Source of the DNA: Chitinophagaceae bacterium
GTDB lineage: Bacteria; Bacteroidota; Bacteroidia; Chitinophagales; Chitinophagaceae
Assembly (NCBI GenBank): GCA_019638595.1
Contig: JAHBTJ010000009.1
Coordinates: 186,001-250,000 of the forward strand
DNA length: 64,000 nucleotides
Reading direction: 5' to 3'
Each line of letters starts with the position of its first letter. Within the stretch, counting starts at the first letter, position 1. The notes under the pieces are model-generated. The model was not told the DNA's origin. It saw only the letters and a list, made by a program, of their open reading frames with translations, and did not search any database. This document shows, piece by piece, positions 1 to 64,000 of this stretch. A program made the translations under genes and the position numbers.

Positions 1-540
1 ATGGACGACAACGGAACCACAGTAAGAACCCAAAGTGATAATTTCGGAACACGGCATCGGTTTGATTTTACGGTTTCTGCACCTGTGCAGCTTTTCTCTT
101 TTTGGGATGCACAAATCTTCTCTGACATAAGCTACACTTCTTATCCAATCTCAATGCTTTCTGGTGATAAGGAACTCTCACAATGGGCGGCAATGCTTTT
201 ATTGCAACAAAATTTTTCCCTGCCCAAAGGATTTAAGATAAATATTGCGGGGTTTTATTACACACCCGAGCTACGGGGAATTTACCTGACCCAACCTGCC
301 GGCTGGGTTGATTTCGGAGTTAAAAAATCCTTTTTCGGGAACAAGCTGGAAGCACAGTTCAGCATCAATGACATACTCAATACCAACTGTTACCGGGCAA
401 ATTCGCAAACTGATATTGCTGATTATTATTATAGAGACAAACCGTACAGCAGGGTTTTCGGATTTTCATTGCGATATCATTTTGGCGGAGAGCTCATCAA
501 GTCTTCTACTAAAAAAACCGAAGAACAGCAACGGCTTTAA
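1..540 (+). CDS. Outer-membrane beta-barrel protein, C-terminal part (cut by window start)
   Basis: This is the last 179 residues of a gene that begins before the window, so the ATG at position 1 is probably internal. The peptide alternates polar and aromatic residues in beta-strand style (VSAPVQLFSFWDAQIFSD, LRYHFGG near the end), as in the TonB-receptor-like outer-membrane barrel family of Bacteroidota (CarboxypepD-regulatory plus barrel). The last strand is followed by a charged tail, KSSTKKTEEQQRL. The stop is only 3 bases before the next ATG, so it is probably cotranscribed with the flavoprotein downstream. The substrate cannot be read from this fragment. Confidence 0.75.
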   Translation: MDDNGTTVRTQSDNFGTRHRFDFTVSAPVQLFSFWDAQIFSDISYTSYPISMLSGDKELSQWAAMLLLQQNFSLPKGFKINIAGFYYTPELRGIYLTQPAGWVDFGVKKSFFGNKLEAQFSINDILNTNCYRANSQTDIADYYYRDKPYSRVFGFSLRYHFGGELIKSSTKKTEEQQRL

Positions 541-543
541 AAT

Positions 544-1551
544 ATGGGCAGCGAAATAACACGAAGAAAAATAATCCAACAGGGCGCTTTTGCTTTAACA
601 GCATTACCCTTTCCGTTAACATCAATTACCAAATTAAATCTAATGGCTGAAAACAAAAATTTTGACGTAATCATCATCGGAGGAAGTTATGCGGGCCTTT
701 CCGCGGCTATGGCACTGGGCCGCTCTTTGCGCAATGTTTTAATTATTGACAGCGGATTACCCTGCAACAAACAAACTCCCCATTCACACAACTTCATCAC
801 ACAGGATGGAGAGCAACCTGCAGCGATAGCACAGAAAGCTAAAGCCCAGGTATTGCAATATGATACTGTAAAATTTCATAGCGACCTTGCTGTTAGCGGG
901 AAGAAAACCGAAAGCGGGTTTGAAATTACTACACAATCCGGTGATAACTTTCGGGCAGACAAGCTGGTTTTTGCCACCGGGGTAAAAGATACCATGCCGG
1001 ATATTAAAGGATTTGCCGAATGCTGGGGTATATCCGTTATTCATTGTCCATATTGTCATGGATATGAGTTCAAGAGCAGGAAAACAGGAATTATGGCTAA
1101 CGGAGAAAGAGCTTTTCACCTCGCATCACTGGTTAATAACCTGACAGATAAAATCACTATCCTGACTTCCGGCAAAGCAGATTTTAATACTGAACAGGGA
1201 GCAAAGCTGCATCAGCACAATATTAGAATTGTAGAAACTAAAGTTTCAGAGATAGAACATCGTAACGGGCATATCAAAAACGTGGTTTTCGATAATGGCA
1301 GCAAGATAGATTTTGACGCCGTATATGCCGGTATCCCTTTTGTGCAGCACTCGGATATTCCGGTTGCCCTGGGTTGTGAACTGACAGAACAGGGGCACTT
1401 AAAAACAGATATGCTCCAGAAAACAACAGTGAGAGGTATTTTTGCCTGCGGAGATAATTCCAGTATGATGCGTTCTGTGGCCTATGCTGTGGCCACAGGT
1501 AATATTGCCGGATCAATGGTAAACAAAGAACTGGTTGAGGAGCGATTTTAA
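544..1551 (+). CDS. Thioredoxin-reductase-like NAD(P)/FAD-dependent oxidoreductase with Tat-like leader
   Basis: The N terminus carries TRRKIIQQG followed by a hydrophobic stretch, which looks like a twin-arginine signal. An alternative start at 643 (MAENKNFD) would give a leaderless enzyme. An FAD-binding Rossmann motif follows (DVIIIGGSYAGLSAAMALG, about residues 40-58). At residues 167-175 stands HCPYCHGYE, the CxxC redox pair (C168, C171) of the thioredoxin-reductase-like subfamily. GIFACGDN near the C terminus is the second FAD contact. The protein probably transfers electrons from NAD(P)H to a disulfide or acts as a small-molecule oxidoreductase. If the leader is real, it works outside the cytoplasmic membrane, which is unusual for this family. 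Confidence 0.8.
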   Translation: MGSEITRRKIIQQGAFALTALPFPLTSITKLNLMAENKNFDVIIIGGSYAGLSAAMALGRSLRNVLIIDSGLPCNKQTPHSHNFITQDGEQPAAIAQKAKAQVLQYDTVKFHSDLAVSGKKTESGFEITTQSGDNFRADKLVFATGVKDTMPDIKGFAECWGISVIHCPYCHGYEFKSRKTGIMANGERAFHLASLVNNLTDKITILTSGKADFNTEQGAKLHQHNIRIVETKVSEIEHRNGHIKNVVFDNGSKIDFDAVYAGIPFVQHSDIPVALGCELTEQGHLKTDMLQKTTVRGIFACGDNSSMMRSVAYAVATGNIAGSMVNKELVEERF

Positions 1552-1738
1552 GCCTCAAAAACTTATGAGATTTTATAATTGCTATTTTACTCTTACCGCC
1601 AATTAAGATATTCCTGCCAGTTTTCTTTGCACAAAGGCAAGCCATTTTTTACAGGAAGCTCATCAATTAGGGCATAAATTGAAGTAACTTTATAGCGTAA
1701 TCGCTCTTTATTTTCAAAATTGCCTCAGCTACTGGCAA

Positions 1739-1773
1739 AACTTATAAAGTCGCCATTGGCGACTTTATAAGTT
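1739..1773. repeat. 35-base perfect palindrome (17-base arms, 1-base centre)
   Basis: The left arm AACTTATAAAGTCGCCA is followed by one T and then by its exact reverse complement. No T-run follows on either strand, so it is not an ordinary intrinsic terminator. It lies about 190 bases after the flavoprotein gene and just outside the putative island end. It may be a recombinase or regulator site, or a cruciform-forming scar. Confidence 0.8.
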
Positions 1774-1834
1774 GTTGACTTTTAAGCTCCCCCGGTAGGG
1801 GATAAGCCTGTATTGAGTTTCAAACTATTATCTC

Positions 1835-1852
1835 AAAAACCGTAAAAGAATT
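1835..1852 (+). repeat. Left copy of island-end word, candidate integrase arm site
   Basis: The word AAAAACCGTAAAAGAATT shares 16 consecutive bases with each of two overlapping copies at 28400-28415 and 28414-28429, directly upstream of the integrase gene, in the same orientation. A further partial copy follows here (TTCGTAAAAC). Arm-type sites bound by the recombinase would be expected inside both ends of such an element. Function is inferred. Confidence 0.55.
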
Positions 1853-2403
1853 CGTAAAACCCTGTTTTTTTGATCTCTTTTTCGCGGTGAATTATCAGGG
1901 CAAATATATTATTTATTGGCTTTTAATAAGCGCAATTTTTTGCAAAAATTGGACTCCTGTTCGGCTACTTATTATGCTAGGCATTTATAGAAGGAGGAAT
2001 TCTTAAAACGATTATCCTCTACTCCCGACAGGAAGCCGTAGCTATAGATGATACAGTAAGTGATATTGTAAATGACATAGTAACTTAAATGATACTTTTA
2101 AAAGTCTCTTGTACAAATAGTCATCCTATTACACAATAATCTGAGGCCAAGCATAAATAAATTGGCAGAAAACTCAATAGTTAGTTATTAATATAGCAAT
2201 TTCATTGACTACCCAGAAATCCTAACTCCCGCTGATCAGCACTTCATATTTGGCTTCACCCTTCTTGAACTTTAAACCAAACACATATCTTTTGTACCTT
2301 TAAATGCAATATAACGCAGCTCACCCATTGGTTGACAATTGTTACCCATCACTAAAAAGTATATTAAATAAGATGACAACCTTCTAAGATAATTCTATTC
2401 TTC

Positions 2404-2856
2404 ATGCTTGCTAAAGACCTATTCTCTGACAATTATAAGCATCGATGGCCGCTACAAAAGGATTTCCCTATAAATAACGATACGCATGACCGCACTGTAA
2501 AGTCTGTACTCCTTGGTGATATTGCAACTTCTCCGGATTATTTGATCGTCACGGGTTTTACCTCGCTTGCCAATCTCATTGAAATATTTGGAACGGCTAA
2601 TTATCAAAATTTTTTAAAGCTGAGGGTAGTGCTTGGCTTTGAACCGGAAATAATCAATCGGAAAAAATGGCCAACTTACAATCTAGTCACTGAGGTTAAG
2701 AACTACTGGCTTCGCCAGGGTATATCAATAATACTAGGTGGTGCAGTGCTGAACTTAATAGAAAGAATCAATAGCAATCAATTTGAATTTCGTCTTTTGG
2801 ACAAACTCCATGCAAGGATTTATGTAGGCCGGGATTGTTCATATTTTATTTTGTAA
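2404..2856 (+). pseudogene. Truncated phospholipase-D-like nuclease/helicase N-terminal domain
   Basis: The 150-residue product resembles the N-terminal PLD-like domain found in front of superfamily-2 helicases and in stand-alone PLD nucleases. It has a strand-rich core (YLIVTGFTSLANLIEIF, LRVVLGFEPE) and ends in KLHARIYVG, the position of the HxK catalytic motif. Directly after this motif the reading frame runs into the convergent neighbour at 2839 and stops, so the Asp/Asn-containing rest of the motif and any helicase are missing. I read it as a gene cut by a deletion near 2835. Such proteins are common in restriction and defence loci. The remnant suggests an earlier defence gene here. Confidence 0.55.
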
Positions 2857-3840
2857 GAAGGCATTGTATACTTTTTGTGCGGTCTCCCGGCATCGTCTGT
2901 CATTGGTGTTCATCAGGTCGGTATACACGAGCAGGGGAGGTACTGTTTTTAGGTCTGTGTCATCTTTTCGCCAGAACTTTTGAAATACCTTTATATTTCC
3001 CGCCGGGTCTGGTATCAACCGATAGTTCTTGAGTAATTCGTTTCTTGTTTCAGTAGTATAGAGCGTTAGTTCTTCCGGTTGCAGGTAATTGGTCAGCAAA
3101 TCCCCTGCAGGTTCTCCTCCCCATAGCGTTTTATCCGGAGGGAGGGGAAGTTGTTTCCAGCGAAGGAAATCATCCTGATGCAGAAACCGGAAAGTACCGA
3201 TACGCAAGGTTGGTTTCAGCTTTTCTTCGTAGGCAGTCATCCACCTGCCAAGCAGTTCCTTTTTATTGTCAAGCCGGTATTCATTTTTCGTGACTGCCAG
3301 CAGGAAGCCATCTTGCTGGAGACCGGTTATAATCTTGTGAATGTTCCCTACCGTGGTTCCAGTGTGGTCTGCAATGACCTGGTAGGTTTGATGGATCCAG
3401 GTTTCATCTCTCAGGAATTCAAACACGACCTTCAATCCTGTTTTTGTAAAGGCCCTGTTGCCCGTCTTTTTTTCAATGGCAATAGGTTTATGGGTTTCTA
3501 CCAGGAGCATGTTCCCATTATGCTTTAGAAATATATTCCCGTTGGCTTCGAGGTAAGCTACACCGTGCATTCTTAGCTCTTCTTTGATTTTAGGAAACAG
3601 GTGGGTGGCTACCATCATGAATGGCTGGTATTTCTGGTTCAGCTCAAAGATCTGGTCGAGTTGATGGGCTCGTAATTCATTTTTTATTTCAATGTAATAT
3701 TTGGTAGGTTTGTTATCAATGGTAAGCAGGATCTCGCCATCAATATCTTTCTGAGGAGCAGTCCCCATCCATTGACCTGTTATTGGAAGATCTTTTGGAA
3801 GGTTATCCAGTGCTAAATGTATGATTTCCAATTCTGTCAT
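2839..3840 (-). CDS. AbiEi-like (type IV toxin-antitoxin antitoxin-type) regulator
   Basis: The start at 3840 (MTELEIIHLAL) is preferred to the upstream frame-opening Met at 3900. The N-terminal third has a nuclease-fold-like pattern, DGEILLTID then YYIEIKNEL. A winged-helix segment follows (about residues 140-200, TYQVIADHTGTTVGNIHKIITGL). The C-terminal domain ends with LLVYTDLMNTNDRRCRETAQ, a signature of Bacteroidota proteins annotated as AbiEi-family antitoxins. No AbiEii-type nucleotidyltransferase toxin is adjacent, so it may be an orphan antitoxin or a stand-alone regulator. Its 3' end overlaps the truncated PLD gene by 18 bases. Confidence 0.55.
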   Translation of the reverse strand: MTELEIIHLALDNLPKDLPITGQWMGTAPQKDIDGEILLTIDNKPTKYYIEIKNELRAHQLDQIFELNQKYQPFMMVATHLFPKIKEELRMHGVAYLEANGNIFLKHNGNMLLVETHKPIAIEKKTGNRAFTKTGLKVVFEFLRDETWIHQTYQVIADHTGTTVGNIHKIITGLQQDGFLLAVTKNEYRLDNKKELLGRWMTAYEEKLKPTLRIGTFRFLHQDDFLRWKQLPLPPDKTLWGGEPAGDLLTNYLQPEELTLYTTETRNELLKNYRLIPDPAGNIKVFQKFWRKDDTDLKTVPPLLVYTDLMNTNDRRCRETAQKVYNAFLQNKI

Positions 3841-4323
3841 TTTTCCATTATTTTCATTTTTCCGGAAACGTAAAAATAGTAAAATTGGAAACAACAGCAA
3901 ACTTTAATCTTCGATTTCCCCTTTTAGGTTAATTTTTTAGCAAAAATTGAAGTTTTGGTATGTTGACTGAAACAACAGGACCGCGATGATCAATCAGATA
4001 AGTTATTATTAACACCAGGCTTTGCAAAAATACCTGCTATCAAAAGGTGTACCTGAGAAACAAATTAAAACGGAGCCTTACTCGGCGGAAGGGAAAAAAG
4101 GGCTGTAAGCTTTTCCTGGATAGATTTCGCCCAACCGGTCAGATGATAGCAAGTCTCTTGAATCGCTGTTTTTCAGTCATCTGCCGAATCCTCTAAAAAG
4201 CGAATCGTAAGGTTTACTCCTCTTAACTTTAAATCTGTAGAAATTTCTAACACTCAGATAGCGCAATGGCTTGAACGAATTCAGCAGAAATACCCGCAGT
4301 TTTAAACAATTGAGCAATGCTGA
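3841..4323. other. 483-base gene-free stretch
   Basis: I see no complete gene. A plus-strand frame ending near 4304 reads NTQIAQWLERIQQKYPQF before its stop and has coding character, but it is interrupted by upstream stops and I cannot assign it to a family. It is probably a decayed gene end. The first 60 bases are AT-rich and would hold the promoter of the AbiEi-like gene. Confidence 0.35.
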
Positions 4324-4794
4324 TTACAAATCTAATTCACCCGCAATAAAGTCCTTTGTGCCTTCTGCTCCTGTGATGGACAACCACAGGTTTTCATCTT
4401 CTATCGAAATTTTAAACGAAAAGAAATCACAACAGGTTCTTTCCGTTTTAATGAAAGTTGTCACTTCATCAATATTACTATCTGTAGACGTGAACAGGTA
4501 AGCGTATCCATCCGTCAGTTCTTCCCGTTTTAACAGCTTTGATTTAAGGGACGCTATGACCTCGGCTTTTCTCTTTTGCAGCTCCGGCGAAGTCAGCTTG
4601 CAGGCTATATTTTTCTTTTGGGGGCTGATCATGGAAGTTAAATTTTCAAAATTGTTCTGAATGCCGGTAGCTGGCTTTTTATTGTCTTTGCAGCAGTCCC
4701 TTGCACAATTATTTTCTGGCGCCTTTATTTGACACATGGCGTTGCAACTGCCGCACAACAAAATGCCTGATAATATTAATGATTTGAAAAACAT
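4324..4794 (-). CDS. Secreted cysteine-rich protein of a metal-response cluster
   Basis: The protein starts with a signal peptide ending near LLCGSC, possibly a lipobox. A Cys-rich stretch follows (NNCARDCC, about residues 28-36). The conserved C-terminal domain (about residues 64-156) contains ERTCCDFFSF and SITGAEGTKDFI. That domain is widespread in Bacteroidota next to MerR regulators, with no assigned function that I know. Paired cysteines suggest metal or thiol chemistry in the periplasm. The gene is divergent from the MerR gene, and a near-perfect dyad (4826-4847) lies between them, so both are probably controlled by it. Confidence 0.55.
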   Translation of the reverse strand: MFFKSLILSGILLCGSCNAMCQIKAPENNCARDCCKDNKKPATGIQNNFENLTSMISPQKKNIACKLTSPELQKRKAEVIASLKSKLLKREELTDGYAYLFTSTDSNIDEVTTFIKTERTCCDFFSFKISIEDENLWLSITGAEGTKDFIAGELDL

Positions 4795-4825
4795 ATATTT
4801 TAGTCAATTTGTGATGTAAAGGTAA

Positions 4826-4856
4826 ACCGTGGTCTATAGTCCACGGTGTATCTTTG
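4826..4856 (+). promoter_or_regulatory. MerR-type operator with overlapping -7 box
   Basis: ACCGTGG and CCACGGT flank the self-complementary core CTATAG (4826-4847), a dyad typical of MerR-family operators. TATCTTTG at 4849-4856 fits the Bacteroidota -7 consensus TAnnTTTG for the merR gene that starts at 4876. The dyad lies where the spacer of this promoter would be, which suits the MerR mechanism of DNA untwisting. It also lies 32 bases upstream of the divergent Cys-rich gene. Confidence 0.7.
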
Positions 4857-4875
4857 TAAGCAAATATTTTTTACG

Positions 4876-5277
4876 ATGCTTATAGGAGAACTTTCCAGGC
4901 GTAGTGGTTTGACCAGAGATGCGATACGTTTTTACGAAAAGCAGGGTTTGATCACTGTAGGTCGCAGAGAGCGGCGTGAGAACAACTACAAAGAATATTC
5001 TGAAGCGGTTTTACGGAAGCTGCTTTTATTCAAAAAAGTAAAGTCCTATGGCTTTACGCTCAATGAAGCGGATGAAATTATAGCCCTGCTGGACGCCAGG
5101 CTTGCGAGCTGTGATGTGATCAGTAAAACAGCCGGTGATAAAATAGCCTCTATAGACAAGAAAATCCGGGAATTAATAGGATTGAAGGACTTATTGCAAA
5201 GCAGCGTTGAAAGTTGTTTGAAAGGTTGCTGCGCCCCTGAACAATCGGAGAATTGTACTTTATTCAACATTGATTAA
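4876..5277 (+). CDS. MerR-family metal-responsive transcriptional regulator
   Basis: I take the start at 4876 (MLIGELSRRSG), since the helix-turn-helix of this family begins directly there. The upstream ATG at 4846 would lie in the operator. Residues 1-40 form the winged HTH, LTRDAIRFYEKQGLI. A dimerisation coiled coil follows, then cysteines at 79, 114, 118, 119 and 127. C79 and C114 match the metal-ligand positions of MerR/ZntR-type sensors, so the inducer is probably a thiophilic metal (Hg, Pb, Zn or Cd). The ynfA-like gene follows after 12 bases and is probably in the same transcript. Confidence 0.85.
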   Translation: MLIGELSRRSGLTRDAIRFYEKQGLITVGRRERRENNYKEYSEAVLRKLLLFKKVKSYGFTLNEADEIIALLDARLASCDVISKTAGDKIASIDKKIRELIGLKDLLQSSVESCLKGCCAPEQSENCTLFNID

Positions 5278-5289
5278 AAAGACAGCATA

Positions 5290-5616
5290 ATGGAGGTCAT
5301 CAAATCTGTAGGAATATTTGTTTTAGCCGGCCTGTGCGAAATAGGTGGCGGGTACATGGTATGGCAATGGCTTAAACAGGACAAACCGGTCTGGTACGGA
5401 CTGTTGGGAGCGATCATACTTGTTTTTTATGGAGTTGTAGCCACATGGCAAACATCAAATTTCGCTAAGGTGTATGCCACTTACGGTGGGTTTTTTATTG
5501 TGATGTCGCTACTTTGGGCTATGAAATTTGATGACTATATGCCGGATAAATATGACATCATAGGCGGAACCGTTGCCCTGATAGGCGTATGCATTATTTA
5601 TTACGGCAAGGGATAG
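5290..5616 (+). CDS. YnfA-family (UPF0060) small membrane protein
   Basis: The 108-residue length, four predicted membrane segments and family signatures (GLCEIGGGYMVWQWL, YATYGGFFIVMSLLWA, KYDIIGGTVALIGVCII) identify UPF0060/YnfA. The family is related in shape to small multidrug resistance transporters. Its neighbour is a MerR regulator with metal-ligand cysteines. I infer a role in export or tolerance of a toxic compound, but the substrate is not shown by the sequence. Confidence 0.85.
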   Translation: MEVIKSVGIFVLAGLCEIGGGYMVWQWLKQDKPVWYGLLGAIILVFYGVVATWQTSNFAKVYATYGGFFIVMSLLWAMKFDDYMPDKYDIIGGTVALIGVCIIYYGKG

Positions 5617-5641
5617 TTGCAGTGATTTTTTTAACTGGCAC

Positions 5642-5878
5642 TTATTTGAATACTGATTCAATGCTTTCCGTAATAGCTTTGATCATTTCTAATGCAGGCA
5701 GCTTTTCTCCGTCTGCAATTAATGCACGATAATTTCTTTCTTCGTCCGGCTCAAAAACAATTACCTGTTCTTCCAATGTTACCAGGATCCTGTGACTGTA
5801 TCCCCATATTTTAAGCTCCGCAGGTAGTAATATAATTTTATCTCTGAACTGTACCGGTAACTCAAACGATTCATTCAT
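5642..5878 (-). CDS. Conserved hypothetical protein, 78 aa
   Basis: The start at 5878 (MNESFELPVQF) is chosen over the Met three codons upstream. The protein is soluble and beta-rich, with an acidic centre (VFEPDEERNYRALI) and a C-terminal amphipathic helix (ALEMIKAITESIESVF). No catalytic motif is visible. It converges on the ynfA-like gene and may share a transcript with the gene at 5934. I do not recognise a function. Confidence 0.55.
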   Translation of the reverse strand: MNESFELPVQFRDKIILLPAELKIWGYSHRILVTLEEQVIVFEPDEERNYRALIADGEKLPALEMIKAITESIESVFK

Positions 5879-5933
5879 GGCAAACAATGATACAAAATTG
5901 TCCCGGTTTTGCGACGGGTTGATTGATCAGCTA

Positions 5934-6233
5934 CTATTTACTTTTAGCGGGCGGTTGCAGTATTTGTAACTTTTCCCTCATATGCAATAAACCGGCTTTG
6001 TGCAACAATTCCGAACTGATTTGCTGTAACGCTTCCTGGCTACCTTCACCTGCAGCGTGTACCAACCCATCCAGCGCTTCGCCCGGTTTTGTTTGGAGCC
6101 CTTTCTCGATCACTTCAGCAAGCAGCAACACATTTTTACGCGGCAACCGTAAGTCCAGCTTTACCATGTCATTCATACCAGGCGCACTGAGCAGTGTTTC
6201 ATATAGCAAGGTGACTTCTTTTTCACTTAACAT
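5934..6233 (-). CDS. Hypothetical helical protein, 99 aa
   Basis: The predicted product is almost entirely alpha-helical (EKEVTLLYETLLSAPGMNDM, RKNVLLLAEVIEKGL). It has no signal peptide, membrane segment or known motif. Its promoter region contains a 22-base dyad (6312-6333) also found in front of the mobC-like gene at 9.85 kb, so the two may share a regulator. The function is unknown. Confidence 0.55.
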   Translation of the reverse strand: MLSEKEVTLLYETLLSAPGMNDMVKLDLRLPRKNVLLLAEVIEKGLQTKPGEALDGLVHAAGEGSQEALQQISSELLHKAGLLHMREKLQILQPPAKSK

Positions 6234-6311
6234 ACTTCACGTTTTTATGTCTCATAAAATCATTTTCACGGATGTAAAAATAGTCTGACCCGGTAATTCT
6301 ATGGTGATTTG

Positions 6312-6333
6312 ACCGTGCCGTTATATGACACGG
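6312..6333. repeat. 22-base imperfect dyad, copy 1
   Basis: The site begins ACCGTGCCGTTATA and ends GACACGG, so CCGTG and CACGG form the outer arms. It matches the site at 9783-9804 in 21 of 22 bases. It lies roughly 30 bases upstream of a -7-like TATTTTTA on the minus strand (reverse complement of about 6276-6283), which would serve the 99-aa gene. The same geometry is seen at copy 2. Confidence 0.65.
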
Positions 6334-6349
6334 TGATTTCATTTTTATT

Positions 6350-6546
6350 TTATTGCTTTTCAAGTTCCCTGTTAACAATCTTTGCCATTTCCTTTGAACT
6401 GAAAAAGTTGTGCCCTGCAATCAAACCGCCGTCTAACACAACATTAGAAGTCATAGGAATGAAGGCTTGTTTCAAATCTGCATCTCTTTCTTTGATGGCC
6501 GCTTCCGGGTTGAAAGGCACTTCTCTTTTCGCATATTTAAATACTC
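6350..6546 (-). pseudogene. 3' fragment of a DJ-1/PfpI-family (type 1 glutamine amidotransferase-like) gene
   Basis: The minus strand encodes about 60 residues that end NRELEKQ before a TAA at 6350-6352. They contain SNVVLDGGLIAGHNFFSS, which matches the C-terminal DGNLITGQN-type strand of DJ-1/PfpI proteins, and a preceding PFNPEAAIKERDADLKQAF helix region. The frame is closed upstream by a TGA near 6550, and no catalytic Cys elbow remains. It is the stub of a gene whose 5' part was replaced by the araC gene region. Confidence 0.5.
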
Positions 6547-6548
6547 AG

Positions 6549-6584
6549 GTAAAAAGTTTCAGTTTCTGAGTAAAATGTTTCATT
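6549..6584. promoter_or_regulatory. Direct-repeat operator upstream of the araC gene
   Basis: GTAAAAAGTTTCAGT (6549-6563) and GTAAAATGTTTCATT (6570-6584) are related half-sites 21 bases apart, two helical turns, the usual spacing for AraC-family binding. The second half-site recurs exactly at 7560-7574 in front of the hydrolase gene. The site probably serves autoregulation. Confidence 0.65.
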
Positions 6585-6637
6585 CCGCAGCTTTTCAAAA
6601 AACTAATTTCGTATTTTATAATTTGACACTTTTTAAC

Positions 6638-7486
6638 TTGAACAAGACCTATAATATACCGTCATTTCTGAAATATCTCAATATTAACGGGACCAATAAT
6701 GATACCATACAGGTTATTCATTATGATGAGCATCCGGAAATTTTATTAAAATCAATACCTGTTGGTATTGATTTCTATTTGCTGGCTTTAAAAGATAAAA
6801 TTGAGGTGCAATCTCCGGTTGAGGAAATGTCTGATGCCTATTTATATTTGGATAAGCCCGGAAATATAATTGAGTGGGACCTGAATGAACCTTTTGGCGG
6901 ATTTGCTATTCTTATTAATGAAAAATTATTAAGCAGGGCTGTAAAGGATATTTCGTTCGCTGATTATGACCGTCACGAAGCGTTATTTTTGACCAGCGAC
7001 GAAAAGGAAACACTTTACGATCTATTCAGAAAAGCGTTCCTGGAATTTCAAAAAAAGAATTTCTCCAAAGAAGTTTTAATCTCTTATACTTCGCTGATAC
7101 TTTCCTACACCAAAATTTATTATGAGAGACAGTTTGAAGCCAGGAGCAAGGTTTATAACAGGGTGGTGGTGGATTTTTATAAGAAATTAGATGACTATCT
7201 CAACAATACAAACGGAATACCGGATCTGCCTTCGGTTGCGTATTTCGCAGAACAGGCAAATTTATCCACCAATTATTTCGGAGATTTGATCAAACACTTT
7301 ACAGGCACGGCTCCGATAGATCATATTCACGAAGGTATTATTCAGACGGCTAAAAATAAACTGCTGAAAACAAAATTGTCTGTAAGTGAAATTGCTTACA
7401 GCCTGGGCTTTGAATATCCAACTTATTTTACACGTTTCTTCCGAAAGAAAACAGGTACTTCTCCAAAAGATTTCAGAAAACGGTAA
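6638..7486 (+). CDS. AraC-family transcriptional regulator
   Basis: The C-terminal 100 residues hold two helix-turn-helix motifs, VAYFAEQANLSTNYFGDLIK and SEIAYSLGFEYPTYFTRFFR, ending in TGTSPKDFRKR, the AraC/XylS signature. The N-terminal domain (cupin-like, about 170 residues) would sense a ligand. I place the start at the TTG at 6638 (NKTYNIPSF, the usual N terminus of this subgroup), because the ATG at 6575 lies inside a putative operator. That ATG remains an alternative. The gene is followed by a terminator and then by its likely target genes at 7660 and 8629. Confidence 0.85.
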   Translation: MNKTYNIPSFLKYLNINGTNNDTIQVIHYDEHPEILLKSIPVGIDFYLLALKDKIEVQSPVEEMSDAYLYLDKPGNIIEWDLNEPFGGFAILINEKLLSRAVKDISFADYDRHEALFLTSDEKETLYDLFRKAFLEFQKKNFSKEVLISYTSLILSYTKIYYERQFEARSKVYNRVVVDFYKKLDDYLNNTNGIPDLPSVAYFAEQANLSTNYFGDLIKHFTGTAPIDHIHEGIIQTAKNKLLKTKLSVSEIAYSLGFEYPTYFTRFFRKKTGTSPKDFRKR

Positions 7487-7518
7487 TGCATTGTTTTCTT
7501 CAATAAATACAAATACGA

Positions 7519-7541
7519 GCAACCTTTAGGGTTGCTTTTTT
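7519..7541 (+). terminator. Intrinsic terminator after araC
   Basis: GCAACC pairs with GGTTGC around a TTAG-type loop and is followed by six T. Confidence 0.8.
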
Positions 7542-7559
7542 ATTGCCTTTCCTCCACCT

Positions 7560-7623
7560 GTAAAATGTTTCATTATTAGAGTGATATGTTTTCGTTTGCA
7601 CCCTTTTGTCCTGCATAATTTTG
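7560..7623 (+). promoter_or_regulatory. AraC-type operator and promoter of the hydrolase gene
   Basis: GTAAAATGTTTCATT at 7560-7574 is identical to a half-site upstream of araC. A second, looser copy (GTGATATGTTTTCGTT) begins exactly 21 bases later at 7581. TTTG at 7595-7598 and TAATTTTG at 7616-7623 fit the Bacteroidota -33 and -7 elements. The proximal half-site therefore abuts the -33 box, as in class II activation. Confidence 0.7.
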
Positions 7624-7659
7624 TATTGTCAAAATTGATAAACATAAAAACTTAATAGT

Positions 7660-8511
7660 ATGTCACAGCAGAAAATCATTTTCAAAAACAGTAATAACAG
7701 CAACATTACCATGTCTGCCGTTATCAATTTGCCCAAGGGATTTGATGAAAGCAAAAAATATCCGGCAATCGTAGTTTCTCATCCGGGTGGTGGTGTAAAA
7801 GAGCAAACAGCCGGGCTATATGCTAAAAAATTAGCAGAACAGGGTTTTATAACCATTGCCTATGATGCTTCTTATCAGGGCGAAAGTACGGGTGAACCAC
7901 GCCAGTTGGAAAATCCGTATATCCGTACAGAAGACGTGAGTGCAGTTGTGGATTATTTGACAACATTACCTTACGTAGATATTGACAACATTGGGGCTAT
8001 GGGAATTTGTGCAGGTGGAGGCTATACCGCTAATGCAGCTATAAACGATCATCGTATAAAAGCAGTAGGAACAGTTAGTGCCGTTAATATCGGCTCTATG
8101 TTCCGTAATGGTTGGGATAATAATGTAAAAGATGCAGATGCTTTGCCTTACCTTATTGCAGGTTCAAACGCAAGGACTACGGATGCAAAAGGCGGTATTC
8201 AAACCATACCATTAGCGCCATTAAAAGAAAAGGATGCACCCAACGAAGAATTGCGTGAAGCCTGGGAATATTACCACACCGACCGTTGTCAATATTCTAC
8301 TGCACCGGGTTTTGCCACCGCAAGAAGTTTATCGCAAATTATTTCTTATGATGCTTATAACAAAGCTGAAGCCTTCTTTACACAACCTTTGTTAATGATC
8401 GTTGGAAGCAATGCCGGAAGTGCCTGGATGAGTGACGATCTGTTGAAAATAGCATCCACTACCGATAAAAACAAATACGTGGTAGAAGGAGCCAATCATA
8501 TGTCTTTGTAG
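7660..8511 (+). CDS. Alpha/beta hydrolase (DLH/BAAT-like), C terminus cut by a TAG codon
   Basis: The fold is clear: VVSHPGGG (oxyanion region), nucleophile elbow MGICAGGGY with Cys in place of Ser, and the catalytic-His region EGANHMSL at the very end. Homologous proteins have an additional helix of about 20 residues. After the TAG at 8509-8511 the same frame stays open to 8577 and reads NYVNEAAEQLTVFFRKNL, a typical C-terminal helix. This suggests a recent Tyr-to-stop change, a sequencing error or readthrough. The Cys nucleophile is typical of dienelactone-hydrolase-like enzymes. It is probably activated by the AraC protein upstream and cotranscribed or coregulated with the NAD-binding gene. 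Confidence 0.8.
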   Translation: MSQQKIIFKNSNNSNITMSAVINLPKGFDESKKYPAIVVSHPGGGVKEQTAGLYAKKLAEQGFITIAYDASYQGESTGEPRQLENPYIRTEDVSAVVDYLTTLPYVDIDNIGAMGICAGGGYTANAAINDHRIKAVGTVSAVNIGSMFRNGWDNNVKDADALPYLIAGSNARTTDAKGGIQTIPLAPLKEKDAPNEELREAWEYYHTDRCQYSTAPGFATARSLSQIISYDAYNKAEAFFTQPLLMIVGSNAGSAWMSDDLLKIASTTDKNKYVVEGANHMSL

Positions 8512-8583
8512 GACAGTGAAAATTATGTAAATGAAGCTGCGGAGCAATTAACAGTGTTCTTCAGGAAAAACCTTTAACATAAA

Positions 8584-8614
8584 GTAGGAGTGATTTTTCA
8601 TCACTCCTGCTTTT
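8584..8614 (+). terminator. Intrinsic terminator after the hydrolase gene
   Basis: AGGAGTGAT and ATCACTCCT form a 9-base stem with a TTTTC loop, followed by GCTTTT. It separates the hydrolase from the NAD-binding gene, so transcription into the latter would be readthrough. Confidence 0.7.
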
Positions 8615-8628
8615 AAAATTTCAACATA

Positions 8629-9264
8629 ATGAAAACAAAAGTTTTGGTATTGGGTGCGGCTGGGGCGATTGCACAGCACGTTACAGAATTTCTTTTAAAG
8701 AATAAAAATATAGAACTCACATTATTTGCACGAAATTCAAAGTCATTAAAGAGATTTGAGCCATCGGCAAAAATTATTGAAGGTGATGTGTTGAACCTAG
8801 CCGATTTGAACCAGTCCATCAATGGTCAGGATGTAGTTTATGCTAATCTTTCGGGAGCAGTTGATAAAATGGCGAAACAGATAGTTACGGCAATGGAAGC
8901 AAACAAGGTTAAACGTTTGATATACGTCACATCCCTGGGTATTTACAATGAAGTAGCCGGCAAGTTTGGAGAATGGAATAACACAATGATTGGTGCTGCT
9001 TTGAAAACGTACCGCAAAGCTGCAGATGTTATTGAAGCATCGGATTTGAATTATACAGTTATACGTCCATCGTGGTTGACAAATAAGAATGAAACTGATT
9101 TTGAAACCACTCAAAAAGGCGAACCATTCCGGGGAACAGAAGTAGCCAGAAAAGCAGTGGCTGCTTATATCGTTAGCCTGATTGAAGATCCGCAGAAAGA
9201 TATAAAAGCAAGTGTGGGTGTCAATAAACCAGGCGTGTACGGGGATAAGCCTGCTTTTTATTAA
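8629..9264 (+). CDS. NAD(P)-binding atypical SDR / NmrA-like oxidoreductase
   Basis: The N-terminal nucleotide-binding motif VLVLGAAGAIAQHV (GxxGxxx type) and the alternation DVVYANLSGA, KRLIYVTSLGIYNE, YTVIRPSWL identify the NAD(P)H-binding family related to YwnB/NmrA. The length of 211 residues is normal. No classical YxxxK is evident, as in many members that use other chemistry or only sense redox cofactors. It follows the AraC-hydrolase pair and is probably part of the same stress or detoxification module. Confidence 0.8.
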   Translation: MKTKVLVLGAAGAIAQHVTEFLLKNKNIELTLFARNSKSLKRFEPSAKIIEGDVLNLADLNQSINGQDVVYANLSGAVDKMAKQIVTAMEANKVKRLIYVTSLGIYNEVAGKFGEWNNTMIGAALKTYRKAADVIEASDLNYTVIRPSWLTNKNETDFETTQKGEPFRGTEVARKAVAAYIVSLIEDPQKDIKASVGVNKPGVYGDKPAFY

Positions 9265-9374
9265 TGCTTAATTGAATGACTGCCGGAATTCCAACGGAGA
9301 AACGGATGTGCGGTTTTTGAATAGGCGATGAAAAGACTGTGGATGCCTTTCCTATATCAGAATGAGAATATTTC

Positions 9375-9650
9375 CTACATTTTAGCGACCACTTTCCAAA
9401 GTTCCTGTGCATTGTCGTACCTGAGCCGCCAGGTCTTTTCGGAAATGTGTGTGCCGCGTGCAGTGGTGTAGGCGTCAATGTTAACGGATACTTCATCCGG
9501 GTTTATTTGCTCTACCTCCGCAGTAGCGGTTGAGCCATCGCTGAATTCCGCAGTGACCTGCACGGTTGTACCGTTCGGAACAATCTTGAAAAGGATTATC
9601 GCCGAACATCCGGGGTACACATGCGTGTCATGAAAACCGATTGTATTCAT
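9375..9650 (-). CDS. Hypothetical protein, 91 aa
   Basis: The product is small, beta-rich and soluble (GTTVQVTAEFSDGSTATAEV, EKTWRLRYDNAQELWKVV). No motif or membrane segment is seen. It faces the NAD-binding gene and shares its upstream region with the mobC-like gene. The function is unknown. Confidence 0.5.
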   Translation of the reverse strand: MNTIGFHDTHVYPGCSAIILFKIVPNGTTVQVTAEFSDGSTATAEVEQINPDEVSVNIDAYTTARGTHISEKTWRLRYDNAQELWKVVAKM

Positions 9651-9782
9651 TTTTACATATTATTTCTCATTCTTCAATTAAAGCAATAGCACATTTCTGA
9701 AACCTTCATCAAAGAAGATCAATAGTTGTTGATGTATCTATATAAGCAATTTTGAAAGCAAAAATACGAAAAGAGGTTGCCT

Positions 9783-9837
9783 ACCGTGCCGTTATACGAC
9801 ACGGCTGTGTTTTTAGCTGTTGTAGCACATAATTTTG
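9783..9837 (+). promoter_or_regulatory. Dyad copy 2 plus -7 box of the mobC-like gene
   Basis: The 22-base dyad (9783-9804) differs from the 6312-6333 copy at one base. TAATTTTG at 9830-9837 matches TAnnTTTG. The dyad lies about 25 bases upstream of the -7 box, as at copy 1 on the opposite strand. A shared regulator binding there is the simplest reading. Confidence 0.6.
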
Positions 9838-9874
9838 TTTCTGTCATTGAATTGTGAACCTGAAAATGTGTGGT

Positions 9875-11857
9875 ATGGCAATAAGAACGAATGAAAATGA
9901 GATCGGGTTAAAGAAGATCATGGACATGACCCGGCTGATCAGTGTAGCCGTATTATTGTTGCACTTTTACGATAGTTGTTATGTATTCTTCCGGGAGCAG
10001 GGATGGACACATGCCATCAGTAATAAGATACTGGATAATATTCACCGGACAGGTTTATTTGATAGCTTCCATAAGGCGAAATTTTTAGCGCTGCTTTTCC
10101 TGGCGCTTTCGCTGCTGGGCGTAAAAGCAAAGATGGGGGAGGAATTTAATTATAGAATGGCATTGGCGTATTTACTGGCTGGCATTTCGCTCTATTTTAC
10201 CAGTGGCTTACTGTTCCTGCTAACGGCAGCGAGTACTGTCATTGCAGTATCGTATATGATAGTAACGAGCATAGGGTTTATTTTCTTTTTAACGGGTGGC
10301 ACTTTGCTTGCCCGCATCATTAAAAAAAAGCTCAGCGGCGACGTATTTAATACCGTTAATGAAACCTTTCCGCAAGAAGAAAGGAAGCTGGAAAATAAAT
10401 ACTCCGTTAATATTCCTACAAGATACCGTTTGAAGAACCAGGAGCGGGCAGGCTGGATCAATATCATCAATGGATTTAGAGGGGGTGTTTTGTTGATGGG
10501 ATTAAGTGGAAGTGGTAAAACGCTGATCGCAAAAGAGATGCTGAAACAACAGATCGCCAAAGGCTATGCGCAGTTTATCCATGACTTCAAATATCCCGAT
10601 TTAACTAAGGTTGCTTATAATCATTTCCTGCGCAATAAACACCGGTACAAGGTAGCGCCGTCTTTTCACATCCTGAACTTTGAGGATGTACAGGACAGAT
10701 GCAATCCATTGCTGCCAAAATCCATTCGTTCGCTGACCGATGCGGCTTCCGCTTCGCGTGCAATCCTGTTAGGTTTAAACCAGCAGTGGATAGACCAACA
10801 AGGGGACTTTTGGGTAGAGAGCAGTATCAATTTTACAACCGCCCTGATTTGGTTTTTACGAGTGTACCAGGACGGGAAATATTGTACACTGCCGCACGTA
10901 ATAGAACTGGCGCAAACACCGTTGGATAAGCTCTTTACAATACTACTGGCTGAACCCACATTGGAAGTGCTGGTAACACCTTTTGTCCGGGCTTACCAGG
11001 AAGATGCCGGCAAGCAGCTTATTGGGCAGATTTCAGGCGCAGCGATCAGCCTGGGAACGCTTGCCAGCGAAAAGCTGTATTACGTGCTTTCCGGTGATGA
11101 TTTTACAATGGATATTAACGATCCCCAAAAGCCTAAGATCGTTTGCATTGCCAATAACCCGCAGGTATCGAATGTATATAGCGCGGTAATTTCTTTATAC
11201 CTCAATACCCTGCAAAAACTCCTGAAAGAGCAGGACGAGCAACCCTGCGGGATTCTGCTGGAAGAATTTGCTAATATCTCCTGGCATAATGCCGACAAAT
11301 TTTTATCGGTTTGCAGAAGTTATTTAGTTAATGTGACTTTAGTAATACAGGATGCCAGCCAGCTTATTTTGCATTACGGAGAACGACAGGCGAACGTGAT
11401 CCTGTCTATGGTAGGCAATATTATCTCCGGTCAGGTCACCGGTGATAGCGCTAAACAACTTTCAGAACGCTTTGGGAAGATCATGCAGGATCGTCAAAGC
11501 CTTACCATCAACAGCAGTGATACATCATTCAATAAATCCAGGCAACTGGATTATGCTATCCCGCAATCAACAATAGCTTCTTTGTCGGCGGGGGAAGTTG
11601 TGGGAGTAGTAGCGGATAATCCCGATCAGCGCATTCCGCAAAAGATGATTCATGCCCAGGTGCAGCATGATCTTAAAGCATTGGAGAAAGAGGAAGGAAA
11701 ATATAAGCCATTGCCAGAAAAGCAGGTAACAGAAAAGGTTATCCGGGAAACGTTTCTTCGTGTTAAAAGAGAGGTAAAAGCGATTGTGGAAGATGAAGTG
11801 GATAGGATTATGAATACACCGGGGATGGGAGGAACGGTTGTAAGAAAAAAGGATTAA
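9875..11857 (+). CDS. mobC: MobC-type conjugative coupling ATPase (TraG/VirD4-like)
   Basis: The protein carries several N-terminal membrane segments (within about residues 20-160), then the domain entry YSVNIPTRYRL, a Walker A motif GLSGSGKT and downstream ATPase motifs including ILLEEFANIS (Walker B-like). It ends in a charged tail. This is the layout of Bacteroidota MobC/TraG coupling proteins, which bring relaxase-bound DNA to a type IV secretion channel. No relaxase (MobB) or secretion genes lie in the window, so the element is at best mobilizable in trans and is probably decayed. GTG 9854 and ATG 9866 are alternative starts. I chose 9875 because homologs begin shortly before the GLKKIMDMTRLIS segment. 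Its last 300 bases recur at 14104-14365. Confidence 0.85.
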   Translation: MAIRTNENEIGLKKIMDMTRLISVAVLLLHFYDSCYVFFREQGWTHAISNKILDNIHRTGLFDSFHKAKFLALLFLALSLLGVKAKMGEEFNYRMALAYLLAGISLYFTSGLLFLLTAASTVIAVSYMIVTSIGFIFFLTGGTLLARIIKKKLSGDVFNTVNETFPQEERKLENKYSVNIPTRYRLKNQERAGWINIINGFRGGVLLMGLSGSGKTLIAKEMLKQQIAKGYAQFIHDFKYPDLTKVAYNHFLRNKHRYKVAPSFHILNFEDVQDRCNPLLPKSIRSLTDAASASRAILLGLNQQWIDQQGDFWVESSINFTTALIWFLRVYQDGKYCTLPHVIELAQTPLDKLFTILLAEPTLEVLVTPFVRAYQEDAGKQLIGQISGAAISLGTLASEKLYYVLSGDDFTMDINDPQKPKIVCIANNPQVSNVYSAVISLYLNTLQKLLKEQDEQPCGILLEEFANISWHNADKFLSVCRSYLVNVTLVIQDASQLILHYGERQANVILSMVGNIISGQVTGDSAKQLSERFGKIMQDRQSLTINSSDTSFNKSRQLDYAIPQSTIASLSAGEVVGVVADNPDQRIPQKMIHAQVQHDLKALEKEEGKYKPLPEKQVTEKVIRETFLRVKREVKAIVEDEVDRIMNTPGMGGTVVRKKD

Positions 11858-11899
11858 ATGTAACTTGCCAGAATATTTTATCGTTAAAGCAATAAGAGA

Positions 11900-12346
11900 A
11901 TGAAATACGAGATTTATAAAGATATTAAGGTTACCGACGATTATAGCATATTTGATTTCATTAGCATTGGCAGAAATGGAAATATTCCTAAACGAATAGA
12001 ATTTATGACTACGGAAATGCCGGGCTTTTTCAATCTTGCATTTGGGGATATAGACGAAAATGGAGAAATTGACGATTACAGTATTAGTGATAATGGTGAC
12101 AGAAACAAGGTTTTGGCGACTGTAGCTTATGCCGTGGAAATTTATTTAAACAAGTATCCCGACAGATGGGTTTACTTTAGAGGCAGTACGTTGGAGAGAA
12201 CCCGTTTATACAGGATGGCAATAGGATTAAACCTGGAAGAATTATCGTTAAAATTTGATATATATGCTGAACAAAAGGATGGAATAGTTGAGTTTCAGCG
12301 GAATATAGAAGCAATAGGATTATTAGTTAAGAAAAAAATAGTTTAA
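11900..12346 (+). CDS. DUF6934 family protein
   Basis: The characteristic run FNLAFGDIDENGEIDDYSIS, then NGDRNKVLATVAYAVEIYL and YFRGSTLERTRLYRMAI, identifies DUF6934, a Bacteroidota family of unknown function frequently carried with a very small partner gene. The 54-aa gene follows after 9 bases. The pairing and the presence on a mobile island suggest a toxin-antitoxin-like unit, but no active-site motif supports that directly. Confidence 0.75.
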   Translation: MKYEIYKDIKVTDDYSIFDFISIGRNGNIPKRIEFMTTEMPGFFNLAFGDIDENGEIDDYSISDNGDRNKVLATVAYAVEIYLNKYPDRWVYFRGSTLERTRLYRMAIGLNLEELSLKFDIYAEQKDGIVEFQRNIEAIGLLVKKKIV

Positions 12347-12355
12347 ATTTGCAGT

Positions 12356-12520
12356 ATGAAACAGAAAGTCATAAAATATCAAAGTGACCTGTTTAAACAG
12401 GAAGTTACCTTAACAGTTGATGAAAATCTTAACAAGTTGAAGGGTAAGGTTCTTGCGCCCAAAAAATTGGAAGCCGCAAATAAGGCTTTGCGGAAACTGA
12501 AAGGAGTGCTCCCTAAATAG
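12356..12520 (+). CDS. Small basic partner protein of DUF6934, 54 aa
   Basis: The frame starts ATG at 12356 (MKQKVIKYQSDLFKQEVTL) and ends TAG at 12520. It is rich in Lys (KLKGKVLAPKKLEAANKALR) and ends KGVLPK. A strong terminator follows directly, so the two genes form a closed bicistronic unit. Small basic or mixed-charge partners of this kind are often antitoxins or accessory regulators. That is inference. Confidence 0.6.
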   Translation: MKQKVIKYQSDLFKQEVTLTVDENLNKLKGKVLAPKKLEAANKALRKLKGVLPK

Positions 12521-12544
12521 AGTAATATTTTTTTAAAATATGTT

Positions 12545-12569
12545 AAGCCGCCTTTTGAGGCGGCTTTTT
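12545..12569 (+). terminator. Intrinsic terminator after the DUF6934 pair
   Basis: AAGCCGCC pairs with GGCGGCTT around TTTTGA, and the stem runs into a T-tract (CTTTTTA). Confidence 0.85.
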
Positions 12570-12985
12570 ATTTGGGTATAGCCAAATCGGCAATACCTGA
12601 GTTTTGGGACAAAACAGGGGTCGGATTTCGATCCCTTTCTTGTATGTAATCAAGTATTACAAGGCTTTATTCAATCAGAAATGGAGCCGATGCCGAATCA
12701 TGAGGAATCGAGTTATTAGTTTGTGACATTATGAGAGAAATAATTATGCTTTATATCTTCATAGGGATTTCAAAAGTCCCAAAATGGATACAAAACATAA
12801 ATTTTATCAACGCAGTCTGCCGAAGTGATCAGACATCTTACCGGACTGAAGCAGACAGGTGGTACGCTGACTAAAGCAACGGCTTTGGGGCATTATTTCA
12901 CTTGGAGATCAATAGACAAGGAGGCTTATTGTTTCATGTACTCTGCATCAAATACTTGAAAATATTTAATTGATAGCTTTGTCAA
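12570..12985. other. 416-base stretch without a complete gene
   Basis: A plus-strand frame from about 12816 reads SAEVIRHLTGLKQTGGT and then LGHYFTWRSIDKEAYCFMYS before a TGA near 12958. It has coding character but no start or recognised family, so it is probably a decayed gene end. Nothing else is visible. Confidence 0.35.
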
Positions 12986-14029
12986 ATGGAACAATATCGC
13001 AAGTCCGACCAATACTACATTGATGAATACGATAAGAAAACAATACAGGAGCTGAAAGAATTGGAAAAGTTGATGGACGAAGCCGAAAAACAATGTCAGT
13101 CAAATTCGGATAACCTTCCTGATTACCTTTCCAAACAGATAAAATATATTGATACCGGAGTTTCTTATGCCCGTAACAAAAATCAATCCGTGCGGGAAAA
13201 TATAGCGGAAGACGAAAGGAAAGATCAGTTGCTTCAAAAAAATCCCATTCCAGAAAACGTTAGATGTAATACCTGTAACGCATTGATGGATTTTAAATCC
13301 CACGATTTCATTGGGCATAGAAATGGACCGTTGATTTATTTTTTTTCCTGCCCTAACAATCATTTACCGATGAAGACAGTATATGCTAACGGAAACCCCT
13401 ACCTGATACCCAAAGCTACTTGTACCTATTGCGGAGGCGAATTGGTCTGCAAAACAAGAAAAACCAAAATGAGGCTTATCCTGACTGATAAATGCCAACA
13501 ATGTGGTAAGACAGATTCTTTCAAGATAAATATTGCCCCGAAAAAGATACTACCAATAGACGAAAACGATCGAAAGAAATATTGTACGGATTTTATTGGA
13601 CGTAGAACCTCTTATGAGGACTTAAAGTCTCTGGCAGCTTTGGGGGAGTTATTCGATAATCAACAGGAGAAAGACACTTATAATTTCAGCCAGTTGAAAA
13701 TGTTGAACATTGTGCAACTGGAAGAAACTCTGGTAGAGAAACTAAAGGAAGAAGGGCTCCAAAAATTTCAATTTGAAAAGCCCAAAGATTCAAACAGGTT
13801 CTTAACTGTAAATTTTTCTGCAGTGGACAACAAGAATCGTGAGAAAACAAAAAGTATCAAAGCATTGAAAAAAATAATTGAAACCCAATTATTCCATTCC
13901 AATTGGCGGTTAATGTCTCCCGGAATATCTTATAACCTCGCCTTTCTAAGTGGGCAATTAAAAGGATATTCCCTGGAGGAAGACTTGCTGAAAATTGCAA
14001 GAGAAATCCATGAAAAGACCTTGAAGTGA
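12986..14029 (+). CDS. Zinc-knuckle protein of unknown function, 347 aa
   Basis: An N-terminal helical, charged segment (residues 1-85, KELEKLMDEAEKQC) precedes several zinc-ribbon-like cysteine pairs, CNTC (about 94-97), CTYCGG (about 146-151) and CQQCG (about 168-172), with further Cys and His between (SCPNNH). The C-terminal half is helical and charged. Several Cys pairs suggest one or two zinc-binding modules for DNA or RNA contact. It lies between a terminator and the broken second copy of the MobC tail. I do not recognise the family. It could be a mobilization accessory or a defence accessory. Confidence 0.6.
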   Translation: MEQYRKSDQYYIDEYDKKTIQELKELEKLMDEAEKQCQSNSDNLPDYLSKQIKYIDTGVSYARNKNQSVRENIAEDERKDQLLQKNPIPENVRCNTCNALMDFKSHDFIGHRNGPLIYFFSCPNNHLPMKTVYANGNPYLIPKATCTYCGGELVCKTRKTKMRLILTDKCQQCGKTDSFKINIAPKKILPIDENDRKKYCTDFIGRRTSYEDLKSLAALGELFDNQQEKDTYNFSQLKMLNIVQLEETLVEKLKEEGLQKFQFEKPKDSNRFLTVNFSAVDNKNREKTKSIKALKKIIETQLFHSNWRLMSPGISYNLAFLSGQLKGYSLEEDLLKIAREIHEKTLK

Positions 14030-14103
14030 TTTTTGCGAAATATGTTTAGTGGTATTATTCGCAGAATTTTACTTTTTGGAACATTAAGAGTATTTATACA
14101 ATA

Positions 14104-14365
14104 GATTATGCCATCCCGTAGTCCACTATTGTTTCCTCCGGGGAATTTGTTGGCGTGGTAGCCGACAACCTCGATCAACGTATTCTGAAAAAGATGTTCC
14201 ATGCCCAAGTGCAGCATTATCTGAAGGCATTATCTGAAAAAGCGAGAAGATAAAAGGTGATATGGGAAACGTTTCTTCGTGTTAAAAGAGAGGCAAAAGC
14301 AATTGTGGAGGATGAAGTTGATAGGGTTGTAAATACGCCGGGTATGAGTAAAATAGTGCTAAGTA
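14104..14365 (+). pseudogene. Degenerate second copy of the MobC 3' end
   Basis: The stretch aligns with 11549-11849 of the coupling-ATPase gene: GATTATGCCATCCCG here against GATTATGCTATCCCG there. The 29 bases starting GGGAAACGTTTCTTCG are identical in both. Internal stops and indels (a TAG after AIP, a TAA after KARR) make it non-functional. It was produced by a duplication or by recombination with a related element, and brackets 11.9-14.1 kb between two MobC tails. Confidence 0.8.
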
Positions 14366-14431
14366 GAAATAATTTAATCGCTAAATTTTTTAGTATTTTC
14401 GCAAATAGTTAATGCGAGAAAAAACTTAAGA

Positions 14432-17400
14432 ATGGGAAAAATTGGAAGAAATGATGCATGTCATTGTGGGAGCGGAAAGAAATACAAGCATTGTTGCCTA
14501 AATAAAGAAAACGTCGCTATTCATCCCTTTTCATCATATGCTTCTGACGAGTTACTAAAAACTCTAGCTTTGCTGCTAGTTCAATTGCGTAACCATGGAA
14601 AAAATATTCGTTTGGAAAGAACCATTTTAGAAACTCTCCGTCATTTTACTAATAGCACACAAAAATTAAATATAGTTGACTTAAGAAAAGATCTATTCAA
14701 ATATTGTCAGCCCCATCCCTATGAGGATCCTCCTGAAGAATTTTTTACAGAACTTTTATACTGGGATACTGGTAATCATCTTGTGTTTCCAGGTATAGCT
14801 AGTAATGGTGTTGAGATTGTACAACAACTGCTTAATACAGTACGATTACGAGCAAATTTTCCACAACTTTTTTTAGAAGAAATAGAACCTGCAATTAACT
14901 TTCTTCTTAGTATACATAACGAGATTGCTCTATCACTTGGATATACATATAGAATGTTTGAAGATGAACATCATGAACAATTGTTTATACCCGAAGATTC
15001 CATTATTAATAAATATAAAGATCTTTTCTCTATTAAAGTTGACGACATAGCGGGCTTGCTAAAACATTTCAACCTCAGCCAAGAGATGTTCAATAATTTC
15101 GTTTTTGATAACGATAAAAAGAAATTAGAATTTGAGGATAGTGATGATAACCCTTTATTCCAAAGACCTTTTATATTGTCAGGCGATGAATATATATTGG
15201 TAAACCCTACCGCCGAACTTTTTTGTCTGAACGATCATATTCTTGCAATGGCAGAAAAACACGGGTGCCTTGAAACTTTGCTCGAATCATACCGCGACAT
15301 CGGAATGATTGAGTTGTATCCAGTTTTTTCAGGAATGCACTGGAAAAGAGCCGACTTTACATTTCCTATAGACGAGTCAATACCAAAATCTTGCTTAAGG
15401 ACCGAATTACTTTTTAAGATAGATGTTGATAGATTGGCTTACGTTGTCGTTATGACAGAAGTTGCCACCAAGGATAGAGATATTAGAGAAAGCATTAAGA
15501 AATATTCATACGAAGTGAAAACACGGGTCGAGAAAATATGTGGGTTGATTAAGGAAAAGTTTCAAGGACATCAGATATTATTTCTTCATGTTATGCACAA
15601 ATCCAGAATTCTTTCAAAGGTTGGATTGCAATTGAATTTATTGTTGAACGTAGATTTCAGTTTGTTTTTTTCTTATGAGGAACTATTTCTTCTTCCCAAA
15701 AAATGGGATTTTGACAGTCTTACATTGTGGAAGTATGGAAAATACCTTCACGAATATGAGAACAATCACAAATTTGCACCGTACAATACACATTTCTCAA
15801 AAATGAAATGGTACCTGGACCATGAAGAATCATTTTATCATCCTGATAAAGAAGCTCCTTCGGTTGTTTTTTTTGAGTTTGAAATTGAGAGTGAGGTACG
15901 GAGGTCTGCGATAAGTATACTTGATAAAAAAGCTATTCCTTTTTTGAACAACGGGAAGATTATTTTTATACCATGTTATCGAAAAGAAGAATATTATCCA
16001 GTTTATATTTCTCAAGACATTAATCAGGGCCTTATTGCCAGTTGTCTTGAGGAATATGACTGCCCAATTTGGTGCGTATCTTCTCGGCGAAGTGATTTCC
16101 ATGGAGATGTTTATATTAATGGTATTCTTTACTGGTTACATGAAATGTTTCCAGTTATAAGGAAATGGGTAAATCAGCTCGGAAAAAATCCAGTCTTGAT
16201 GCGTGTGACTTTTGACAAGCATCTGTATGAAAAAGACGAAGTCTTAACTAATCCTGCTGACCTTGATGTTGAATTCCGCTATAAAATTAATGCTAATGAT
16301 AGATTAATTGACTTATACATTCCCGCCTCTATTCGTGCTCATCTGTATTCTTCTGGGAATCGTGGCGAATATCTTCTTATGAACTTGGTACTCGAAGCAA
16401 TTGGAGGGCTGCAGCAAGAATTACATGTTGAGCAGCCATTGACGGATTCTTTCAAAGAGGATATTTTCAGAAAGGTTATGCCTAACGGGATGAAGAAGTT
16501 TGTCAATGTTCTATCGGATTATCGAGATCTCACACTGTCTAATATTGATATTCCGAAGCCGCGAATAATTCCCAAGGCTGATGTCTCTTGCATTTTGCAG
16601 AAACAAATAAACGAACTAAGCCAATTAACCCACATTCCTAAAAAAATTTCAGAACCTACAAATCAAACTGACCTTTTAAATCAATTAGTGTTTTATCATT
16701 ATCAGAAAGTAAAGCTTTTAGTAAATGAATATGATGGTTTTCAATTATTGATCTTCCTTATGAGGCGACAGGAAGCATTGCTTCACAATAGCACTTTTCG
16801 TCAAGTAAATTATCCAGTTAAACAGGCTTGCTATGGTCACTATTACGATGTATTCAAAGAATTCGCTGAATCTGCAAGAGATACCAATATTGCTAACCTT
16901 GCACTTAGAATTCTTATTGAATGGGTAGCCTGCTGGATGCCTACCGGAATAAAGTTACCTTCCGATGACGGAACGGATTTTTTACTCGCACACGTATCTG
17001 AGGTGATGAATTATGGTTCATTATCTGACGAGATAAAATACGGGCTGCGGGAAGTAGAACTGAGACTTCTTCCATCCGGGAGACTGGGGATAGATCAGAA
17101 TAAAAATAAAGGCTCTTACGATATTATCTTCGACAAAATATTTGGCGCAGAATATGAAAGTTATGAGGCGAAATTCCAAGAATATTATGAGCGAAATATT
17201 CGACCAACGCCGAATGAGTCCTATGGGAAGTATCTTGATAGAGTTGAAAATATATTTAAAACTGAATGGGGAATTGGAATCCATAATATTTTCATTCTTA
17301 CACACGCTCTTGTCCGTAAGCTATTCGATAGAGGACAGTCTGTGACAATGTTGTCGAAAACGGAATTGTACGATCTACTTTCTGAATCGAAATTTACCGT

Positions 17401-18169
17401 AGGTGAAATAGAAGCCTGGACAAGCATATTACGATTTCTTAAAAGGGATGATGTACTTAAAACTCCAGTCGGGTTTCAAAAGGAGGAAGTATATCCGTGG
17501 AGGTACAATCGCCGTATTTCCTATCTTATTAAGCCTTTAATTTTTATTAAACAGAATAATGAAGAATACATTTTGCTGAGTGCACGGCATTTATACAAAG
17601 CCGCTGAGAATTTAGTTTCTATCTTTCATAGCGGCAGTTTACCATTAGATAAAGAAAATAAAGCAATACGCACACTCTTAGCTGAAAGGAATGCAATTAA
17701 AGGAAAAGAGTTCCGCGACGAAATACAAAATTGGCTAACTGAGAATACAAGCCTATATGTATACTCACAAGAAATTACTATTAAAGAAAAAGGATTTTTT
17801 ATCGCTGATTCTGACAAAGGAGATATTGATATACTTGCTATCGATCATGGCATCAAGGTTATTTACTCTATCGAATGCAAGAATACGAATCAGTCGAAAG
17901 TTGCGTACGAATTTCATCTCGAAATCATAGATTATTTAGGGAAATTAGGAAAGAACGGTTTGATACAAAAGCATATCAATCGAGACCAATGGTTACGTGA
18001 GAATAGTGAGCAAGTATTTAGAAAGTTAAATGTAAGCGGGGACTATCGATTAGTTTCATTGGTCGTCTCAAAATATGTATTACCTACTGCTTTTCTCCGA
18101 AATGTTGAAATCCCAATTATCTCTATCCATGACCTCAAAAAAAATGGATTGTCCGTTTCAGTCGGCTAG
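14432..18169 (+). CDS. Giant SEC-C protein with C-terminal PD-(D/E)xK-like motif, paralog 1 (1245 aa)
   Basis: The protein opens with a SEC-C zinc motif (C10, C12, C21, C22; GRNDACHCGSGKKYKHCC). About 1050 residues without a recognised domain follow. The C terminus (about 1085-1190) reads GKEFRDEIQNWL (E1093, E1097), then GDIDILAID and SIECKNTN. D1133, E1148 and K1150 are spaced as in PD-(D/E)xK restriction-like nucleases. The SEC-C motif usually tethers a protein to ribosomes, SecB or nucleic acid. There is no membrane segment or signal peptide, so it is cytoplasmic. A paralog of the same length starts 830 bases downstream, and shared blocks include EDPP-FTE near residue 105 and the PWRYNRR region near residue 1030. 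I infer a defence or DNA/RNA-processing role. The family has no function that I recognise. Confidence 0.75.
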   Translation: MGKIGRNDACHCGSGKKYKHCCLNKENVAIHPFSSYASDELLKTLALLLVQLRNHGKNIRLERTILETLRHFTNSTQKLNIVDLRKDLFKYCQPHPYEDPPEEFFTELLYWDTGNHLVFPGIASNGVEIVQQLLNTVRLRANFPQLFLEEIEPAINFLLSIHNEIALSLGYTYRMFEDEHHEQLFIPEDSIINKYKDLFSIKVDDIAGLLKHFNLSQEMFNNFVFDNDKKKLEFEDSDDNPLFQRPFILSGDEYILVNPTAELFCLNDHILAMAEKHGCLETLLESYRDIGMIELYPVFSGMHWKRADFTFPIDESIPKSCLRTELLFKIDVDRLAYVVVMTEVATKDRDIRESIKKYSYEVKTRVEKICGLIKEKFQGHQILFLHVMHKSRILSKVGLQLNLLLNVDFSLFFSYEELFLLPKKWDFDSLTLWKYGKYLHEYENNHKFAPYNTHFSKMKWYLDHEESFYHPDKEAPSVVFFEFEIESEVRRSAISILDKKAIPFLNNGKIIFIPCYRKEEYYPVYISQDINQGLIASCLEEYDCPIWCVSSRRSDFHGDVYINGILYWLHEMFPVIRKWVNQLGKNPVLMRVTFDKHLYEKDEVLTNPADLDVEFRYKINANDRLIDLYIPASIRAHLYSSGNRGEYLLMNLVLEAIGGLQQELHVEQPLTDSFKEDIFRKVMPNGMKKFVNVLSDYRDLTLSNIDIPKPRIIPKADVSCILQKQINELSQLTHIPKKISEPTNQTDLLNQLVFYHYQKVKLLVNEYDGFQLLIFLMRRQEALLHNSTFRQVNYPVKQACYGHYYDVFKEFAESARDTNIANLALRILIEWVACWMPTGIKLPSDDGTDFLLAHVSEVMNYGSLSDEIKYGLREVELRLLPSGRLGIDQNKNKGSYDIIFDKIFGAEYESYEAKFQEYYERNIRPTPNESYGKYLDRVENIFKTEWGIGIHNIFILTHALVRKLFDRGQSVTMLSKTELYDLLSESKFTVGEIEAWTSILRFLKRDDVLKTPVGFQKEEVYPWRYNRRISYLIKPLIFIKQNNEEYILLSARHLYKAAENLVSIFHSGSLPLDKENKAIRTLLAERNAIKGKEFRDEIQNWLTENTSLYVYSQEITIKEKGFFIADSDKGDIDILAIDHGIKVIYSIECKNTNQSKVAYEFHLEIIDYLGKLGKNGLIQKHINRDQWLRENSEQVFRKLNVSGDYRLVSLVVSKYVLPTAFLRNVEIPIISIHDLKKNGLSVSVG

Positions 18170-18264
18170 CATTGTCGTAGAAATTAGCCTGTAGATACAC
18201 TTCAAACTACAAGTTTCTAAATTCTAAAATTTTCCACTACAGTCGAGGCAAAAGTCAATTTCGA

Positions 18265-18749
18265 CTACTTTTTTAGCAATTCGTCTAGACCATTGATGAT
18301 GCCTGTAGCCATTTCATCTGACAACTCTTCCATAGGTTGATAAATCAAGTTCAAAGTCGCTAATTGCTGCGGAGAAGCAATTAAAGCTCCACGCCCCTTG
18401 CCAAATACTTCAATGAGTTCACCTTTATACGGCTTGTCAAAGCTGTCGGAATACAAAGTCCTGAAAAAAGAAAGGTCACAAATCAAATTGTCTAATTCAA
18501 CCCAAGCATGCCCTACCCATTCCTGATAAACACTATCTTTTGCCGTTAAGAGGCTAAAATCTTGCTTAAAATATAGTCGCCAGCAAATATTAAATTGCCG
18601 CATACTAGCCTCGTTTCAATCTGATACTTATCTTTTAAGATGGCATAAAGTAATGCCGACATGGGTAGACAAAGCATAGGTCTGTGAGGGATATTTAGTA
18701 AGATATCACTAACAACCTCTTCCAATATCTTTTGTTTTTTAGCAAGCAT
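18265..18749 (-). pseudogene. Frameshifted transglutaminase-like (Cys-His-Asp) protein gene
   Basis: Two overlapping minus frames together form one protein of about 160 residues. The first (18749-18546) carries HRPMLCLPMSALLYAIL. The second (18603-18265) carries VGHAWVELDNLICDLSFF. Cys, His and Asp stand in the order and context of transglutaminase-like or papain-fold enzymes. The frame change lies inside 18546-18603, in a T/A-rich run near TATATTTTAAGC. One missing or extra base separates the frames, so it is a recent mutation, a sequencing error or programmed slippage. It lies between, and antisense to, the two giant SEC-C genes. Confidence 0.55.
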
Positions 18750-18999
18750 AGTTTATTAAAAATACAGAATGACAAGGGATTTAGTCTTTTTATTCAGTTA
18801 TTTAGGGCGAAGAAACGCTTTCAAGTTGTCAATATAGTTTTAACTTCTTTGAAAAAAGAGAAAGCGGAATATTAACACCTAAAAGTGCTACCAAATCAGC
18901 CAAATTCTATATTTCTTGCAAATTCAAGGCAGACAAATCAATAAGAACTAAAATTTTTAAAATTAACTGCCGAATTTCGTTGACCAGAATTTCAGGACG

Positions 19000-21900
19000 A
19001 TGAGTAAAATTGGTAGAAATAGCCCTTGCCCTTGTGGCAGCGGGAAAAAATTTAAACACTGCTGCCTTAAAAATGAAGTACCAACGGAAATAACCGATGC
19101 TACATTCGAGCAAATGTTTAATTGGTCTGAGCAGAGAAATTTTAGGATTTCCGATAAAACCTTTCTCAGTTATATAAAAAATCATGAGTCGGGCCACATT
19201 TTAGATGTACTTATTGAGCTTCAGCTAACGCCAGAAAATCATGGCAAGAATTTGCGAATTGAGCAGATAGCAAAACTCATCATAAAAAACCTTAATTCGG
19301 GAGAAAAGAAAGATACTGAGCTTCTTGTCGATATTATTAAAAAAGGATTTCCCAAATCGCATTTAGAAGATCCTCCGGAAGGGTTATTTACCGAGAATGT
19401 AATATTCCATGGAGGTAACTATATTGTAATGCCTGGAATTTCAACAAAAAGCGTTGACATATTTGCTACCATGAGCAAGGCTGTTTTTTTGAGTAACACG
19501 GAATTGAGTGAAGAGTTCAAAGAAGTATTACGACAAGGAATTACCCTTATGCTTGAATTGGGCAAGCTTATCTTTAATGCATGTAAACTGAAAGCTAACG
19601 ATTTCGTTGAGAGCATATCGGATAGTTTATACTTACCTCAAGTAATCTATAAAAACGGGCTTGACAAGGAAATGGTATTGGAGGTATGTGGGCGGAATGG
19701 TATAAATGAGGAAGTTTTGAAATTTTTTATTGTTGATGCCAATGATCCGGGATTTGAAAGTGATGATTATGAAGACAATCCTCTTTTGTTCCGCCCATTG
19801 GTGCTCTTTGAAAACAAGTATTACTTCGCTTTAATTTCTTCACAAATGCTGGCGGTCAATGAGTACATCGTTGAATCTGCGCTAAAGCACAAGAAAGAGC
19901 TTGAGGTTTTAATCGCATATCATCAGGTTTTGTTTAATGACGTGCTGATGAGCTGCAGGAAGTTGGGATGGTCACCCAAAAATATTGGCATAGTGAGAAA
20001 CCCGGAAAACCTCCCTATAAAACAAGAAGTTCTTCAATTTGATGACTATTATCTTTGTTATCTTGTTTATATATATCCACAAACATTCGGACCAAGAGTT
20101 GATCCTGCGCCCGATTCAATGGCTTATCCTGAATACCTTGAAACTTCCATAAAGGAACTACATAAAAGAGAGGATCTTAGAGGATTCAATTTCCTTGTAC
20201 TATACGTCACTGGCGAGATTGGGCGGGATGCCTATTATTCCTTCCCTAGGCCGCAATTTACAGAGCAAGTAATTTATTTTTCGGCATATGAATTTATCCA
20301 CCTTGCAAACGCCGAACAGTGGAAGCCCCTTGATCTTTTTAATTATGCAAAAGCTTACGGACGATTTGCGGCGAAGACCAAAATACTTGACACAGCATCC
20401 ATCGATACATACGCTATATTCAAATTAAAGGGCGAAAGTTTTTACTTAAATGACAGCACTCAATTCAGTATGTTAAGTGTAGTTCCCGGTTCCGGTGCGG
20501 ATCTGTATCGCTCTGCAAAGCAAAAGAGGAATATACACGGAGCAATTACCCTTCATAATTTAGAATCGGCTTATGAGTCGGTCGAACGTTTTAGAGACTA
20601 TGAGAGTGTATACTTACCTATTCACTCGTTTGATCGGACTAGGTTCTTAGTCGAATGTTCTCCTACACCTATATGGCTGGTTGGTGCCAATGAACAATCG
20701 GAGAACAGTCAATTTTTTGAGATGACATTAGAGGCAGTGGCTGCATGGCTTGAAAAATTAAGCAGAAGACTATATACCCACTTCGAAACAGCAGGCCTTG
20801 AGAGTTTAGAAATACAAATCTCTATTGATCCATTTTTATTTGGTCAGCATTTGTATCAAGATCTCTATGATCCTAATCTTTCGGACGAATTTGAATTTGT
20901 CTACAAAGGCAGAATAATCGAATTTTTCATTCCACCGGGCATTTTCCGGCATTTAACGGGATCCAACAATAGAGGCGAAAGAATGATTATGTTCTCAATA
21001 GTGGAGGCTTGCATGGAAATTCCTGGCTTTGACTTATCCTATACTGAAGCCCAAGCCTTGCTTGATGAAATTATTCCTCTTGGGCCTGGGAAAATGATAA
21101 TGATACTGGATACAAATCGTGATTTCCGACTGGACAATCGATGGCTTAAAAGAACTCATCTAATTTCGGAGGCTGTTATTAACATGGTTCAAGATGATCT
21201 TGTAAGGATCGTAAACTACCCGTTTGTGCTACCTGCCAGCATAAAATTGTCTTCTGAGAAAGTCAAATTTTGCAATTACGTTGTGTCTGCTTTGATAAAA
21301 TTTATTAGGCAAAAAGCTGACCAGTTTGATCAAAGAAGACTGATTGCAAGATTGCTTGAGCTAAATGAGAGTCTTATTCACAGGCGCGAAATTAGCAAAA
21401 TAAAACTCCCAGCTCAATTGCACTGTAACAACGATAAGGAGGCAGTGATAAAAAAATTATTGCAAAATGAAAATGCGATGGTTATTACTTCATTGGCTTG
21501 TAAATCTCTTATTGAGCTATTTGTAGCATGTCCTACTAAAGGGACTCATGACTTAGGATATGTTGATATGGATTATTTGCTTGCAGTGATGAATGAGGTG
21601 CTTGCATTTGGAATGGTAAGCGATTGCATTCATTTTAAGTTGGACGATCCAATAATCGGCTTGCTTCCGTCGGGAAGAATACAGATAGGGAAATCTTTTT
21701 TTGATACTGTTTTAAAGCCATTCTCTGAAGCTAAATCTAGTGCAGACATTGACTATTATATAGAGACATTCGATGACGTTTTAGATAAACTGAATATACC
21801 TGATTTGAGCGAAATAAATGAATATTGGGAACCTGTGAATAAAGCTTTTAAGGCTGATTTCGGCTTTGATTATACAGCTACTATTCAGGTGTGTGGTTTA

Positions 21901-22758
21901 CTTATTAAGTATGCAATTGAAAATAATGCATCCGTTTTATTCATTGAAAGGAATATGCTTATAGGAAAAATGAGGGCCGAGGCATTCTTTAAGGAGGAAT
22001 ACTTGAAAGTACTTGAATGGCTTATTTTGGATCAAAGGAATGATTTTCTAAAAGCACCAGCTGGATATAAGAATGAGGACGTGTTTCCGTGGAAATATAA
22101 CCGGGAGTTCAGTATAAGGCGCAGACCGCTATTAAAATTAGTAGCGGATGAGAAAGATTACTTTATTTACGGAATGCGAAACGTTGAAGATGCAAGTAAA
22201 GCAATTCATGGATTATTGTTGAACGGTAGGTTAAAGTATGTAGATACGACTGTATCAGCCATTTTGGGAACCTTCAGAGAAGCAAGAGGTAAGGAGTTTA
22301 GAAACGAAGTTGTTAAATGGTTAAAGAAACACACCAACTTTAAAGTATGGGATTACGAAGTAAAAATGAAGCCAAACGGACACTTAAAATGTGAGACGGA
22401 TCTGGGAGACATTGATGTGCTGGCTTTTGATGAGTCCGATCAAAAGGTTTATAGTATAGAATGCAAGAGAACTCATCAGGCAAGGAACATGCATGAAATG
22501 AAGGTCGAACTAGACGCCTATTTGGGAAGAGAAGGGCAAAAGAGAAATATTCAACGTCATCTTGATAGGCACAATTGGATTATAGCCAATAAAAAAGTTT
22601 TAGGTGATTTCATCGGTACAGGGAGCGGGATAAAGGTATCGTCACTGATCTTGACTTCGGAAGTTTTACCGATAAAATTTATTGCCGGAGACAAGTTGCC
22701 ACTGCCATTTGTTTTTTGGCCAGAACTTAAAAGAGCCGGTATCCCAATTTTGCCATGA
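19000..22758 (+). CDS. Giant SEC-C protein with C-terminal PD-(D/E)xK-like motif, paralog 2 (1252 aa)
   Basis: The start is directly before the SEC-C motif (C10, C12, C21, C22 in GRNSPCPCGSGKKFKHCC). Blocks shared with the upstream paralog run through the protein: EDPPEGLFTE, YEDNPLLFRPLVL, GNNRGER-like and PSGR segments, and FPWKYNRE. At the C terminus GKEFRNEVVKWL is followed by GDIDVLAFD and SIECKRT, giving D1139, E1154 and K1156 as nuclease-like acidic and basic residues. Both copies keep all SEC-C cysteines and the putative catalytic triad, so both are probably active. The divergence between the copies is high, so duplication is old or they were acquired as a pair. The product is cytoplasmic. 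Confidence 0.75.
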   Translation: MSKIGRNSPCPCGSGKKFKHCCLKNEVPTEITDATFEQMFNWSEQRNFRISDKTFLSYIKNHESGHILDVLIELQLTPENHGKNLRIEQIAKLIIKNLNSGEKKDTELLVDIIKKGFPKSHLEDPPEGLFTENVIFHGGNYIVMPGISTKSVDIFATMSKAVFLSNTELSEEFKEVLRQGITLMLELGKLIFNACKLKANDFVESISDSLYLPQVIYKNGLDKEMVLEVCGRNGINEEVLKFFIVDANDPGFESDDYEDNPLLFRPLVLFENKYYFALISSQMLAVNEYIVESALKHKKELEVLIAYHQVLFNDVLMSCRKLGWSPKNIGIVRNPENLPIKQEVLQFDDYYLCYLVYIYPQTFGPRVDPAPDSMAYPEYLETSIKELHKREDLRGFNFLVLYVTGEIGRDAYYSFPRPQFTEQVIYFSAYEFIHLANAEQWKPLDLFNYAKAYGRFAAKTKILDTASIDTYAIFKLKGESFYLNDSTQFSMLSVVPGSGADLYRSAKQKRNIHGAITLHNLESAYESVERFRDYESVYLPIHSFDRTRFLVECSPTPIWLVGANEQSENSQFFEMTLEAVAAWLEKLSRRLYTHFETAGLESLEIQISIDPFLFGQHLYQDLYDPNLSDEFEFVYKGRIIEFFIPPGIFRHLTGSNNRGERMIMFSIVEACMEIPGFDLSYTEAQALLDEIIPLGPGKMIMILDTNRDFRLDNRWLKRTHLISEAVINMVQDDLVRIVNYPFVLPASIKLSSEKVKFCNYVVSALIKFIRQKADQFDQRRLIARLLELNESLIHRREISKIKLPAQLHCNNDKEAVIKKLLQNENAMVITSLACKSLIELFVACPTKGTHDLGYVDMDYLLAVMNEVLAFGMVSDCIHFKLDDPIIGLLPSGRIQIGKSFFDTVLKPFSEAKSSADIDYYIETFDDVLDKLNIPDLSEINEYWEPVNKAFKADFGFDYTATIQVCGLLIKYAIENNASVLFIERNMLIGKMRAEAFFKEEYLKVLEWLILDQRNDFLKAPAGYKNEDVFPWKYNREFSIRRRPLLKLVADEKDYFIYGMRNVEDASKAIHGLLLNGRLKYVDTTVSAILGTFREARGKEFRNEVVKWLKKHTNFKVWDYEVKMKPNGHLKCETDLGDIDVLAFDESDQKVYSIECKRTHQARNMHEMKVELDAYLGREGQKRNIQRHLDRHNWIIANKKVLGDFIGTGSGIKVSSLILTSEVLPIKFIAGDKLPLPFVFWPELKRAGIPILP

Positions 22759-22900
22759 ACAGCAACTACATAAAAACTAGCATGACGGATATCACCCTTA
22801 AAAATTGGTTTCTCAAAAAATAAACAGGAAATAGACTGCAAGATATTTCGGCGGTTGATGATTAAATTTTTGATAAAGATTATGACTATAGTATACGCAC

Positions 22901-22922
22901 ATTAATATTAATATTAATATTT
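22901..22922. repeat. ATTAAT microsatellite
   Basis: About three and a half tandem ATTAAT units lie in the 281-base spacer between the second giant gene and the metallopeptidase operon. Nothing else is visible in that spacer. Confidence 0.7.
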
Positions 22923-23039
22923 TATTCAATCTGGCCATGCCTGCCCCTAAGAGAAGGTATCAAAGAAATGATAAAACAGTATAAAAATGAATTACTTACA
23001 ATTCACTTAACAGACAACATATAAAGACTAATTGCGAGG

Positions 23040-23771
23040 TTACTGAATATCAGCACTTTGAGATTCGCTAAGTAGCCTTGTCATTTCAGTATCAAATTTT
23101 CTAATCGCAGCCGGTGCATTAGCTAAAATAAGATGCCAAATAAACTGTAATATAAGAATGCTAACCAGCAGGACTAATACTAATGAGAAAAGGTATGCCC
23201 CGAAATAAGGAATAGTGTTATAATAAACAAATGTAGCGATGATTGCTTTAATAACTATGTTCAGGACGGATTTGGCACTTTGGGCGTCACGACTTATTTT
23301 ATCAGCAATTTGTTGCCATTGTCTTTCGGTTTTAGACTTCTTTATAAGAGAGTAAGTCTTAAAAATAAAATTGTTATCTAATTGTATTGGAACGACGGGC
23401 AGCTTTTGATTTTCGGAGACTTTAATCAGTGGCTCAAAGTCGGAAGATTTTAGTTTGTAAGTCAGAACTTTATTTAGCCATTTAGCAGAAATAAAATGTG
23501 AAGCTAGGTTGAAAAAGGAACCTGATGCAAAGTTTATTGAAAAGTGTGTTAAAAAGAAAAGTACTAAGGGAATAAAGAACTGCCCTGATGAAATAAAATG
23601 ATAAACTCCTTTATAGTCAGTAATATCAAGAAGGCTGTAATGAAAGTAAACCTTTTGAAAAAATATAGATGTTAGGCTCAGGGTTAAAACGAAATCAATG
23701 ATTTTAAGAAGAACCGGAGAGACCGGTTTGCCGTTAAGGTACTTCGATATAAATTCCTGCAAATAGTTCAC
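23040..23771 (-). CDS. Four-helix membrane protein of the metallopeptidase operon, 243 aa
   Basis: Hydrophobic segments lie at about residues 22-42, 66-88, 168-190 and 193-215 (IIDFVLTLSLTSIFF, FFIPLVLFFLTHFSI, LFSLVLVLLVSILIL). Between the two pairs is a soluble loop of about 80 residues with charged helices. No known family or motif is seen. It is the last gene of a three-gene operon, 36 bases after the second metallopeptidase-like gene. A membrane protein at the end of an operon with two proteases could be an effector, a target or an anchor. This is inference. Confidence 0.6.
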   Translation of the reverse strand: MNYLQEFISKYLNGKPVSPVLLKIIDFVLTLSLTSIFFQKVYFHYSLLDITDYKGVYHFISSGQFFIPLVLFFLTHFSINFASGSFFNLASHFISAKWLNKVLTYKLKSSDFEPLIKVSENQKLPVVPIQLDNNFIFKTYSLIKKSKTERQWQQIADKISRDAQSAKSVLNIVIKAIIATFVYYNTIPYFGAYLFSLVLVLLVSILILQFIWHLILANAPAAIRKFDTEMTRLLSESQSADIQ

Positions 23772-23807
23772 GTGAAATTAGTTTAGAGTGAGGCTGCAAA
23801 ATATATG

Positions 23808-25100
23808 TTATTTGCGAAAAGTTATGTTTCTACTCTGTAACCCGAAAGCTACCCATACTGCACCAAAAGGGCAAATAGCTTTTTCTTTCGCTTTAAGCCA
23901 AGGGGCTGTCTTGCACTGATCATCTGTAGGCATTTTAGGTTCCGAATAAAAGCAATGATCGTATAAAGCGCAATCTTTTTTTCCGAACAAAAATAAATCG
24001 TGAAGCTGTTTAAATGCGGATAAAAATACCGTGTGTATACTATCTTGTTTACCACGCATTACGGGAGGTGCCGCAAACCAACGATTACCAATAGAATTTA
24101 TTACCTCAGGAACACCAAGCAATTTATAAACCTCATAAAACTTACCTTCGAATGGCCTACTATTTCTGTATAATTCAAGCATAAATTGAGGCTCTGATCG
24201 CCTTAATTTATTGCCTGCTTCTAATACCTGTGTCAACCATTCTCTTTCATTATTAAAGATTTCATGTCCGAAAATTTGGCTCAACTGATGACGCAGCCCC
24301 TCTTTTGAACTACTATTACACCATTTACTACTGATATAATGTAATCCAAATTTGTAAATCTCTTCGGTAGTAATGTTGGTAGTTTCCCATGAATCAATTT
24401 CCAATATCAGTTCAAGAAATGTCTGACCAGGGGACGGCGTGCAAATTGAAAGGTCACACAGGGCAAAAATAAATTCTTCTTTATCCCGGAGTTTTTCAGA
24501 AAGAAAGTTTGCGAAAATGATTGCAGCCTTATAGGGAAGATCAGGATGTTCATTTTCGCCAAAATATTTCCTTTGAATAAGGTGGGTCATAGATTCGACA
24601 ATTGCGATTCCACCAAACCAATATGTAGCGGGCTTTCCTTCATCATTTAGAAGATTTAATTGAATGAATTTTATTCCTGAGTTTGCTTCTACTCTAAATT
24701 TGTCGTGTGCAGGTGTAACCCTATAGCTTTTTATTCTTAAAGGATCGCTGATCTGTTGATTATTCGAAGTTGCCGGACCTATATCGCCGGATTGGGCGAA
24801 ATAGTAATTTAGATTGGAATTACTTTGTTCAAATTGTTCGTTTTCCACTGGGGGCAATTCAATGTCTCCGGTAGATTTCTGATAATGAGCGATTATTTGC
24901 CTGATTCGATCGTATGCATTCCAACCGGAGCTGTACCCAAATTCAGAAGTTACATCCTGCAGAAAGTGAAAGTACTCATGAAAAAATACAGATTGAACTT
25001 GAACAGGCAATTTATCTAGTGGCGCAATGTTATAAGATGTTGCCAGTTTAATTTTATAGTATGAAGGTGAGTAAAAACCACGTTGCGTATGGAAATTCAT
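23808..25100 (-). CDS. HExxH metallopeptidase-like protein 2, 430 aa
   Basis: FFHEYFHFLQD (about residues 39-49) is a HExxH zinc motif followed by a long soluble body. IVESMTHLIQ (about 190) could supply a third ligand. The C-terminal third has a cysteine cluster (CALYDHC, DQCKTAPWLKAKEKAICPFG) that could bind a second metal or Fe-S. There is no signal peptide. The ATG overlaps the stop of the preceding gene by 4 bases (ATGA), so the two proteins are probably translated together at fixed ratio. I cannot name the family. Confidence 0.6.
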   Translation of the reverse strand: MNFHTQRGFYSPSYYKIKLATSYNIAPLDKLPVQVQSVFFHEYFHFLQDVTSEFGYSSGWNAYDRIRQIIAHYQKSTGDIELPPVENEQFEQSNSNLNYYFAQSGDIGPATSNNQQISDPLRIKSYRVTPAHDKFRVEANSGIKFIQLNLLNDEGKPATYWFGGIAIVESMTHLIQRKYFGENEHPDLPYKAAIIFANFLSEKLRDKEEFIFALCDLSICTPSPGQTFLELILEIDSWETTNITTEEIYKFGLHYISSKWCNSSSKEGLRHQLSQIFGHEIFNNEREWLTQVLEAGNKLRRSEPQFMLELYRNSRPFEGKFYEVYKLLGVPEVINSIGNRWFAAPPVMRGKQDSIHTVFLSAFKQLHDLFLFGKKDCALYDHCFYSEPKMPTDDQCKTAPWLKAKEKAICPFGAVWVAFGLQSRNITFRK

Positions 25101-26032
25101 AAAGTCTTTTTTTCATTTTGAAGCTGTTCATAGATGTGGAAATACAACTCCTTGTTTGAGGTTGCCGTTTCGGGTTCTTCAAAATTTTTATTAAACGCCA
25201 TATCCCAAAGCCTATAGCCAATATATGCAAACGTCCAAATTGGGCTATTAGGTTCGGGATCAAGATAAAGTAATACTTCATGTAATCTATTATCCGTGTC
25301 AGGATGCGTTCCATTGCTGGATACGGTGTACTTACTGAAGAAAAAATAGCTAAAAACGGCGCAAATAATACCTAATGACGTGCCTTGTAACGTGGTTGAA
25401 GTACATCCCAATAACATTAATTGTAAAGCTCTTTCGTCGGCTTCGATTTCTGCATTGATATTAAAGTCTGGGTCGTCGAAATCGTGCTTCGTATTATGTT
25501 CGCATTCTATGTGTGCGAATTCATGGCAGAGTATGTAATTAATTGCGGCAAAGAATAGTTTGTTGACGATTTCTATCGTCATTTTTTCTTCATCGCCATA
25601 TAGCTCTGGATTGGGGAATTTTTCTTTATTCCACTCGGAATATTCATGAATTAGAGATTTAGCGTAGCGAAATAAATTCAGAATTTCGTTAATACTTTCA
25701 TCTGCGGCATCATCGGTTTTGCCATTTTTTACGTTAAAAGTTTCAGTATGCAGGGCATAGAGGCAGTAGCAAATACACCAAGTGTACGATAGAAAACTTT
25801 CGTGGATATGTATTGCAGAAAATTGTACATAAGGACTTTCTGCTCTCTTGTTTCCATAATGGTACATTAATCCAGGATAAAGATTTTTATTTTCTATTGC
25901 ATCGCGAGTAAGTTCTATGAATTCAGGGCAGGTATTTTCGAGTTTAAGTGGCAAGAGATCTTGAAGCACTCGGATTGGCTGTAATCCAATATGTGAGGGA
26001 TTGCTCTTGTCAATGACTTTTATAGCAGGCAT
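25097..26032 (-). CDS. HExxH metallopeptidase-like protein 1 (Lit/M48-like), 311 aa
   Basis: The motif CHEFAHIECEHN (about residues 170-181) followed after some 15 residues by EIEADERALQLM gives the gluzincin pattern HExxH...ExxxD. It resembles phage-exclusion Lit-type and M48-like peptidases. There is no membrane helix or leader, so it is cytoplasmic. It is the first gene of the three-gene operon. Lit-type proteases cleave a host translation factor on phage infection. That comparison is only by motif and context here. Confidence 0.6.
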   Translation of the reverse strand: MPAIKVIDKSNPSHIGLQPIRVLQDLLPLKLENTCPEFIELTRDAIENKNLYPGLMYHYGNKRAESPYVQFSAIHIHESFLSYTWCICYCLYALHTETFNVKNGKTDDAADESINEILNLFRYAKSLIHEYSEWNKEKFPNPELYGDEEKMTIEIVNKLFFAAINYILCHEFAHIECEHNTKHDFDDPDFNINAEIEADERALQLMLLGCTSTTLQGTSLGIICAVFSYFFFSKYTVSSNGTHPDTDNRLHEVLLYLDPEPNSPIWTFAYIGYRLWDMAFNKNFEEPETATSNKELYFHIYEQLQNEKKTL

Positions 26033-26541
26033 TCGCAGTAGGTTTAGTGAAGATAAAAGAGTAAAATAATCAATATTTGCTAGAAAATGGGTGGTAGGAC
26101 AAGAGTATGCTATTTCAATCCAACTTGTTTTATTTACTTAATTCCATTAATTTACATGCAAGTTCTTTCATCCAAATTCATGTTTGAGCTATTCCGTGAG
26201 TAGAATGAAATCAGATTAGCAAATTGATTGATTTTCAATAAAATAATAAGTAGGTTCGAATTCTGTCCTCCCGAAAAAAACTACAGTTTCTTTTTCAGAC
26301 CTTTTAACCCATATTTATTTCAACTTTATCCAGCTTTTTTAAACTCTTCTATACGTTCTAGCTCCACTTGTACATTTTTGACAAAAACCCATCTATCCAA
26401 AGCGTTTGCGATTTGCCTCAGCGACATCACATAGGACATCAATCTTTATCCCTTTTATATGAAATTACGTTTCGTTCAAGGTCACAATTTGTGACCTTGA
26501 CCAGAATACCATTTTCTGGCATTTCAATTTTTATGCGCATA
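26033..26541. other. 509-base stretch with two short minus-strand frames and a palindrome
   Basis: Two tightly packed short minus frames follow the ORF6N gene: 26540-26439 (33 residues, MRIKIEMPENGILVK start) and 26439-26326 (37 residues, MSYVMSLRQIANAL start), which overlap as TGATG. They may be real small genes or the rest of a longer one. The remaining 300 bases up to the metallopeptidase operon show nothing but AT-rich sequence that should contain its promoter. Confidence 0.4.
26477..26499. repeat. 23-base palindrome downstream of ORF6N gene
   Basis: CAAGGTCACAA and TTGTGACCTTG flank a central T. The same core (AAGGTCACAA/TTGTGACCTT) occurs inside the ORF6N coding sequence at 26854-26882. 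Two copies about 380 bases apart suggest a protein-binding site. Confidence 0.75.
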
Positions 26542-27105
26542 CTATCTCTTAAACCCGATTCTCTCCCTATCCTCCCATTTTCTTTCCGCTGCCTTTTCAT
26601 CCAATAAATTTTCTAACGCATCGTAAATTTGCGAGAGTTGTGCATCATGTCCACTGATCTTATCTTTCAATTCACGAATTTGCTCTTTCCAATCCGTATG
26701 AATAATATTGAACCTTCGCATTTCTATGAATGCCCGGATAATGGCAATATTCATCTGGACTGCTTTATCACTATTCAATATACCGCTTAACATAGCCACG
26801 CCATGTTCTGTAAACGCATAAGGCAAGAATTTGACGTGCTGACCGCGACCACTCTTTAAGGTCACAAATTGTGACCTTAAAGAATCTGATTTTTCCAGGG
26901 CGTCAACTTGAAACCTTACCCTTTCCCATTCATCCTTATTCAACTGGAACATAAAATCTGGTGGAAACCTCTTTAAATTTCTTTTGACCGCCTGGTTAAA
27001 CACTTTGGTTTCCACTTCATAAAGAGCCGCCAAGTCACGATCCAACATAACCCTTTCTCCCCTGATCTCATAAATGCGATTTTGAATACTTTGAATGATT
27101 TGCAT
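26542..27105 (-). CDS. ORF6N domain-containing protein
   Basis: The N-terminal ORF6N domain is clear: IYEIRGERVMLDRDLAALYE, VFNQAVKRNLKRFPPDFMFQ, HGVAMLSGILNSDKAV. It is followed by a coiled-coil tail (EQIRELKDKISGHDAQLSQI). ORF6N/KilA-N-type proteins come from phages and mobile elements and probably bind DNA. A 29-base palindrome is embedded in its coding region (26854-26882) and may be its own site. It is next to the integrase gene. Confidence 0.85.
   Translation of the reverse strand: MQIIQSIQNRIYEIRGERVMLDRDLAALYEVETKVFNQAVKRNLKRFPPDFMFQLNKDEWERVRFQVDALEKSDSLRSQFVTLKSGRGQHVKFLPYAFTEHGVAMLSGILNSDKAVQMNIAIIRAFIEMRRFNIIHTDWKEQIRELKDKISGHDAQLSQIYDALENLLDEKAAERKWEDRERIGFKR
26854..26882. repeat. 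29-base perfect palindrome within the ORF6N gene
   Basis: The arms CTTTAAGGTCACAA and TTGTGACCTTAAAG flank one A. The stretch codes for SLRSQFVTLK, which is a conserved segment in the family, so coding and palindrome constraints overlap. The core is repeated downstream at 26477-26499. Confidence 0.8.
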
Positions 27106-27126
27106 GATTATAGTTTTAACTGATGA

Positions 27127-28373
27127 TTAAATATCGAATCGGGCAAAATCCACGGACTTGGTTCCTTCTATAACCTCCCGCAGACCTACCTTGTAGTAAT
27201 TTTCCGTTGTTGTTTCTTTTTCATGTCCCATCATTTTGGAGAGTACCGGGCGTTCTGCGCCAGAACGGATCCACATTTGTGCATTGGTATGGCGGCCGGT
27301 TTTATTAGAAAGCGGCCGTACTATTTTTGCTCGTTGGGCCAGCAGCTTCAGATTTCTGTTATACACCTGGATTTCTACAAACAGACTTTTTCTGAACAGG
27401 AATTCGCTTTCAGGATTTTTATCAGAATACTTTTCCAGTATAGTGGTGGCATATGGAAATTTATACAGCGGTATAATAGTAGGTTTACCGTTTTTATCTC
27501 TTTCACCGATGATATAATAACCGTACTCAATATCCCGGAATAATTGGATTTTCTTTAGTATCTGCAGGTCGTTGTAATAAAATCCTGTATATACCTGGAA
27601 TAAAAACAAGTTCCGGTCCCGTTCAAGACTTCTTTCTGTTTTATCAAATTCCAGCCGGCGCAGGGCTTGAACTTCTTCTATTTCTAAATGCTGTCCTTCT
27701 TTCCTTCTGGATATGGTTATAGCGATCTCATCAAAGTATTGTTCTACATCCTGGACATTGAGCAGGTGCTCCTTTTTTGCAGCGTAGGTCAGGACGACTT
27801 TGAATTTATCAAAGTAAGATTTGATGGTAGATGCTTCCAGTTTGCCTTTCCGCCCTTTTTGTTCGCTCAGATAATTGCGAATCCTTGCAATTATCGTTTC
27901 ATCTATATCACCGAAGCGGATTTTAGGTTCAAAATTATTGAGGTGCATCAGGAAGGCTTCGTATTTCTCCCAGGTGACAGGGTCGAGGTTTACATTCTCC
28001 GGTGGATAATCAATATAGTTGCGGAAATAATCATTTAAAATGGCCTTATCGCCTTTTCTTAAAATTTCGCGCTCAATAGTGTAAAAGGTGATGGGCTTTC
28101 CCTGGTTATAAAACCGCTTGATCAGCTCCGAAATTTTGGTTTTTATTTCAGCGATGCGGTTATTGATCTCAAAAGAGAAAGGGTGGGTATTTTTAACCCA
28201 GCACCCATCTTTTCCTGTCCACTGTTCCAACCTTACTTTCTGGGGCGTTTTTACAGGGTAATACCGGCTGGGCTGCGGATGCAGGTAGATCCGCGCAGGT
28301 GAATGGAATACATTCCTGTAACATTTACGGCATTGCGCCAGTTAATGATGGGTGTTACGACCGGTATGTTCAT
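27127..28373 (-). CDS. Tyrosine recombinase/integrase with a frameshift near its N terminus
   Basis: The body (28230 down to 27127) has a SAM-like core-binding domain and a catalytic domain ending SGAERPVLSKMMGHEKETTT then ENYY, which gives the His and nucleophile Tyr of the family. The usual Arg in TGLR is replaced (TGFYYNDL), and the usual HxxR is KTGRH, as in many Bacteroidota integrases. The N terminus MNIPVVTPIINWRNAVNVTG starts at 28373 in another frame and passes to LHPQPSRYYPVKTPQKVR by one missing or two extra bases near 28289-28295. The gene is therefore broken, slipped or mis-sequenced. It lies next to tRNA-Asn, its likely target. Confidence 0.75.
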
Positions 28374-28399
28374 ACGCCTTCCCGATTAAAAATGTGCCG

Positions 28400-28429
28400 A
28401 AAAACCGTAAAAGAAACCGTAAAAGAATT
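28400..28429. repeat. Two overlapping copies of the island-end word upstream of the integrase
   Basis: AAAAACCGTAAAAGAA (28400-28415) and AAACCGTAAAAGAATT (28414-28429) each match 16 bases of the left-end site at 1835-1852. They lie 27-56 bases upstream of the integrase start, where arm-type sites and an autoregulatory operator are expected. Confidence 0.6.
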
Positions 28430-28468
28430 GGTGGGAATTACGAAGAATTAAAAACTTCAAGAAAATTC

Positions 28469-28504
28469 AAAACCCACGTCAAACTTGCGTCTGGCGTGGG
28501 TTTT
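28469..28504 (-). terminator. Probable terminator of tRNA-Asn
   Basis: AAAACCCACG and CGTGGGTTTT form a stem about 42 bases downstream of the tRNA 3' end on the minus strand, with T residues after the stem on that strand. Confidence 0.65.
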
Positions 28505-28545
28505 ACTCGTTTTAACGATTTTTAAGTCGTTTTAAAACTCCAGTT

Positions 28546-28622
28546 TGGCTCCCCCTTCAGGACTTGAACCTGAGACCCTCTGATTAACAGTCAGATGCTC
28601 TAACCAACTGAGCTAAGGAGGA
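28546..28622 (-). tRNA. tRNA-Asn (anticodon GTT)
   Basis: On the minus strand the gene runs from TCCTCCTTAGCTC to GGGGGAGCCA. The 7-base acceptor stem pairs with one T-G wobble. The D arm, the anticodon stem CTGA/TCAG around the CTGTTAA loop, and the T arm with GTTCAAGTC are all present. The encoded CCA occupies 28546-28548. Its 3' end faces the island, and the word GCTCCCCC from its end recurs at 1786-1793. Confidence 0.95.
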
Positions 28623-28725
28623 ATATGTTTCCTGTTTTCAATCCTTCTTTATCTTCATCCGGCGTAAACCAATCCCGATATCGCGTTGCTCATCGGGACC
28701 TTGTTTTTCTAAAACTCCTGCGTCG

Positions 28726-28759
28726 TTTTGAAAAACTCCGGCTGAGCTAAGGAGGAATA
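28726..28759. repeat. Remnant of a second tRNA-Asn copy (5' end)
   Basis: CTGAGCTAAGGAGGAATA at 28742-28759 repeats 28608-28625 exactly (18 bases, the tRNA 5' end plus leader). It is preceded by CGTTTTGAAAAACTCC, which resembles the sequence flanking the intact tRNA on its other side. It looks like a tRNA copy with the body deleted. The rest of the 28623-28960 spacer shows no gene. Confidence 0.55.
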
Positions 28760-28906
28760 AGGGCGGCAAAAATAGGGATTTTTGATTGTAAACCACAAAC
28801 AATTTTTATGTTTTGCCCGGTAATATCTGAATGTATAACGGCACTATTTATGATATATTCCCTTTAAGAATACTGAATTATAAAAGTAGGAATGGGGATT
28901 ACTCAG

Positions 28907-28914
28907 TAAATTTG
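28907..28914 (+). promoter_or_regulatory. -7 box of the superoxide dismutase gene
   Basis: TAAATTTG fits TAnnTTTG and lies 47 bases upstream of the ATG. No classical operator is evident near it. Confidence 0.55.
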
Positions 28915-28960
28915 TGATCCGTTCTTTAAAATATTTTTTCAAACATTTAAATTATAGATT

Positions 28961-29563
28961 ATGGCTTTTACTTTACCGGCTCTGCCGTATGCCTACGATG
29001 CATTGGAACCCCATATAGACACACTTACGATGCAGATCCATCACGGCAAGCATCACCAGGCTTATGTTGACAACCTCAATAAAGCTATTGCAGGAACTCC
29101 TAATGAAAATAAATCGCTGGAAGAACTGGTAAAAAATGCAGGTTCAATCAGCCCGGCTGTCCGTAATAACGGTGGCGGTCACTGGAATCATACTTTTTTC
29201 TGGGAGACCTTGTCTAAAACCGGTGGCGGCGCTCCTTCGGGAAAATTAGCGGATGCTATTAACAGTGCCTTTGGTAGCTTTGATGAACTGAAATCTAAAA
29301 TCAATACTGCCGGCGCTACACGTTTTGGCAGTGGCTGGGCATGGTTAATTTTAAAAGATGGTAAATTGGAAGTAACCAGTACTCCCAACCAGGACAACCC
29401 GTTAATGGATGTTGCAGAAGTAAAAGGTACTCCCTTGCTGGGGGTGGACGTTTGGGAACACGCTTATTACCTGAAATACCAGAATAAGCGTCCCGATTAC
29501 CTCGCTGCAATATGGAATGTGATTGACTGGAAAAAAGTGGCAGAGAGATTCGAAAAAGCATAG
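28961..29563 (+). CDS. sodA: Superoxide dismutase (Fe/Mn)
   Basis: The 200-residue product converts superoxide to oxygen and hydrogen peroxide. The metal ligands are visible: H27 (in [13 protein letters not shown]), H77 ([10 protein letters not shown]), D163 and H167 ([11 protein letters not shown]). Length and all blocks match the family. There is no signal peptide, so it is cytoplasmic. Metal preference cannot be fixed from sequence alone. It is a single gene with its own -7 box and a strong terminator. Confidence 0.95.
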
Positions 29564-29583
29564 GTTTTGTAACAACAAGATCA

Positions 29584-29619
29584 GGGCTGTCCGGGGTTTT
29601 CCGGGGCAGCCTTTTTTAT
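29584..29619 (+). terminator. Intrinsic terminator of the sod gene
   Basis: GGGCTGTCCGGGG pairs with CCGGGGCAGCC (one bulge or mismatch) around TTTT, followed by TTTTTT. Confidence 0.85.
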
Positions 29620-29739
29620 TTAAGGTCTCATGTATGAGAAAGGCATTATGCTTCGATTAAATACTGCAGGAAAGCCATGCAACCTATCAACCTCTTTATT
29701 CTATCTCCATCTCAAATCTCAAATTTCAAATCTCCCATC

Positions 29740-29970
29740 TCACGGCACCGGGTCATATCCATGCCCACCCCACGGGTGGCACCGGCTGATCCTTTTAATA
29801 GTGAGCCATGTGCCCTTAAACAGCCCGTATTTTTTTAAAGCCTGTATGCCATAGTGAGAGCAGGTTGGGGTGAACCGGCACGACCTGCCCATTACCGGCG
29901 AAAGGATCACCTGGTACAGCCTGATGAGCCATATGAACGGTATGCTAAGCAGTTGAAGTATTTTTTTCAT
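29740..29970 (-). CDS. yidD: Membrane protein insertion efficiency factor YidD
   Basis: The 76-residue product has the family signatures [33 protein letters not shown] and [13 protein letters not shown]. YidD assists insertion of membrane proteins by YidC. It overlaps the end of rnpA by 26 bases, as usual for this gene pair. Confidence 0.95.
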
Positions 29971-30361
29971 CGGCCTGTTGCATTAGCTTATTCAAAATTA
30001 AACCAAGTTTTTCTTTAGATATCGCAAAATCCGGAAGCTCCTTACCTGTATACAGTATAAATATATGCAGCGTTTTTTGCCGCAACAGCAATTTGTCTTC
30101 CAATGTATTCTTTTGAATGCGGTAAGCTTCTTTAGTAACTCTTTTAACACGGTTACGATCAACCGCTTTTTTAAAAAATTTCGAACTCACAGCAAACCCG
30201 CATCTCAACGCCGGCTCGTGCAGGTGGTTAACAGCACTATCAAAAGCATATATTACCCGGTACGGAAAAACAGAAAAACTTTTCCCCTTACTGAACAAAT
30301 GCTCAATTTGCTTGCGGCTTTTCAGCCTTTCTTTCTTTTGTAAAGTGAGCTCTTTTTTCAA
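29945..30361 (-). CDS. rnpA: Ribonuclease P protein component
   Basis: The RNR motif region ([15 protein letters not shown]) and N-terminal [19 protein letters not shown] identify RnpA, the protein subunit of the tRNA 5'-processing enzyme. The start is most likely the TTG at 30361 (138 residues). The Met in the longer frame at 30460 would extend the protein with a hydrophobic stretch that overlaps a terminator. It is cotranscribed with yidD. A terminator hairpin (30387-30416) separates it from rpmH. Confidence 0.9.
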
Positions 30362-30386
30362 TAGTAGTAGGCTGGTGTAAGTTACT

Positions 30387-30416
30387 AAAAAAATAGCCCT
30401 GCAAAAAACAGGGCTA
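30387..30416 (-). terminator. Terminator between rpmH and rnpA
   Basis: TAGCCCTG and CAGGGCTA pair on either side of a C plus six A, and seven T follow on the minus strand. It should reduce rnpA expression relative to rpmH. It ends about 26 bases before the TTG start of rnpA. Confidence 0.85.
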
Positions 30417-30467
30417 TACAGTATCAAACTATGTATGCAGGCAACTTCCTGCCCACACAACTACTAA

Positions 30468-30623
30468 TTATTTCGCTTTTTTCTCGTCAGAAACAGTCAG
30501 CTTCTTACGTCCTTTTTTACGACGGCTGGCCAGCACTTTACGGCCATTGGCGGTTTGCATGCGCTTACGAAATCCATGAACCGTTTTACGGCGGCGTTTG
30601 TGCGGTTGAAATGTACGTTTCAT
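30468..30623 (-). CDS. rpmH: 50S ribosomal protein L34
   Basis: The 51-residue, Arg/Lys-rich product starts [19 protein letters not shown] and contains [19 protein letters not shown], the diagnostic L34 sequence. It is a component of the large ribosomal subunit. The last eight residues ([10 protein letters not shown] region) extend beyond the shorter L34 of Proteobacteria, as in other Bacteroidota. It heads the rpmH-rnpA-yidD block. Confidence 0.97.
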
Positions 30624-30833
30624 AATAATTTACTTTTTCACTTTTGAAATAGTGGTCCGGGAGAAGCGAACCGGGTTTCAAAACCATTTAGCTTTTTGCC
30701 GACGGGCCACCACGCCCCTTCAGCATTGGCTGGATGAAAGGTCGGCAAAGGTAAGGCTAAACAATGATATTACTGTAACGCAAGTAGTTTTTCAGGATTT
30801 TTTATTTTAAGATACAGAACACCCTTTTGAGCC

Positions 30834-31658
30834 TTAACCCATGCTAACATGCTCAGACTGAATAGGTTTTCCAAAGAACAGGGTAGCATGCGCATCAAAA
30901 TCTTCAACCGAATCGGTGGTATAAAAATGCCGGCTGCCGTTTTTACTGCAGCGTTTTTCCATCTCCGGGTGGCGGCTTAAATAATCTGCCAGGCTGCCGG
31001 CAACAATTTCTCCCTGCGTAAGCAATTGAATATGTTCCGGCAAATATTGCCTGATCTTTTTTGCAAGCAAAGGGTAATGTGTACAGGCCAGCAATACCGT
31101 GTCTATGCTGCCGCACTGAGCCAGGAGGTTGTCAATATTTTTCTTTACAAAATAATCGGCGCCCTCATTTTCGTATTCATTGTTTTCCACAAGCGGAACC
31201 CACATGGGACAGGCTTCCTGGTATACCTTTACCTGCGGAAAAAATTTTTCCATTTCCAGTAAATACGAGCCTGATTGGACAGTACCTGTAGTAGCGAGCA
31301 GACCCACCTGTTGCGTTTTGGTAAAAGCGCCCATTACTTCCGTTGTAGGACGTATAACACCCAAAACCCTGTTGCCAGGCTGTAAAAGCGGCAGATCTTT
31401 TTGCTGTATTGTTCGCAATGCTTTGGCGGAAGCAGTATTACAGGCCAGGATAACCAGGGGGCATCCCTGCCCGAACAGCCACTTAACACATTCGAGCGTA
31501 TACCGGTAAACCGTATCGAACGACCTGGTACCATAGGGCGCACGGGCGTTATCGCCCAAATATAAATAATCGTAACCCGGCAGCTTATCAATGAATGTTT
31601 TCAATACCGTAAGCCCGCCATAACCAGAATCAAAAACGCCTATGGGATGCTGGTTCAT
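30834..31658 (-). CDS. murI: Glutamate racemase
   Basis: The enzyme interconverts L- and D-glutamate for peptidoglycan. The two catalytic cysteines are C73 (ILACNTASAKAL) and C192 (LLACTHYPLL). The N-terminal IGVFDSGYGGLTVL and GDNARAPYG blocks bind substrate. The length of 274 residues is normal. It lies downstream of the ompH pair with a terminator between, so it probably has its own promoter. The cluster order matches other Bacteroidota. Confidence 0.95.
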   Translation of the reverse strand: MNQHPIGVFDSGYGGLTVLKTFIDKLPGYDYLYLGDNARAPYGTRSFDTVYRYTLECVKWLFGQGCPLVILACNTASAKALRTIQQKDLPLLQPGNRVLGVIRPTTEVMGAFTKTQQVGLLATTGTVQSGSYLLEMEKFFPQVKVYQEACPMWVPLVENNEYENEGADYFVKKNIDNLLAQCGSIDTVLLACTHYPLLAKKIRQYLPEHIQLLTQGEIVAGSLADYLSRHPEMEKRCSKNGSRHFYTTDSVEDFDAHATLFFGKPIQSEHVSMG

Positions 31659-31714
31659 ACATTATGTGTTTTAGTAAAGTACAGGCAAAGATAGCCGGCA
31701 AAAAACAGGTACAA

Positions 31715-31744
31715 CAAAAAAGCCACCGGTAAGGGTGGCTTTTA
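31715..31744 (-). terminator. Terminator of the bamA-ompH operon
   Basis: AGCCACC and GGTGGCT pair around GGTAAG, with an A-run (T-run on the minus strand) beyond. Confidence 0.8.
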
Positions 31745-31765
31745 TAAAAAAGAATTTAAAAATTA

Positions 31766-32314
31766 TTACTTTTTAGCGCCGCCGCCGGAAGCAGGGGCAG
31801 GATTATCTAACTTAACGCCCAGCTTTTTGGCTATCAGCGGCAGCAGATCGTCCGCTGGAGGAGCCACTAGCAGCGCCTCTTGTTGTTTAAACACCCAGGT
31901 ATACCCGTTTTCTTTGGCAACCGTATTTATCAATTCAAATGCGCGCGAAAAATATGGGCTATAGACTTCCTGGCTTTTACGCTGCATTTCCTGCTGTGCA
32001 TACTGGTCCCAGTTTTGGATGATCTGCAGGTACTGATTTGCTTCCTGCTGAACGGTTTGCTTAATAGCAGCAGGCGTTGCAGGCGATTTGGCTATAGAAT
32101 CCTTACGCTTGTATTCGCTTAAAAAAAAGGGCAACTGCTGTTCCAGTGAATCTTTCCTGAAATTTTGGAGAATTGTATCCGCCTTCTTTACATCGGGCAA
32201 AATTGATACTACATGCTCAAGCTCAACATGTCCGAATTTGTTTTGTGCCACCGCAGTATTTCCTGCTGCTACCAGCAACCCGATTACCGCTACTAAAGAG
32301 AAAACCTTTTTCAT
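31766..32314 (-). CDS. OmpH/Skp-family periplasmic chaperone 2
   Basis: The start at 32314 begins a signal peptide (MKKVFSLVAVIGLLVAAG, cleavage after AVA). The mature part has the Skp pattern, GHVELEHVVSILPDVKKADT then a long charged coiled coil, and a C-terminal strand region (GYTWVFKQQEALLVAPPADD). The chaperone escorts unfolded outer-membrane proteins to BamA. The tail ASGGGAKK is disordered. It is cotranscribed with ompH 1 and bamA. Confidence 0.9.
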   Translation of the reverse strand: MKKVFSLVAVIGLLVAAGNTAVAQNKFGHVELEHVVSILPDVKKADTILQNFRKDSLEQQLPFFLSEYKRKDSIAKSPATPAAIKQTVQQEANQYLQIIQNWDQYAQQEMQRKSQEVYSPYFSRAFELINTVAKENGYTWVFKQQEALLVAPPADDLLPLIAKKLGVKLDNPAPASGGGAKK

Positions 32315-32395
32315 ATTAGTAAATGTTTCAGTTTTATTTTGGTTTAAAGATGAAGATTTGTTCCTGTTAGTTCTGCCACAACAGTGCTTTAACAA

Positions 32396-32911
32396 TTATT
32401 TATTTACCCCCAGCAATTTTAATACATCCTCGCTACGGTCTAATTTGGGGTCGGCAAAGATAACGGTAATTCCTTCACTTTTATCAAAAATAAAATCATA
32501 GCCTTTTTCCACAGCCAGCTTCTGTACTGCATTGTATACTTTATCCTGTACCGGCTTTATCAGTTCCTGGCGTTTTTTAAACAAATCGCCCTCATAACCA
32601 AAGCGTTGCCGCTGTAAGTCTCTCAGCTCTTTTTCTTTATTAAACAACTGGTCTTCCCGCTTTTTTTTCAAATCTTCGCTCAACATTACCTGCTCCGCTT
32701 CAAAATCGCGATACATGCGGTCTAAATTACCCTGCAGCGCATCCAGCTCTTTCTGCCATGCTTCGCTGAACTGGTCCAGCTTTTTCTGCGCTTCTTTATA
32801 TTCGGGCAGCCTGTCAAGAATAAATTTCGTATCCAGCACAGCATATCGTTGAGCCTGCGCAGATATACCTGCCAGGCAAAAAATGCATATTATTAACAAA
32901 AGCTTTTTCAT
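32396..32911 (-). CDS. OmpH/Skp-family periplasmic chaperone 1
   Basis: A signal peptide (LLLIICIFCLAGISAQA) precedes RYAVLDTKFILDRLPEYKEA and a long alpha-helical coiled coil of about 90 residues. It then returns to GYDFIFDKSEGITVIFADP, the typical OmpH shape. It assists barrel delivery to BamA, which is encoded directly upstream. The tandem Skp genes differ in sequence, which suggests division of labour. Confidence 0.93.
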   Translation of the reverse strand: MKKLLLIICIFCLAGISAQAQRYAVLDTKFILDRLPEYKEAQKKLDQFSEAWQKELDALQGNLDRMYRDFEAEQVMLSEDLKKKREDQLFNKEKELRDLQRQRFGYEGDLFKKRQELIKPVQDKVYNAVQKLAVEKGYDFIFDKSEGITVIFADPKLDRSEDVLKLLGVNK

Positions 32912-33073
32912 CCGTATTTTTTTATTTTATAGTTAGAGGGAGCTCATATACCCGGCTATTTCACGGCTTTGTATATTATGAGCTTTTTTCCGGGCATTAA
33001 AAATAAGGTTTCTACAGGAAAGGTTTTCGCATTATTACACTAAAATCATGATAAACAATCCAATTCAACCGGT

Positions 33074-35815
33074 TTATTCCGGCTCAAAGCCAAGCATAAA
33101 GGTAAACCTGGTAGCATCTTTAAAGGTAGCTCCCGGTACGGCTAACCTGTCAAGCCCCAATCCATAATCAAACCCTAACAAACCAAACATAGGCAGGAAG
33201 AACCTGGCGCCCAAACCCACCGAACGGCGGAGGCGGAAGGGGTTCCAGTCTTTAAAATCATACCATCCGTTGGCTGCTTCAAAGAACGCCAACCCGTAAA
33301 TTGTACTGCTGGGGTTAGTGGAGAACGGATAGCGCAGCTCCATTGTATACTTGTTGAATATGGTAAAGAACTTATTGGTTGATTGCTGATCGGGGTTAAT
33401 GGTTGGATCGGAATTATCGTACACAGGATACCCCCTGTGCGCGATGATATCGTACCCTAAAATACCAAAGTTATTGGTCAGCCCTGCATCACCCACCTGG
33501 AAGCGCTCAAACGGAGATATATCCAGGTTTTTGTTGTAACGACCTATAAAGCCGTATTTGGCAGCAAACTTTAACACAAACTGGCGGTTTTTATCTTCCC
33601 CGCCCGGTTTACCCAAAGGCACATACCATTCGCCATTTACACGCCATTTATGGTATTCAACCAATTTGTATTTATCTTCAGATTTAATGCTGTTCACATC
33701 CCTGAACACGGAGTAAGGAGGCGTAAACGCGCCGCTTACCATAAAGCTTGATCCGCCCGTGGGGAAGATCGGCTGATTGATGGACGACCTGGAGAGGGTA
33801 AGCTTCAGGTTAACAATGTTAGAAGTGGCGGTAGATAATCCCGCAAAAAACCCGGGATAGTTTTTCAATTTATACTGCGTAAAATTAAGCGCGTATACCA
33901 GGGTAAAATAATCGTCGGGCCATTTTAACTGTTTGCCTAACGATATAGTAGCGCCCATTGCCCTGAGGTAAGAAGAATCAGCTCTTGCATTGGTATACCG
34001 GTAAGTATAGGGATCCCAGGCATTGGCGTATTTAGAACTGTAAAGGCTCACCGTAAACGAATTGCGTTTTTTACCTCCCAGCCATGGCTCGGTAAAAGAA
34101 AAGTTAGTGGAGCGGAAATAACGACCGTTCGACTGAAAACGCAGGCTCAGCTTTTGCCCGTCGCCGGAAGGCAGCGGGCTCCAGGACGATTTCCTGAAAA
34201 TATTTTTAATAGAGAAGTTATTAAATACCACACCCACCGTACCGGTTAAGCCAATGCCACCGCCCCAGCCGGCGCTCAGCTCCAACTGGTCCGACGATTT
34301 TTCTTCCACGGTATAGTTAATGTCCACCGTCCCATCGTCGGGATTGGGAACAGGATTAATACCTATTTTTTCCTGGTTGAAATAGCCCAGGTTGGCAATT
34401 TCCCTGTTAGAACGGATCAATTGTTCGCGGCTGAACTTTTCGCCGGGCAATGTTCTTAACTCGCGCCTGATCACATGTTCTTTTGTTTTATCGTTACCGG
34501 CAATCGTAACTCTTTTAATGGTAGCCTGCGGACCTTCGGTAATTCTTATTTCGTGGTCAATCGTATCGTTGTATACCGAGGTTTCAACCGGGTCTACCCG
34601 AAAGAACAGGTAGCCGTTATCTGAATACAGGCTGCTGATATCTCCGCCTCCGTCTGCCGTCATTTGCTTACCCAGCTTTTTGTTCAGGGTTTCCAGGTTG
34701 TACGTATCGCCTTTTTTAATGCCGAGTATTACCGTCAGCAGCGAATCAGAGTATTTTGTATTTCCCCTCCAGGTTATATCCCCAAAGTAGTATTTGCGTC
34801 CTTCACTTACCTTTAGGGCCACATTCAAATTTCCCTTGGCGTTGTAAAACACCGTATCATCTTCAATTACCGCATCTCTAAAGCCCAGGGAGTTATAATA
34901 CTCCAGCACTTTTTCTTTATCTTCTTTATACTTTTTTTCGTTGAATTTAGCCGAGCTGAATATTTTAAACCTGAAATACGGATCTAAATAATCAAGTGTT
35001 TTGGTAGGAGAGAGAAATGAGTAGCTGCTTACAAATTCCCGGAATGTGATTTTTTGCTTTTCGCCATAGGGGCCTTTATCATCGGCAGGAAAAAGAGAGA
35101 TCCTGGTTTTTTCCTTGGTACCTTTCATTTGCTTTTTCAGCTTCAGCTCGTTCACGCTTTCATTGCCGTAAAACATGATGTCGTTCACACGTACTTTTCC
35201 TCCCTTGGTTACGATAAAGATAAGATCAACTCCATTGGTATAAGCGGTATCGGGGCGCTCCTGCACTACTACCGATGCTCCCTGGAAACCTTTTTCTATA
35301 TAAAACTTCTGGATGGCTTCTATTGCATTTTGTTTCCGGGCTTCCGTTACCACCTGGCTGGCGGTAATGGCTATTTTTTCTTTCAGATCAGTTGCCTCGG
35401 TTTTTTTAATGCCCCTGAAGATCACTTTAGACAGCCTGGGCCGTTCCACCGCCGCTATCTCCACCCATATCCTGTCGCCTTCCACTTTTGTGATATACAC
35501 TTCTATATCCGCAAATAAATTCTGACCCCATAGCTTTTCAATGGCTTTAGAAAAATTATCTCCGCCGGGTATACGCACTTCATCGCCTACATTGAGGCCC
35601 GATATGGAAGTTACCAGGTTGGGATCAAAATACTGGGTGCCGGTTACCTTTACTTCGGCAATGGTATATCTTTTAGGAATAGACTGATTGAACAATCCCA
35701 TTAAAGCGGGATCCACTGAGGTAGGTGGAAGCGTATCGTTTACCTGTGCGTTAGTTTCGGTTGAGATAAAACTTAATCCAAGTAAAATGGTCAAAAACGT
35801 GCAGATCCTGTGCAT
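33074..35815 (-). CDS. bamA: Outer-membrane protein assembly factor BamA
   Basis: The 913-residue product starts with a signal peptide (cleavage near TNAQ). POTRA repeats follow (about residues 50-420, such as IAEVKVTGTQYFDP and VNDIMFYGNESVNE), then a C-terminal barrel ending FTFMLGFEPE. BamA inserts barrel proteins into the outer membrane. LPFSTNPSSTIYGLAFFEAA-like strands match Bacteroidota BamA. The gene lies between uppS and the two Skp-type chaperone genes, with which it is probably cotranscribed. Confidence 0.95.
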   Translation of the reverse strand: MHRICTFLTILLGLSFISTETNAQVNDTLPPTSVDPALMGLFNQSIPKRYTIAEVKVTGTQYFDPNLVTSISGLNVGDEVRIPGGDNFSKAIEKLWGQNLFADIEVYITKVEGDRIWVEIAAVERPRLSKVIFRGIKKTEATDLKEKIAITASQVVTEARKQNAIEAIQKFYIEKGFQGASVVVQERPDTAYTNGVDLIFIVTKGGKVRVNDIMFYGNESVNELKLKKQMKGTKEKTRISLFPADDKGPYGEKQKITFREFVSSYSFLSPTKTLDYLDPYFRFKIFSSAKFNEKKYKEDKEKVLEYYNSLGFRDAVIEDDTVFYNAKGNLNVALKVSEGRKYYFGDITWRGNTKYSDSLLTVILGIKKGDTYNLETLNKKLGKQMTADGGGDISSLYSDNGYLFFRVDPVETSVYNDTIDHEIRITEGPQATIKRVTIAGNDKTKEHVIRRELRTLPGEKFSREQLIRSNREIANLGYFNQEKIGINPVPNPDDGTVDINYTVEEKSSDQLELSAGWGGGIGLTGTVGVVFNNFSIKNIFRKSSWSPLPSGDGQKLSLRFQSNGRYFRSTNFSFTEPWLGGKKRNSFTVSLYSSKYANAWDPYTYRYTNARADSSYLRAMGATISLGKQLKWPDDYFTLVYALNFTQYKLKNYPGFFAGLSTATSNIVNLKLTLSRSSINQPIFPTGGSSFMVSGAFTPPYSVFRDVNSIKSEDKYKLVEYHKWRVNGEWYVPLGKPGGEDKNRQFVLKFAAKYGFIGRYNKNLDISPFERFQVGDAGLTNNFGILGYDIIAHRGYPVYDNSDPTINPDQQSTNKFFTIFNKYTMELRYPFSTNPSSTIYGLAFFEAANGWYDFKDWNPFRLRRSVGLGARFFLPMFGLLGFDYGLGLDRLAVPGATFKDATRFTFMLGFEPE

Positions 35816-35891
35816 CCTTTTTTAAGTTTCGCCCGGCAAATTAACGGGATTAAATGAAATGGTTTGTTAAAAGACAATTGGTTTAAATTGG

Positions 35892-36656
35892 CTAAAGAGC
35901 GTCTGTAGCGGTTTCCTGTTGAATTTGCTCACCGGTTTTACCGAATCTCCTTTCGCGTTGCTGAAAGTTCAAAATAGCTTTATACAGGTCTGCTTTCCTG
36001 AAATCGGGCCAACGGGTATCGGTAAAATATAATTCTGCATATGCTAACTGGTATAATAAAAAATTACTGATCCGGTATTCACCGCTTGTTCGTATCATCA
36101 ATTCCGGGTCGGGAAAAGCGCTGGTATTAAGGTAGTTTCTCAAAGTATCCTGGTTAATATCGCCGGGTTGTATTTTCCCGTTTTTCACATCTGTTGCAAT
36201 GTGCTGTACCGCTGTAACCAGCTCCCACCGCGAGCTGTAACTCAATGCTATAATAAGCGTTAGCCCCGTATTGGTGCGTGTAAGCTCAACAGCCTCCAGC
36301 AGCTCTTTATAGGCATATTCGGGCAACATGCTGATGTTGCCGATGGTTTGCAGCTTAATATTGTTTTTATTAAGCGTTGGCACTTCCTTTCGTATCGTTT
36401 CGGCCAGCAGTGCCATTAAGCCGCTTACTTCTTCCTCGGGCCTGTCCCAGTTTTCGGTACTGAAAGCGTACAGGGTAAGGTAGGAGATGCCGAGTTCAGC
36501 GCAGCCTTCTACCGTATCGCGCACGCTCTGCACACCCTGGTAATGGCCAAACAGGCGGTTCTCACCTTTTTCCTTTGCCCACCGCCCGTTACCATCCATA
36601 ATAATAGCTATATGGAGCGGTAAACGGGTTTTATCTATTACTGGCAAATCCGGCAT
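35892..36656 (-). CDS. uppS: Isoprenyl transferase (undecaprenyl diphosphate synthase)
   Basis: The catalytic block HIAIIMDGNGRWAKEKG contains D21. YAFSTENWDRP and PDPELMIRTSGEYRISNFL are the further substrate-binding blocks. The enzyme makes the C55 lipid carrier for cell-wall building. The length of 254 residues is typical. It heads the uppS-bamA-ompH-ompH run, a usual Bacteroidota order that couples envelope lipid and barrel assembly. Confidence 0.95.
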   Translation of the reverse strand: MPDLPVIDKTRLPLHIAIIMDGNGRWAKEKGENRLFGHYQGVQSVRDTVEGCAELGISYLTLYAFSTENWDRPEEEVSGLMALLAETIRKEVPTLNKNNIKLQTIGNISMLPEYAYKELLEAVELTRTNTGLTLIIALSYSSRWELVTAVQHIATDVKNGKIQPGDINQDTLRNYLNTSAFPDPELMIRTSGEYRISNFLLYQLAYAELYFTDTRWPDFRKADLYKAILNFQQRERRFGKTGEQIQQETATDAL

Positions 36657-36785
36657 TACAACTTAATTTAAAAAAGCCAGACAGGGTCTGACTTCGGCGC
36701 AAAGATATAAATATTATAGTATGTCGCTTTATTTTAGTTGGATAATCCCCCGGAAATTGAAATTTTATATACCAGCAACCCCTTA

Positions 36786-37439
36786 TTACATAGGAGCGGG
36801 TTTTGCATGTTTCTTGTAATAAAGGCATGCCGGTCGCAATCCGCACGCCCCGCATTTAGGGTTCCGGGCAACGCATATATACCTGCCGTGCAAAATAAGC
36901 CAGTGATGCGCTTTATGAACCAGGTGAACAGGTATATGCTTAATAAGCTGTTTTTCTGTAGCCAAAGGCGTTTTGGCATTGGTGGTAAGACCGATGCGGG
37001 CCGAAACCCGGAATACATGCGTATCTACCGCCATATTAGGCTGCTGGTCAATAACCGAGGTAATTACATTGGCCGTTTTTCTGCCCACCCCTGGCAATTG
37101 TACCAATTCATTTACGGTAAGAGGAACCTGCCCGCTGAACCGGTCAACCAGCATATTAGCCATGCCAATTAAATGTTTTGTTTTGTTGTTGGGATAGGAA
37201 ATGCTTTTTATGAGCGGAAAAACATCTTCAAAGCCGGCTTTTGCCAGCGATGGGGGATCGGGATATTTTTGAAATATAGCCGGTGTGGTAAGATTCACCC
37301 TTTTATCGGTACACTGGGCCGATAAAATTACAGCTACCAGTAATTGATAAGGGCTATCGTAAATTAATTCGGTTTCTGCTTCGGGAGCATGCTCCTGGAA
37401 CCATTGGAGCACAAACGCGTAACGCTCTTTTTTTGTCAT
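36786..37439 (-). CDS. nth: Endonuclease III
   Basis: The start is placed at 37439 (MTKKERYAFVLQWF). The helix-hairpin-helix LPGVGRKTA carries catalytic K121, and VDTHVFRV carries D139, corresponding to K120/D138 of the E. coli enzyme. The C terminus has the [4Fe-4S] pattern C-x6-C-x2-C-x5-C (CVARNPKCGACGLRPAC). The enzyme removes oxidised pyrimidines in base-excision repair. The 77-aa gene lies 47 bases upstream. Confidence 0.95.
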   Translation of the reverse strand: MTKKERYAFVLQWFQEHAPEAETELIYDSPYQLLVAVILSAQCTDKRVNLTTPAIFQKYPDPPSLAKAGFEDVFPLIKSISYPNNKTKHLIGMANMLVDRFSGQVPLTVNELVQLPGVGRKTANVITSVIDQQPNMAVDTHVFRVSARIGLTTNAKTPLATEKQLIKHIPVHLVHKAHHWLILHGRYICVARNPKCGACGLRPACLYYKKHAKPAPM

Positions 37440-37486
37440 TGGGAAATTTGATCTCAACAACGAAAATACGTTAACCCCTGGTTATT

Positions 37487-37720
37487 TCAGTGCTGTTCAA
37501 TTTCTTTGCTTACACCGGCGTATGCGAGTATAGATTGTATTGCGGAAGGACGTGGAGAAAATTTAATGGTATTGAGGCCTTCCATAGCATTCTTCAACAC
37601 TTCAAACTTTTCACGGAGCGACCAATCCGTATCCAGGGCAAGCTGTATCGCTGCTGTTTCCTCTGCTGTAGTTTCTTTGTACAGGAATCGTATCATGTTT
37701 TCGGGTGTATAAATATCCAT
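37487..37720 (-). CDS. Conserved hypothetical protein, 77 aa
   Basis: The product is helical (ETTAEETAAIQLALDTDWSL, EKFEVLKNAMEGLNTI) with no membrane segment. It resembles the short zinc-finger-less anti-sigma-like proteins found upstream of nth in Bacteroidota, but no zinc ligands are present. It probably shares a transcript with nth. The function is unknown. Confidence 0.6.
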   Translation of the reverse strand: MDIYTPENMIRFLYKETTAEETAAIQLALDTDWSLREKFEVLKNAMEGLNTIKFSPRPSAIQSILAYAGVSKEIEQH

Positions 37721-37889
37721 GCGCTATCCATTTAGAATTGGTGAACAATTCAAATAACAAATAATAACGGTTTTGAGGATATGCAGATTTTAATACGGAT
37801 CAAAGGTGTTTCGTCAAGGGGGGATAGAGTTATCCTTATTAAACGGCGTTCGGCAAATTATATTGTAACGGGTGAAAAAAAGAAAGAAA

Positions 37890-39601
<1,712 letters not shown>

Positions 39602-39643
39602 CTAATAATGCAGGTAATTGCTATACAGCAGGAAGCATTCGTT

Positions 39644-40552
39644 TTAATTTCCCGTTAGCTCCCTGAATACAGACTCCAGGCTTTGGGTTCCGCTTTGCAG
39701 GGATACTATATTCAATTGATGACGAAGCGCGGTTTCCAGTAACTGCCGCCTGGTATTTTCGGGATGGGTGGTGTAAAACTGATAATGGCTGTCGGACAGT
39801 TGCTCAATGCCGGTAATATCGGTCATATCTTCGAAAACGTTCCCGGATACGGGAGCTGAAAACTGTACGGTAACATGATGCTTATCGCGGTTTCCCGACT
39901 GGAGATTGGAAACGGTATCATCGGCTACCAGGGCGCCTTTATTGATAATTACGACCCTGTTACATACCGCTTCTACTTCCTGCAAAATATGCGACGAAAA
40001 AAGGACCGTTTTGTGTTGTCCCTGCCGGCGTATTACTTCTCTTATTTCGCTTATCTGGTTAGGGTCAAGCCCGGTGGTAGGCTCGTCTAATATCAATACC
40101 TCGGGATCGTGCACCAGCGCGGCGGCCAAGCCTACACGCTGCTTATACCCCTTAGACAATTGCCCGATCTTCTTTTTTGATTCAGGCGTTAATCCTACCA
40201 GGTCTATAACACGGCTTATAGCGGTGCTTCGCTGTGCTACTTTATGAATATCGGCAATAAAGCCCAGGTATTCCTTTACATACATGTCGTAATACAAAGG
40301 GTTTGATTCAGGCAGGTAGCCGATTTTTTTCTTTGTTTCATGGGGATTGGCAGCCACATTCATTCCACAAACAAAAGCCTCGCCGGCGGTGGGGGCGAGA
40401 TACCCTGTCAGTATTTTCATGGTAGTTGATTTGCCGGCTCCGTTGGGGCCCAGGAAACCAACGATCTCTCCCTGCTTTACAGCAAATGAAATATTATTGA
40501 CGGCTTTTTGCTCGCCATATACCTTCAGGAGATTTTTTACTTCGATAGACAT
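39644..40552 (-). CDS. gldA: Gliding-motility-type ABC transporter ATPase GldA
   Basis: Walker A (GPNGAGKST, residues 35-43), Q-loop region (GYLPESNPLYYDM), signature LSKGYKQR and Walker B LILDEPTTGLD are all intact. The C-terminal 80 residues (HHVTVQFSAPVSG onward) match GldA rather than generic ABC ATPases. GldA works with the membrane proteins GldF and GldG in gliding. Those genes are not adjacent here. The annotation does not prove that the organism glides. Confidence 0.85.
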   Translation of the reverse strand: MSIEVKNLLKVYGEQKAVNNISFAVKQGEIVGFLGPNGAGKSTTMKILTGYLAPTAGEAFVCGMNVAANPHETKKKIGYLPESNPLYYDMYVKEYLGFIADIHKVAQRSTAISRVIDLVGLTPESKKKIGQLSKGYKQRVGLAAALVHDPEVLILDEPTTGLDPNQISEIREVIRRQGQHKTVLFSSHILQEVEAVCNRVVIINKGALVADDTVSNLQSGNRDKHHVTVQFSAPVSGNVFEDMTDITGIEQLSDSHYQFYTTHPENTRRQLLETALRHQLNIVSLQSGTQSLESVFRELTGN

Positions 40553-40581
40553 TCAACAAAAATAGGAAGTCCGGGATATTT

Positions 40582-40797
40582 TTACCGCCTGTACTCATCT
40601 TTCCAGGCGTACCATCCAAAAATAAGCATTCCCACGGCTATGGGTATAGCTACTGCTACAAAAACGCCCCATTGTATCTTAGTGTCAATTACCGGGTGTT
40701 GTGCTATTTCGCTTGCCGCCGTTTTTATGAGATAAAATATTGACAGCGGAGCCAGCAGCATCCAAACCACTCCCATCCATTTTCTTAACAGGTTCAT
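40582..40797 (-). CDS. DUF6814 small membrane protein
   Basis: Two membrane segments, WMGVVWMLLAPLSIFYLI and VFVAVAIPIAVGMLIFGWYA, and a C-terminal WKDEYRR match DUF6814. The family accompanies MHS-type MFS transporters in Bacteroidota, as here (78 bases downstream of the transporter). It may be a small subunit or regulator of the transporter. That is inference from gene order. Confidence 0.75.
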   Translation of the reverse strand: MNLLRKWMGVVWMLLAPLSIFYLIKTAASEIAQHPVIDTKIQWGVFVAVAIPIAVGMLIFGWYAWKDEYRR

Positions 40798-40830
40798 CAG
40801 GAATATTTTTTTTAGTTATGAATAAGGTGT

Positions 40831-40864
40831 AAGGTATAGGGTATAGGGGAATACCCTATGCCTT
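40831..40864. terminator. Stem-loop between transporter and DUF6814 gene
   Basis: AAGGTATAGGGTAT and ATACCCTATGCCTT form a 14-base stem with one mismatch and a 6-base loop. It has no clear T-tract on the minus strand, so it may be an attenuating or mRNA-processing hairpin between the two genes. Confidence 0.45.
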
Positions 40865-40874
40865 ACTCCTTCTC

Positions 40875-42410
40875 TTAGTCACTTACATCGGGATCTATTT
40901 TATTACTCACATACAATACACCTATTACAAAACATACCGCCGAAATAATGATCGGGTACATCAGCCCTACCAGCTTATCGTCCGTATTGATAGTAGTTAG
41001 CAGCAATGCAATAAAAGGAGTAAGGCCGCCAAATACGCCATTGCCTATATGATAGGGCAACGACATGGACGTATAACGTATACGGGTAGGGAATAACTCA
41101 ACCAGGAAAGCGGCTATAGGGCCGTATACCATGGTTACAAAAATTACCTGGATAAATACCAGCCCTACAAATTTCCAATAACCTGCCGGGGATAATTTTC
41201 TATCAATATAGGTAACCGGGCCATGAGCTACCGCTTTGGAAGCATCCGAAAAGCTGGTATCAATCGCTTTTTGCGTGCAGGCGGAACCGTCTGTAAAAGT
41301 TTTTAGGGTGGTCGTAGTCGTTATTATACGGTCATCCAGCTTTTCTGTTTTTACAACAGGAGCAGCTTCTGTTGCTATTGATTTTGCCTGGTAAACAGCG
41401 TTCTCTGTCTCCGCCAGGAATTGCCTGTAAATAGGCTTATAGAACACAATTGCCAGCAGCATGCCAGTCAGCATGATCCATTTTCTGCCTACTTTATCGC
41501 TCCACGAACCAAATACAACAAAAAAAGGAGTAGCAAATAAGATGGCCCATATTAAGATGGTACGGGATTGTTCAAAGTCTACTTTACAAATCGTTTCAAT
41601 AAAGCTCTGCGCGTAAAACTGCCCGGTATACCATACCACACCCTGCCCCATGGTAGCGCCGAACAATGCCAGCAGCACCATTTTCAGGTTGGTTTTATGC
41701 CCAAAGCTTTCTTTAAGCGGATTAACAGAAACCCGGCCTTCCGATTTAAGCCTGGAAAACAAGGGCGATTCGTTCATCTTCAGCCTTATATATACAGAAA
41801 CGCCTACCAGCAATATAGATACAATAAAAGGGATACGCCAGCCCCAGTCATTGAACTTCCGGATAGATACCTGTATATCGGCGTCCAGTCCATGACGTAC
41901 AAGAAGTATTACGCCAAGGGAAACAAATAACCCCAGCGTAGCGGTAGTCTGGATCCAGGAAGTAAAAAATCCCCTGCGGTCAGGCGGCGCGTGTTCTGCC
42001 ACATAGGTGGCAGCCCCGCCATATTCGCCCCCCAGGGCAAGTCCCTGCAACAAACGCAGTAACAATACTATTACAGGCGCTGCAAAGCCAATGCTTTCGT
42101 AAGAAGGTACCAATCCTATGGCGAATGTAGATCCACCCATTAAAATAAGTGTGAGCAGGAAGGTATACTTTCTTCCTACCAGGTCGCCCAGCCTGCCAAA
42201 AACAAGCGCGCCGAATGGACGCACAATAAAGCCGGCCGCAAAAGTGGCAAGTGTTGACAGTAACGCGGCTGTTGGGTTGGTTTTAGGGAAAAACTGGTTG
42301 GCGATAACCGTAGCTAAACTCCCGAAAATGTAAAAATCATACCATTCTATAAGAGTGCCTACCGATGATGCGCCTATTACCTTCCAGATACCTTTGGTTG
42401 AATTAGACAT
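40875..42410 (-). CDS. MFS transporter, metabolite:H+ symporter (MHS) type
   Basis: The start at 42410 (MSNSTKGIWKVIGASSVGT) leads into the first helix (LIEWYDFYIFGSL). RFGALVFGRLGDLVGRKYTF and GLALGGEYGGAATYVAEH are MHS/MFS signatures. Twelve helices are expected. An extra hydrophilic loop of about 80 residues between helices 8 and 9 (AETENAVYQAKSIATEAAPV to LSPAGYWK) is also seen in Bacteroidota relatives. The substrate is probably an organic acid. The gene follows an OxyR-type regulator by 30 bases and precedes DUF6814. Confidence 0.85.
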   Translation of the reverse strand: MSNSTKGIWKVIGASSVGTLIEWYDFYIFGSLATVIANQFFPKTNPTAALLSTLATFAAGFIVRPFGALVFGRLGDLVGRKYTFLLTLILMGGSTFAIGLVPSYESIGFAAPVIVLLLRLLQGLALGGEYGGAATYVAEHAPPDRRGFFTSWIQTTATLGLFVSLGVILLVRHGLDADIQVSIRKFNDWGWRIPFIVSILLVGVSVYIRLKMNESPLFSRLKSEGRVSVNPLKESFGHKTNLKMVLLALFGATMGQGVVWYTGQFYAQSFIETICKVDFEQSRTILIWAILFATPFFVVFGSWSDKVGRKWIMLTGMLLAIVFYKPIYRQFLAETENAVYQAKSIATEAAPVVKTEKLDDRIITTTTTLKTFTDGSACTQKAIDTSFSDASKAVAHGPVTYIDRKLSPAGYWKFVGLVFIQVIFVTMVYGPIAAFLVELFPTRIRYTSMSLPYHIGNGVFGGLTPFIALLLTTINTDDKLVGLMYPIIISAVCFVIGVLYVSNKIDPDVSD

Positions 42411-42440
42411 GGATGCAAGCAAATTAAAGCTTCAATATAC

Positions 42441-43376
42441 TTATATCTGCAAAACATTGGCAGGTTTATTCCTTTTAATTTTTTCCGGGATATTTGCAAT
42501 GATCTCCTGCTTCAATGCGTCAATCAGCCTTTTTTTTATAAAATCTCTTTGCACCACCAGGCTTACCTCCCGTGCCGGCGCCGGGCTTTTGAAATGCCGG
42601 ATCAACTGCATTTGCCCGGCAGGCATATCCAGTGTTGCCAGCTCGGGCAAAATGGTAATGCCATCATTCAGGTCTACCATTCGCCTCAGCGTTTCAATGC
42701 TTCCTGTTGCATAATCAAAATGACTACCAACGGTACTCATTTTACGCAGCTCACAAAGGTTTTCAATCTGGCTGCGAAAACAGTGTCCTTCCTCCAGCAA
42801 CCAAAGCTTATCCGGATCAATATCTTTTGCCAGTACATATTGCTTTTTGTACAGCACATTTTTTTTCGATACATACAGCATCAATTCTTCATAAAACAAC
42901 ACATGCTCCTTAATGCCCTTGTGCTGCAACGGGGTAATTAATATACCGGCGTCAATGCTGCCTTCCTGCAAATGGCGGATGATCATATCCGTAGTCATTT
43001 CGCTTACTACCAGTTTTACCTGTGCGTATTTATTAGAGAACTGCTGAATAAACAGGGGTAATAAATAAGGAGCCAGCGTTGGAATAATGCCGATCCTGAG
43101 CTCGCCGGTTAAAATACCTTTTTTGTGCTGTATCAGGTCCTGTAAAGCATCGCGTTGCCGTATTATATTTTTTGCCTGCGCCAGCACCTCCAGCCCTGTT
43201 TCCGTAAGCATTACAGGCTGCTTGCTGCGGTCAAAAATAATAATGCCCAGTTCTTCTTCCAGCTTTTGGATTTGCATACTAAGGGTTGGCTGCGTAACAT
43301 GGCAATGATCGGCGGCCAGGGTAAAATGCCTGTAGGTATCCAAAGCTATAATATATTCAAGCTGTGTAAAGGTCAT
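42441..43376 (-). CDS. oxyR: OxyR-type LysR-family regulator (peroxide sensor)
   Basis: The start at 43376 (MTFTQLEYIIALDTYRHFTL) opens the LysR winged HTH. The effector domain contains EEGHCFRSQIENLCELR with cysteines exactly at 199 and 208, the redox pair numbering of E. coli OxyR. This supports direct peroxide sensing by a disulfide. The distance between the cysteines and the flanking GHC are conserved. It is transcribed in the same direction as the MFS gene, 30 bases away, so the pair may be coexpressed. Confidence 0.9.
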   Translation of the reverse strand: MTFTQLEYIIALDTYRHFTLAADHCHVTQPTLSMQIQKLEEELGIIIFDRSKQPVMLTETGLEVLAQAKNIIRQRDALQDLIQHKKGILTGELRIGIIPTLAPYLLPLFIQQFSNKYAQVKLVVSEMTTDMIIRHLQEGSIDAGILITPLQHKGIKEHVLFYEELMLYVSKKNVLYKKQYVLAKDIDPDKLWLLEEGHCFRSQIENLCELRKMSTVGSHFDYATGSIETLRRMVDLNDGITILPELATLDMPAGQMQLIRHFKSPAPAREVSLVVQRDFIKKRLIDALKQEIIANIPEKIKRNKPANVLQI

Positions 43377-43575
43377 TATAGATATAATAGATATAAATAT
43401 GAAATTAATCAACTTTTGCAATAGGGCATACCGGCGCATTTCAAATTTGGCAGGGATGAACAGGTCATAAGAAAGTAAACTATACCTGATACCGTATTAA
43501 GGAGCCGGCCTGCACGGTCATCCTTTTATTTTTTAGCAGCGTAAAGAAGCATATCCATTCCGCGCCATTAAGCAT

Positions 43576-43604
43576 AAAAAAACCCGGCACTAGAAAATGC
43601 CGGG
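43576..43604 (-). terminator. Intrinsic terminator of the 71-aa gene
   Basis: CCCGGCA and TGCCGGG pair around CTAGAAAA. On the minus strand the stem is followed by a long T-run. Confidence 0.85.
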
Positions 43605-43640
43605 CATCTTGTGTAGATTTTTTCTATACCCTTTATCTAT

Positions 43641-43853
43641 TTAATGTCCCAAAGCTAATAAATGTCTTGTTAAGGATTCCAAAAAAGGGAGGTCTAATTG
43701 ATTTTTTTTCGCATTTATTTCAACCATCTCTTCTGTTGCCGGTATGCTTTTCGTAGTTTTTAAGCGCTTATACTGTTTTGCAGAGCTGAAAATCAATACA
43801 CTCACTGTAATTATAATGAAGGCAGCGGCAATTATATTGAGCTTCTTTTTCAT
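43641..43853 (-). CDS. Small single-pass membrane protein, 70 aa
   Basis: The start is placed at 43853 (MKKKLNIIAAAFIIITVSVL). A single hydrophobic helix is followed by a polar region with many Lys (KQYKRLKTTKSIP) and a C-terminal helix (LPFLESLTRHLLALGH). No family is recognised. A strong terminator follows, so it is a monocistronic gene. The N terminus could be a signal anchor. Confidence 0.5.
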   Translation of the reverse strand: MKKKLNIIAAAFIIITVSVLIFSSAKQYKRLKTTKSIPATEEMVEINAKKNQLDLPFLESLTRHLLALGH

Positions 43854-43985
43854 ATTTGAAAACAAAATTATATTTCAGATTAGCTTTTTTATAAATACCT
43901 GGTGTAAATAACTGTTAAACTGCTTTGAATTAGACGCATTAGCAGATAAAATGTTACAGGTGCCTTTATTATTTTAAAAACCACG

Positions 43986-43993
43986 TAGGTTTG
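43986..43993 (+). promoter_or_regulatory. -7 box of kbl
   Basis: TAGGTTTG fits TAnnTTTG and lies 22 bases upstream of the kbl ATG, giving a short leader. Confidence 0.6.
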
Positions 43994-44014
43994 TGCCCGC
44001 TAAACGCATTTACC

Positions 44015-45220
44015 ATGAATGAAAAATTCACTGAACGAATACGCCTGGAACTGGAAGACATTCGTAACAACGGTTTGTATAAAACGGAACGCATCATTGA
44101 GAGCCCGCAGGGAGCTGATATTGAAGTAGAGATCCCCGGGAAGGACGGGGCACGATCTGTTATAAATCTTTGTGCCAATAATTACCTGGGGCTGTCATCG
44201 CACCCTACAGTAATTGAGGCTGCCAAAAAATACATTGATTTGCGGGGATACGGGTTAAGCAGCGTACGTTTTATATGCGGAACACAGGATATACATAAGG
44301 AACTGGAAAAAAAGATCTCCGCTTTTTTGGGTACGGAAGACACAATATTATACGCAGCAGCCTTTGACGCGAATGGTGGGGTGTTTGAGCCGTTGTTTAA
44401 CGAGCAGGACGCTATTATTTCCGATGCGCTTAATCACGCTTCCATTATTGACGGAATACGTTTGTGCAAGGCCCAGCGTTTCCGGTACGAGCATAATAAT
44501 ATGACCGACCTGGAAGCCAAGCTGAACGAAGCCCGGGCGGCACGCAGCCGTATTATCGTTACAGACGGCTCATTTAGTATGGATGGTACCATTGCACAAC
44601 TGGATAAAATTGTAGCGCTGGCAGAAAAATACGACGCGGCTGTTATGATTGATGAATGTCATTCAAGCGGGTTTTTAGGCAAAACAGGACGGGGCACGCA
44701 TGAATATCGCGGTGTAATGGGCAAAATAGACATTATTACCGGTACGCTGGGCAAGGCTTTGGGCGGGGCATCGGGCGGCTTTACCAGCGGGCGTAAGGAA
44801 ATTATTGAGATGCTGCGCCAGCGCTCACGTCCTTACCTGTTTTCAAACACTGTGGCGCCCAGCATTGTAGGCGCCTCCATTGCTGTATTAGATATGCTGA
44901 GCGAAACAACGACCTTACGCGACAAACTGGAATGGAATACCCGGTATTTCCGCACCAAAATGACGGAAGCAGGCTTCGATATTAAACCGGGCGATCACCC
45001 GATTGTACCTATTATGTTATACGATGCGGCACTGGCACAAAAAATGGCGGCTGAATTACTGGAGGAAGGCATCTATGTGATCGGATTTTTCTTTCCGGTA
45101 GTACCCAAAGGGCAGGCCCGCATCCGCGTACAACTGAGCGCCGCGCATGAGCAGCGCCATCTCGACAAAGCCATTGCAGCGTTTACCAAAGTAGGTAAAG
45201 CACTGGGAGTGTTACAATAA
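44015..45220 (+). CDS. kbl: Glycine C-acetyltransferase (2-amino-3-ketobutyrate CoA ligase)
   Basis: A PLP-dependent alpha-oxoamine synthase of 401 residues. Start at 44015 (MNEKFTERIRLELEDIRN); the TTG at 43991 lies in the promoter. The PLP lysine region is TGTLGKALGGASGGF. LCANNYLGLSSHP, DEALNHAS-like and DECHSSGFLGKTGRG are the substrate and cofactor blocks. The enzyme cleaves 2-amino-3-ketobutyrate to glycine and acetyl-CoA in threonine degradation, usually together with threonine dehydrogenase, which is not in this window. Confidence 0.93.
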   Translation: MNEKFTERIRLELEDIRNNGLYKTERIIESPQGADIEVEIPGKDGARSVINLCANNYLGLSSHPTVIEAAKKYIDLRGYGLSSVRFICGTQDIHKELEKKISAFLGTEDTILYAAAFDANGGVFEPLFNEQDAIISDALNHASIIDGIRLCKAQRFRYEHNNMTDLEAKLNEARAARSRIIVTDGSFSMDGTIAQLDKIVALAEKYDAAVMIDECHSSGFLGKTGRGTHEYRGVMGKIDIITGTLGKALGGASGGFTSGRKEIIEMLRQRSRPYLFSNTVAPSIVGASIAVLDMLSETTTLRDKLEWNTRYFRTKMTEAGFDIKPGDHPIVPIMLYDAALAQKMAAELLEEGIYVIGFFFPVVPKGQARIRVQLSAAHEQRHLDKAIAAFTKVGKALGVLQ

Positions 45221-45262
45221 AATAATTTTTTAAATAAAAGCTCTAACCCTTCACATTTAGTA

Positions 45263-46084
45263 ATGAAAATAAGTTGTAGGTATTTATTTGCCTGGATTAC
45301 TGTCGTTACCGTGTTCGCGTCCTGCTCAACAAATGACAGTGTTAAGCTGGAAAACGATCTTAAAAAGTATTTTGACGAATACAAAGTAGACGGCTCTTTC
45401 GCTTTGTACGATAACGGCAGGGGAGAAGTAAAGGTGTATAACCTGAAGAAGGATACTGCCAGGACAGTGCCCGCTTCTACCTTTAAAATCGTAAACGCCC
45501 TGATCGCATTGCAAACCGGCACCCTTCTTAACGACAGCTCCGTTATTAAATGGGATGGAATTGAACGCAACAATAAAAACTGGAACCAGGATCTAAGCCT
45601 GGCGCAGGCGTTCAGGTATTCTGCTGTACCGCACTTCCAGGAAATTGCGCGACGCATTGGCAGAGATACCATGCAGAAGTGGATTGATACGTTGAAATAC
45701 GGTAATATGAAGATCGGCCCGGCTATTGATACTTTTTGGCTGGATAACTCATTGCTCATTTCTCCCGACGAAGAACTGGGGCTTGTAAAGCAATTGTACT
45801 TTGATAAGCTGCCGTTTACCAAAACGGCCCAGCTAACAGTAAGAAGCATGATGTTGCAGGAAAGTAACAGCAACTACAAGCTCAGCTATAAAACCGGGCT
45901 GGGCTTCAACAGCCAAAATCATGCTGTAGGCTGGGTGGTAGGCTGGATAGAAGAAAACAAACATCCTTACTTTTTTGTACTGAATATTGAGAGTGCCGAT
46001 ACCAATGCCGATATAAGCGCTATAAGAACTGATATGCTGAAAAAAATACTTGCCGGCCTGGGGTTTTTTGAAGGAAAGATGTGA
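45263..46084 (+). CDS. Class D (OXA-type) beta-lactamase lipoprotein
   Basis: The N terminus is a lipoprotein signal peptide (VTVFASCSTN, lipobox Cys21). The catalytic motifs are S72-TFK75 (PASTFKI), the SxV motif S120-V122 (RYSAVPHF), and K210-T-G. These are followed by GWVVGWIE, the usual class D block. The enzyme would hydrolyse beta-lactams in the periplasm, probably anchored to a membrane. It follows kbl after 42 bases and is the same strand, so it may be cotranscribed. There is no mobile DNA at its ends, so it is probably an intrinsic chromosomal gene. Confidence 0.9.
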   Translation: MKISCRYLFAWITVVTVFASCSTNDSVKLENDLKKYFDEYKVDGSFALYDNGRGEVKVYNLKKDTARTVPASTFKIVNALIALQTGTLLNDSSVIKWDGIERNNKNWNQDLSLAQAFRYSAVPHFQEIARRIGRDTMQKWIDTLKYGNMKIGPAIDTFWLDNSLLISPDEELGLVKQLYFDKLPFTKTAQLTVRSMMLQESNSNYKLSYKTGLGFNSQNHAVGWVVGWIEENKHPYFFVLNIESADTNADISAIRTDMLKKILAGLGFFEGKM

Positions 46085-46167
46085 GGAGGGAGGAATGGGT
46101 GATAAGTGGTACGTAAATGAACGGAGCGATATTTGCCTTACTGTAGCATAAATTGTTATAAAGAAGA

Positions 46168-47166
46168 ATGGTTAGGTTTGAACATATAGAGCACCTGCTG
46201 TTATTGTTATTGGTACCAATAATAATACTGTTGTTTAACAGCATGCTCCGCTGGAAAAAGGCTACCACAAAAAAAATAGGGGATGAAAAGCTGGTAAAAC
46301 AACTCACCAACAATTTTTCACCTGCCAGGCACCTTTTCAGGTTCATTACCATGCTTGGAGCATTTGTGTTACTTATTACAGGAGCAGCGAATCTTCAATC
46401 TGCCACACAAATAGAAAGCATTAAAAGGCAGGGCATTGATATTATGATAGCGCTGGATGTGAGCCGCAGCATGGTAGCGGAAGATATTAAGCCCAGCCGG
46501 CTTGAAAGAGCCCGGCAATTGATAAACAAGCTGATGGACCGCTTGCAGGATGACAGGATCGGCCTTGTAATTTTTGCCGGAAGAGCTTATATGCAAATGC
46601 CGCTTACATCAGACCATACCGCCGCAAAATTATACGTAAACAATGCCGGCCCCGATGCGGTGCCTGCACAAGGAACCGTTATAAGTGAAGCGCTGAGGCT
46701 ATGCAACTCGGGGTTTAATGGAAAAGAAAAAAAGTATAAATCCATTTTGCTGATCACCGATGGCGAAGACCATGATGAAAATGCCCTTAAGGTTTCAAAA
46801 GCACTGGCAGAGAACGGGGTCATCATCAATACCATTGGAGTGGGAACCACCCAGGGAGCTCCTATTCTTAACGCTATCACGCACGAAAGTAAACGCGATC
46901 TGCAGGGCAATATCATCCTGTCGAAGCTGAATGAACAGGAGTTGATGGATATATCGCATGAAACGAATGGTATATACCAGCAGTTGAATGATGTGGACGC
47001 TGCGGTTGACAAGCTGATTGCACAATATGCCGGCATGGAGCAGAAAACCATACAGGATACCAGCCTGCTCAGCTTCAGGAGCTTTTTTCAATGGTTCCTG
47101 GCACTGGCTTTGATAGCGCTTACAGGAGAATTGTTCATATCCGATAAAAAGAAACTGAAGTCATGA
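46168..47166 (+). CDS. batB: BatB-like VWA-domain membrane protein
   Basis: Two hydrophobic segments (residues 10-25 and 58-72) precede a von Willebrand A domain: DIMIALDVSRSMVAED carries the MIDAS DxSxS. LITDGEDHDENA and GVGTTQGAPI continue the fold. A C-terminal helix (FFQWFLALALIALTGELFI) closes it. Bat proteins of Bacteroidota act in aerotolerance and envelope stress. batC follows with a 4-base overlap. The other bat genes (A, D, E) and the usual moxR/DUF58 partners are not in the window. Confidence 0.85.
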   Translation: MVRFEHIEHLLLLLLVPIIILLFNSMLRWKKATTKKIGDEKLVKQLTNNFSPARHLFRFITMLGAFVLLITGAANLQSATQIESIKRQGIDIMIALDVSRSMVAEDIKPSRLERARQLINKLMDRLQDDRIGLVIFAGRAYMQMPLTSDHTAAKLYVNNAGPDAVPAQGTVISEALRLCNSGFNGKEKKYKSILLITDGEDHDENALKVSKALAENGVIINTIGVGTTQGAPILNAITHESKRDLQGNIILSKLNEQELMDISHETNGIYQQLNDVDAAVDKLIAQYAGMEQKTIQDTSLLSFRSFFQWFLALALIALTGELFISDKKKLKS

Positions 47167-47780
47167 AAGGCATATTACTTTTTATTGCAGCAACCATTAC
47201 GGTATATATGTGCCATGCCCAGGTAAACAGCTTTATTAACAAAGGCAACGAAGCATATCGTTTACAGCAGTACGATAAAGCTGCCGATGCCTATAGAGAG
47301 GCTCTCCGGGCAGATCCCAATAATACAACCGCCGCATTTAACCTGGGTAACGCGCTGTTCAAAAACAAGCAATTTGATGAAGCGGCCAAACAATTTGATG
47401 AGATGAGCAGGAATACAGCCGACAAGTCGCTGCAGTCCCAGTCGTATTACAACAAAGGAGTTTCCTTAACGCAACAAAAAAAGCTGGAGGAAAGCATTGA
47501 CGCCTATAAGCAATCGCTGCGGCTGAACCCTGCAGACAGCTTTGCCCGGGAAAACCTGCAACGGGCCCTGAATGAAAAACAACAGCAACAGCAGCAAGAG
47601 CAACAACAGGAGCAGAAAAAGCAACAGAACAAAGAAAACAATCCCCCGCCCAAACAAAATAAGCTCAACCAGCAACAGGTACAGCAACTGTTAAAAGCGC
47701 TGGAAGAGCAGGAGAAAAAGCTACAGGAAAGGGTGATGAAAAAGGCGCCGGTTCCGGGCCAGCCCGATAAAGACTGGTAA
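47163..47780 (+). CDS. batC: BatC-like TPR protein with Gln-rich tail
   Basis: A signal peptide (LLFIAATITVYMCHA) precedes three to four TPR repeats (about residues 26-140; NKGNEAYRLQQYDKAADAYR, AFNLGNALFKNKQFDEAAK). From about residue 144 the chain is nearly all Gln, Glu, Lys and Asn, including EKQQQQQQEQQQEQKKQQ, which is disordered or coiled-coil. It overlaps batB by 4 bases and is probably its periplasmic partner. The poly-Gln is written with mixed CAA/CAG codons, so it is stable in replication. Confidence 0.85.
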   Translation: MKGILLFIAATITVYMCHAQVNSFINKGNEAYRLQQYDKAADAYREALRADPNNTTAAFNLGNALFKNKQFDEAAKQFDEMSRNTADKSLQSQSYYNKGVSLTQQKKLEESIDAYKQSLRLNPADSFARENLQRALNEKQQQQQQEQQQEQKKQQNKENNPPPKQNKLNQQQVQQLLKALEEQEKKLQERVMKKAPVPGQPDKDW

Positions 47781-47823
47781 AATCTGTGTTACCATAAAAA
47801 AGGGTGGCAGCTTCAATTTTGCA

Positions 47824-49524
<1,701 letters not shown>

Positions 49525-49571
49525 TCATAATTTGCAAGCTGCACGTATTAAGAGGTTGATGAAATGTAAAA

Positions 49572-49591
49572 ACCCCGGTAGAAACCGGGGT
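49572..49591 (-). terminator. Hairpin with T-tract in the leader region of the ABC-F gene
   Basis: ACCCCGG and CCGGGGT pair around TAGAAA, and T-tract lies beyond it on the minus strand, so it would terminate minus-strand transcripts before the ABC-F gene. No other gene lies on that strand just upstream. An attenuator or a terminator of a small RNA is possible. The rest of 49474-49779 shows no gene. Confidence 0.5.
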
Positions 49592-49779
49592 CGCTGCGAT
49601 TCAAACGATTGATTTACCCATTTACTTAACAAACATGAGATGAATTATTTTCATTGCTCTTCTACAACACAAAAAAACAACGCCGGGATTACCGGAATGT
49701 TAAGCGGAGATGATGAAAATGTGATGTGGATATCTTACATATCCGGCACATTTGCAGCCCAATTGTTTACATTTATGGT

Positions 49780-50535
49780 ATGATGAAATGCTCATTTCGC
49801 TTTCTTATTTTCCTGTTTCCTGCAATGCTGGGCGCCTGCGGCGATAACCGGGCGCAAAAGAATACAGGAAAAGAGCAGGATAAAGCATACGAATATAAAA
49901 CCGCCAGCCGCGATGGAACGGGTAAGTTCTATTGCGGAAGGGAGATCGCCCATATGATGGGAGCGGCGGGGATGGATTGGTTGAACCGGGCCGAAAGAAA
50001 TGCAGAGGAAAATACGGAACTGGCAATTCAAAAAATTGAAATTCCTTCAAACGGCGTGATAGCAGACATCGGCGCCGGCAGCGGGTATTATAGCTTCAGG
50101 CTGGCGAAAAAAGTTCCGAAAGGAAAAGTATACGCAGTGGAGGTGCAGGACGAAATGATTACCGCTTTAACCCGTGAAAAAGCATTAAAAAAAGATTCCG
50201 TGGTAGAAATTATACAAGGCGGCGAAACATCTCCCAATCTGCCGGTTCATTCCATTGACCTGGCGTTGATGGTGGATGTATACCACGAGCTGGAATATCC
50301 TTATGAAATGATGCAGTCCATCAAAAAGAGCTTAAAGCCGGACGGAAAAGTTTTATTCATTGAATACCGCGGCGAAGACCCGGCGATCCCTATCAAAGCA
50401 CTGCACAAAATGACCGTTGCTCAACTGAATAAAGAAATGGAAGCCAATGGATTCCGCTTATATTATAAAGGTGATTTTTTGCCGATCCAGCATTTCCTGT
50501 TGTACGAGGTGGTGCGGGATCCGGGGCGCAAGTAA
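49780..50535 (+). CDS. SAM-dependent methyltransferase lipoprotein
   Basis: I place the start at the paired Met codons at 49780 (MMKCSFRFLIFLFPAML). A lipobox (MLGAC) makes it a lipoprotein. The class I methyltransferase core follows: VIADIGAGSGYYSFRLA binds SAM, VYAVEVQDEM and LALMVDVYHELEYP complete the fold. Exported methyltransferases are unusual because SAM is cytoplasmic. The enzyme may face the cytoplasm if the leader is not cleaved, or use a different ligand. Related Bacteroidota genes exist. Confidence 0.75.
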   Translation: MMKCSFRFLIFLFPAMLGACGDNRAQKNTGKEQDKAYEYKTASRDGTGKFYCGREIAHMMGAAGMDWLNRAERNAEENTELAIQKIEIPSNGVIADIGAGSGYYSFRLAKKVPKGKVYAVEVQDEMITALTREKALKKDSVVEIIQGGETSPNLPVHSIDLALMVDVYHELEYPYEMMQSIKKSLKPDGKVLFIEYRGEDPAIPIKALHKMTVAQLNKEMEANGFRLYYKGDFLPIQHFLLYEVVRDPGRK

Positions 50536-50555
50536 CGGCATGAAAAACTCCCTGA

Positions 50556-51287
50556 TCACGGTAGTTTCGCTACCAGCCGCTCCGGGAGTATGCGAAGCAC
50601 ATGATAAATGATCTTCCATTTGAAGCCCGGAACGATCACAAAACTTGTTCCGGCATTCAAAACAGCTTTGGCAATAAATAACGGTTCAAGCATCAACGAT
50701 GCGGGCAGGTTCAACCCTGCCGTCATCTTGCTCCTGATATATCCCGCAACAATTACATTTACCTGTATATGCCGGTTGAAAAGGTATTGCCTCAGTCCTG
50801 CAAGGTATTGCGTAAAGGCTGCTTTAGTGCTGCCATAAATAAAATTGCTTTTTCTGCCTCGTACACCCGACAGCGACGACAATCCTATGATCTGCCGCAA
50901 AGCCAGGTTGGTTTCATCCATGGCAATAATATTAAGTATTGAAACAGCACCGCAATAATGTACTTGCATCATCCGGAAGCTACCCTCCCAGTTTACAAGC
51001 GCTTCTTCATTATTTTTTAGAAAACCAGCAGCATATACTACAATGGCAGGTTTGCATGAAAGGCTTTTATAGAAACCGGTATGCGTGTTAAATGCAGTGG
51101 CATCGAAGTAAACAATTTCCAGCTTGTCGGGACTGATGCCGTGCTGTTCAGCAAATTGAAACAGCGCATCTGTACTCCTCGAAGCAGCAATAACGCGATA
51201 GCCTTTTTGAATATACAACGGTATAGCTGCTTTCGCTACATCCGAATTAGCACCAAGAATCAAAACAGTTTCAGCCTGCGCAGTCAT
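50556..51287 (-). CDS. Short-chain dehydrogenase/reductase
   Basis: LILGANSDVAKAAIPLYIQK is the NAD(P)-binding Gly-rich block. YGSTKAAF supplies catalytic Tyr and Lys (YxxxK), preceded by the Ser-rich IIGLSSLSGVRGRKSN. C-terminal AGYIRSKMTAGLNLPASL fits the DprE2-like or polysaccharide-related SDR group. The 243-residue length is normal. The substrate cannot be read from sequence. It is convergent with the methyltransferase lipoprotein. Confidence 0.85.
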   Translation of the reverse strand: MTAQAETVLILGANSDVAKAAIPLYIQKGYRVIAASRSTDALFQFAEQHGISPDKLEIVYFDATAFNTHTGFYKSLSCKPAIVVYAAGFLKNNEEALVNWEGSFRMMQVHYCGAVSILNIIAMDETNLALRQIIGLSSLSGVRGRKSNFIYGSTKAAFTQYLAGLRQYLFNRHIQVNVIVAGYIRSKMTAGLNLPASLMLEPLFIAKAVLNAGTSFVIVPGFKWKIIYHVLRILPERLVAKLP

Positions 51288-51322
51288 AATATCGGCTTAA
51301 AAATTTGAATTCAATAACAAAA

Positions 51323-52759
51323 CTACTGCCGGAATAAGGCATCCATCTTTATTTCGCTTTGAACAAGCCCGGTTGCATACATGTTCCTTTGAATGCCATA
51401 AGTTGTGATCATTGTAAGAAAAAGAGTTTTCTTTGTTTTAACAGCACTTTTAAATACCCGCATTTTATTTTCCAGTGCTGCCGCGTATTGCTTATCAATT
51501 GTAAATTCTGTTACGGAGAATTTTATTTCACAAACATTGATGCACGCATCCTGCCTGTCAATTAACAAATCAATCTGCGCGCCCTGTTTCCCCTTTTGAG
51601 CCGTTTGTCTCCAGGCAGATGCTTCCGTATATACAGCTTCTATACCCAGGCGTTTTTTGATCTGGACAAGATGCTTCTGGCAAATCGTTTCAAACGAAAA
51701 ACCAGCCCAACTGGTAAAGGATGGGCTATTCGCAAGCCTGAGCCAGGTTCCTTTTCCTGAAGCTCTCGAACCTTCAATATACTTAAGATAAAAAAGAGAG
51801 TATTCATCAAACAGCTTGTAGATACTGTCTTTCATGTCTCTTTCAAACGGAATATACCTGGCAATAAAACCGGATTCTTCCAACTCCTCCAGCAACCGGG
51901 TAGTAGTACCGCCCGACGACAAACCGCAGGCCTTAATGACCTCATTTCGTGTAAGTCCCTTACCTTTTTTAGACAATGCTTTTATTACGGCTATATGATG
52001 CCGGGCATTCGTAAATAACGATTCGTATAAATTGTTGAATTCCCTTCTCAAAGGCGCCGTTTTTGAGAAATACAACCTGTCAATATTCTGCGCCGCGCTT
52101 TCACCCGGCACTATCCCTGAAAGATATTGAGGCACTCCGCCCATCGCCATATAAATCTGCAGTACCTGGTAATGATTCAGCTTAACGGCCCTGCTTTTAA
52201 GATACTCATCCGTTTCCCCAAGATCAAAAGGTAACAGCCGTATCGTTCTTGTAATCCGGTTATGTAACCCTCCTTTGTTATTTACAATGTTCTGTATCAT
52301 CCAGGAAGCTGCTGATCCGCAGATCACCACAACAATATTAGGCTGCATAGATGCCCATGTATTCCAGAAATGACCGAATGCCTGCAAAAAACCGGACCGG
52401 GGCGTATGTATCCACGGAAACTCATCAAAAAAAATAACCGCCTTTTGTTTTTTTATTTTCGGGGTGAGGTATTGTTCCAGGAAGAAAAAAGCCTGGATCC
52501 AATTTTGAGGAACAGCGGCAGGAACAGCGCTTGACATGGCCTTTTGTAAGGCTATGCTAAAATTTTCTAATTGAGTGGATAGGTCCGCATTGTGAATGCC
52601 GGTAAAGTCAAACAGCAGCCGTTCTTTATAAAAAGACCGTACAAGAAAGGTTTTTCCGATGCGCCGCCGCCCGTAAATGGCAACCAGTTCAGGCACACCC
52701 GAAGCAAGCGCCGCGGCAAGTATTTTCTTTTCTTCGTGTCGCCCCACCAGCGTTTCCAT
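51323..52759 (-). CDS. AAA ATPase with DUF234-type nuclease-like C-terminal domain
   Basis: Walker A YGRRRIGKTFL (about residues 29-39) and Walker B AVIFFDEFPW (about 107-116) identify the archaeal-type ATPase/STAND-like group common in mobile Bacteroidota contexts. A winged helix follows (TRNEVIKACGLSSGGTTTRL, about 275-294). The C-terminal domain contains AQIDLLID and CEIKFS, a D...ExK pattern of DUF234. Function of these genes is unknown. Its promoter region is a 53-base tandem repeat. Confidence 0.85.
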   Translation of the reverse strand: METLVGRHEEKKILAAALASGVPELVAIYGRRRIGKTFLVRSFYKERLLFDFTGIHNADLSTQLENFSIALQKAMSSAVPAAVPQNWIQAFFFLEQYLTPKIKKQKAVIFFDEFPWIHTPRSGFLQAFGHFWNTWASMQPNIVVVICGSAASWMIQNIVNNKGGLHNRITRTIRLLPFDLGETDEYLKSRAVKLNHYQVLQIYMAMGGVPQYLSGIVPGESAAQNIDRLYFSKTAPLRREFNNLYESLFTNARHHIAVIKALSKKGKGLTRNEVIKACGLSSGGTTTRLLEELEESGFIARYIPFERDMKDSIYKLFDEYSLFYLKYIEGSRASGKGTWLRLANSPSFTSWAGFSFETICQKHLVQIKKRLGIEAVYTEASAWRQTAQKGKQGAQIDLLIDRQDACINVCEIKFSVTEFTIDKQYAAALENKMRVFKSAVKTKKTLFLTMITTYGIQRNMYATGLVQSEIKMDALFRQ

Positions 52760-52775
52760 TACAAACTTTAGGTTG

Positions 52776-52913
52776 TTTTGGACAAATATAAAAAATTATA
52801 TTCAGCCAAAAGTGTATAAAAACAGGAGTTTTGGACAAATATAGGAAATTATATTCAGCCAAAAGTGTATAAAAACAGGAGTTTTGGACAAGTATAGAAA
52901 ACTATAATTCAGC
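52776..52913 (-). repeat. 53-base tandem repeat containing the promoter of the ATPase gene
   Basis: Units begin with TTTTGGACAA at 52776, 52829 and 52882, giving 2.6 copies with a strict 53-base period. Within each of the first two units the minus strand carries TATATTTG (TAnnTTTG) and an upstream CTTTTGG, so each unit holds a potential promoter directed at the ATPase gene. In the third, partial unit the -7 is changed to TATACTTG. The repeat ends about 16-17 bases before the ATPase start. Confidence 0.8.
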
Positions 52914-52979
52914 GCCGGAGAGCCCCGGGCGTGCTGCTCCTCGCTAAAAGGAAAAAACTGTCCTGTCAGCAGGCTACTA

Positions 52980-54893
52980 TCAACTGATCACATCCAGGTC
53001 GCGGTTCAGGGGTGATTGGGTAACCTCGCCGAACTCAAACTGCATTTCATTGAGCTTTTTATAAAGCCCGTTCCTGCTCATCAATTCCGTATGAGTGGCC
53101 GCTTCTACTACAACGCCTTTATCAATCACCACTATTTTGTCTGCATTGCGGATGGTGGATAACCGATGGGCTATTACAAACGAGGTTCGCCCCTGCATCA
53201 AATTTTCCAATGCATCCTGCACCAGTTGCTCGCTTTCGCTGTCGAGCGAAGAAGTGGCTTCATCCAGGATGAGAATAGCAGGGTCTTTCAGGATAGCCCG
53301 GGCAATAGCTATCCGCTGGCGTTGTCCGCCACTTAATTTAATACCCCGCTCTCCCACAATTGTATTGTATTGTTCCGGGAATGAGGCTATAAAATCATGC
53401 GCGTTGGCTTTGGCAGCGGCGGCCATAATTTCTTCATCGCCGGCGCCCGGCTTACCGTAAGCAATATTTTCCTTAATGCTTCCCCCAAACAGCATCACTT
53501 CCTGCGGTACCAGTGCCATTTGTAATCTTAGCTGCGATAAGGAAAAAGAAGAAGCCGGTCGTTCATCAAAATACAACATACCTTTTTCTGGAGCATAGAA
53601 CTGCAGCAACAATGCGGCAATAGTGCTTTTTCCCGCACCGCTGGGGCCCACAATCGCTATCTGCTGCCCGTTAGCGGCCGTCATGGACACATCTTTCAAT
53701 ACCTGTATGTCCTTACGCGAAGGATAGCTGAATGCAACATGTTCGAACCTTACATTGCCATTCAGCTTATAACGATCGTCTGCCACAGGCTGGATCAACT
53801 GCACGTCTTCACCCTTATCTCTTAAAATTTGCCGGATGCTTTGCGTAGCCCCTAATGTTTTTTGTAACTGGCTGAACATATCGGCAAAGCCGGCAAAAGT
53901 GCCCCCAACAAATCCCGAGAACACAACGAACATCACCAGCGAACCAAAAGTCAGTTCACCCGACTGGATCATATTGGCGCCATACCATATTACAAAAGCA
54001 ACAGCACCGAATACGCTAAAGATCATGAACGCAATAAACGCTCCTCTATACCTGGCGTTGGCTATAGAGGTATTAACCGATGCATAGATGCTTTTGACAT
54101 ACCGTCCTATTTCAAAAAACTCACTGGTAAACGCTTTAACTACCGTTATACCCTGGAAGGTTTCATTTACAATCGTTCCGCTTTCCGCCAGCTGGTCCTG
54201 GGCCCTGGCAGCCATCTTGCGGATGCGCTTTCCAAATACAACGGCCAGTATGGCAATTACCGGCACAACACTCAACATAACCAGCGCGAGCTTTGCTTTG
54301 ATCCAGAAAATAAAAACCAGCCCGATCAGCATGGTAAATACACCCCGCAAAAACTCAGCGAGTGTAAACGAAACCGCTTCCTGTATCTGCGACAGGTCAG
54401 AAGAGATCCTGTTACTCAGTTCCCCTACTCTTTTTTCTGAAAAAAAAGACATAGGCATTGTAATGAGTTTGCTGTATACATCCTTGCGCATATCAGCCAG
54501 CGCGTGTTCGCCTACATAAGTAAGCAAATACACGCGCATGTACGAAAAAAAGGTTTGTGCGGTCAGTTGTAAAAAAATAAGCAGCAGCGTTGTATTTAAA
54601 CTCCAGTGAATATCATTCAGGCTGATCCCGAAACCCGAAGCCGCGGGCGTACTACCGGTGATATTTGTTCCCGCCGGCGCGGCAGCATCTATCATCTTGC
54701 CCAAAAACAAGGGAAATAAGCTGGTAGTAAATGCAGACAGCGCGATAAAAATAAGACTGCCAAAAAATTTTGCCCGGTATGGCTTAATGTAAGAAAAAAG
54801 CACTAATGCCTGCCTGATATTTTCCCCGGATATCTTTGCCTTCGGCGTTTCCTCATTACCTCCCCGTGTATATCTTCCTTTGCGTTCTGCCAT
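52980..54893 (-). CDS. ABC transporter, fused permease and ATPase (MsbA/lipid-exporter type)
   Basis: The start at 54893 (MAERKGRYTRGGNEETPKAK) is chosen since the longer frame has no homology-like sequence. Six membrane helices lie within about residues 40-340 and are followed by the ATPase with GPSGAGKST, QEVMLFGGSIKENIAYGKPG, LSGGQRQRIAIARAIL and LILDEATSSLDSESE. The 637-residue half-size transporter forms a homodimer and exports lipids or drugs. ARAQDQLAESGTIVNETFQG in the permease matches the type IV exporter family. It diverges from the RND-type gene at 55030. Confidence 0.9.
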   Translation of the reverse strand: MAERKGRYTRGGNEETPKAKISGENIRQALVLFSYIKPYRAKFFGSLIFIALSAFTTSLFPLFLGKMIDAAAPAGTNITGSTPAASGFGISLNDIHWSLNTTLLLIFLQLTAQTFFSYMRVYLLTYVGEHALADMRKDVYSKLITMPMSFFSEKRVGELSNRISSDLSQIQEAVSFTLAEFLRGVFTMLIGLVFIFWIKAKLALVMLSVVPVIAILAVVFGKRIRKMAARAQDQLAESGTIVNETFQGITVVKAFTSEFFEIGRYVKSIYASVNTSIANARYRGAFIAFMIFSVFGAVAFVIWYGANMIQSGELTFGSLVMFVVFSGFVGGTFAGFADMFSQLQKTLGATQSIRQILRDKGEDVQLIQPVADDRYKLNGNVRFEHVAFSYPSRKDIQVLKDVSMTAANGQQIAIVGPSGAGKSTIAALLLQFYAPEKGMLYFDERPASSFSLSQLRLQMALVPQEVMLFGGSIKENIAYGKPGAGDEEIMAAAAKANAHDFIASFPEQYNTIVGERGIKLSGGQRQRIAIARAILKDPAILILDEATSSLDSESEQLVQDALENLMQGRTSFVIAHRLSTIRNADKIVVIDKGVVVEAATHTELMSRNGLYKKLNEMQFEFGEVTQSPLNRDLDVIS

Positions 54894-55029
54894 AATAAAA
54901 CTGGTATATCGTGCGAAGATACGTGGATTGAAGTAGCTGTCGGCTGTTAGATGCTGGCTGCAGCTACATAAAAACTTCAGAAACCGCTTCAAAATAAGTT
55001 TCTTTGCATTTTTGCCCGAATACAAAAAT

Positions 55030-57357
55030 ATGTGGAAAAAGCTTGGACAATTTGTATTGAAATTCCGGTTGGTTCTTTTGTTGATCTTAATAGGTTTTAC
55101 GGGGTTCATGTTGTATCATGCGCTTAAAGTAACCATCAGCTACGAGTTTGTGCGCACTATACCGGTTGACAATCCCCTTTACAAGCAATACCTCGCGTTC
55201 AAAAAGCAGTTTGGCGATGACGGCAACACGCTGGTAATAGGCTTTACATCGGAGCAGCTTTTTAAAAAAGAGGTGTTCAATGATTTCGCCAGGGTATCGC
55301 GGCAGCTAAAAAAAGTAGATAAGGTAGAAGATGTGTTAAGCGTAGCTGCTGCCGTTAATCTTGTTAAGAACGACAGTACGCAAAAGCTGCATGTAAAACC
55401 CGTATTCTCCGCAGCCGATACAACGCAGCCCGCTCTTGACAGCGCGGTGGCCATACTTCGTTCCCTGCCCTTTTACAAAGGATTATTATATAACCCCGAA
55501 ACCAATGCCTATTTGGCAGGCGTAAAAATCAATAAGGACGTACTGGGCACCAAAGGACGCGAAAAGGTGATAGCGGACATTGAAAACATTGCGTATGCTT
55601 TTGGAAGCAGGAATGATATTGATATACATATAAGCGGCTTACCGTTGATACGTACCAATATGGCTATTAAAGTAGCCAAAGAGATGCAATGGTTCTTAAT
55701 AGGCTCCGTACTTATTTCAGCGCTTATCCTTGTTTTATTTTTCCGTTCCGTAAGCGCTACCCTGTTATCGCTGGGTGTGGTTATTATAAGTGTAATATGG
55801 AGCATGGGCATATTGCATTTGTGCGGCTACTATATTAGCTTGCTCACGGCTTTGGTACCTCCGCTGGTAGTGGTAATAGGCATACCCAATTGCATCTATT
55901 TTTTAAATAAGTATCACACAGCGTGGCTCGAAACAAAGGATAAGCGCGAAGCCCTGGTGGAGATGGTAGGAAGGATGGGAGTGGTAACCCTTTTTTGCAA
56001 TATTGCCGCGGCTATTGGGTTCGCTGTTTTTGCCTTTACCAAAAGTGCTGTGCTGAAAGAGTTTGGAGTAGTGGCGGGCATCAGTATTATGGCCATCTTT
56101 TTTATTTCACTCGTAGCCATTCCCGCGGTACTCAGTTATTTGCCCGCACCCAAACAAAAACATGTAAAATACCTCGAGAGCCGCTGGCTGGATGCAGTGC
56201 TTACCAAAATTGAAAAATGGGTATTTAACCATAAAAGATCTATTTACCTGGCTACGCTTGTTATGATCGCTTTTTCAATATCGGGTATGGTAAGGCTTAA
56301 ATCGGTAGGGCATATGGTGGATGATATACCACAAACCGACAGGATCTATACCGACCTGAAATTTTTTGAAAAGAATTTTAAAGGGATCATGCCGCTGGAA
56401 ATTGTAATTGATACCAAACGCAGGCACGGCTTTACGGGCATGAAGGCATTGGATATTTTCCAGAAAATAGATTCACTCAGTCAGTATATAGCGGCTCAGC
56501 CGGAAATGGCAAGGCCCCTGTCGCTGGTAGAAGGATTAAAGTTTGCCAAACAGGGCTTTTACGAAGGAGACAGTTTAAACTATGCTTTGCCCAATGCTTT
56601 TGACGGCGCTTTTGTAAATGATTATTTGAGGGTGCGGAAAGACAGCTCACAACAGCAGGATAATACCTTTCAGAAGCTGATGAACGCTTTTATGGATACC
56701 GCGCGCCAGAAAACAAGAATAAGCGTAAATATGGCCGATGTAGGAAGTGTACGGTTGCCGGTTATTTTATCGGGTATTGAGCAAAGAGCGAATCAATTGT
56801 TTGATTCCACCAAATACAAGCTGGAGTATACCGGTACCAGCATAACGTTCCTGGAAGGCAGCCGGTTTATTATCAATGGTTTAAAGGAAAGCATCCTGCT
56901 TGCTTTCCTGCTGATAGCGCTTTGCATGTTGTATTTATTCAGGTCTTTCCGTATTTTAATCTGTTCGCTTATACCCAATATTGTGCCCCTGATGCTTACC
57001 GCGGGTATTATGGGATGGGCAGGTGTGCCGCTTAAACCATCTACTGTACTGATCTTTGGCATTGCCCTGGGCATTGCCATTGACGTGACCATCCGGTTCC
57101 TGGTGAACTACCGGCAGGAACTGCCCAATTACGGGTACGAAACAAAATCCACTGTATTGCAAACGATACAGCATACCGGTATCAGTATTATTTATACTTC
57201 GCTGGTGCTCATTGCCGGGTTCAGCATATTCATGTTCAGTGGATTTGGAGGAACGCAGGCTTTAGGATGGCTCACCTCTTTAACCCTGCTATCCGCTACT
57301 GTTACCAACCTGGTGCTTTTACCCGTATTGCTGGTATGGCTTCATAAAGCAAAATGA
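55030..57357 (+). CDS. MMPL/RND-family exporter
   Basis: The start at 55030 (MWKKLGQFVLKFRLVL) leads into a first helix. The 775-residue protein has two RND halves of about six helices, separated by soluble loops (VPIVAIL-like helices after residue 220 and SIIYTSLVLIAGFSIFMFSG near the end). GIALGIAIDVTIRFLVNYRQ in the second half holds the membrane Asp typical of proton-driven RND/MMPL proteins. It is half the size of HAE-RND pumps and exports a lipid or hydrophobe. No membrane-fusion partner is adjacent. Confidence 0.85.
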   Translation: MWKKLGQFVLKFRLVLLLILIGFTGFMLYHALKVTISYEFVRTIPVDNPLYKQYLAFKKQFGDDGNTLVIGFTSEQLFKKEVFNDFARVSRQLKKVDKVEDVLSVAAAVNLVKNDSTQKLHVKPVFSAADTTQPALDSAVAILRSLPFYKGLLYNPETNAYLAGVKINKDVLGTKGREKVIADIENIAYAFGSRNDIDIHISGLPLIRTNMAIKVAKEMQWFLIGSVLISALILVLFFRSVSATLLSLGVVIISVIWSMGILHLCGYYISLLTALVPPLVVVIGIPNCIYFLNKYHTAWLETKDKREALVEMVGRMGVVTLFCNIAAAIGFAVFAFTKSAVLKEFGVVAGISIMAIFFISLVAIPAVLSYLPAPKQKHVKYLESRWLDAVLTKIEKWVFNHKRSIYLATLVMIAFSISGMVRLKSVGHMVDDIPQTDRIYTDLKFFEKNFKGIMPLEIVIDTKRRHGFTGMKALDIFQKIDSLSQYIAAQPEMARPLSLVEGLKFAKQGFYEGDSLNYALPNAFDGAFVNDYLRVRKDSSQQQDNTFQKLMNAFMDTARQKTRISVNMADVGSVRLPVILSGIEQRANQLFDSTKYKLEYTGTSITFLEGSRFIINGLKESILLAFLLIALCMLYLFRSFRILICSLIPNIVPLMLTAGIMGWAGVPLKPSTVLIFGIALGIAIDVTIRFLVNYRQELPNYGYETKSTVLQTIQHTGISIIYTSLVLIAGFSIFMFSGFGGTQALGWLTSLTLLSATVTNLVLLPVLLVWLHKAK

Positions 57358-57529
57358 GCTGGTTGCACCACCGCCACATTATGTTAATTTTTAATAGCAC
57401 ATAAAACGCGATCAATTAACCGCTTTTTTGCAAGGGGACAACGCAGCAAAACCAGCCACTATCTTGTCTTTTAACTTGAGTGTTAAAATCGGAGAAATTA
57501 ACAAACAATTCAGATTTGGTAATTCTCTG

Positions 57530-57537
57530 TATATTTG
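57530..57537 (+). promoter_or_regulatory. -7 box of the SusC operon
   Basis: TATATTTG fits TAnnTTTG, 25 bases before the ATG. There is no ECF sigma/anti-sigma gene beside it in the window. Confidence 0.5.
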
Positions 57538-57561
57538 GCGCTTCATTTTAAACATTAAAAC

Positions 57562-60500
57562 ATGAGAAAAACTGTATCACTGCTGGCAGTGCTGATACTC
57601 TATTCGGTATTGGCATTCGCCCAAACAAAAACCATAACCGGCCTGGTTATGGACGAAAAGGGAGATCCTGTTCCCTTTGCTTCAATAAAGGTCAAAGGCA
57701 GTTCAACGGGCGTTGCTGCCGACCAGGATGGCAAATTTTCCATTTCAGTTGATTCCAAAGCTTCATTGATCATAAGTGCGGCTGGCTTTGAAAACCAGGA
57801 GGTTTCGGTTGGTAACCAGGCTGAAATAAATGTGGCTTTAAAAGCTACAGCCAGCTTACAGGAGGTGGTTGTAACGGCCTTAGGTATCAAGAGAACTGAA
57901 AAGGCGTTGGGATACTCGGTTAGCAAAGTAGATCCTGGCACTTTGATTCAAAAATCTGAGCCAGACGTGCTTAAAAGCATGCAAGGGAAAGTAGCTGGCG
58001 TTGATATCAGGTCTTCTCAAGGCACACCTGGCGCTGCCACCCGTATTCAAATCAGGGGAAATACGTCATTCTTTGGCGTTAATGAACCTCTCATTGTTGT
58101 AGATGGTATTCCTTTTAGCAATGACCAGGTAACCACCAGTGACCAGGCGTTAGGTGGTACAGCGTATTCAACGGGATTGTCTTCACTTGATCCTAATGAT
58201 ATTGCTTCTATGAATATCCTGAAGGGATCTGCTGCCGCAGCGCTCTACGGCTCAAGAGCATCTAACGGTGCAATAATAATAACCACTAAATCAGGAAGCG
58301 CTGCCAGAAGTAAAAAAGGGATGGAAGTAACATATAAAAGTTCCATAGCTTTCGAGCAAGTAGCTAACCTGCCTGAATATCAAAATAAATATGGTACAGG
58401 GTCTTATGGTAATTACTCCAATTCAAACGGATCCTGGGGGGCTAAGTTTGGAACTATGGACTCTATTGCTATTTATAATGGATACAAAGAGGCGTATCCT
58501 GATTTGTATCCCGGCGACAGTTTGCCCTACCAGGCTTATCCAAACAATACCCGTAGTCTTTTCAAAATGGGTACTGTATACGAAAATTCTGTTGGTTTTA
58601 GTGGGGGAGACGAAAAGAATTCAGTAGCGTTGACAGCTTCTAACTTATCTCATAAAGGGTATGTAGACAACTCGTCCTTTAAAAGAAACAGTATTGGACT
58701 GGGCGGTTCTACCAAACTTAATATGGGGCTTAATCTCAGGGGGAACTTCAGTTACTCAAGGGCTACCCAGTCAGGAGGTTTTTTTGGAGAGAACCAGTTT
58801 GACGGATCCGCTTCAATGTTTGCAAGGAGTTTATTCTTAGGAAGGAACTGGAACTATGATATGCCATTTGAAGATGCCAATGGTAATATGCTCGTTCCCG
58901 GACCGGCTGGTCAGTTTGATAATCCAAAATGGTCTGCTAAATATAACAGAGCATTATCTCAGGATGACAGAGTTATTGCCGGAGCACATGCAGATTTTAA
59001 TATTCTGCCCTGGATACGCGTAGATTATAACATTGGTACAAACATCAGTTCCCTTAAAAGGGAGGAGATTACAGAAATTGGCTCCAGGGCCGCGGAACAA
59101 AAAGGACGTCTGATTGTTGATGCCTGGCGTAAACAGGAGCTGGAATCAAACTTCATGCTGACTATCACTCCGGATTTGGGAGAGAATTTTAGTCTAAGAA
59201 CCATTTTAGGAAACAACTTTAACCAGAGAGTAATTGAAAGGGAAACGAATACCGGCAATCAATTTATTACCAAGGGTATTTATAATCTGTTAAATACAGT
59301 ACAACAAAAGTTTGATGATGATTATTATGAAAAGAGAAGCTTAGTGGGGTTGTATGCAGATGTTACTTTAGGGTTTAAAAATTATTTGTTTTTACAGGTT
59401 ACCGGCAGAAACGATTGGTCCTCTACTTTACCTGTAGAAAGCAGGAGCTATTTTTACCCGTCTGTTTCGGGCTCGTTTGTATTTAGTGACGCGTTCAATA
59501 TTAATAAGGATGTACTTGATTTCGGAAAGATAAGGGCAGGATGGTCTAAAGTGGGAAGGGATGCAGAGCCTTACAATCTCCGGAATGCGTACACATTAGG
59601 AACCAATTTTATGGGACAGCCCCGGGCTTCACTTCCGTTGAGGTCTAAAGACATCAATCTTAAACCTGAGTTTACACAGGAATTTGAAGTGGGTACTCAA
59701 TTAAGCTTTTTGAAAAGGCGAATAGAGCTTGATGTAGCAGTATATAAGAGAACATCTACTAATCTTATTGCTCCTCTGTCTTTACCATCCAGCTCTGGGT
59801 ATGAAGAGTTGTATACTAATTTTGGCAAAATAAGTAACAAAGGGATAGAAGTAGCCTTAACTGTAAAACCTGTTCAAACAAGGAACTTCGAGTGGGAAGT
59901 ACGAGGAGTATTTACAAAGAACAAGAATATGGTTGAGGAACTGACCGAAGGTGTTACAAGAATGGTGTTAAACCCGTATAACCCGCTAGGAGATATTGAG
60001 ACTTATCTTGAGGCCGGAATGCCTTATGGATATTTCAGAGGAACCGTTGCCGTAAGAGACGACCAGGGAAACCTCCTGATCAACCCTGCAACCGGCACTT
60101 TAATTCAGTCAACAGAGCTGGCTTATATCGGTGATCCTAATCCTGACTATAAGATGGGTATTACCAATTCCTTTAGTTATAAAGGGTTTTCACTGAATGT
60201 GCTGTTTGATATGACGAAAGGCGGAGATATCTATTCTGTTACTGTAAACTCGTTGCTGGGGCGTGGTGTAACAAAAGATACGGAAAACAGGGAAACCGTT
60301 GTTATTATTCCTGGCGTATATGGAGACCCGTTAACCGAAAAGCCAATTTTGGTAGGGGGAAAAACAGTTCCCAATCAAACCCGTATCCCTGTTAATGATA
60401 TATACTTTGCTTCAAACAGCAACGCTTCTACTTTTGGTATCAATGGCGCTACAGAATGGGCTGTTTATGACGCTACTGTTTACCGTTTGAGAGAACTTTC

Positions 60501-60726
60501 GCTTGCTTATCAATTTCCTAAATCATTATTTAATAAGTTACCAATAGGGTCGGCATCGTTAAGTATAACCGCAAGGAATTTGTGGTACCTGGCTCCTAAC
60601 TTTCCTAAGTACACAAATTTCGATCCTGAAGTTGGTTCTTTTGGAACAGACAATAGCCAGGGTTTTGAGCTGTCTGCTGCTCCAACAACTAAGCGGTATG
60701 GTATTAATTTGGTAGTAACATTTTAA
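57562..60726 (+). CDS. SusC/RagA-family TonB-linked outer-membrane transporter
   Basis: Signal peptide (LLAVLILYSVLAFAQ) precedes a carboxypeptidase-regulatory-like domain (about residues 24-95; GLVMDEKGDPVPFASIKVKG). A plug (about 105-250) follows with VLKSMQGKVAGVDIRSSQGT and LNEPLIVVDG-like strands, and a large barrel. It ends KRYGINLVVTF, with terminal Phe. This is the channel of a nutrient uptake complex energised by TonB, gated by the SusD lid encoded next. The substrate cannot be read since no glycosidase or regulator is present in the window. Confidence 0.95.
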   Translation: MRKTVSLLAVLILYSVLAFAQTKTITGLVMDEKGDPVPFASIKVKGSSTGVAADQDGKFSISVDSKASLIISAAGFENQEVSVGNQAEINVALKATASLQEVVVTALGIKRTEKALGYSVSKVDPGTLIQKSEPDVLKSMQGKVAGVDIRSSQGTPGAATRIQIRGNTSFFGVNEPLIVVDGIPFSNDQVTTSDQALGGTAYSTGLSSLDPNDIASMNILKGSAAAALYGSRASNGAIIITTKSGSAARSKKGMEVTYKSSIAFEQVANLPEYQNKYGTGSYGNYSNSNGSWGAKFGTMDSIAIYNGYKEAYPDLYPGDSLPYQAYPNNTRSLFKMGTVYENSVGFSGGDEKNSVALTASNLSHKGYVDNSSFKRNSIGLGGSTKLNMGLNLRGNFSYSRATQSGGFFGENQFDGSASMFARSLFLGRNWNYDMPFEDANGNMLVPGPAGQFDNPKWSAKYNRALSQDDRVIAGAHADFNILPWIRVDYNIGTNISSLKREEITEIGSRAAEQKGRLIVDAWRKQELESNFMLTITPDLGENFSLRTILGNNFNQRVIERETNTGNQFITKGIYNLLNTVQQKFDDDYYEKRSLVGLYADVTLGFKNYLFLQVTGRNDWSSTLPVESRSYFYPSVSGSFVFSDAFNINKDVLDFGKIRAGWSKVGRDAEPYNLRNAYTLGTNFMGQPRASLPLRSKDINLKPEFTQEFEVGTQLSFLKRRIELDVAVYKRTSTNLIAPLSLPSSSGYEELYTNFGKISNKGIEVALTVKPVQTRNFEWEVRGVFTKNKNMVEELTEGVTRMVLNPYNPLGDIETYLEAGMPYGYFRGTVAVRDDQGNLLINPATGTLIQSTELAYIGDPNPDYKMGITNSFSYKGFSLNVLFDMTKGGDIYSVTVNSLLGRGVTKDTENRETVVIIPGVYGDPLTEKPILVGGKTVPNQTRIPVNDIYFASNSNASTFGINGATEWAVYDATVYRLRELSLAYQFPKSLFNKLPIGSASLSITARNLWYLAPNFPKYTNFDPEVGSFGTDNSQGFELSAAPTTKRYGINLVVTF

Positions 60727-60748
60727 TAATGCATTAAACGTATATAAC

Positions 60749-62437
60749 ATGACACATAAGTTAAAATATTTTTTAATTGCTATTGCGGGGCTTTTTCTCA
60801 TAAGTTCCTGCAAAAAGCAATTAGATGTCAATACAGATCCTAATCGCCCTGTGGATGTTCCGTTATCAACATTATTGGTAACTGCGCAGGTAGGATTAGG
60901 CAATTCCTTAGCAATAGGCACGGGACTATCCCAGGACTTAGCCGTATACACTCACCAAATGAGTACCCGTGAAGATGCGAATGAATATGGAGTTACGGGC
61001 ACAGAGTTTTTTCTTACTCAAAGTTGGCCAAGGTTATATCGCACTACAATAGCAAATCTTGACCAGATCATAAAAGATGCGACGGAAAATGAGGATATGG
61101 TGTATGCGGGTATCGCAAAAATCTTAAAAGCTTACACATACAGCCAGATGGTTGATGTGTTTGGCGATATTCCATTTTCAGAAGCAAGTAAGCTGCTGGA
61201 AGGAATACGATATCCCAAATTTGATGATGATACAGAAATTTACCCACAGTTGTTTGAAATGCTGGACGCAGGTGTTGCAGATCTTGAAAATACCGGAGCA
61301 ACAAACACAAATGTTCCCGCCAGCGACGACATTATTTATAAGGGTGATGTTGACAAGTGGATTAAAGCCGCAAATACCATCAAATTAAAACTATACACAC
61401 AGGTTCATAAAGTACAGGATGTAACTACAGCAGTAAATGCTTTGATCGCTGAAGACAATATGATCAGTTCTACAGAAGAAGGCTTTATGCTCCCTTATGG
61501 ACCTAATGGTGCAACAGATGACAGAAACCCAGGTTTTGGAGATTACTATGCAACACAACGCTCCAACCATGTAAGTCCCTGGCTGTATGAAATAATGAAG
61601 GGATACAATTCCCGGATTAATACGGGTATAACAGATCCCCGTATTCCATACTATATATATAACCAGGAAACAGCCACCAGCGCTCCCGACAATAACACGG
61701 AATACCGAGACGGGGCTTTTGTATCTATTTATTTTGGTTCTAAAGGCGAAAATGCCGCTAAATCACAACAAAATACGGTAAGCTTGTTCGGAATATATCC
61801 TGTTGGTGGTAAATATGATGAAGGAACCGGTGGCGTTGCATCGGCTTCAAGCAGTACCGGTGCTGCTCCTTACAGATTTATCACTTATGCGGATAGATTA
61901 TACCTTGAAGCAGAGTTAATACACGAAGGGGTTGTGGATGGAGATGAAAAAGCTACATTAAAGGCTGCCATGCTGGAATCTTTCCGCCAGATTGACTATG
62001 TTGTTTCAGGTTTTGTAAAACCTACCACATCTGTTCCTTCAATATTCAACGAAGATGATAATTCTGATATGACGAAATACATAGATGAGATACTGGCGGA
62101 TTATGATGCTGCAAATGCGGCTAAGAAATTTGAAATAATCATGACTCAAAAATGGTTATCCAGTATCGGCAGTTCCATTGATCAATATACAGATTACAGG
62201 AGAACCGGGTATCCCATTATGTTTGACCCGAATGATCCTATACAGGCGCCGGGCGGACTCGTACAACCTCCAATCAACGGCGATCCTATGAATCCTGGCG
62301 CGCAGGCTGCGGTACCGGTTCAATTGTCAATACCTTATCCCAAATCACTGCCCTGGTCTCAAACAGAAATTGAAACCAATCCTAATGCGCCAGCTCAGAA
62401 AAAACCATCTGAATACAAAGTGTTCTGGATGCCATAA
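60749..62437 (+). CDS. SusD/RagB-family substrate-binding lipoprotein
   Basis: The leader ends in FLISSCKKQLDVN (lipobox Cys). Helical TPR-like units (ARTTIANLDQIIKDA, AGIAKILKAYTYSQMVDVFG) and DIPFSEA are typical SusD/RagB blocks. The C terminus has PYPKSLPWSQTEIETNP. It lies 22 bases after susC and would form the lid of the SusC channel. SusD-like proteins of this subgroup (SusD-like_2) bind a range of glycans or peptides. Confidence 0.93.
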   Translation: MTHKLKYFLIAIAGLFLISSCKKQLDVNTDPNRPVDVPLSTLLVTAQVGLGNSLAIGTGLSQDLAVYTHQMSTREDANEYGVTGTEFFLTQSWPRLYRTTIANLDQIIKDATENEDMVYAGIAKILKAYTYSQMVDVFGDIPFSEASKLLEGIRYPKFDDDTEIYPQLFEMLDAGVADLENTGATNTNVPASDDIIYKGDVDKWIKAANTIKLKLYTQVHKVQDVTTAVNALIAEDNMISSTEEGFMLPYGPNGATDDRNPGFGDYYATQRSNHVSPWLYEIMKGYNSRINTGITDPRIPYYIYNQETATSAPDNNTEYRDGAFVSIYFGSKGENAAKSQQNTVSLFGIYPVGGKYDEGTGGVASASSSTGAAPYRFITYADRLYLEAELIHEGVVDGDEKATLKAAMLESFRQIDYVVSGFVKPTTSVPSIFNEDDNSDMTKYIDEILADYDAANAAKKFEIIMTQKWLSSIGSSIDQYTDYRRTGYPIMFDPNDPIQAPGGLVQPPINGDPMNPGAQAAVPVQLSIPYPKSLPWSQTEIETNPNAPAQKKPSEYKVFWMP

Positions 62438-62474
62438 GGAGAACCGTTAATCTTAACAAACAAAGAAAATTATT

Positions 62475-63338
62475 ATGAAAAGAATATTGTTTTTTTTAAG
62501 TGTGCTGGCAGGAATACTTCTTTTTGCTTCATGCGACAAAGAAAGAACCGGGAAAATACCCACGCTTACGGAAGTGCCGCTGCCATTGATATTGAAAGAT
62601 CCGGGCGGCGACCAGTCTATTTCTGCAAATCCTGATACTTTTCAGGCTAAGTTTAGTGTGGACATATATTTTAAAGAAGATACCCCGCCGCAAAAGTTCG
62701 ATATTGTAATCATGAAAAATGAAAGCAAAGGCAATGTCAAAGTCTTTAAGGCGAATGTTACAAGCTTTCCTGTTAGTTATGAAATTTCAGGGCCGGAACT
62801 TGTAGAACTCTTTGGTGAGCCAATTGTTCCCGGAGATAAGTTTGATATAGGAGCAGATGTTACTACCCAGGACGGACAGGTATACCGGGCGTTTCCTGAA
62901 GGTGGTGTAGGGTATAATGCAAATATTGGTGCGTTGGCTGGTGCAAGCCCGGCTATCCGCTATGCTGCTCCATGTAAATATGTTTCAGAAGTGTATGAGG
63001 GTAAATTTGTTGTGGTTACTGATGAGTGGGGAGATTATGCTGAAGGTGATGTGGTACCAGTAACGCGGATAGACGATACCCATTTCTCTTTCAAGTATGC
63101 CGATATTAATGCACAGCCTATCATAGTTGAAGTAGATCCTGAGGACAATTCAACGCATGTAGCTAAGCAGGTATATGGCGATGGCTATGGGGCAGGCTAT
63201 GGACCTATATCCTGCGAAACCGTAGCCAGTCCATTGAATATTGTTGACCCTTGTGTTGGCTCCTTTACTGTGAGGCTTAATCATACAGTAAGTGCCGGTT
63301 CTTTTGGAGAAGCAACTATAACATTGAAAAAACAATAA
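62475..63338 (+). CDS. Lipoprotein of the SusC/D operon, 287 aa
   Basis: The leader ends LLFASCDKE, with a lipobox. The mature part is beta-rich with no recognised domain: repeated strands YDVKFDIVIMKNESKGN-like, VYEGKFVVVTDEWGDYAEGD and FTVRLNHTVSAGSFGEATIT. It lies 37 bases after susD, so it is the third gene of the operon and may act as an extra surface glycan or protein binder. It shows no link to SusE or SusF at the level I can see. Confidence 0.75.
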   Translation: MKRILFFLSVLAGILLFASCDKERTGKIPTLTEVPLPLILKDPGGDQSISANPDTFQAKFSVDIYFKEDTPPQKFDIVIMKNESKGNVKVFKANVTSFPVSYEISGPELVELFGEPIVPGDKFDIGADVTTQDGQVYRAFPEGGVGYNANIGALAGASPAIRYAAPCKYVSEVYEGKFVVVTDEWGDYAEGDVVPVTRIDDTHFSFKYADINAQPIIVEVDPEDNSTHVAKQVYGDGYGAGYGPISCETVASPLNIVDPCVGSFTVRLNHTVSAGSFGEATITLKKQ

Positions 63339-63365
63339 AGTAATAAAAAAAGGGTGTTTTGATCG

Positions 63366-63399
63366 AAGATCTGCGTTACTTCAGCGCAGATCTTTTTTT
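63366..63399 (+). terminator. Terminator of the SusC/D operon
   Basis: AAGATCTGCG pairs with CGCAGATCTT around TTACTTCAG, followed by seven T. Confidence 0.85.
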
Positions 63400-63412
63400 G
63401 CAATAATAAACA

Positions 63413-63441
63413 CAAAAATGCCGGCGATAGAAATCACCGGC
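63413..63441 (-). terminator. Terminator for the minus-strand cupin-like gene
   Basis: GCCGGCGAT and ATCACCGGC pair (one mismatch) around AGAA. On the minus strand the hairpin is followed by CATTTTTG, so it would end the minus-strand transcript. Confidence 0.65.
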
Positions 63442-63741
63442 CTGTGCTTACCTCTGAAACCACAAAAAGAAAGTTTAAAAATATTTGTCAGGGATCAGTT
63501 GATCCTCCCGAATATTTCAGTAATTAAAGATGTCCGTTCTAAAAAAGATTCACGCCAAAGAAGTACTCCTTGCTAAGATTTTACACGTGGTCAATTGGAT
63601 AAAAATTGCAGGAAGATTGGATATTTATTTGCCCGGGTTAAGAAAAAGGGCAACTGTAATTTGCTGCTAAAATAATATCTTGATTTTATATTTCAAAAGA
63701 AAAGCGAATATGTTTTCTTTATTGATAACAGTATTCACCTG

Positions 63742-64000
63742 TTAAATGCCCGCTTCTGCCAGCTCTTTTTTTGCCGCTGTAATGGTTTTCTCCTTTTTAA
63801 ATTCGTACCACCACCTGGGCGCTGTTTTTTTCATCAGCGTATCTATGTTACGCATACCTATTAAATTCCAAGCGCCTTTTAATTTTCCTCCAATACTTGT
63901 TTGCAACGCCCGGAGGCTCATGGCAAATCCACTGTCCAGGTATTCCATGTGGTGCCAGTAGCCTGCCGGCATGAACAGGGTATCGCCATGCTCTAAGATA
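63742..64000 (-). CDS. Cupin-like (JmjC-type) protein, C-terminal part, cut by window end
   Basis: The frame is open to the window edge and reads EHGDTLFMPAGYWHHMEYLD, the second His region of cupin_8/JmjC-like Fe(II)/2-oxoglutarate oxygenases. The tail is helical and basic (RWWYEFKKEKTITAAKKELA). It may hydroxylate a protein or small molecule. The N-terminal iron ligand motif (HxD/E) is outside the window. Confidence 0.8.
   Translation of the reverse strand, partial: ILEHGDTLFMPAGYWHHMEYLDSGFAMSLRALQTSIGGKLKGAWNLIGMRNIDTLMKKTAPRWWYEFKKEKTITAAKKELAEAGI

Follow-up and report, generated by a model that had tools for sequence, protein, structure and literature searches.

What are two giant, similarly built genes that lie next to each other in a mobile island, and do their products work together? 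A first-pass annotation of the stretch analysed here (the window, 64,000 nucleotides) had described two same-direction open reading frames of 1245 and 1252 residues, A and B, and had proposed that they form an undescribed two-subunit defence or nucleic-acid-processing system, with the large middle of each chain acting as sensor. A check of coordinates and translations found both reading frames intact, with ATG starts and TAG/TGA stops. The cysteines of the N-terminal SEC-C motif (C10, C12, C21 and C22) were found in both chains, and the C-terminal residues were also exactly where they had been reported: D1133, E1148 and K1150 in A, with GKEFRDE at 1091, and D1139, E1154 and K1156 in B, with GKEFRNE at 1097. 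Both SEC-C matches exceed the Pfam cut-off of 20.4 bits (Table 1). The strong divergence described for the two proteins was likewise confirmed by an identity of 23-24%. The genes are separated by 830 bp containing an antisense ORF, for which no Pfam, NCBIfam or PADLOC match was obtained at E up to 1.

Table 1. Coordinates of A, B and neighbouring features in the window
Feature	Position	Strand	Evidence or remark
AbiEi-type gene	2839-3900		
MobC, conjugal transfer	9854-11857	+	NCBIfam NF041326, E 4e-264, 877.9 bits (cut-off 900)
Relic of mobC 3' end, just upstream of A	14224-14378	+	155-nt, 77% copy of 11705-11859
Gene A, SEC-C Upx-like protein, 1245 aa	14432-18169	+	ORF; NCBIfam and PADLOC Upx and PDB 9wuf matches
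SEC-C motif of A, residues 6-23	14447-14500	+	Pfam PF02810, 32.6 bits
PD-(D/E)xK-type signature of A, GDID to ECK, residues 1130-1150	17819-17881	+	Residue check, alignments
Antisense ORF between A and B, 112 aa	18265-18603	-	ORF list
Gene B, SEC-C Upx-like protein, 1252 aa	19000-22758	+	ORF; NCBIfam and PADLOC Upx and PDB 9wuf matches
SEC-C motif of B, residues 6-23	19015-19068	+	Pfam PF02810, 35.4 bits
Possible degenerate nuclease-like lobe in middle of B, residues 267-430 (tentative)	19798-20289	+	Partly confident strand/helix order; non-significant Foldseek matches
PD-(D/E)xK-type signature of B, GDID to ECK, residues 1136-1156	22405-22467	+	Residue check, alignments; C-terminal model leads to 9wuf first
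HEYFH zinc-protease-like protein, 430 aa	23808-25100	-	Overlaps Lit homologue by 4 bp
Lit homologue (Lit-like phage-exclusion protease)	25097-26032	-	NCBIfam/PADLOC, under NCBIfam cut-off; HEFAH at residue 170
Tyrosine integrase beside tRNA-Asn	27127-28230	-	Pfam PF13102 and PF00589
tRNA-Asn	28546-28622		

Profile searches connected both proteins with Upx (NCBIfam NF042954, PADLOC PDLC02221, PDB 9wuf). The NCBIfam model matched A with E 9.9e-43 (145.6 bits) and B with E 1.4e-53 (181.5 bits), and the PADLOC model with E 1.1e-34 and 1.3e-41, respectively. As the NCBIfam scores are far under the equivalog cut-off of 1900 bits, A and B were classed as distant relatives or a variant and not as Upx equivalogs. 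Sequence searches of the PDB led to chain 9wuf_A (E 2.7e-21 for A, 3.1e-20 for B), with the C-terminal part aligned. This chain carries the label 'Restriction endonuclease' in an entry titled 'Cryo-EM structure of Upx', and a 457-residue piece of it scored 820 bits against the Upx model. When a profile made from A, B and five relatives was compared with 9wuf, the match (E 2.5e-70) took in 40-1239 of the 1268 profile positions and 35-1250 of the 1272 residues in the chain. A Salmonella contig in public plasmid records, matching the Upx model with 1684 bits at positions 428-1271, showed about 25% identity to B where matched.

Since A and B show homology to Upx throughout the chain, and Upx is already represented by models in NCBIfam and PADLOC and by a cryo-EM structure, the two proteins cannot be called undescribed. 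The full-chain match also places the presumed sensor region in a known family. The first-pass annotation had counted a confident match of this region to a housekeeping family as evidence against its reading; a confident match was indeed obtained, but to a defence family. Upx was reportedly first described in 2020, in a screen for defence genes. PMC12629846 deals with Upx in Pseudomonas islands, and in the partly accessible literature our search on SEC-C Upx or the mechanism of Upx retrieved no paper.

The signature residues D, D, E and K were invariant in an alignment of seven sequences and kept in 20 of the 22 rows of a wider alignment, the exceptions being the relative in genome G501, a gene cut by a contig end, and a row that holds just the N-terminal part of a split gene. 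This conservation indicates that the predicted nuclease signature of A, B and their relatives is, at the level of sequence, more than a chance resemblance. A pattern search of A, B and their relatives retrieved it in 21 of 24 rows; the other three were L129 (cut by a contig end), L133 (GEID...ECK) and a separate short ORF of L131.

For structural comparison B was modelled in two parts, with four further rows supplied for each. The C-terminal model (224 residues) had a low mean pLDDT of 58.6; block values of 71-90 were reached at residues 71-130 and 161-190. It contained a helix, strands bearing GDID and IECK, and then helices, which is the order expected for a PD-(D/E)xK fold. Foldseek placed 9wuf first for this low-pLDDT model (probability 1.00, E 1.9e-3, TM 0.44), with no match reaching E 0.001; a viral cap-snatching endonuclease was among the next, non-significant matches, and no nuclease other than Upx matched significantly. 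For the N-terminal model (620 residues, mean pLDDT 53.4, likewise low) the top match was again 9wuf, with E 9.5e-12, TM 0.39 and an rmsd of 13.2. Non-significant matches of this model included the N.BspD6I nickase, McrBC, Cap4 and bunya-/arenavirus endonucleases, as well as unrelated proteins, e.g. zinc transporters. The model gives no more than a hint of a second, degenerate nuclease-like lobe at about residues 267-430 of B.

Among relatives of the window's class or nearer, the SEC-C pattern was present in all 15 long proteins, A and B included, and it was also detected in the acidobacterial relative L018, in its N-terminal piece. The pattern search did not find it in L111, L112, L115, L130 (same phylum, other class) and L133, nor did the L116 translation, read by eye, contain SEC-C; L131, L132 and the C-terminal piece of L018 are uninformative, being truncated. 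A scan of genome contigs was dominated by SEC-C: among the best 80 of 512 stretches only L018 matched most of the chain, and the other stretches listed matched chiefly at SEC-C. The acidobacterial SEC-C Upx relative is split into two overlapping frames (L018:9992-13812), and the genes that follow it resemble a CBASS locus by eye.

The genomic context agreed with the first-pass annotation in two respects, the mobile island (MobC, the mobC relic and the integrase beside tRNA-Asn) and the defence-like neighbours (the Lit homologue and the AbiEi-type gene). The name of the MobC model suggests a Bacteroidota host. The outer boundaries of the island were not found, and the tRNA 3' end did not recur within the window. 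The 5' end of tRNA-Asn, by contrast, is present as an 18-nt repeat (28608-28625 and 28742-28759, 134 bp apart), perhaps an integration scar. Upstream of A, the frame at 12986-14029 (+) encodes a 347-aa protein with zinc-ribbon-like cysteine pairs and no family match above cut-off. The Lit homologue is the only one in the window's genome. The adjoining HEYFH protein had no Pfam match above cut-off; when it was aligned with 11 relatives, H41, E42 and H45 were kept in 11 of the 12 rows (the remaining row is truncated), and E169 and the cysteines 377, 383, 396 and 410 in all 12. Relatives of this protein occurred in 14 of 384 genomes of the family, and they possibly represent an undescribed metalloprotease family of defence islands.

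In genome G377 the Upx relative adjoins MobC and relaxase genes and lies near RadC, DUF932 and SSB genes; DUF932- and SSB-like genes are also found near the copies G622b and G653. Caspase-domain genes are located near the relatives in G377 and G622, and an Mrr-type gene, with a relative of its own in G648, lies near the G622 relative. Two caspase-domain genes that adjoin Upx relatives in two genomes (L117:6539-7390 and L120:11504-12382) are 37% identical. Further relatives reside on plasmids of Deinococcus, Bosea and Sinorhizobium; on the Deinococcus plasmid the relative is preceded by a 1281-aa protein that looks NACHT-type ATPase-like by eye (L115:508-4353).

A HEYxH gene, near B in the window, directly adjoins the Upx relative in G335 and G393, which belong to one genus. 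In G319 a HEYxH gene is located between RadC and DUF932 genes that are 84% and 92% identical to the flanks in G377. These flanks hence enclose, in G377, a Upx relative together with a caspase-domain gene and, in G319, a HEYxH gene (loci L120 and L154), as expected of a hotspot for defence cargo. As a candidate partner of Upx the HEYxH gene was rejected: none of the 9 other HEYxH loci read, taken from 12 further matching genomes (G070, G473 and G493 were left out), contained a Upx relative within the sequence read. A Fisher test of co-occurrence, based on two non-identical samples, gave p 0.005 with G341, where a broken Upx fragment lies about 1 Mb away, and 0.056 without it, and is suggestive only.

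The ancestry of A and B bears directly on whether they form one system. A tree was calculated from 20 rows, leaving out the truncated G501, the fragments of G195 and G341, and L131-L133. A clustered with G622b and G547 (100/100), and B with G1005 (92/99), the latter below the star level of the program. Forcing A and B to be sisters cost 192 log units (p-AU 2.7e-86), so that, with the model applied, a recent tandem or local duplication is rejected. Twelve of the 20 rows, A among them, were flagged by the program for unusual letter make-up, and five for long branches. Relatives were present in 7 of 396 genomes of the order, 11 of 394 of the family and 3 of 395 of the phylum; these samples overlap and yielded 16 different positive genomes, with fragments in G195 and G341 and a cut-off gene in G501. 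Fourteen of the 16 have a single copy, and two copies were found in the window's genome and in G622. Both of these hold an A-clade copy, a weak hint that pairing may be linked with A. Phage records searched with A gave no match; the search of viral contigs returned 26 stretches with two relatives (L111 and L112), and a second scan the contig of L111 only.

Could A and B nevertheless be the subunits of one heteromeric system, diverged Upx-like chains that assemble and act together? They are adjacent, on the same strand, similar in length and intact in all motifs, and G622 likewise combines an A-clade copy with another one. However, the search for the pair, proposed by the first-pass annotation, showed adjacency in one of the 16 positive genomes, that of the window. 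G622 carries its copies on two contigs (C29 and C170), in each case well away from the contig ends, and the second copy clusters with G377 and not with B. In addition, the one-contig genome G547 has a lone A-type copy with an open ORF of 1254 aa. With non-sister chains, mostly single relatives and a gap holding an antisense ORF, the two-subunit claim was not borne out, and we regard such an assembly as improbable. The Bacteroidota-type promoter pattern matched 9 times in the window (4.5 expected), with none between 7623 and 28767, and is therefore uninformative on co-transcription of A and B. What stands of the original interpretation is the defence context, the C-terminal PD-(D/E)xK-type signature and the large remaining region. 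There is also little probability that SEC-C Upx proteins are mechanistically distinct, in the sense that the knuckle docks on a phage-perturbed host machine (e.g. ribosome or translocase), the degenerate middle lobe senses, and A and B hetero-assemble or split recognition, possibly with the Lit and HEYxH metalloprotease-like neighbours.

Other readings concern the target. That the putative nucleases are directed at rival plasmids or mobile elements and not chiefly at phages would fit the mobile-island location and the plasmid-borne relatives, but the matched family is named antiphage. Moreover, defence genes generally travel on mobile elements, so the location of A and B does not discriminate between phage and plasmid targets; we consider the anti-plasmid reading rather unlikely. 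A housekeeping or core-genome function might be suggested by the SEC-C motifs of SecA and YchJ-type proteins. It is extremely improbable in view of the mobile location and the sparse relatives, with none in the same-genus genomes listed (one in the order sample, eight in the family sample).

Altogether, A and B are probably independent single-gene defence nucleases of a SEC-C branch of the Upx superfamily, carried as cargo of one mobile island. Antiphage activity may be expected by analogy with the family's name; as to sensing, tethering and substrate, we infer the following. The N-terminal and middle region of roughly 1000 residues would sense an invader-specific ligand or structure, while the SEC-C knuckle may tether the protein to a partner, be it protein, ribosome or nucleic acid. 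Sensing would then license DNA cleavage by the metal-dependent PD-(D/E)xK nuclease at the C terminus, directed at the invader's DNA or, as suicide, at that of the host. Two diverged copies would broaden the range of invaders recognised.

These results add a diverged branch, marked by a constant extra zinc motif, to an antiphage family that is structurally solved and little described. This branch is missed by current family cut-offs, its scores reaching about one tenth of that set by NCBIfam. Having two diverged copies in one island also offers a natural way to compare what is recognised by the large non-nuclease part.

Among known systems, DUF234 (Pfam PF03008) matched weakly across the nuclease signature, with E 0.027 (15.3 bits) for A and 0.15 (12.9 bits) for B at a cut-off of 22.5 bits, which is a hint at most. 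With the SEC-C motif proteins SecA and YchJ, A and B have the zinc motif alone in common, the rest of the chain being unmatched in the PDB searches. The resemblance to Upx comprises length, colinear homology over nearly the full chain and, in the alignment, the GDxD...ExK signature, which is present in 9wuf too; like Upx, the relatives of A and B are encoded by a single gene in most genomes. Unlike Upx, with which identity is about 23-25% over the aligned parts and whose equivalog cut-off they miss, A and B possess an N-terminal SEC-C motif, undetected in 9wuf as covered from residue 35 onward, and they occur as diverged copies side by side. A and B thus constitute a SEC-C-bearing, diverged branch of Upx, present as two independent copies in one island.
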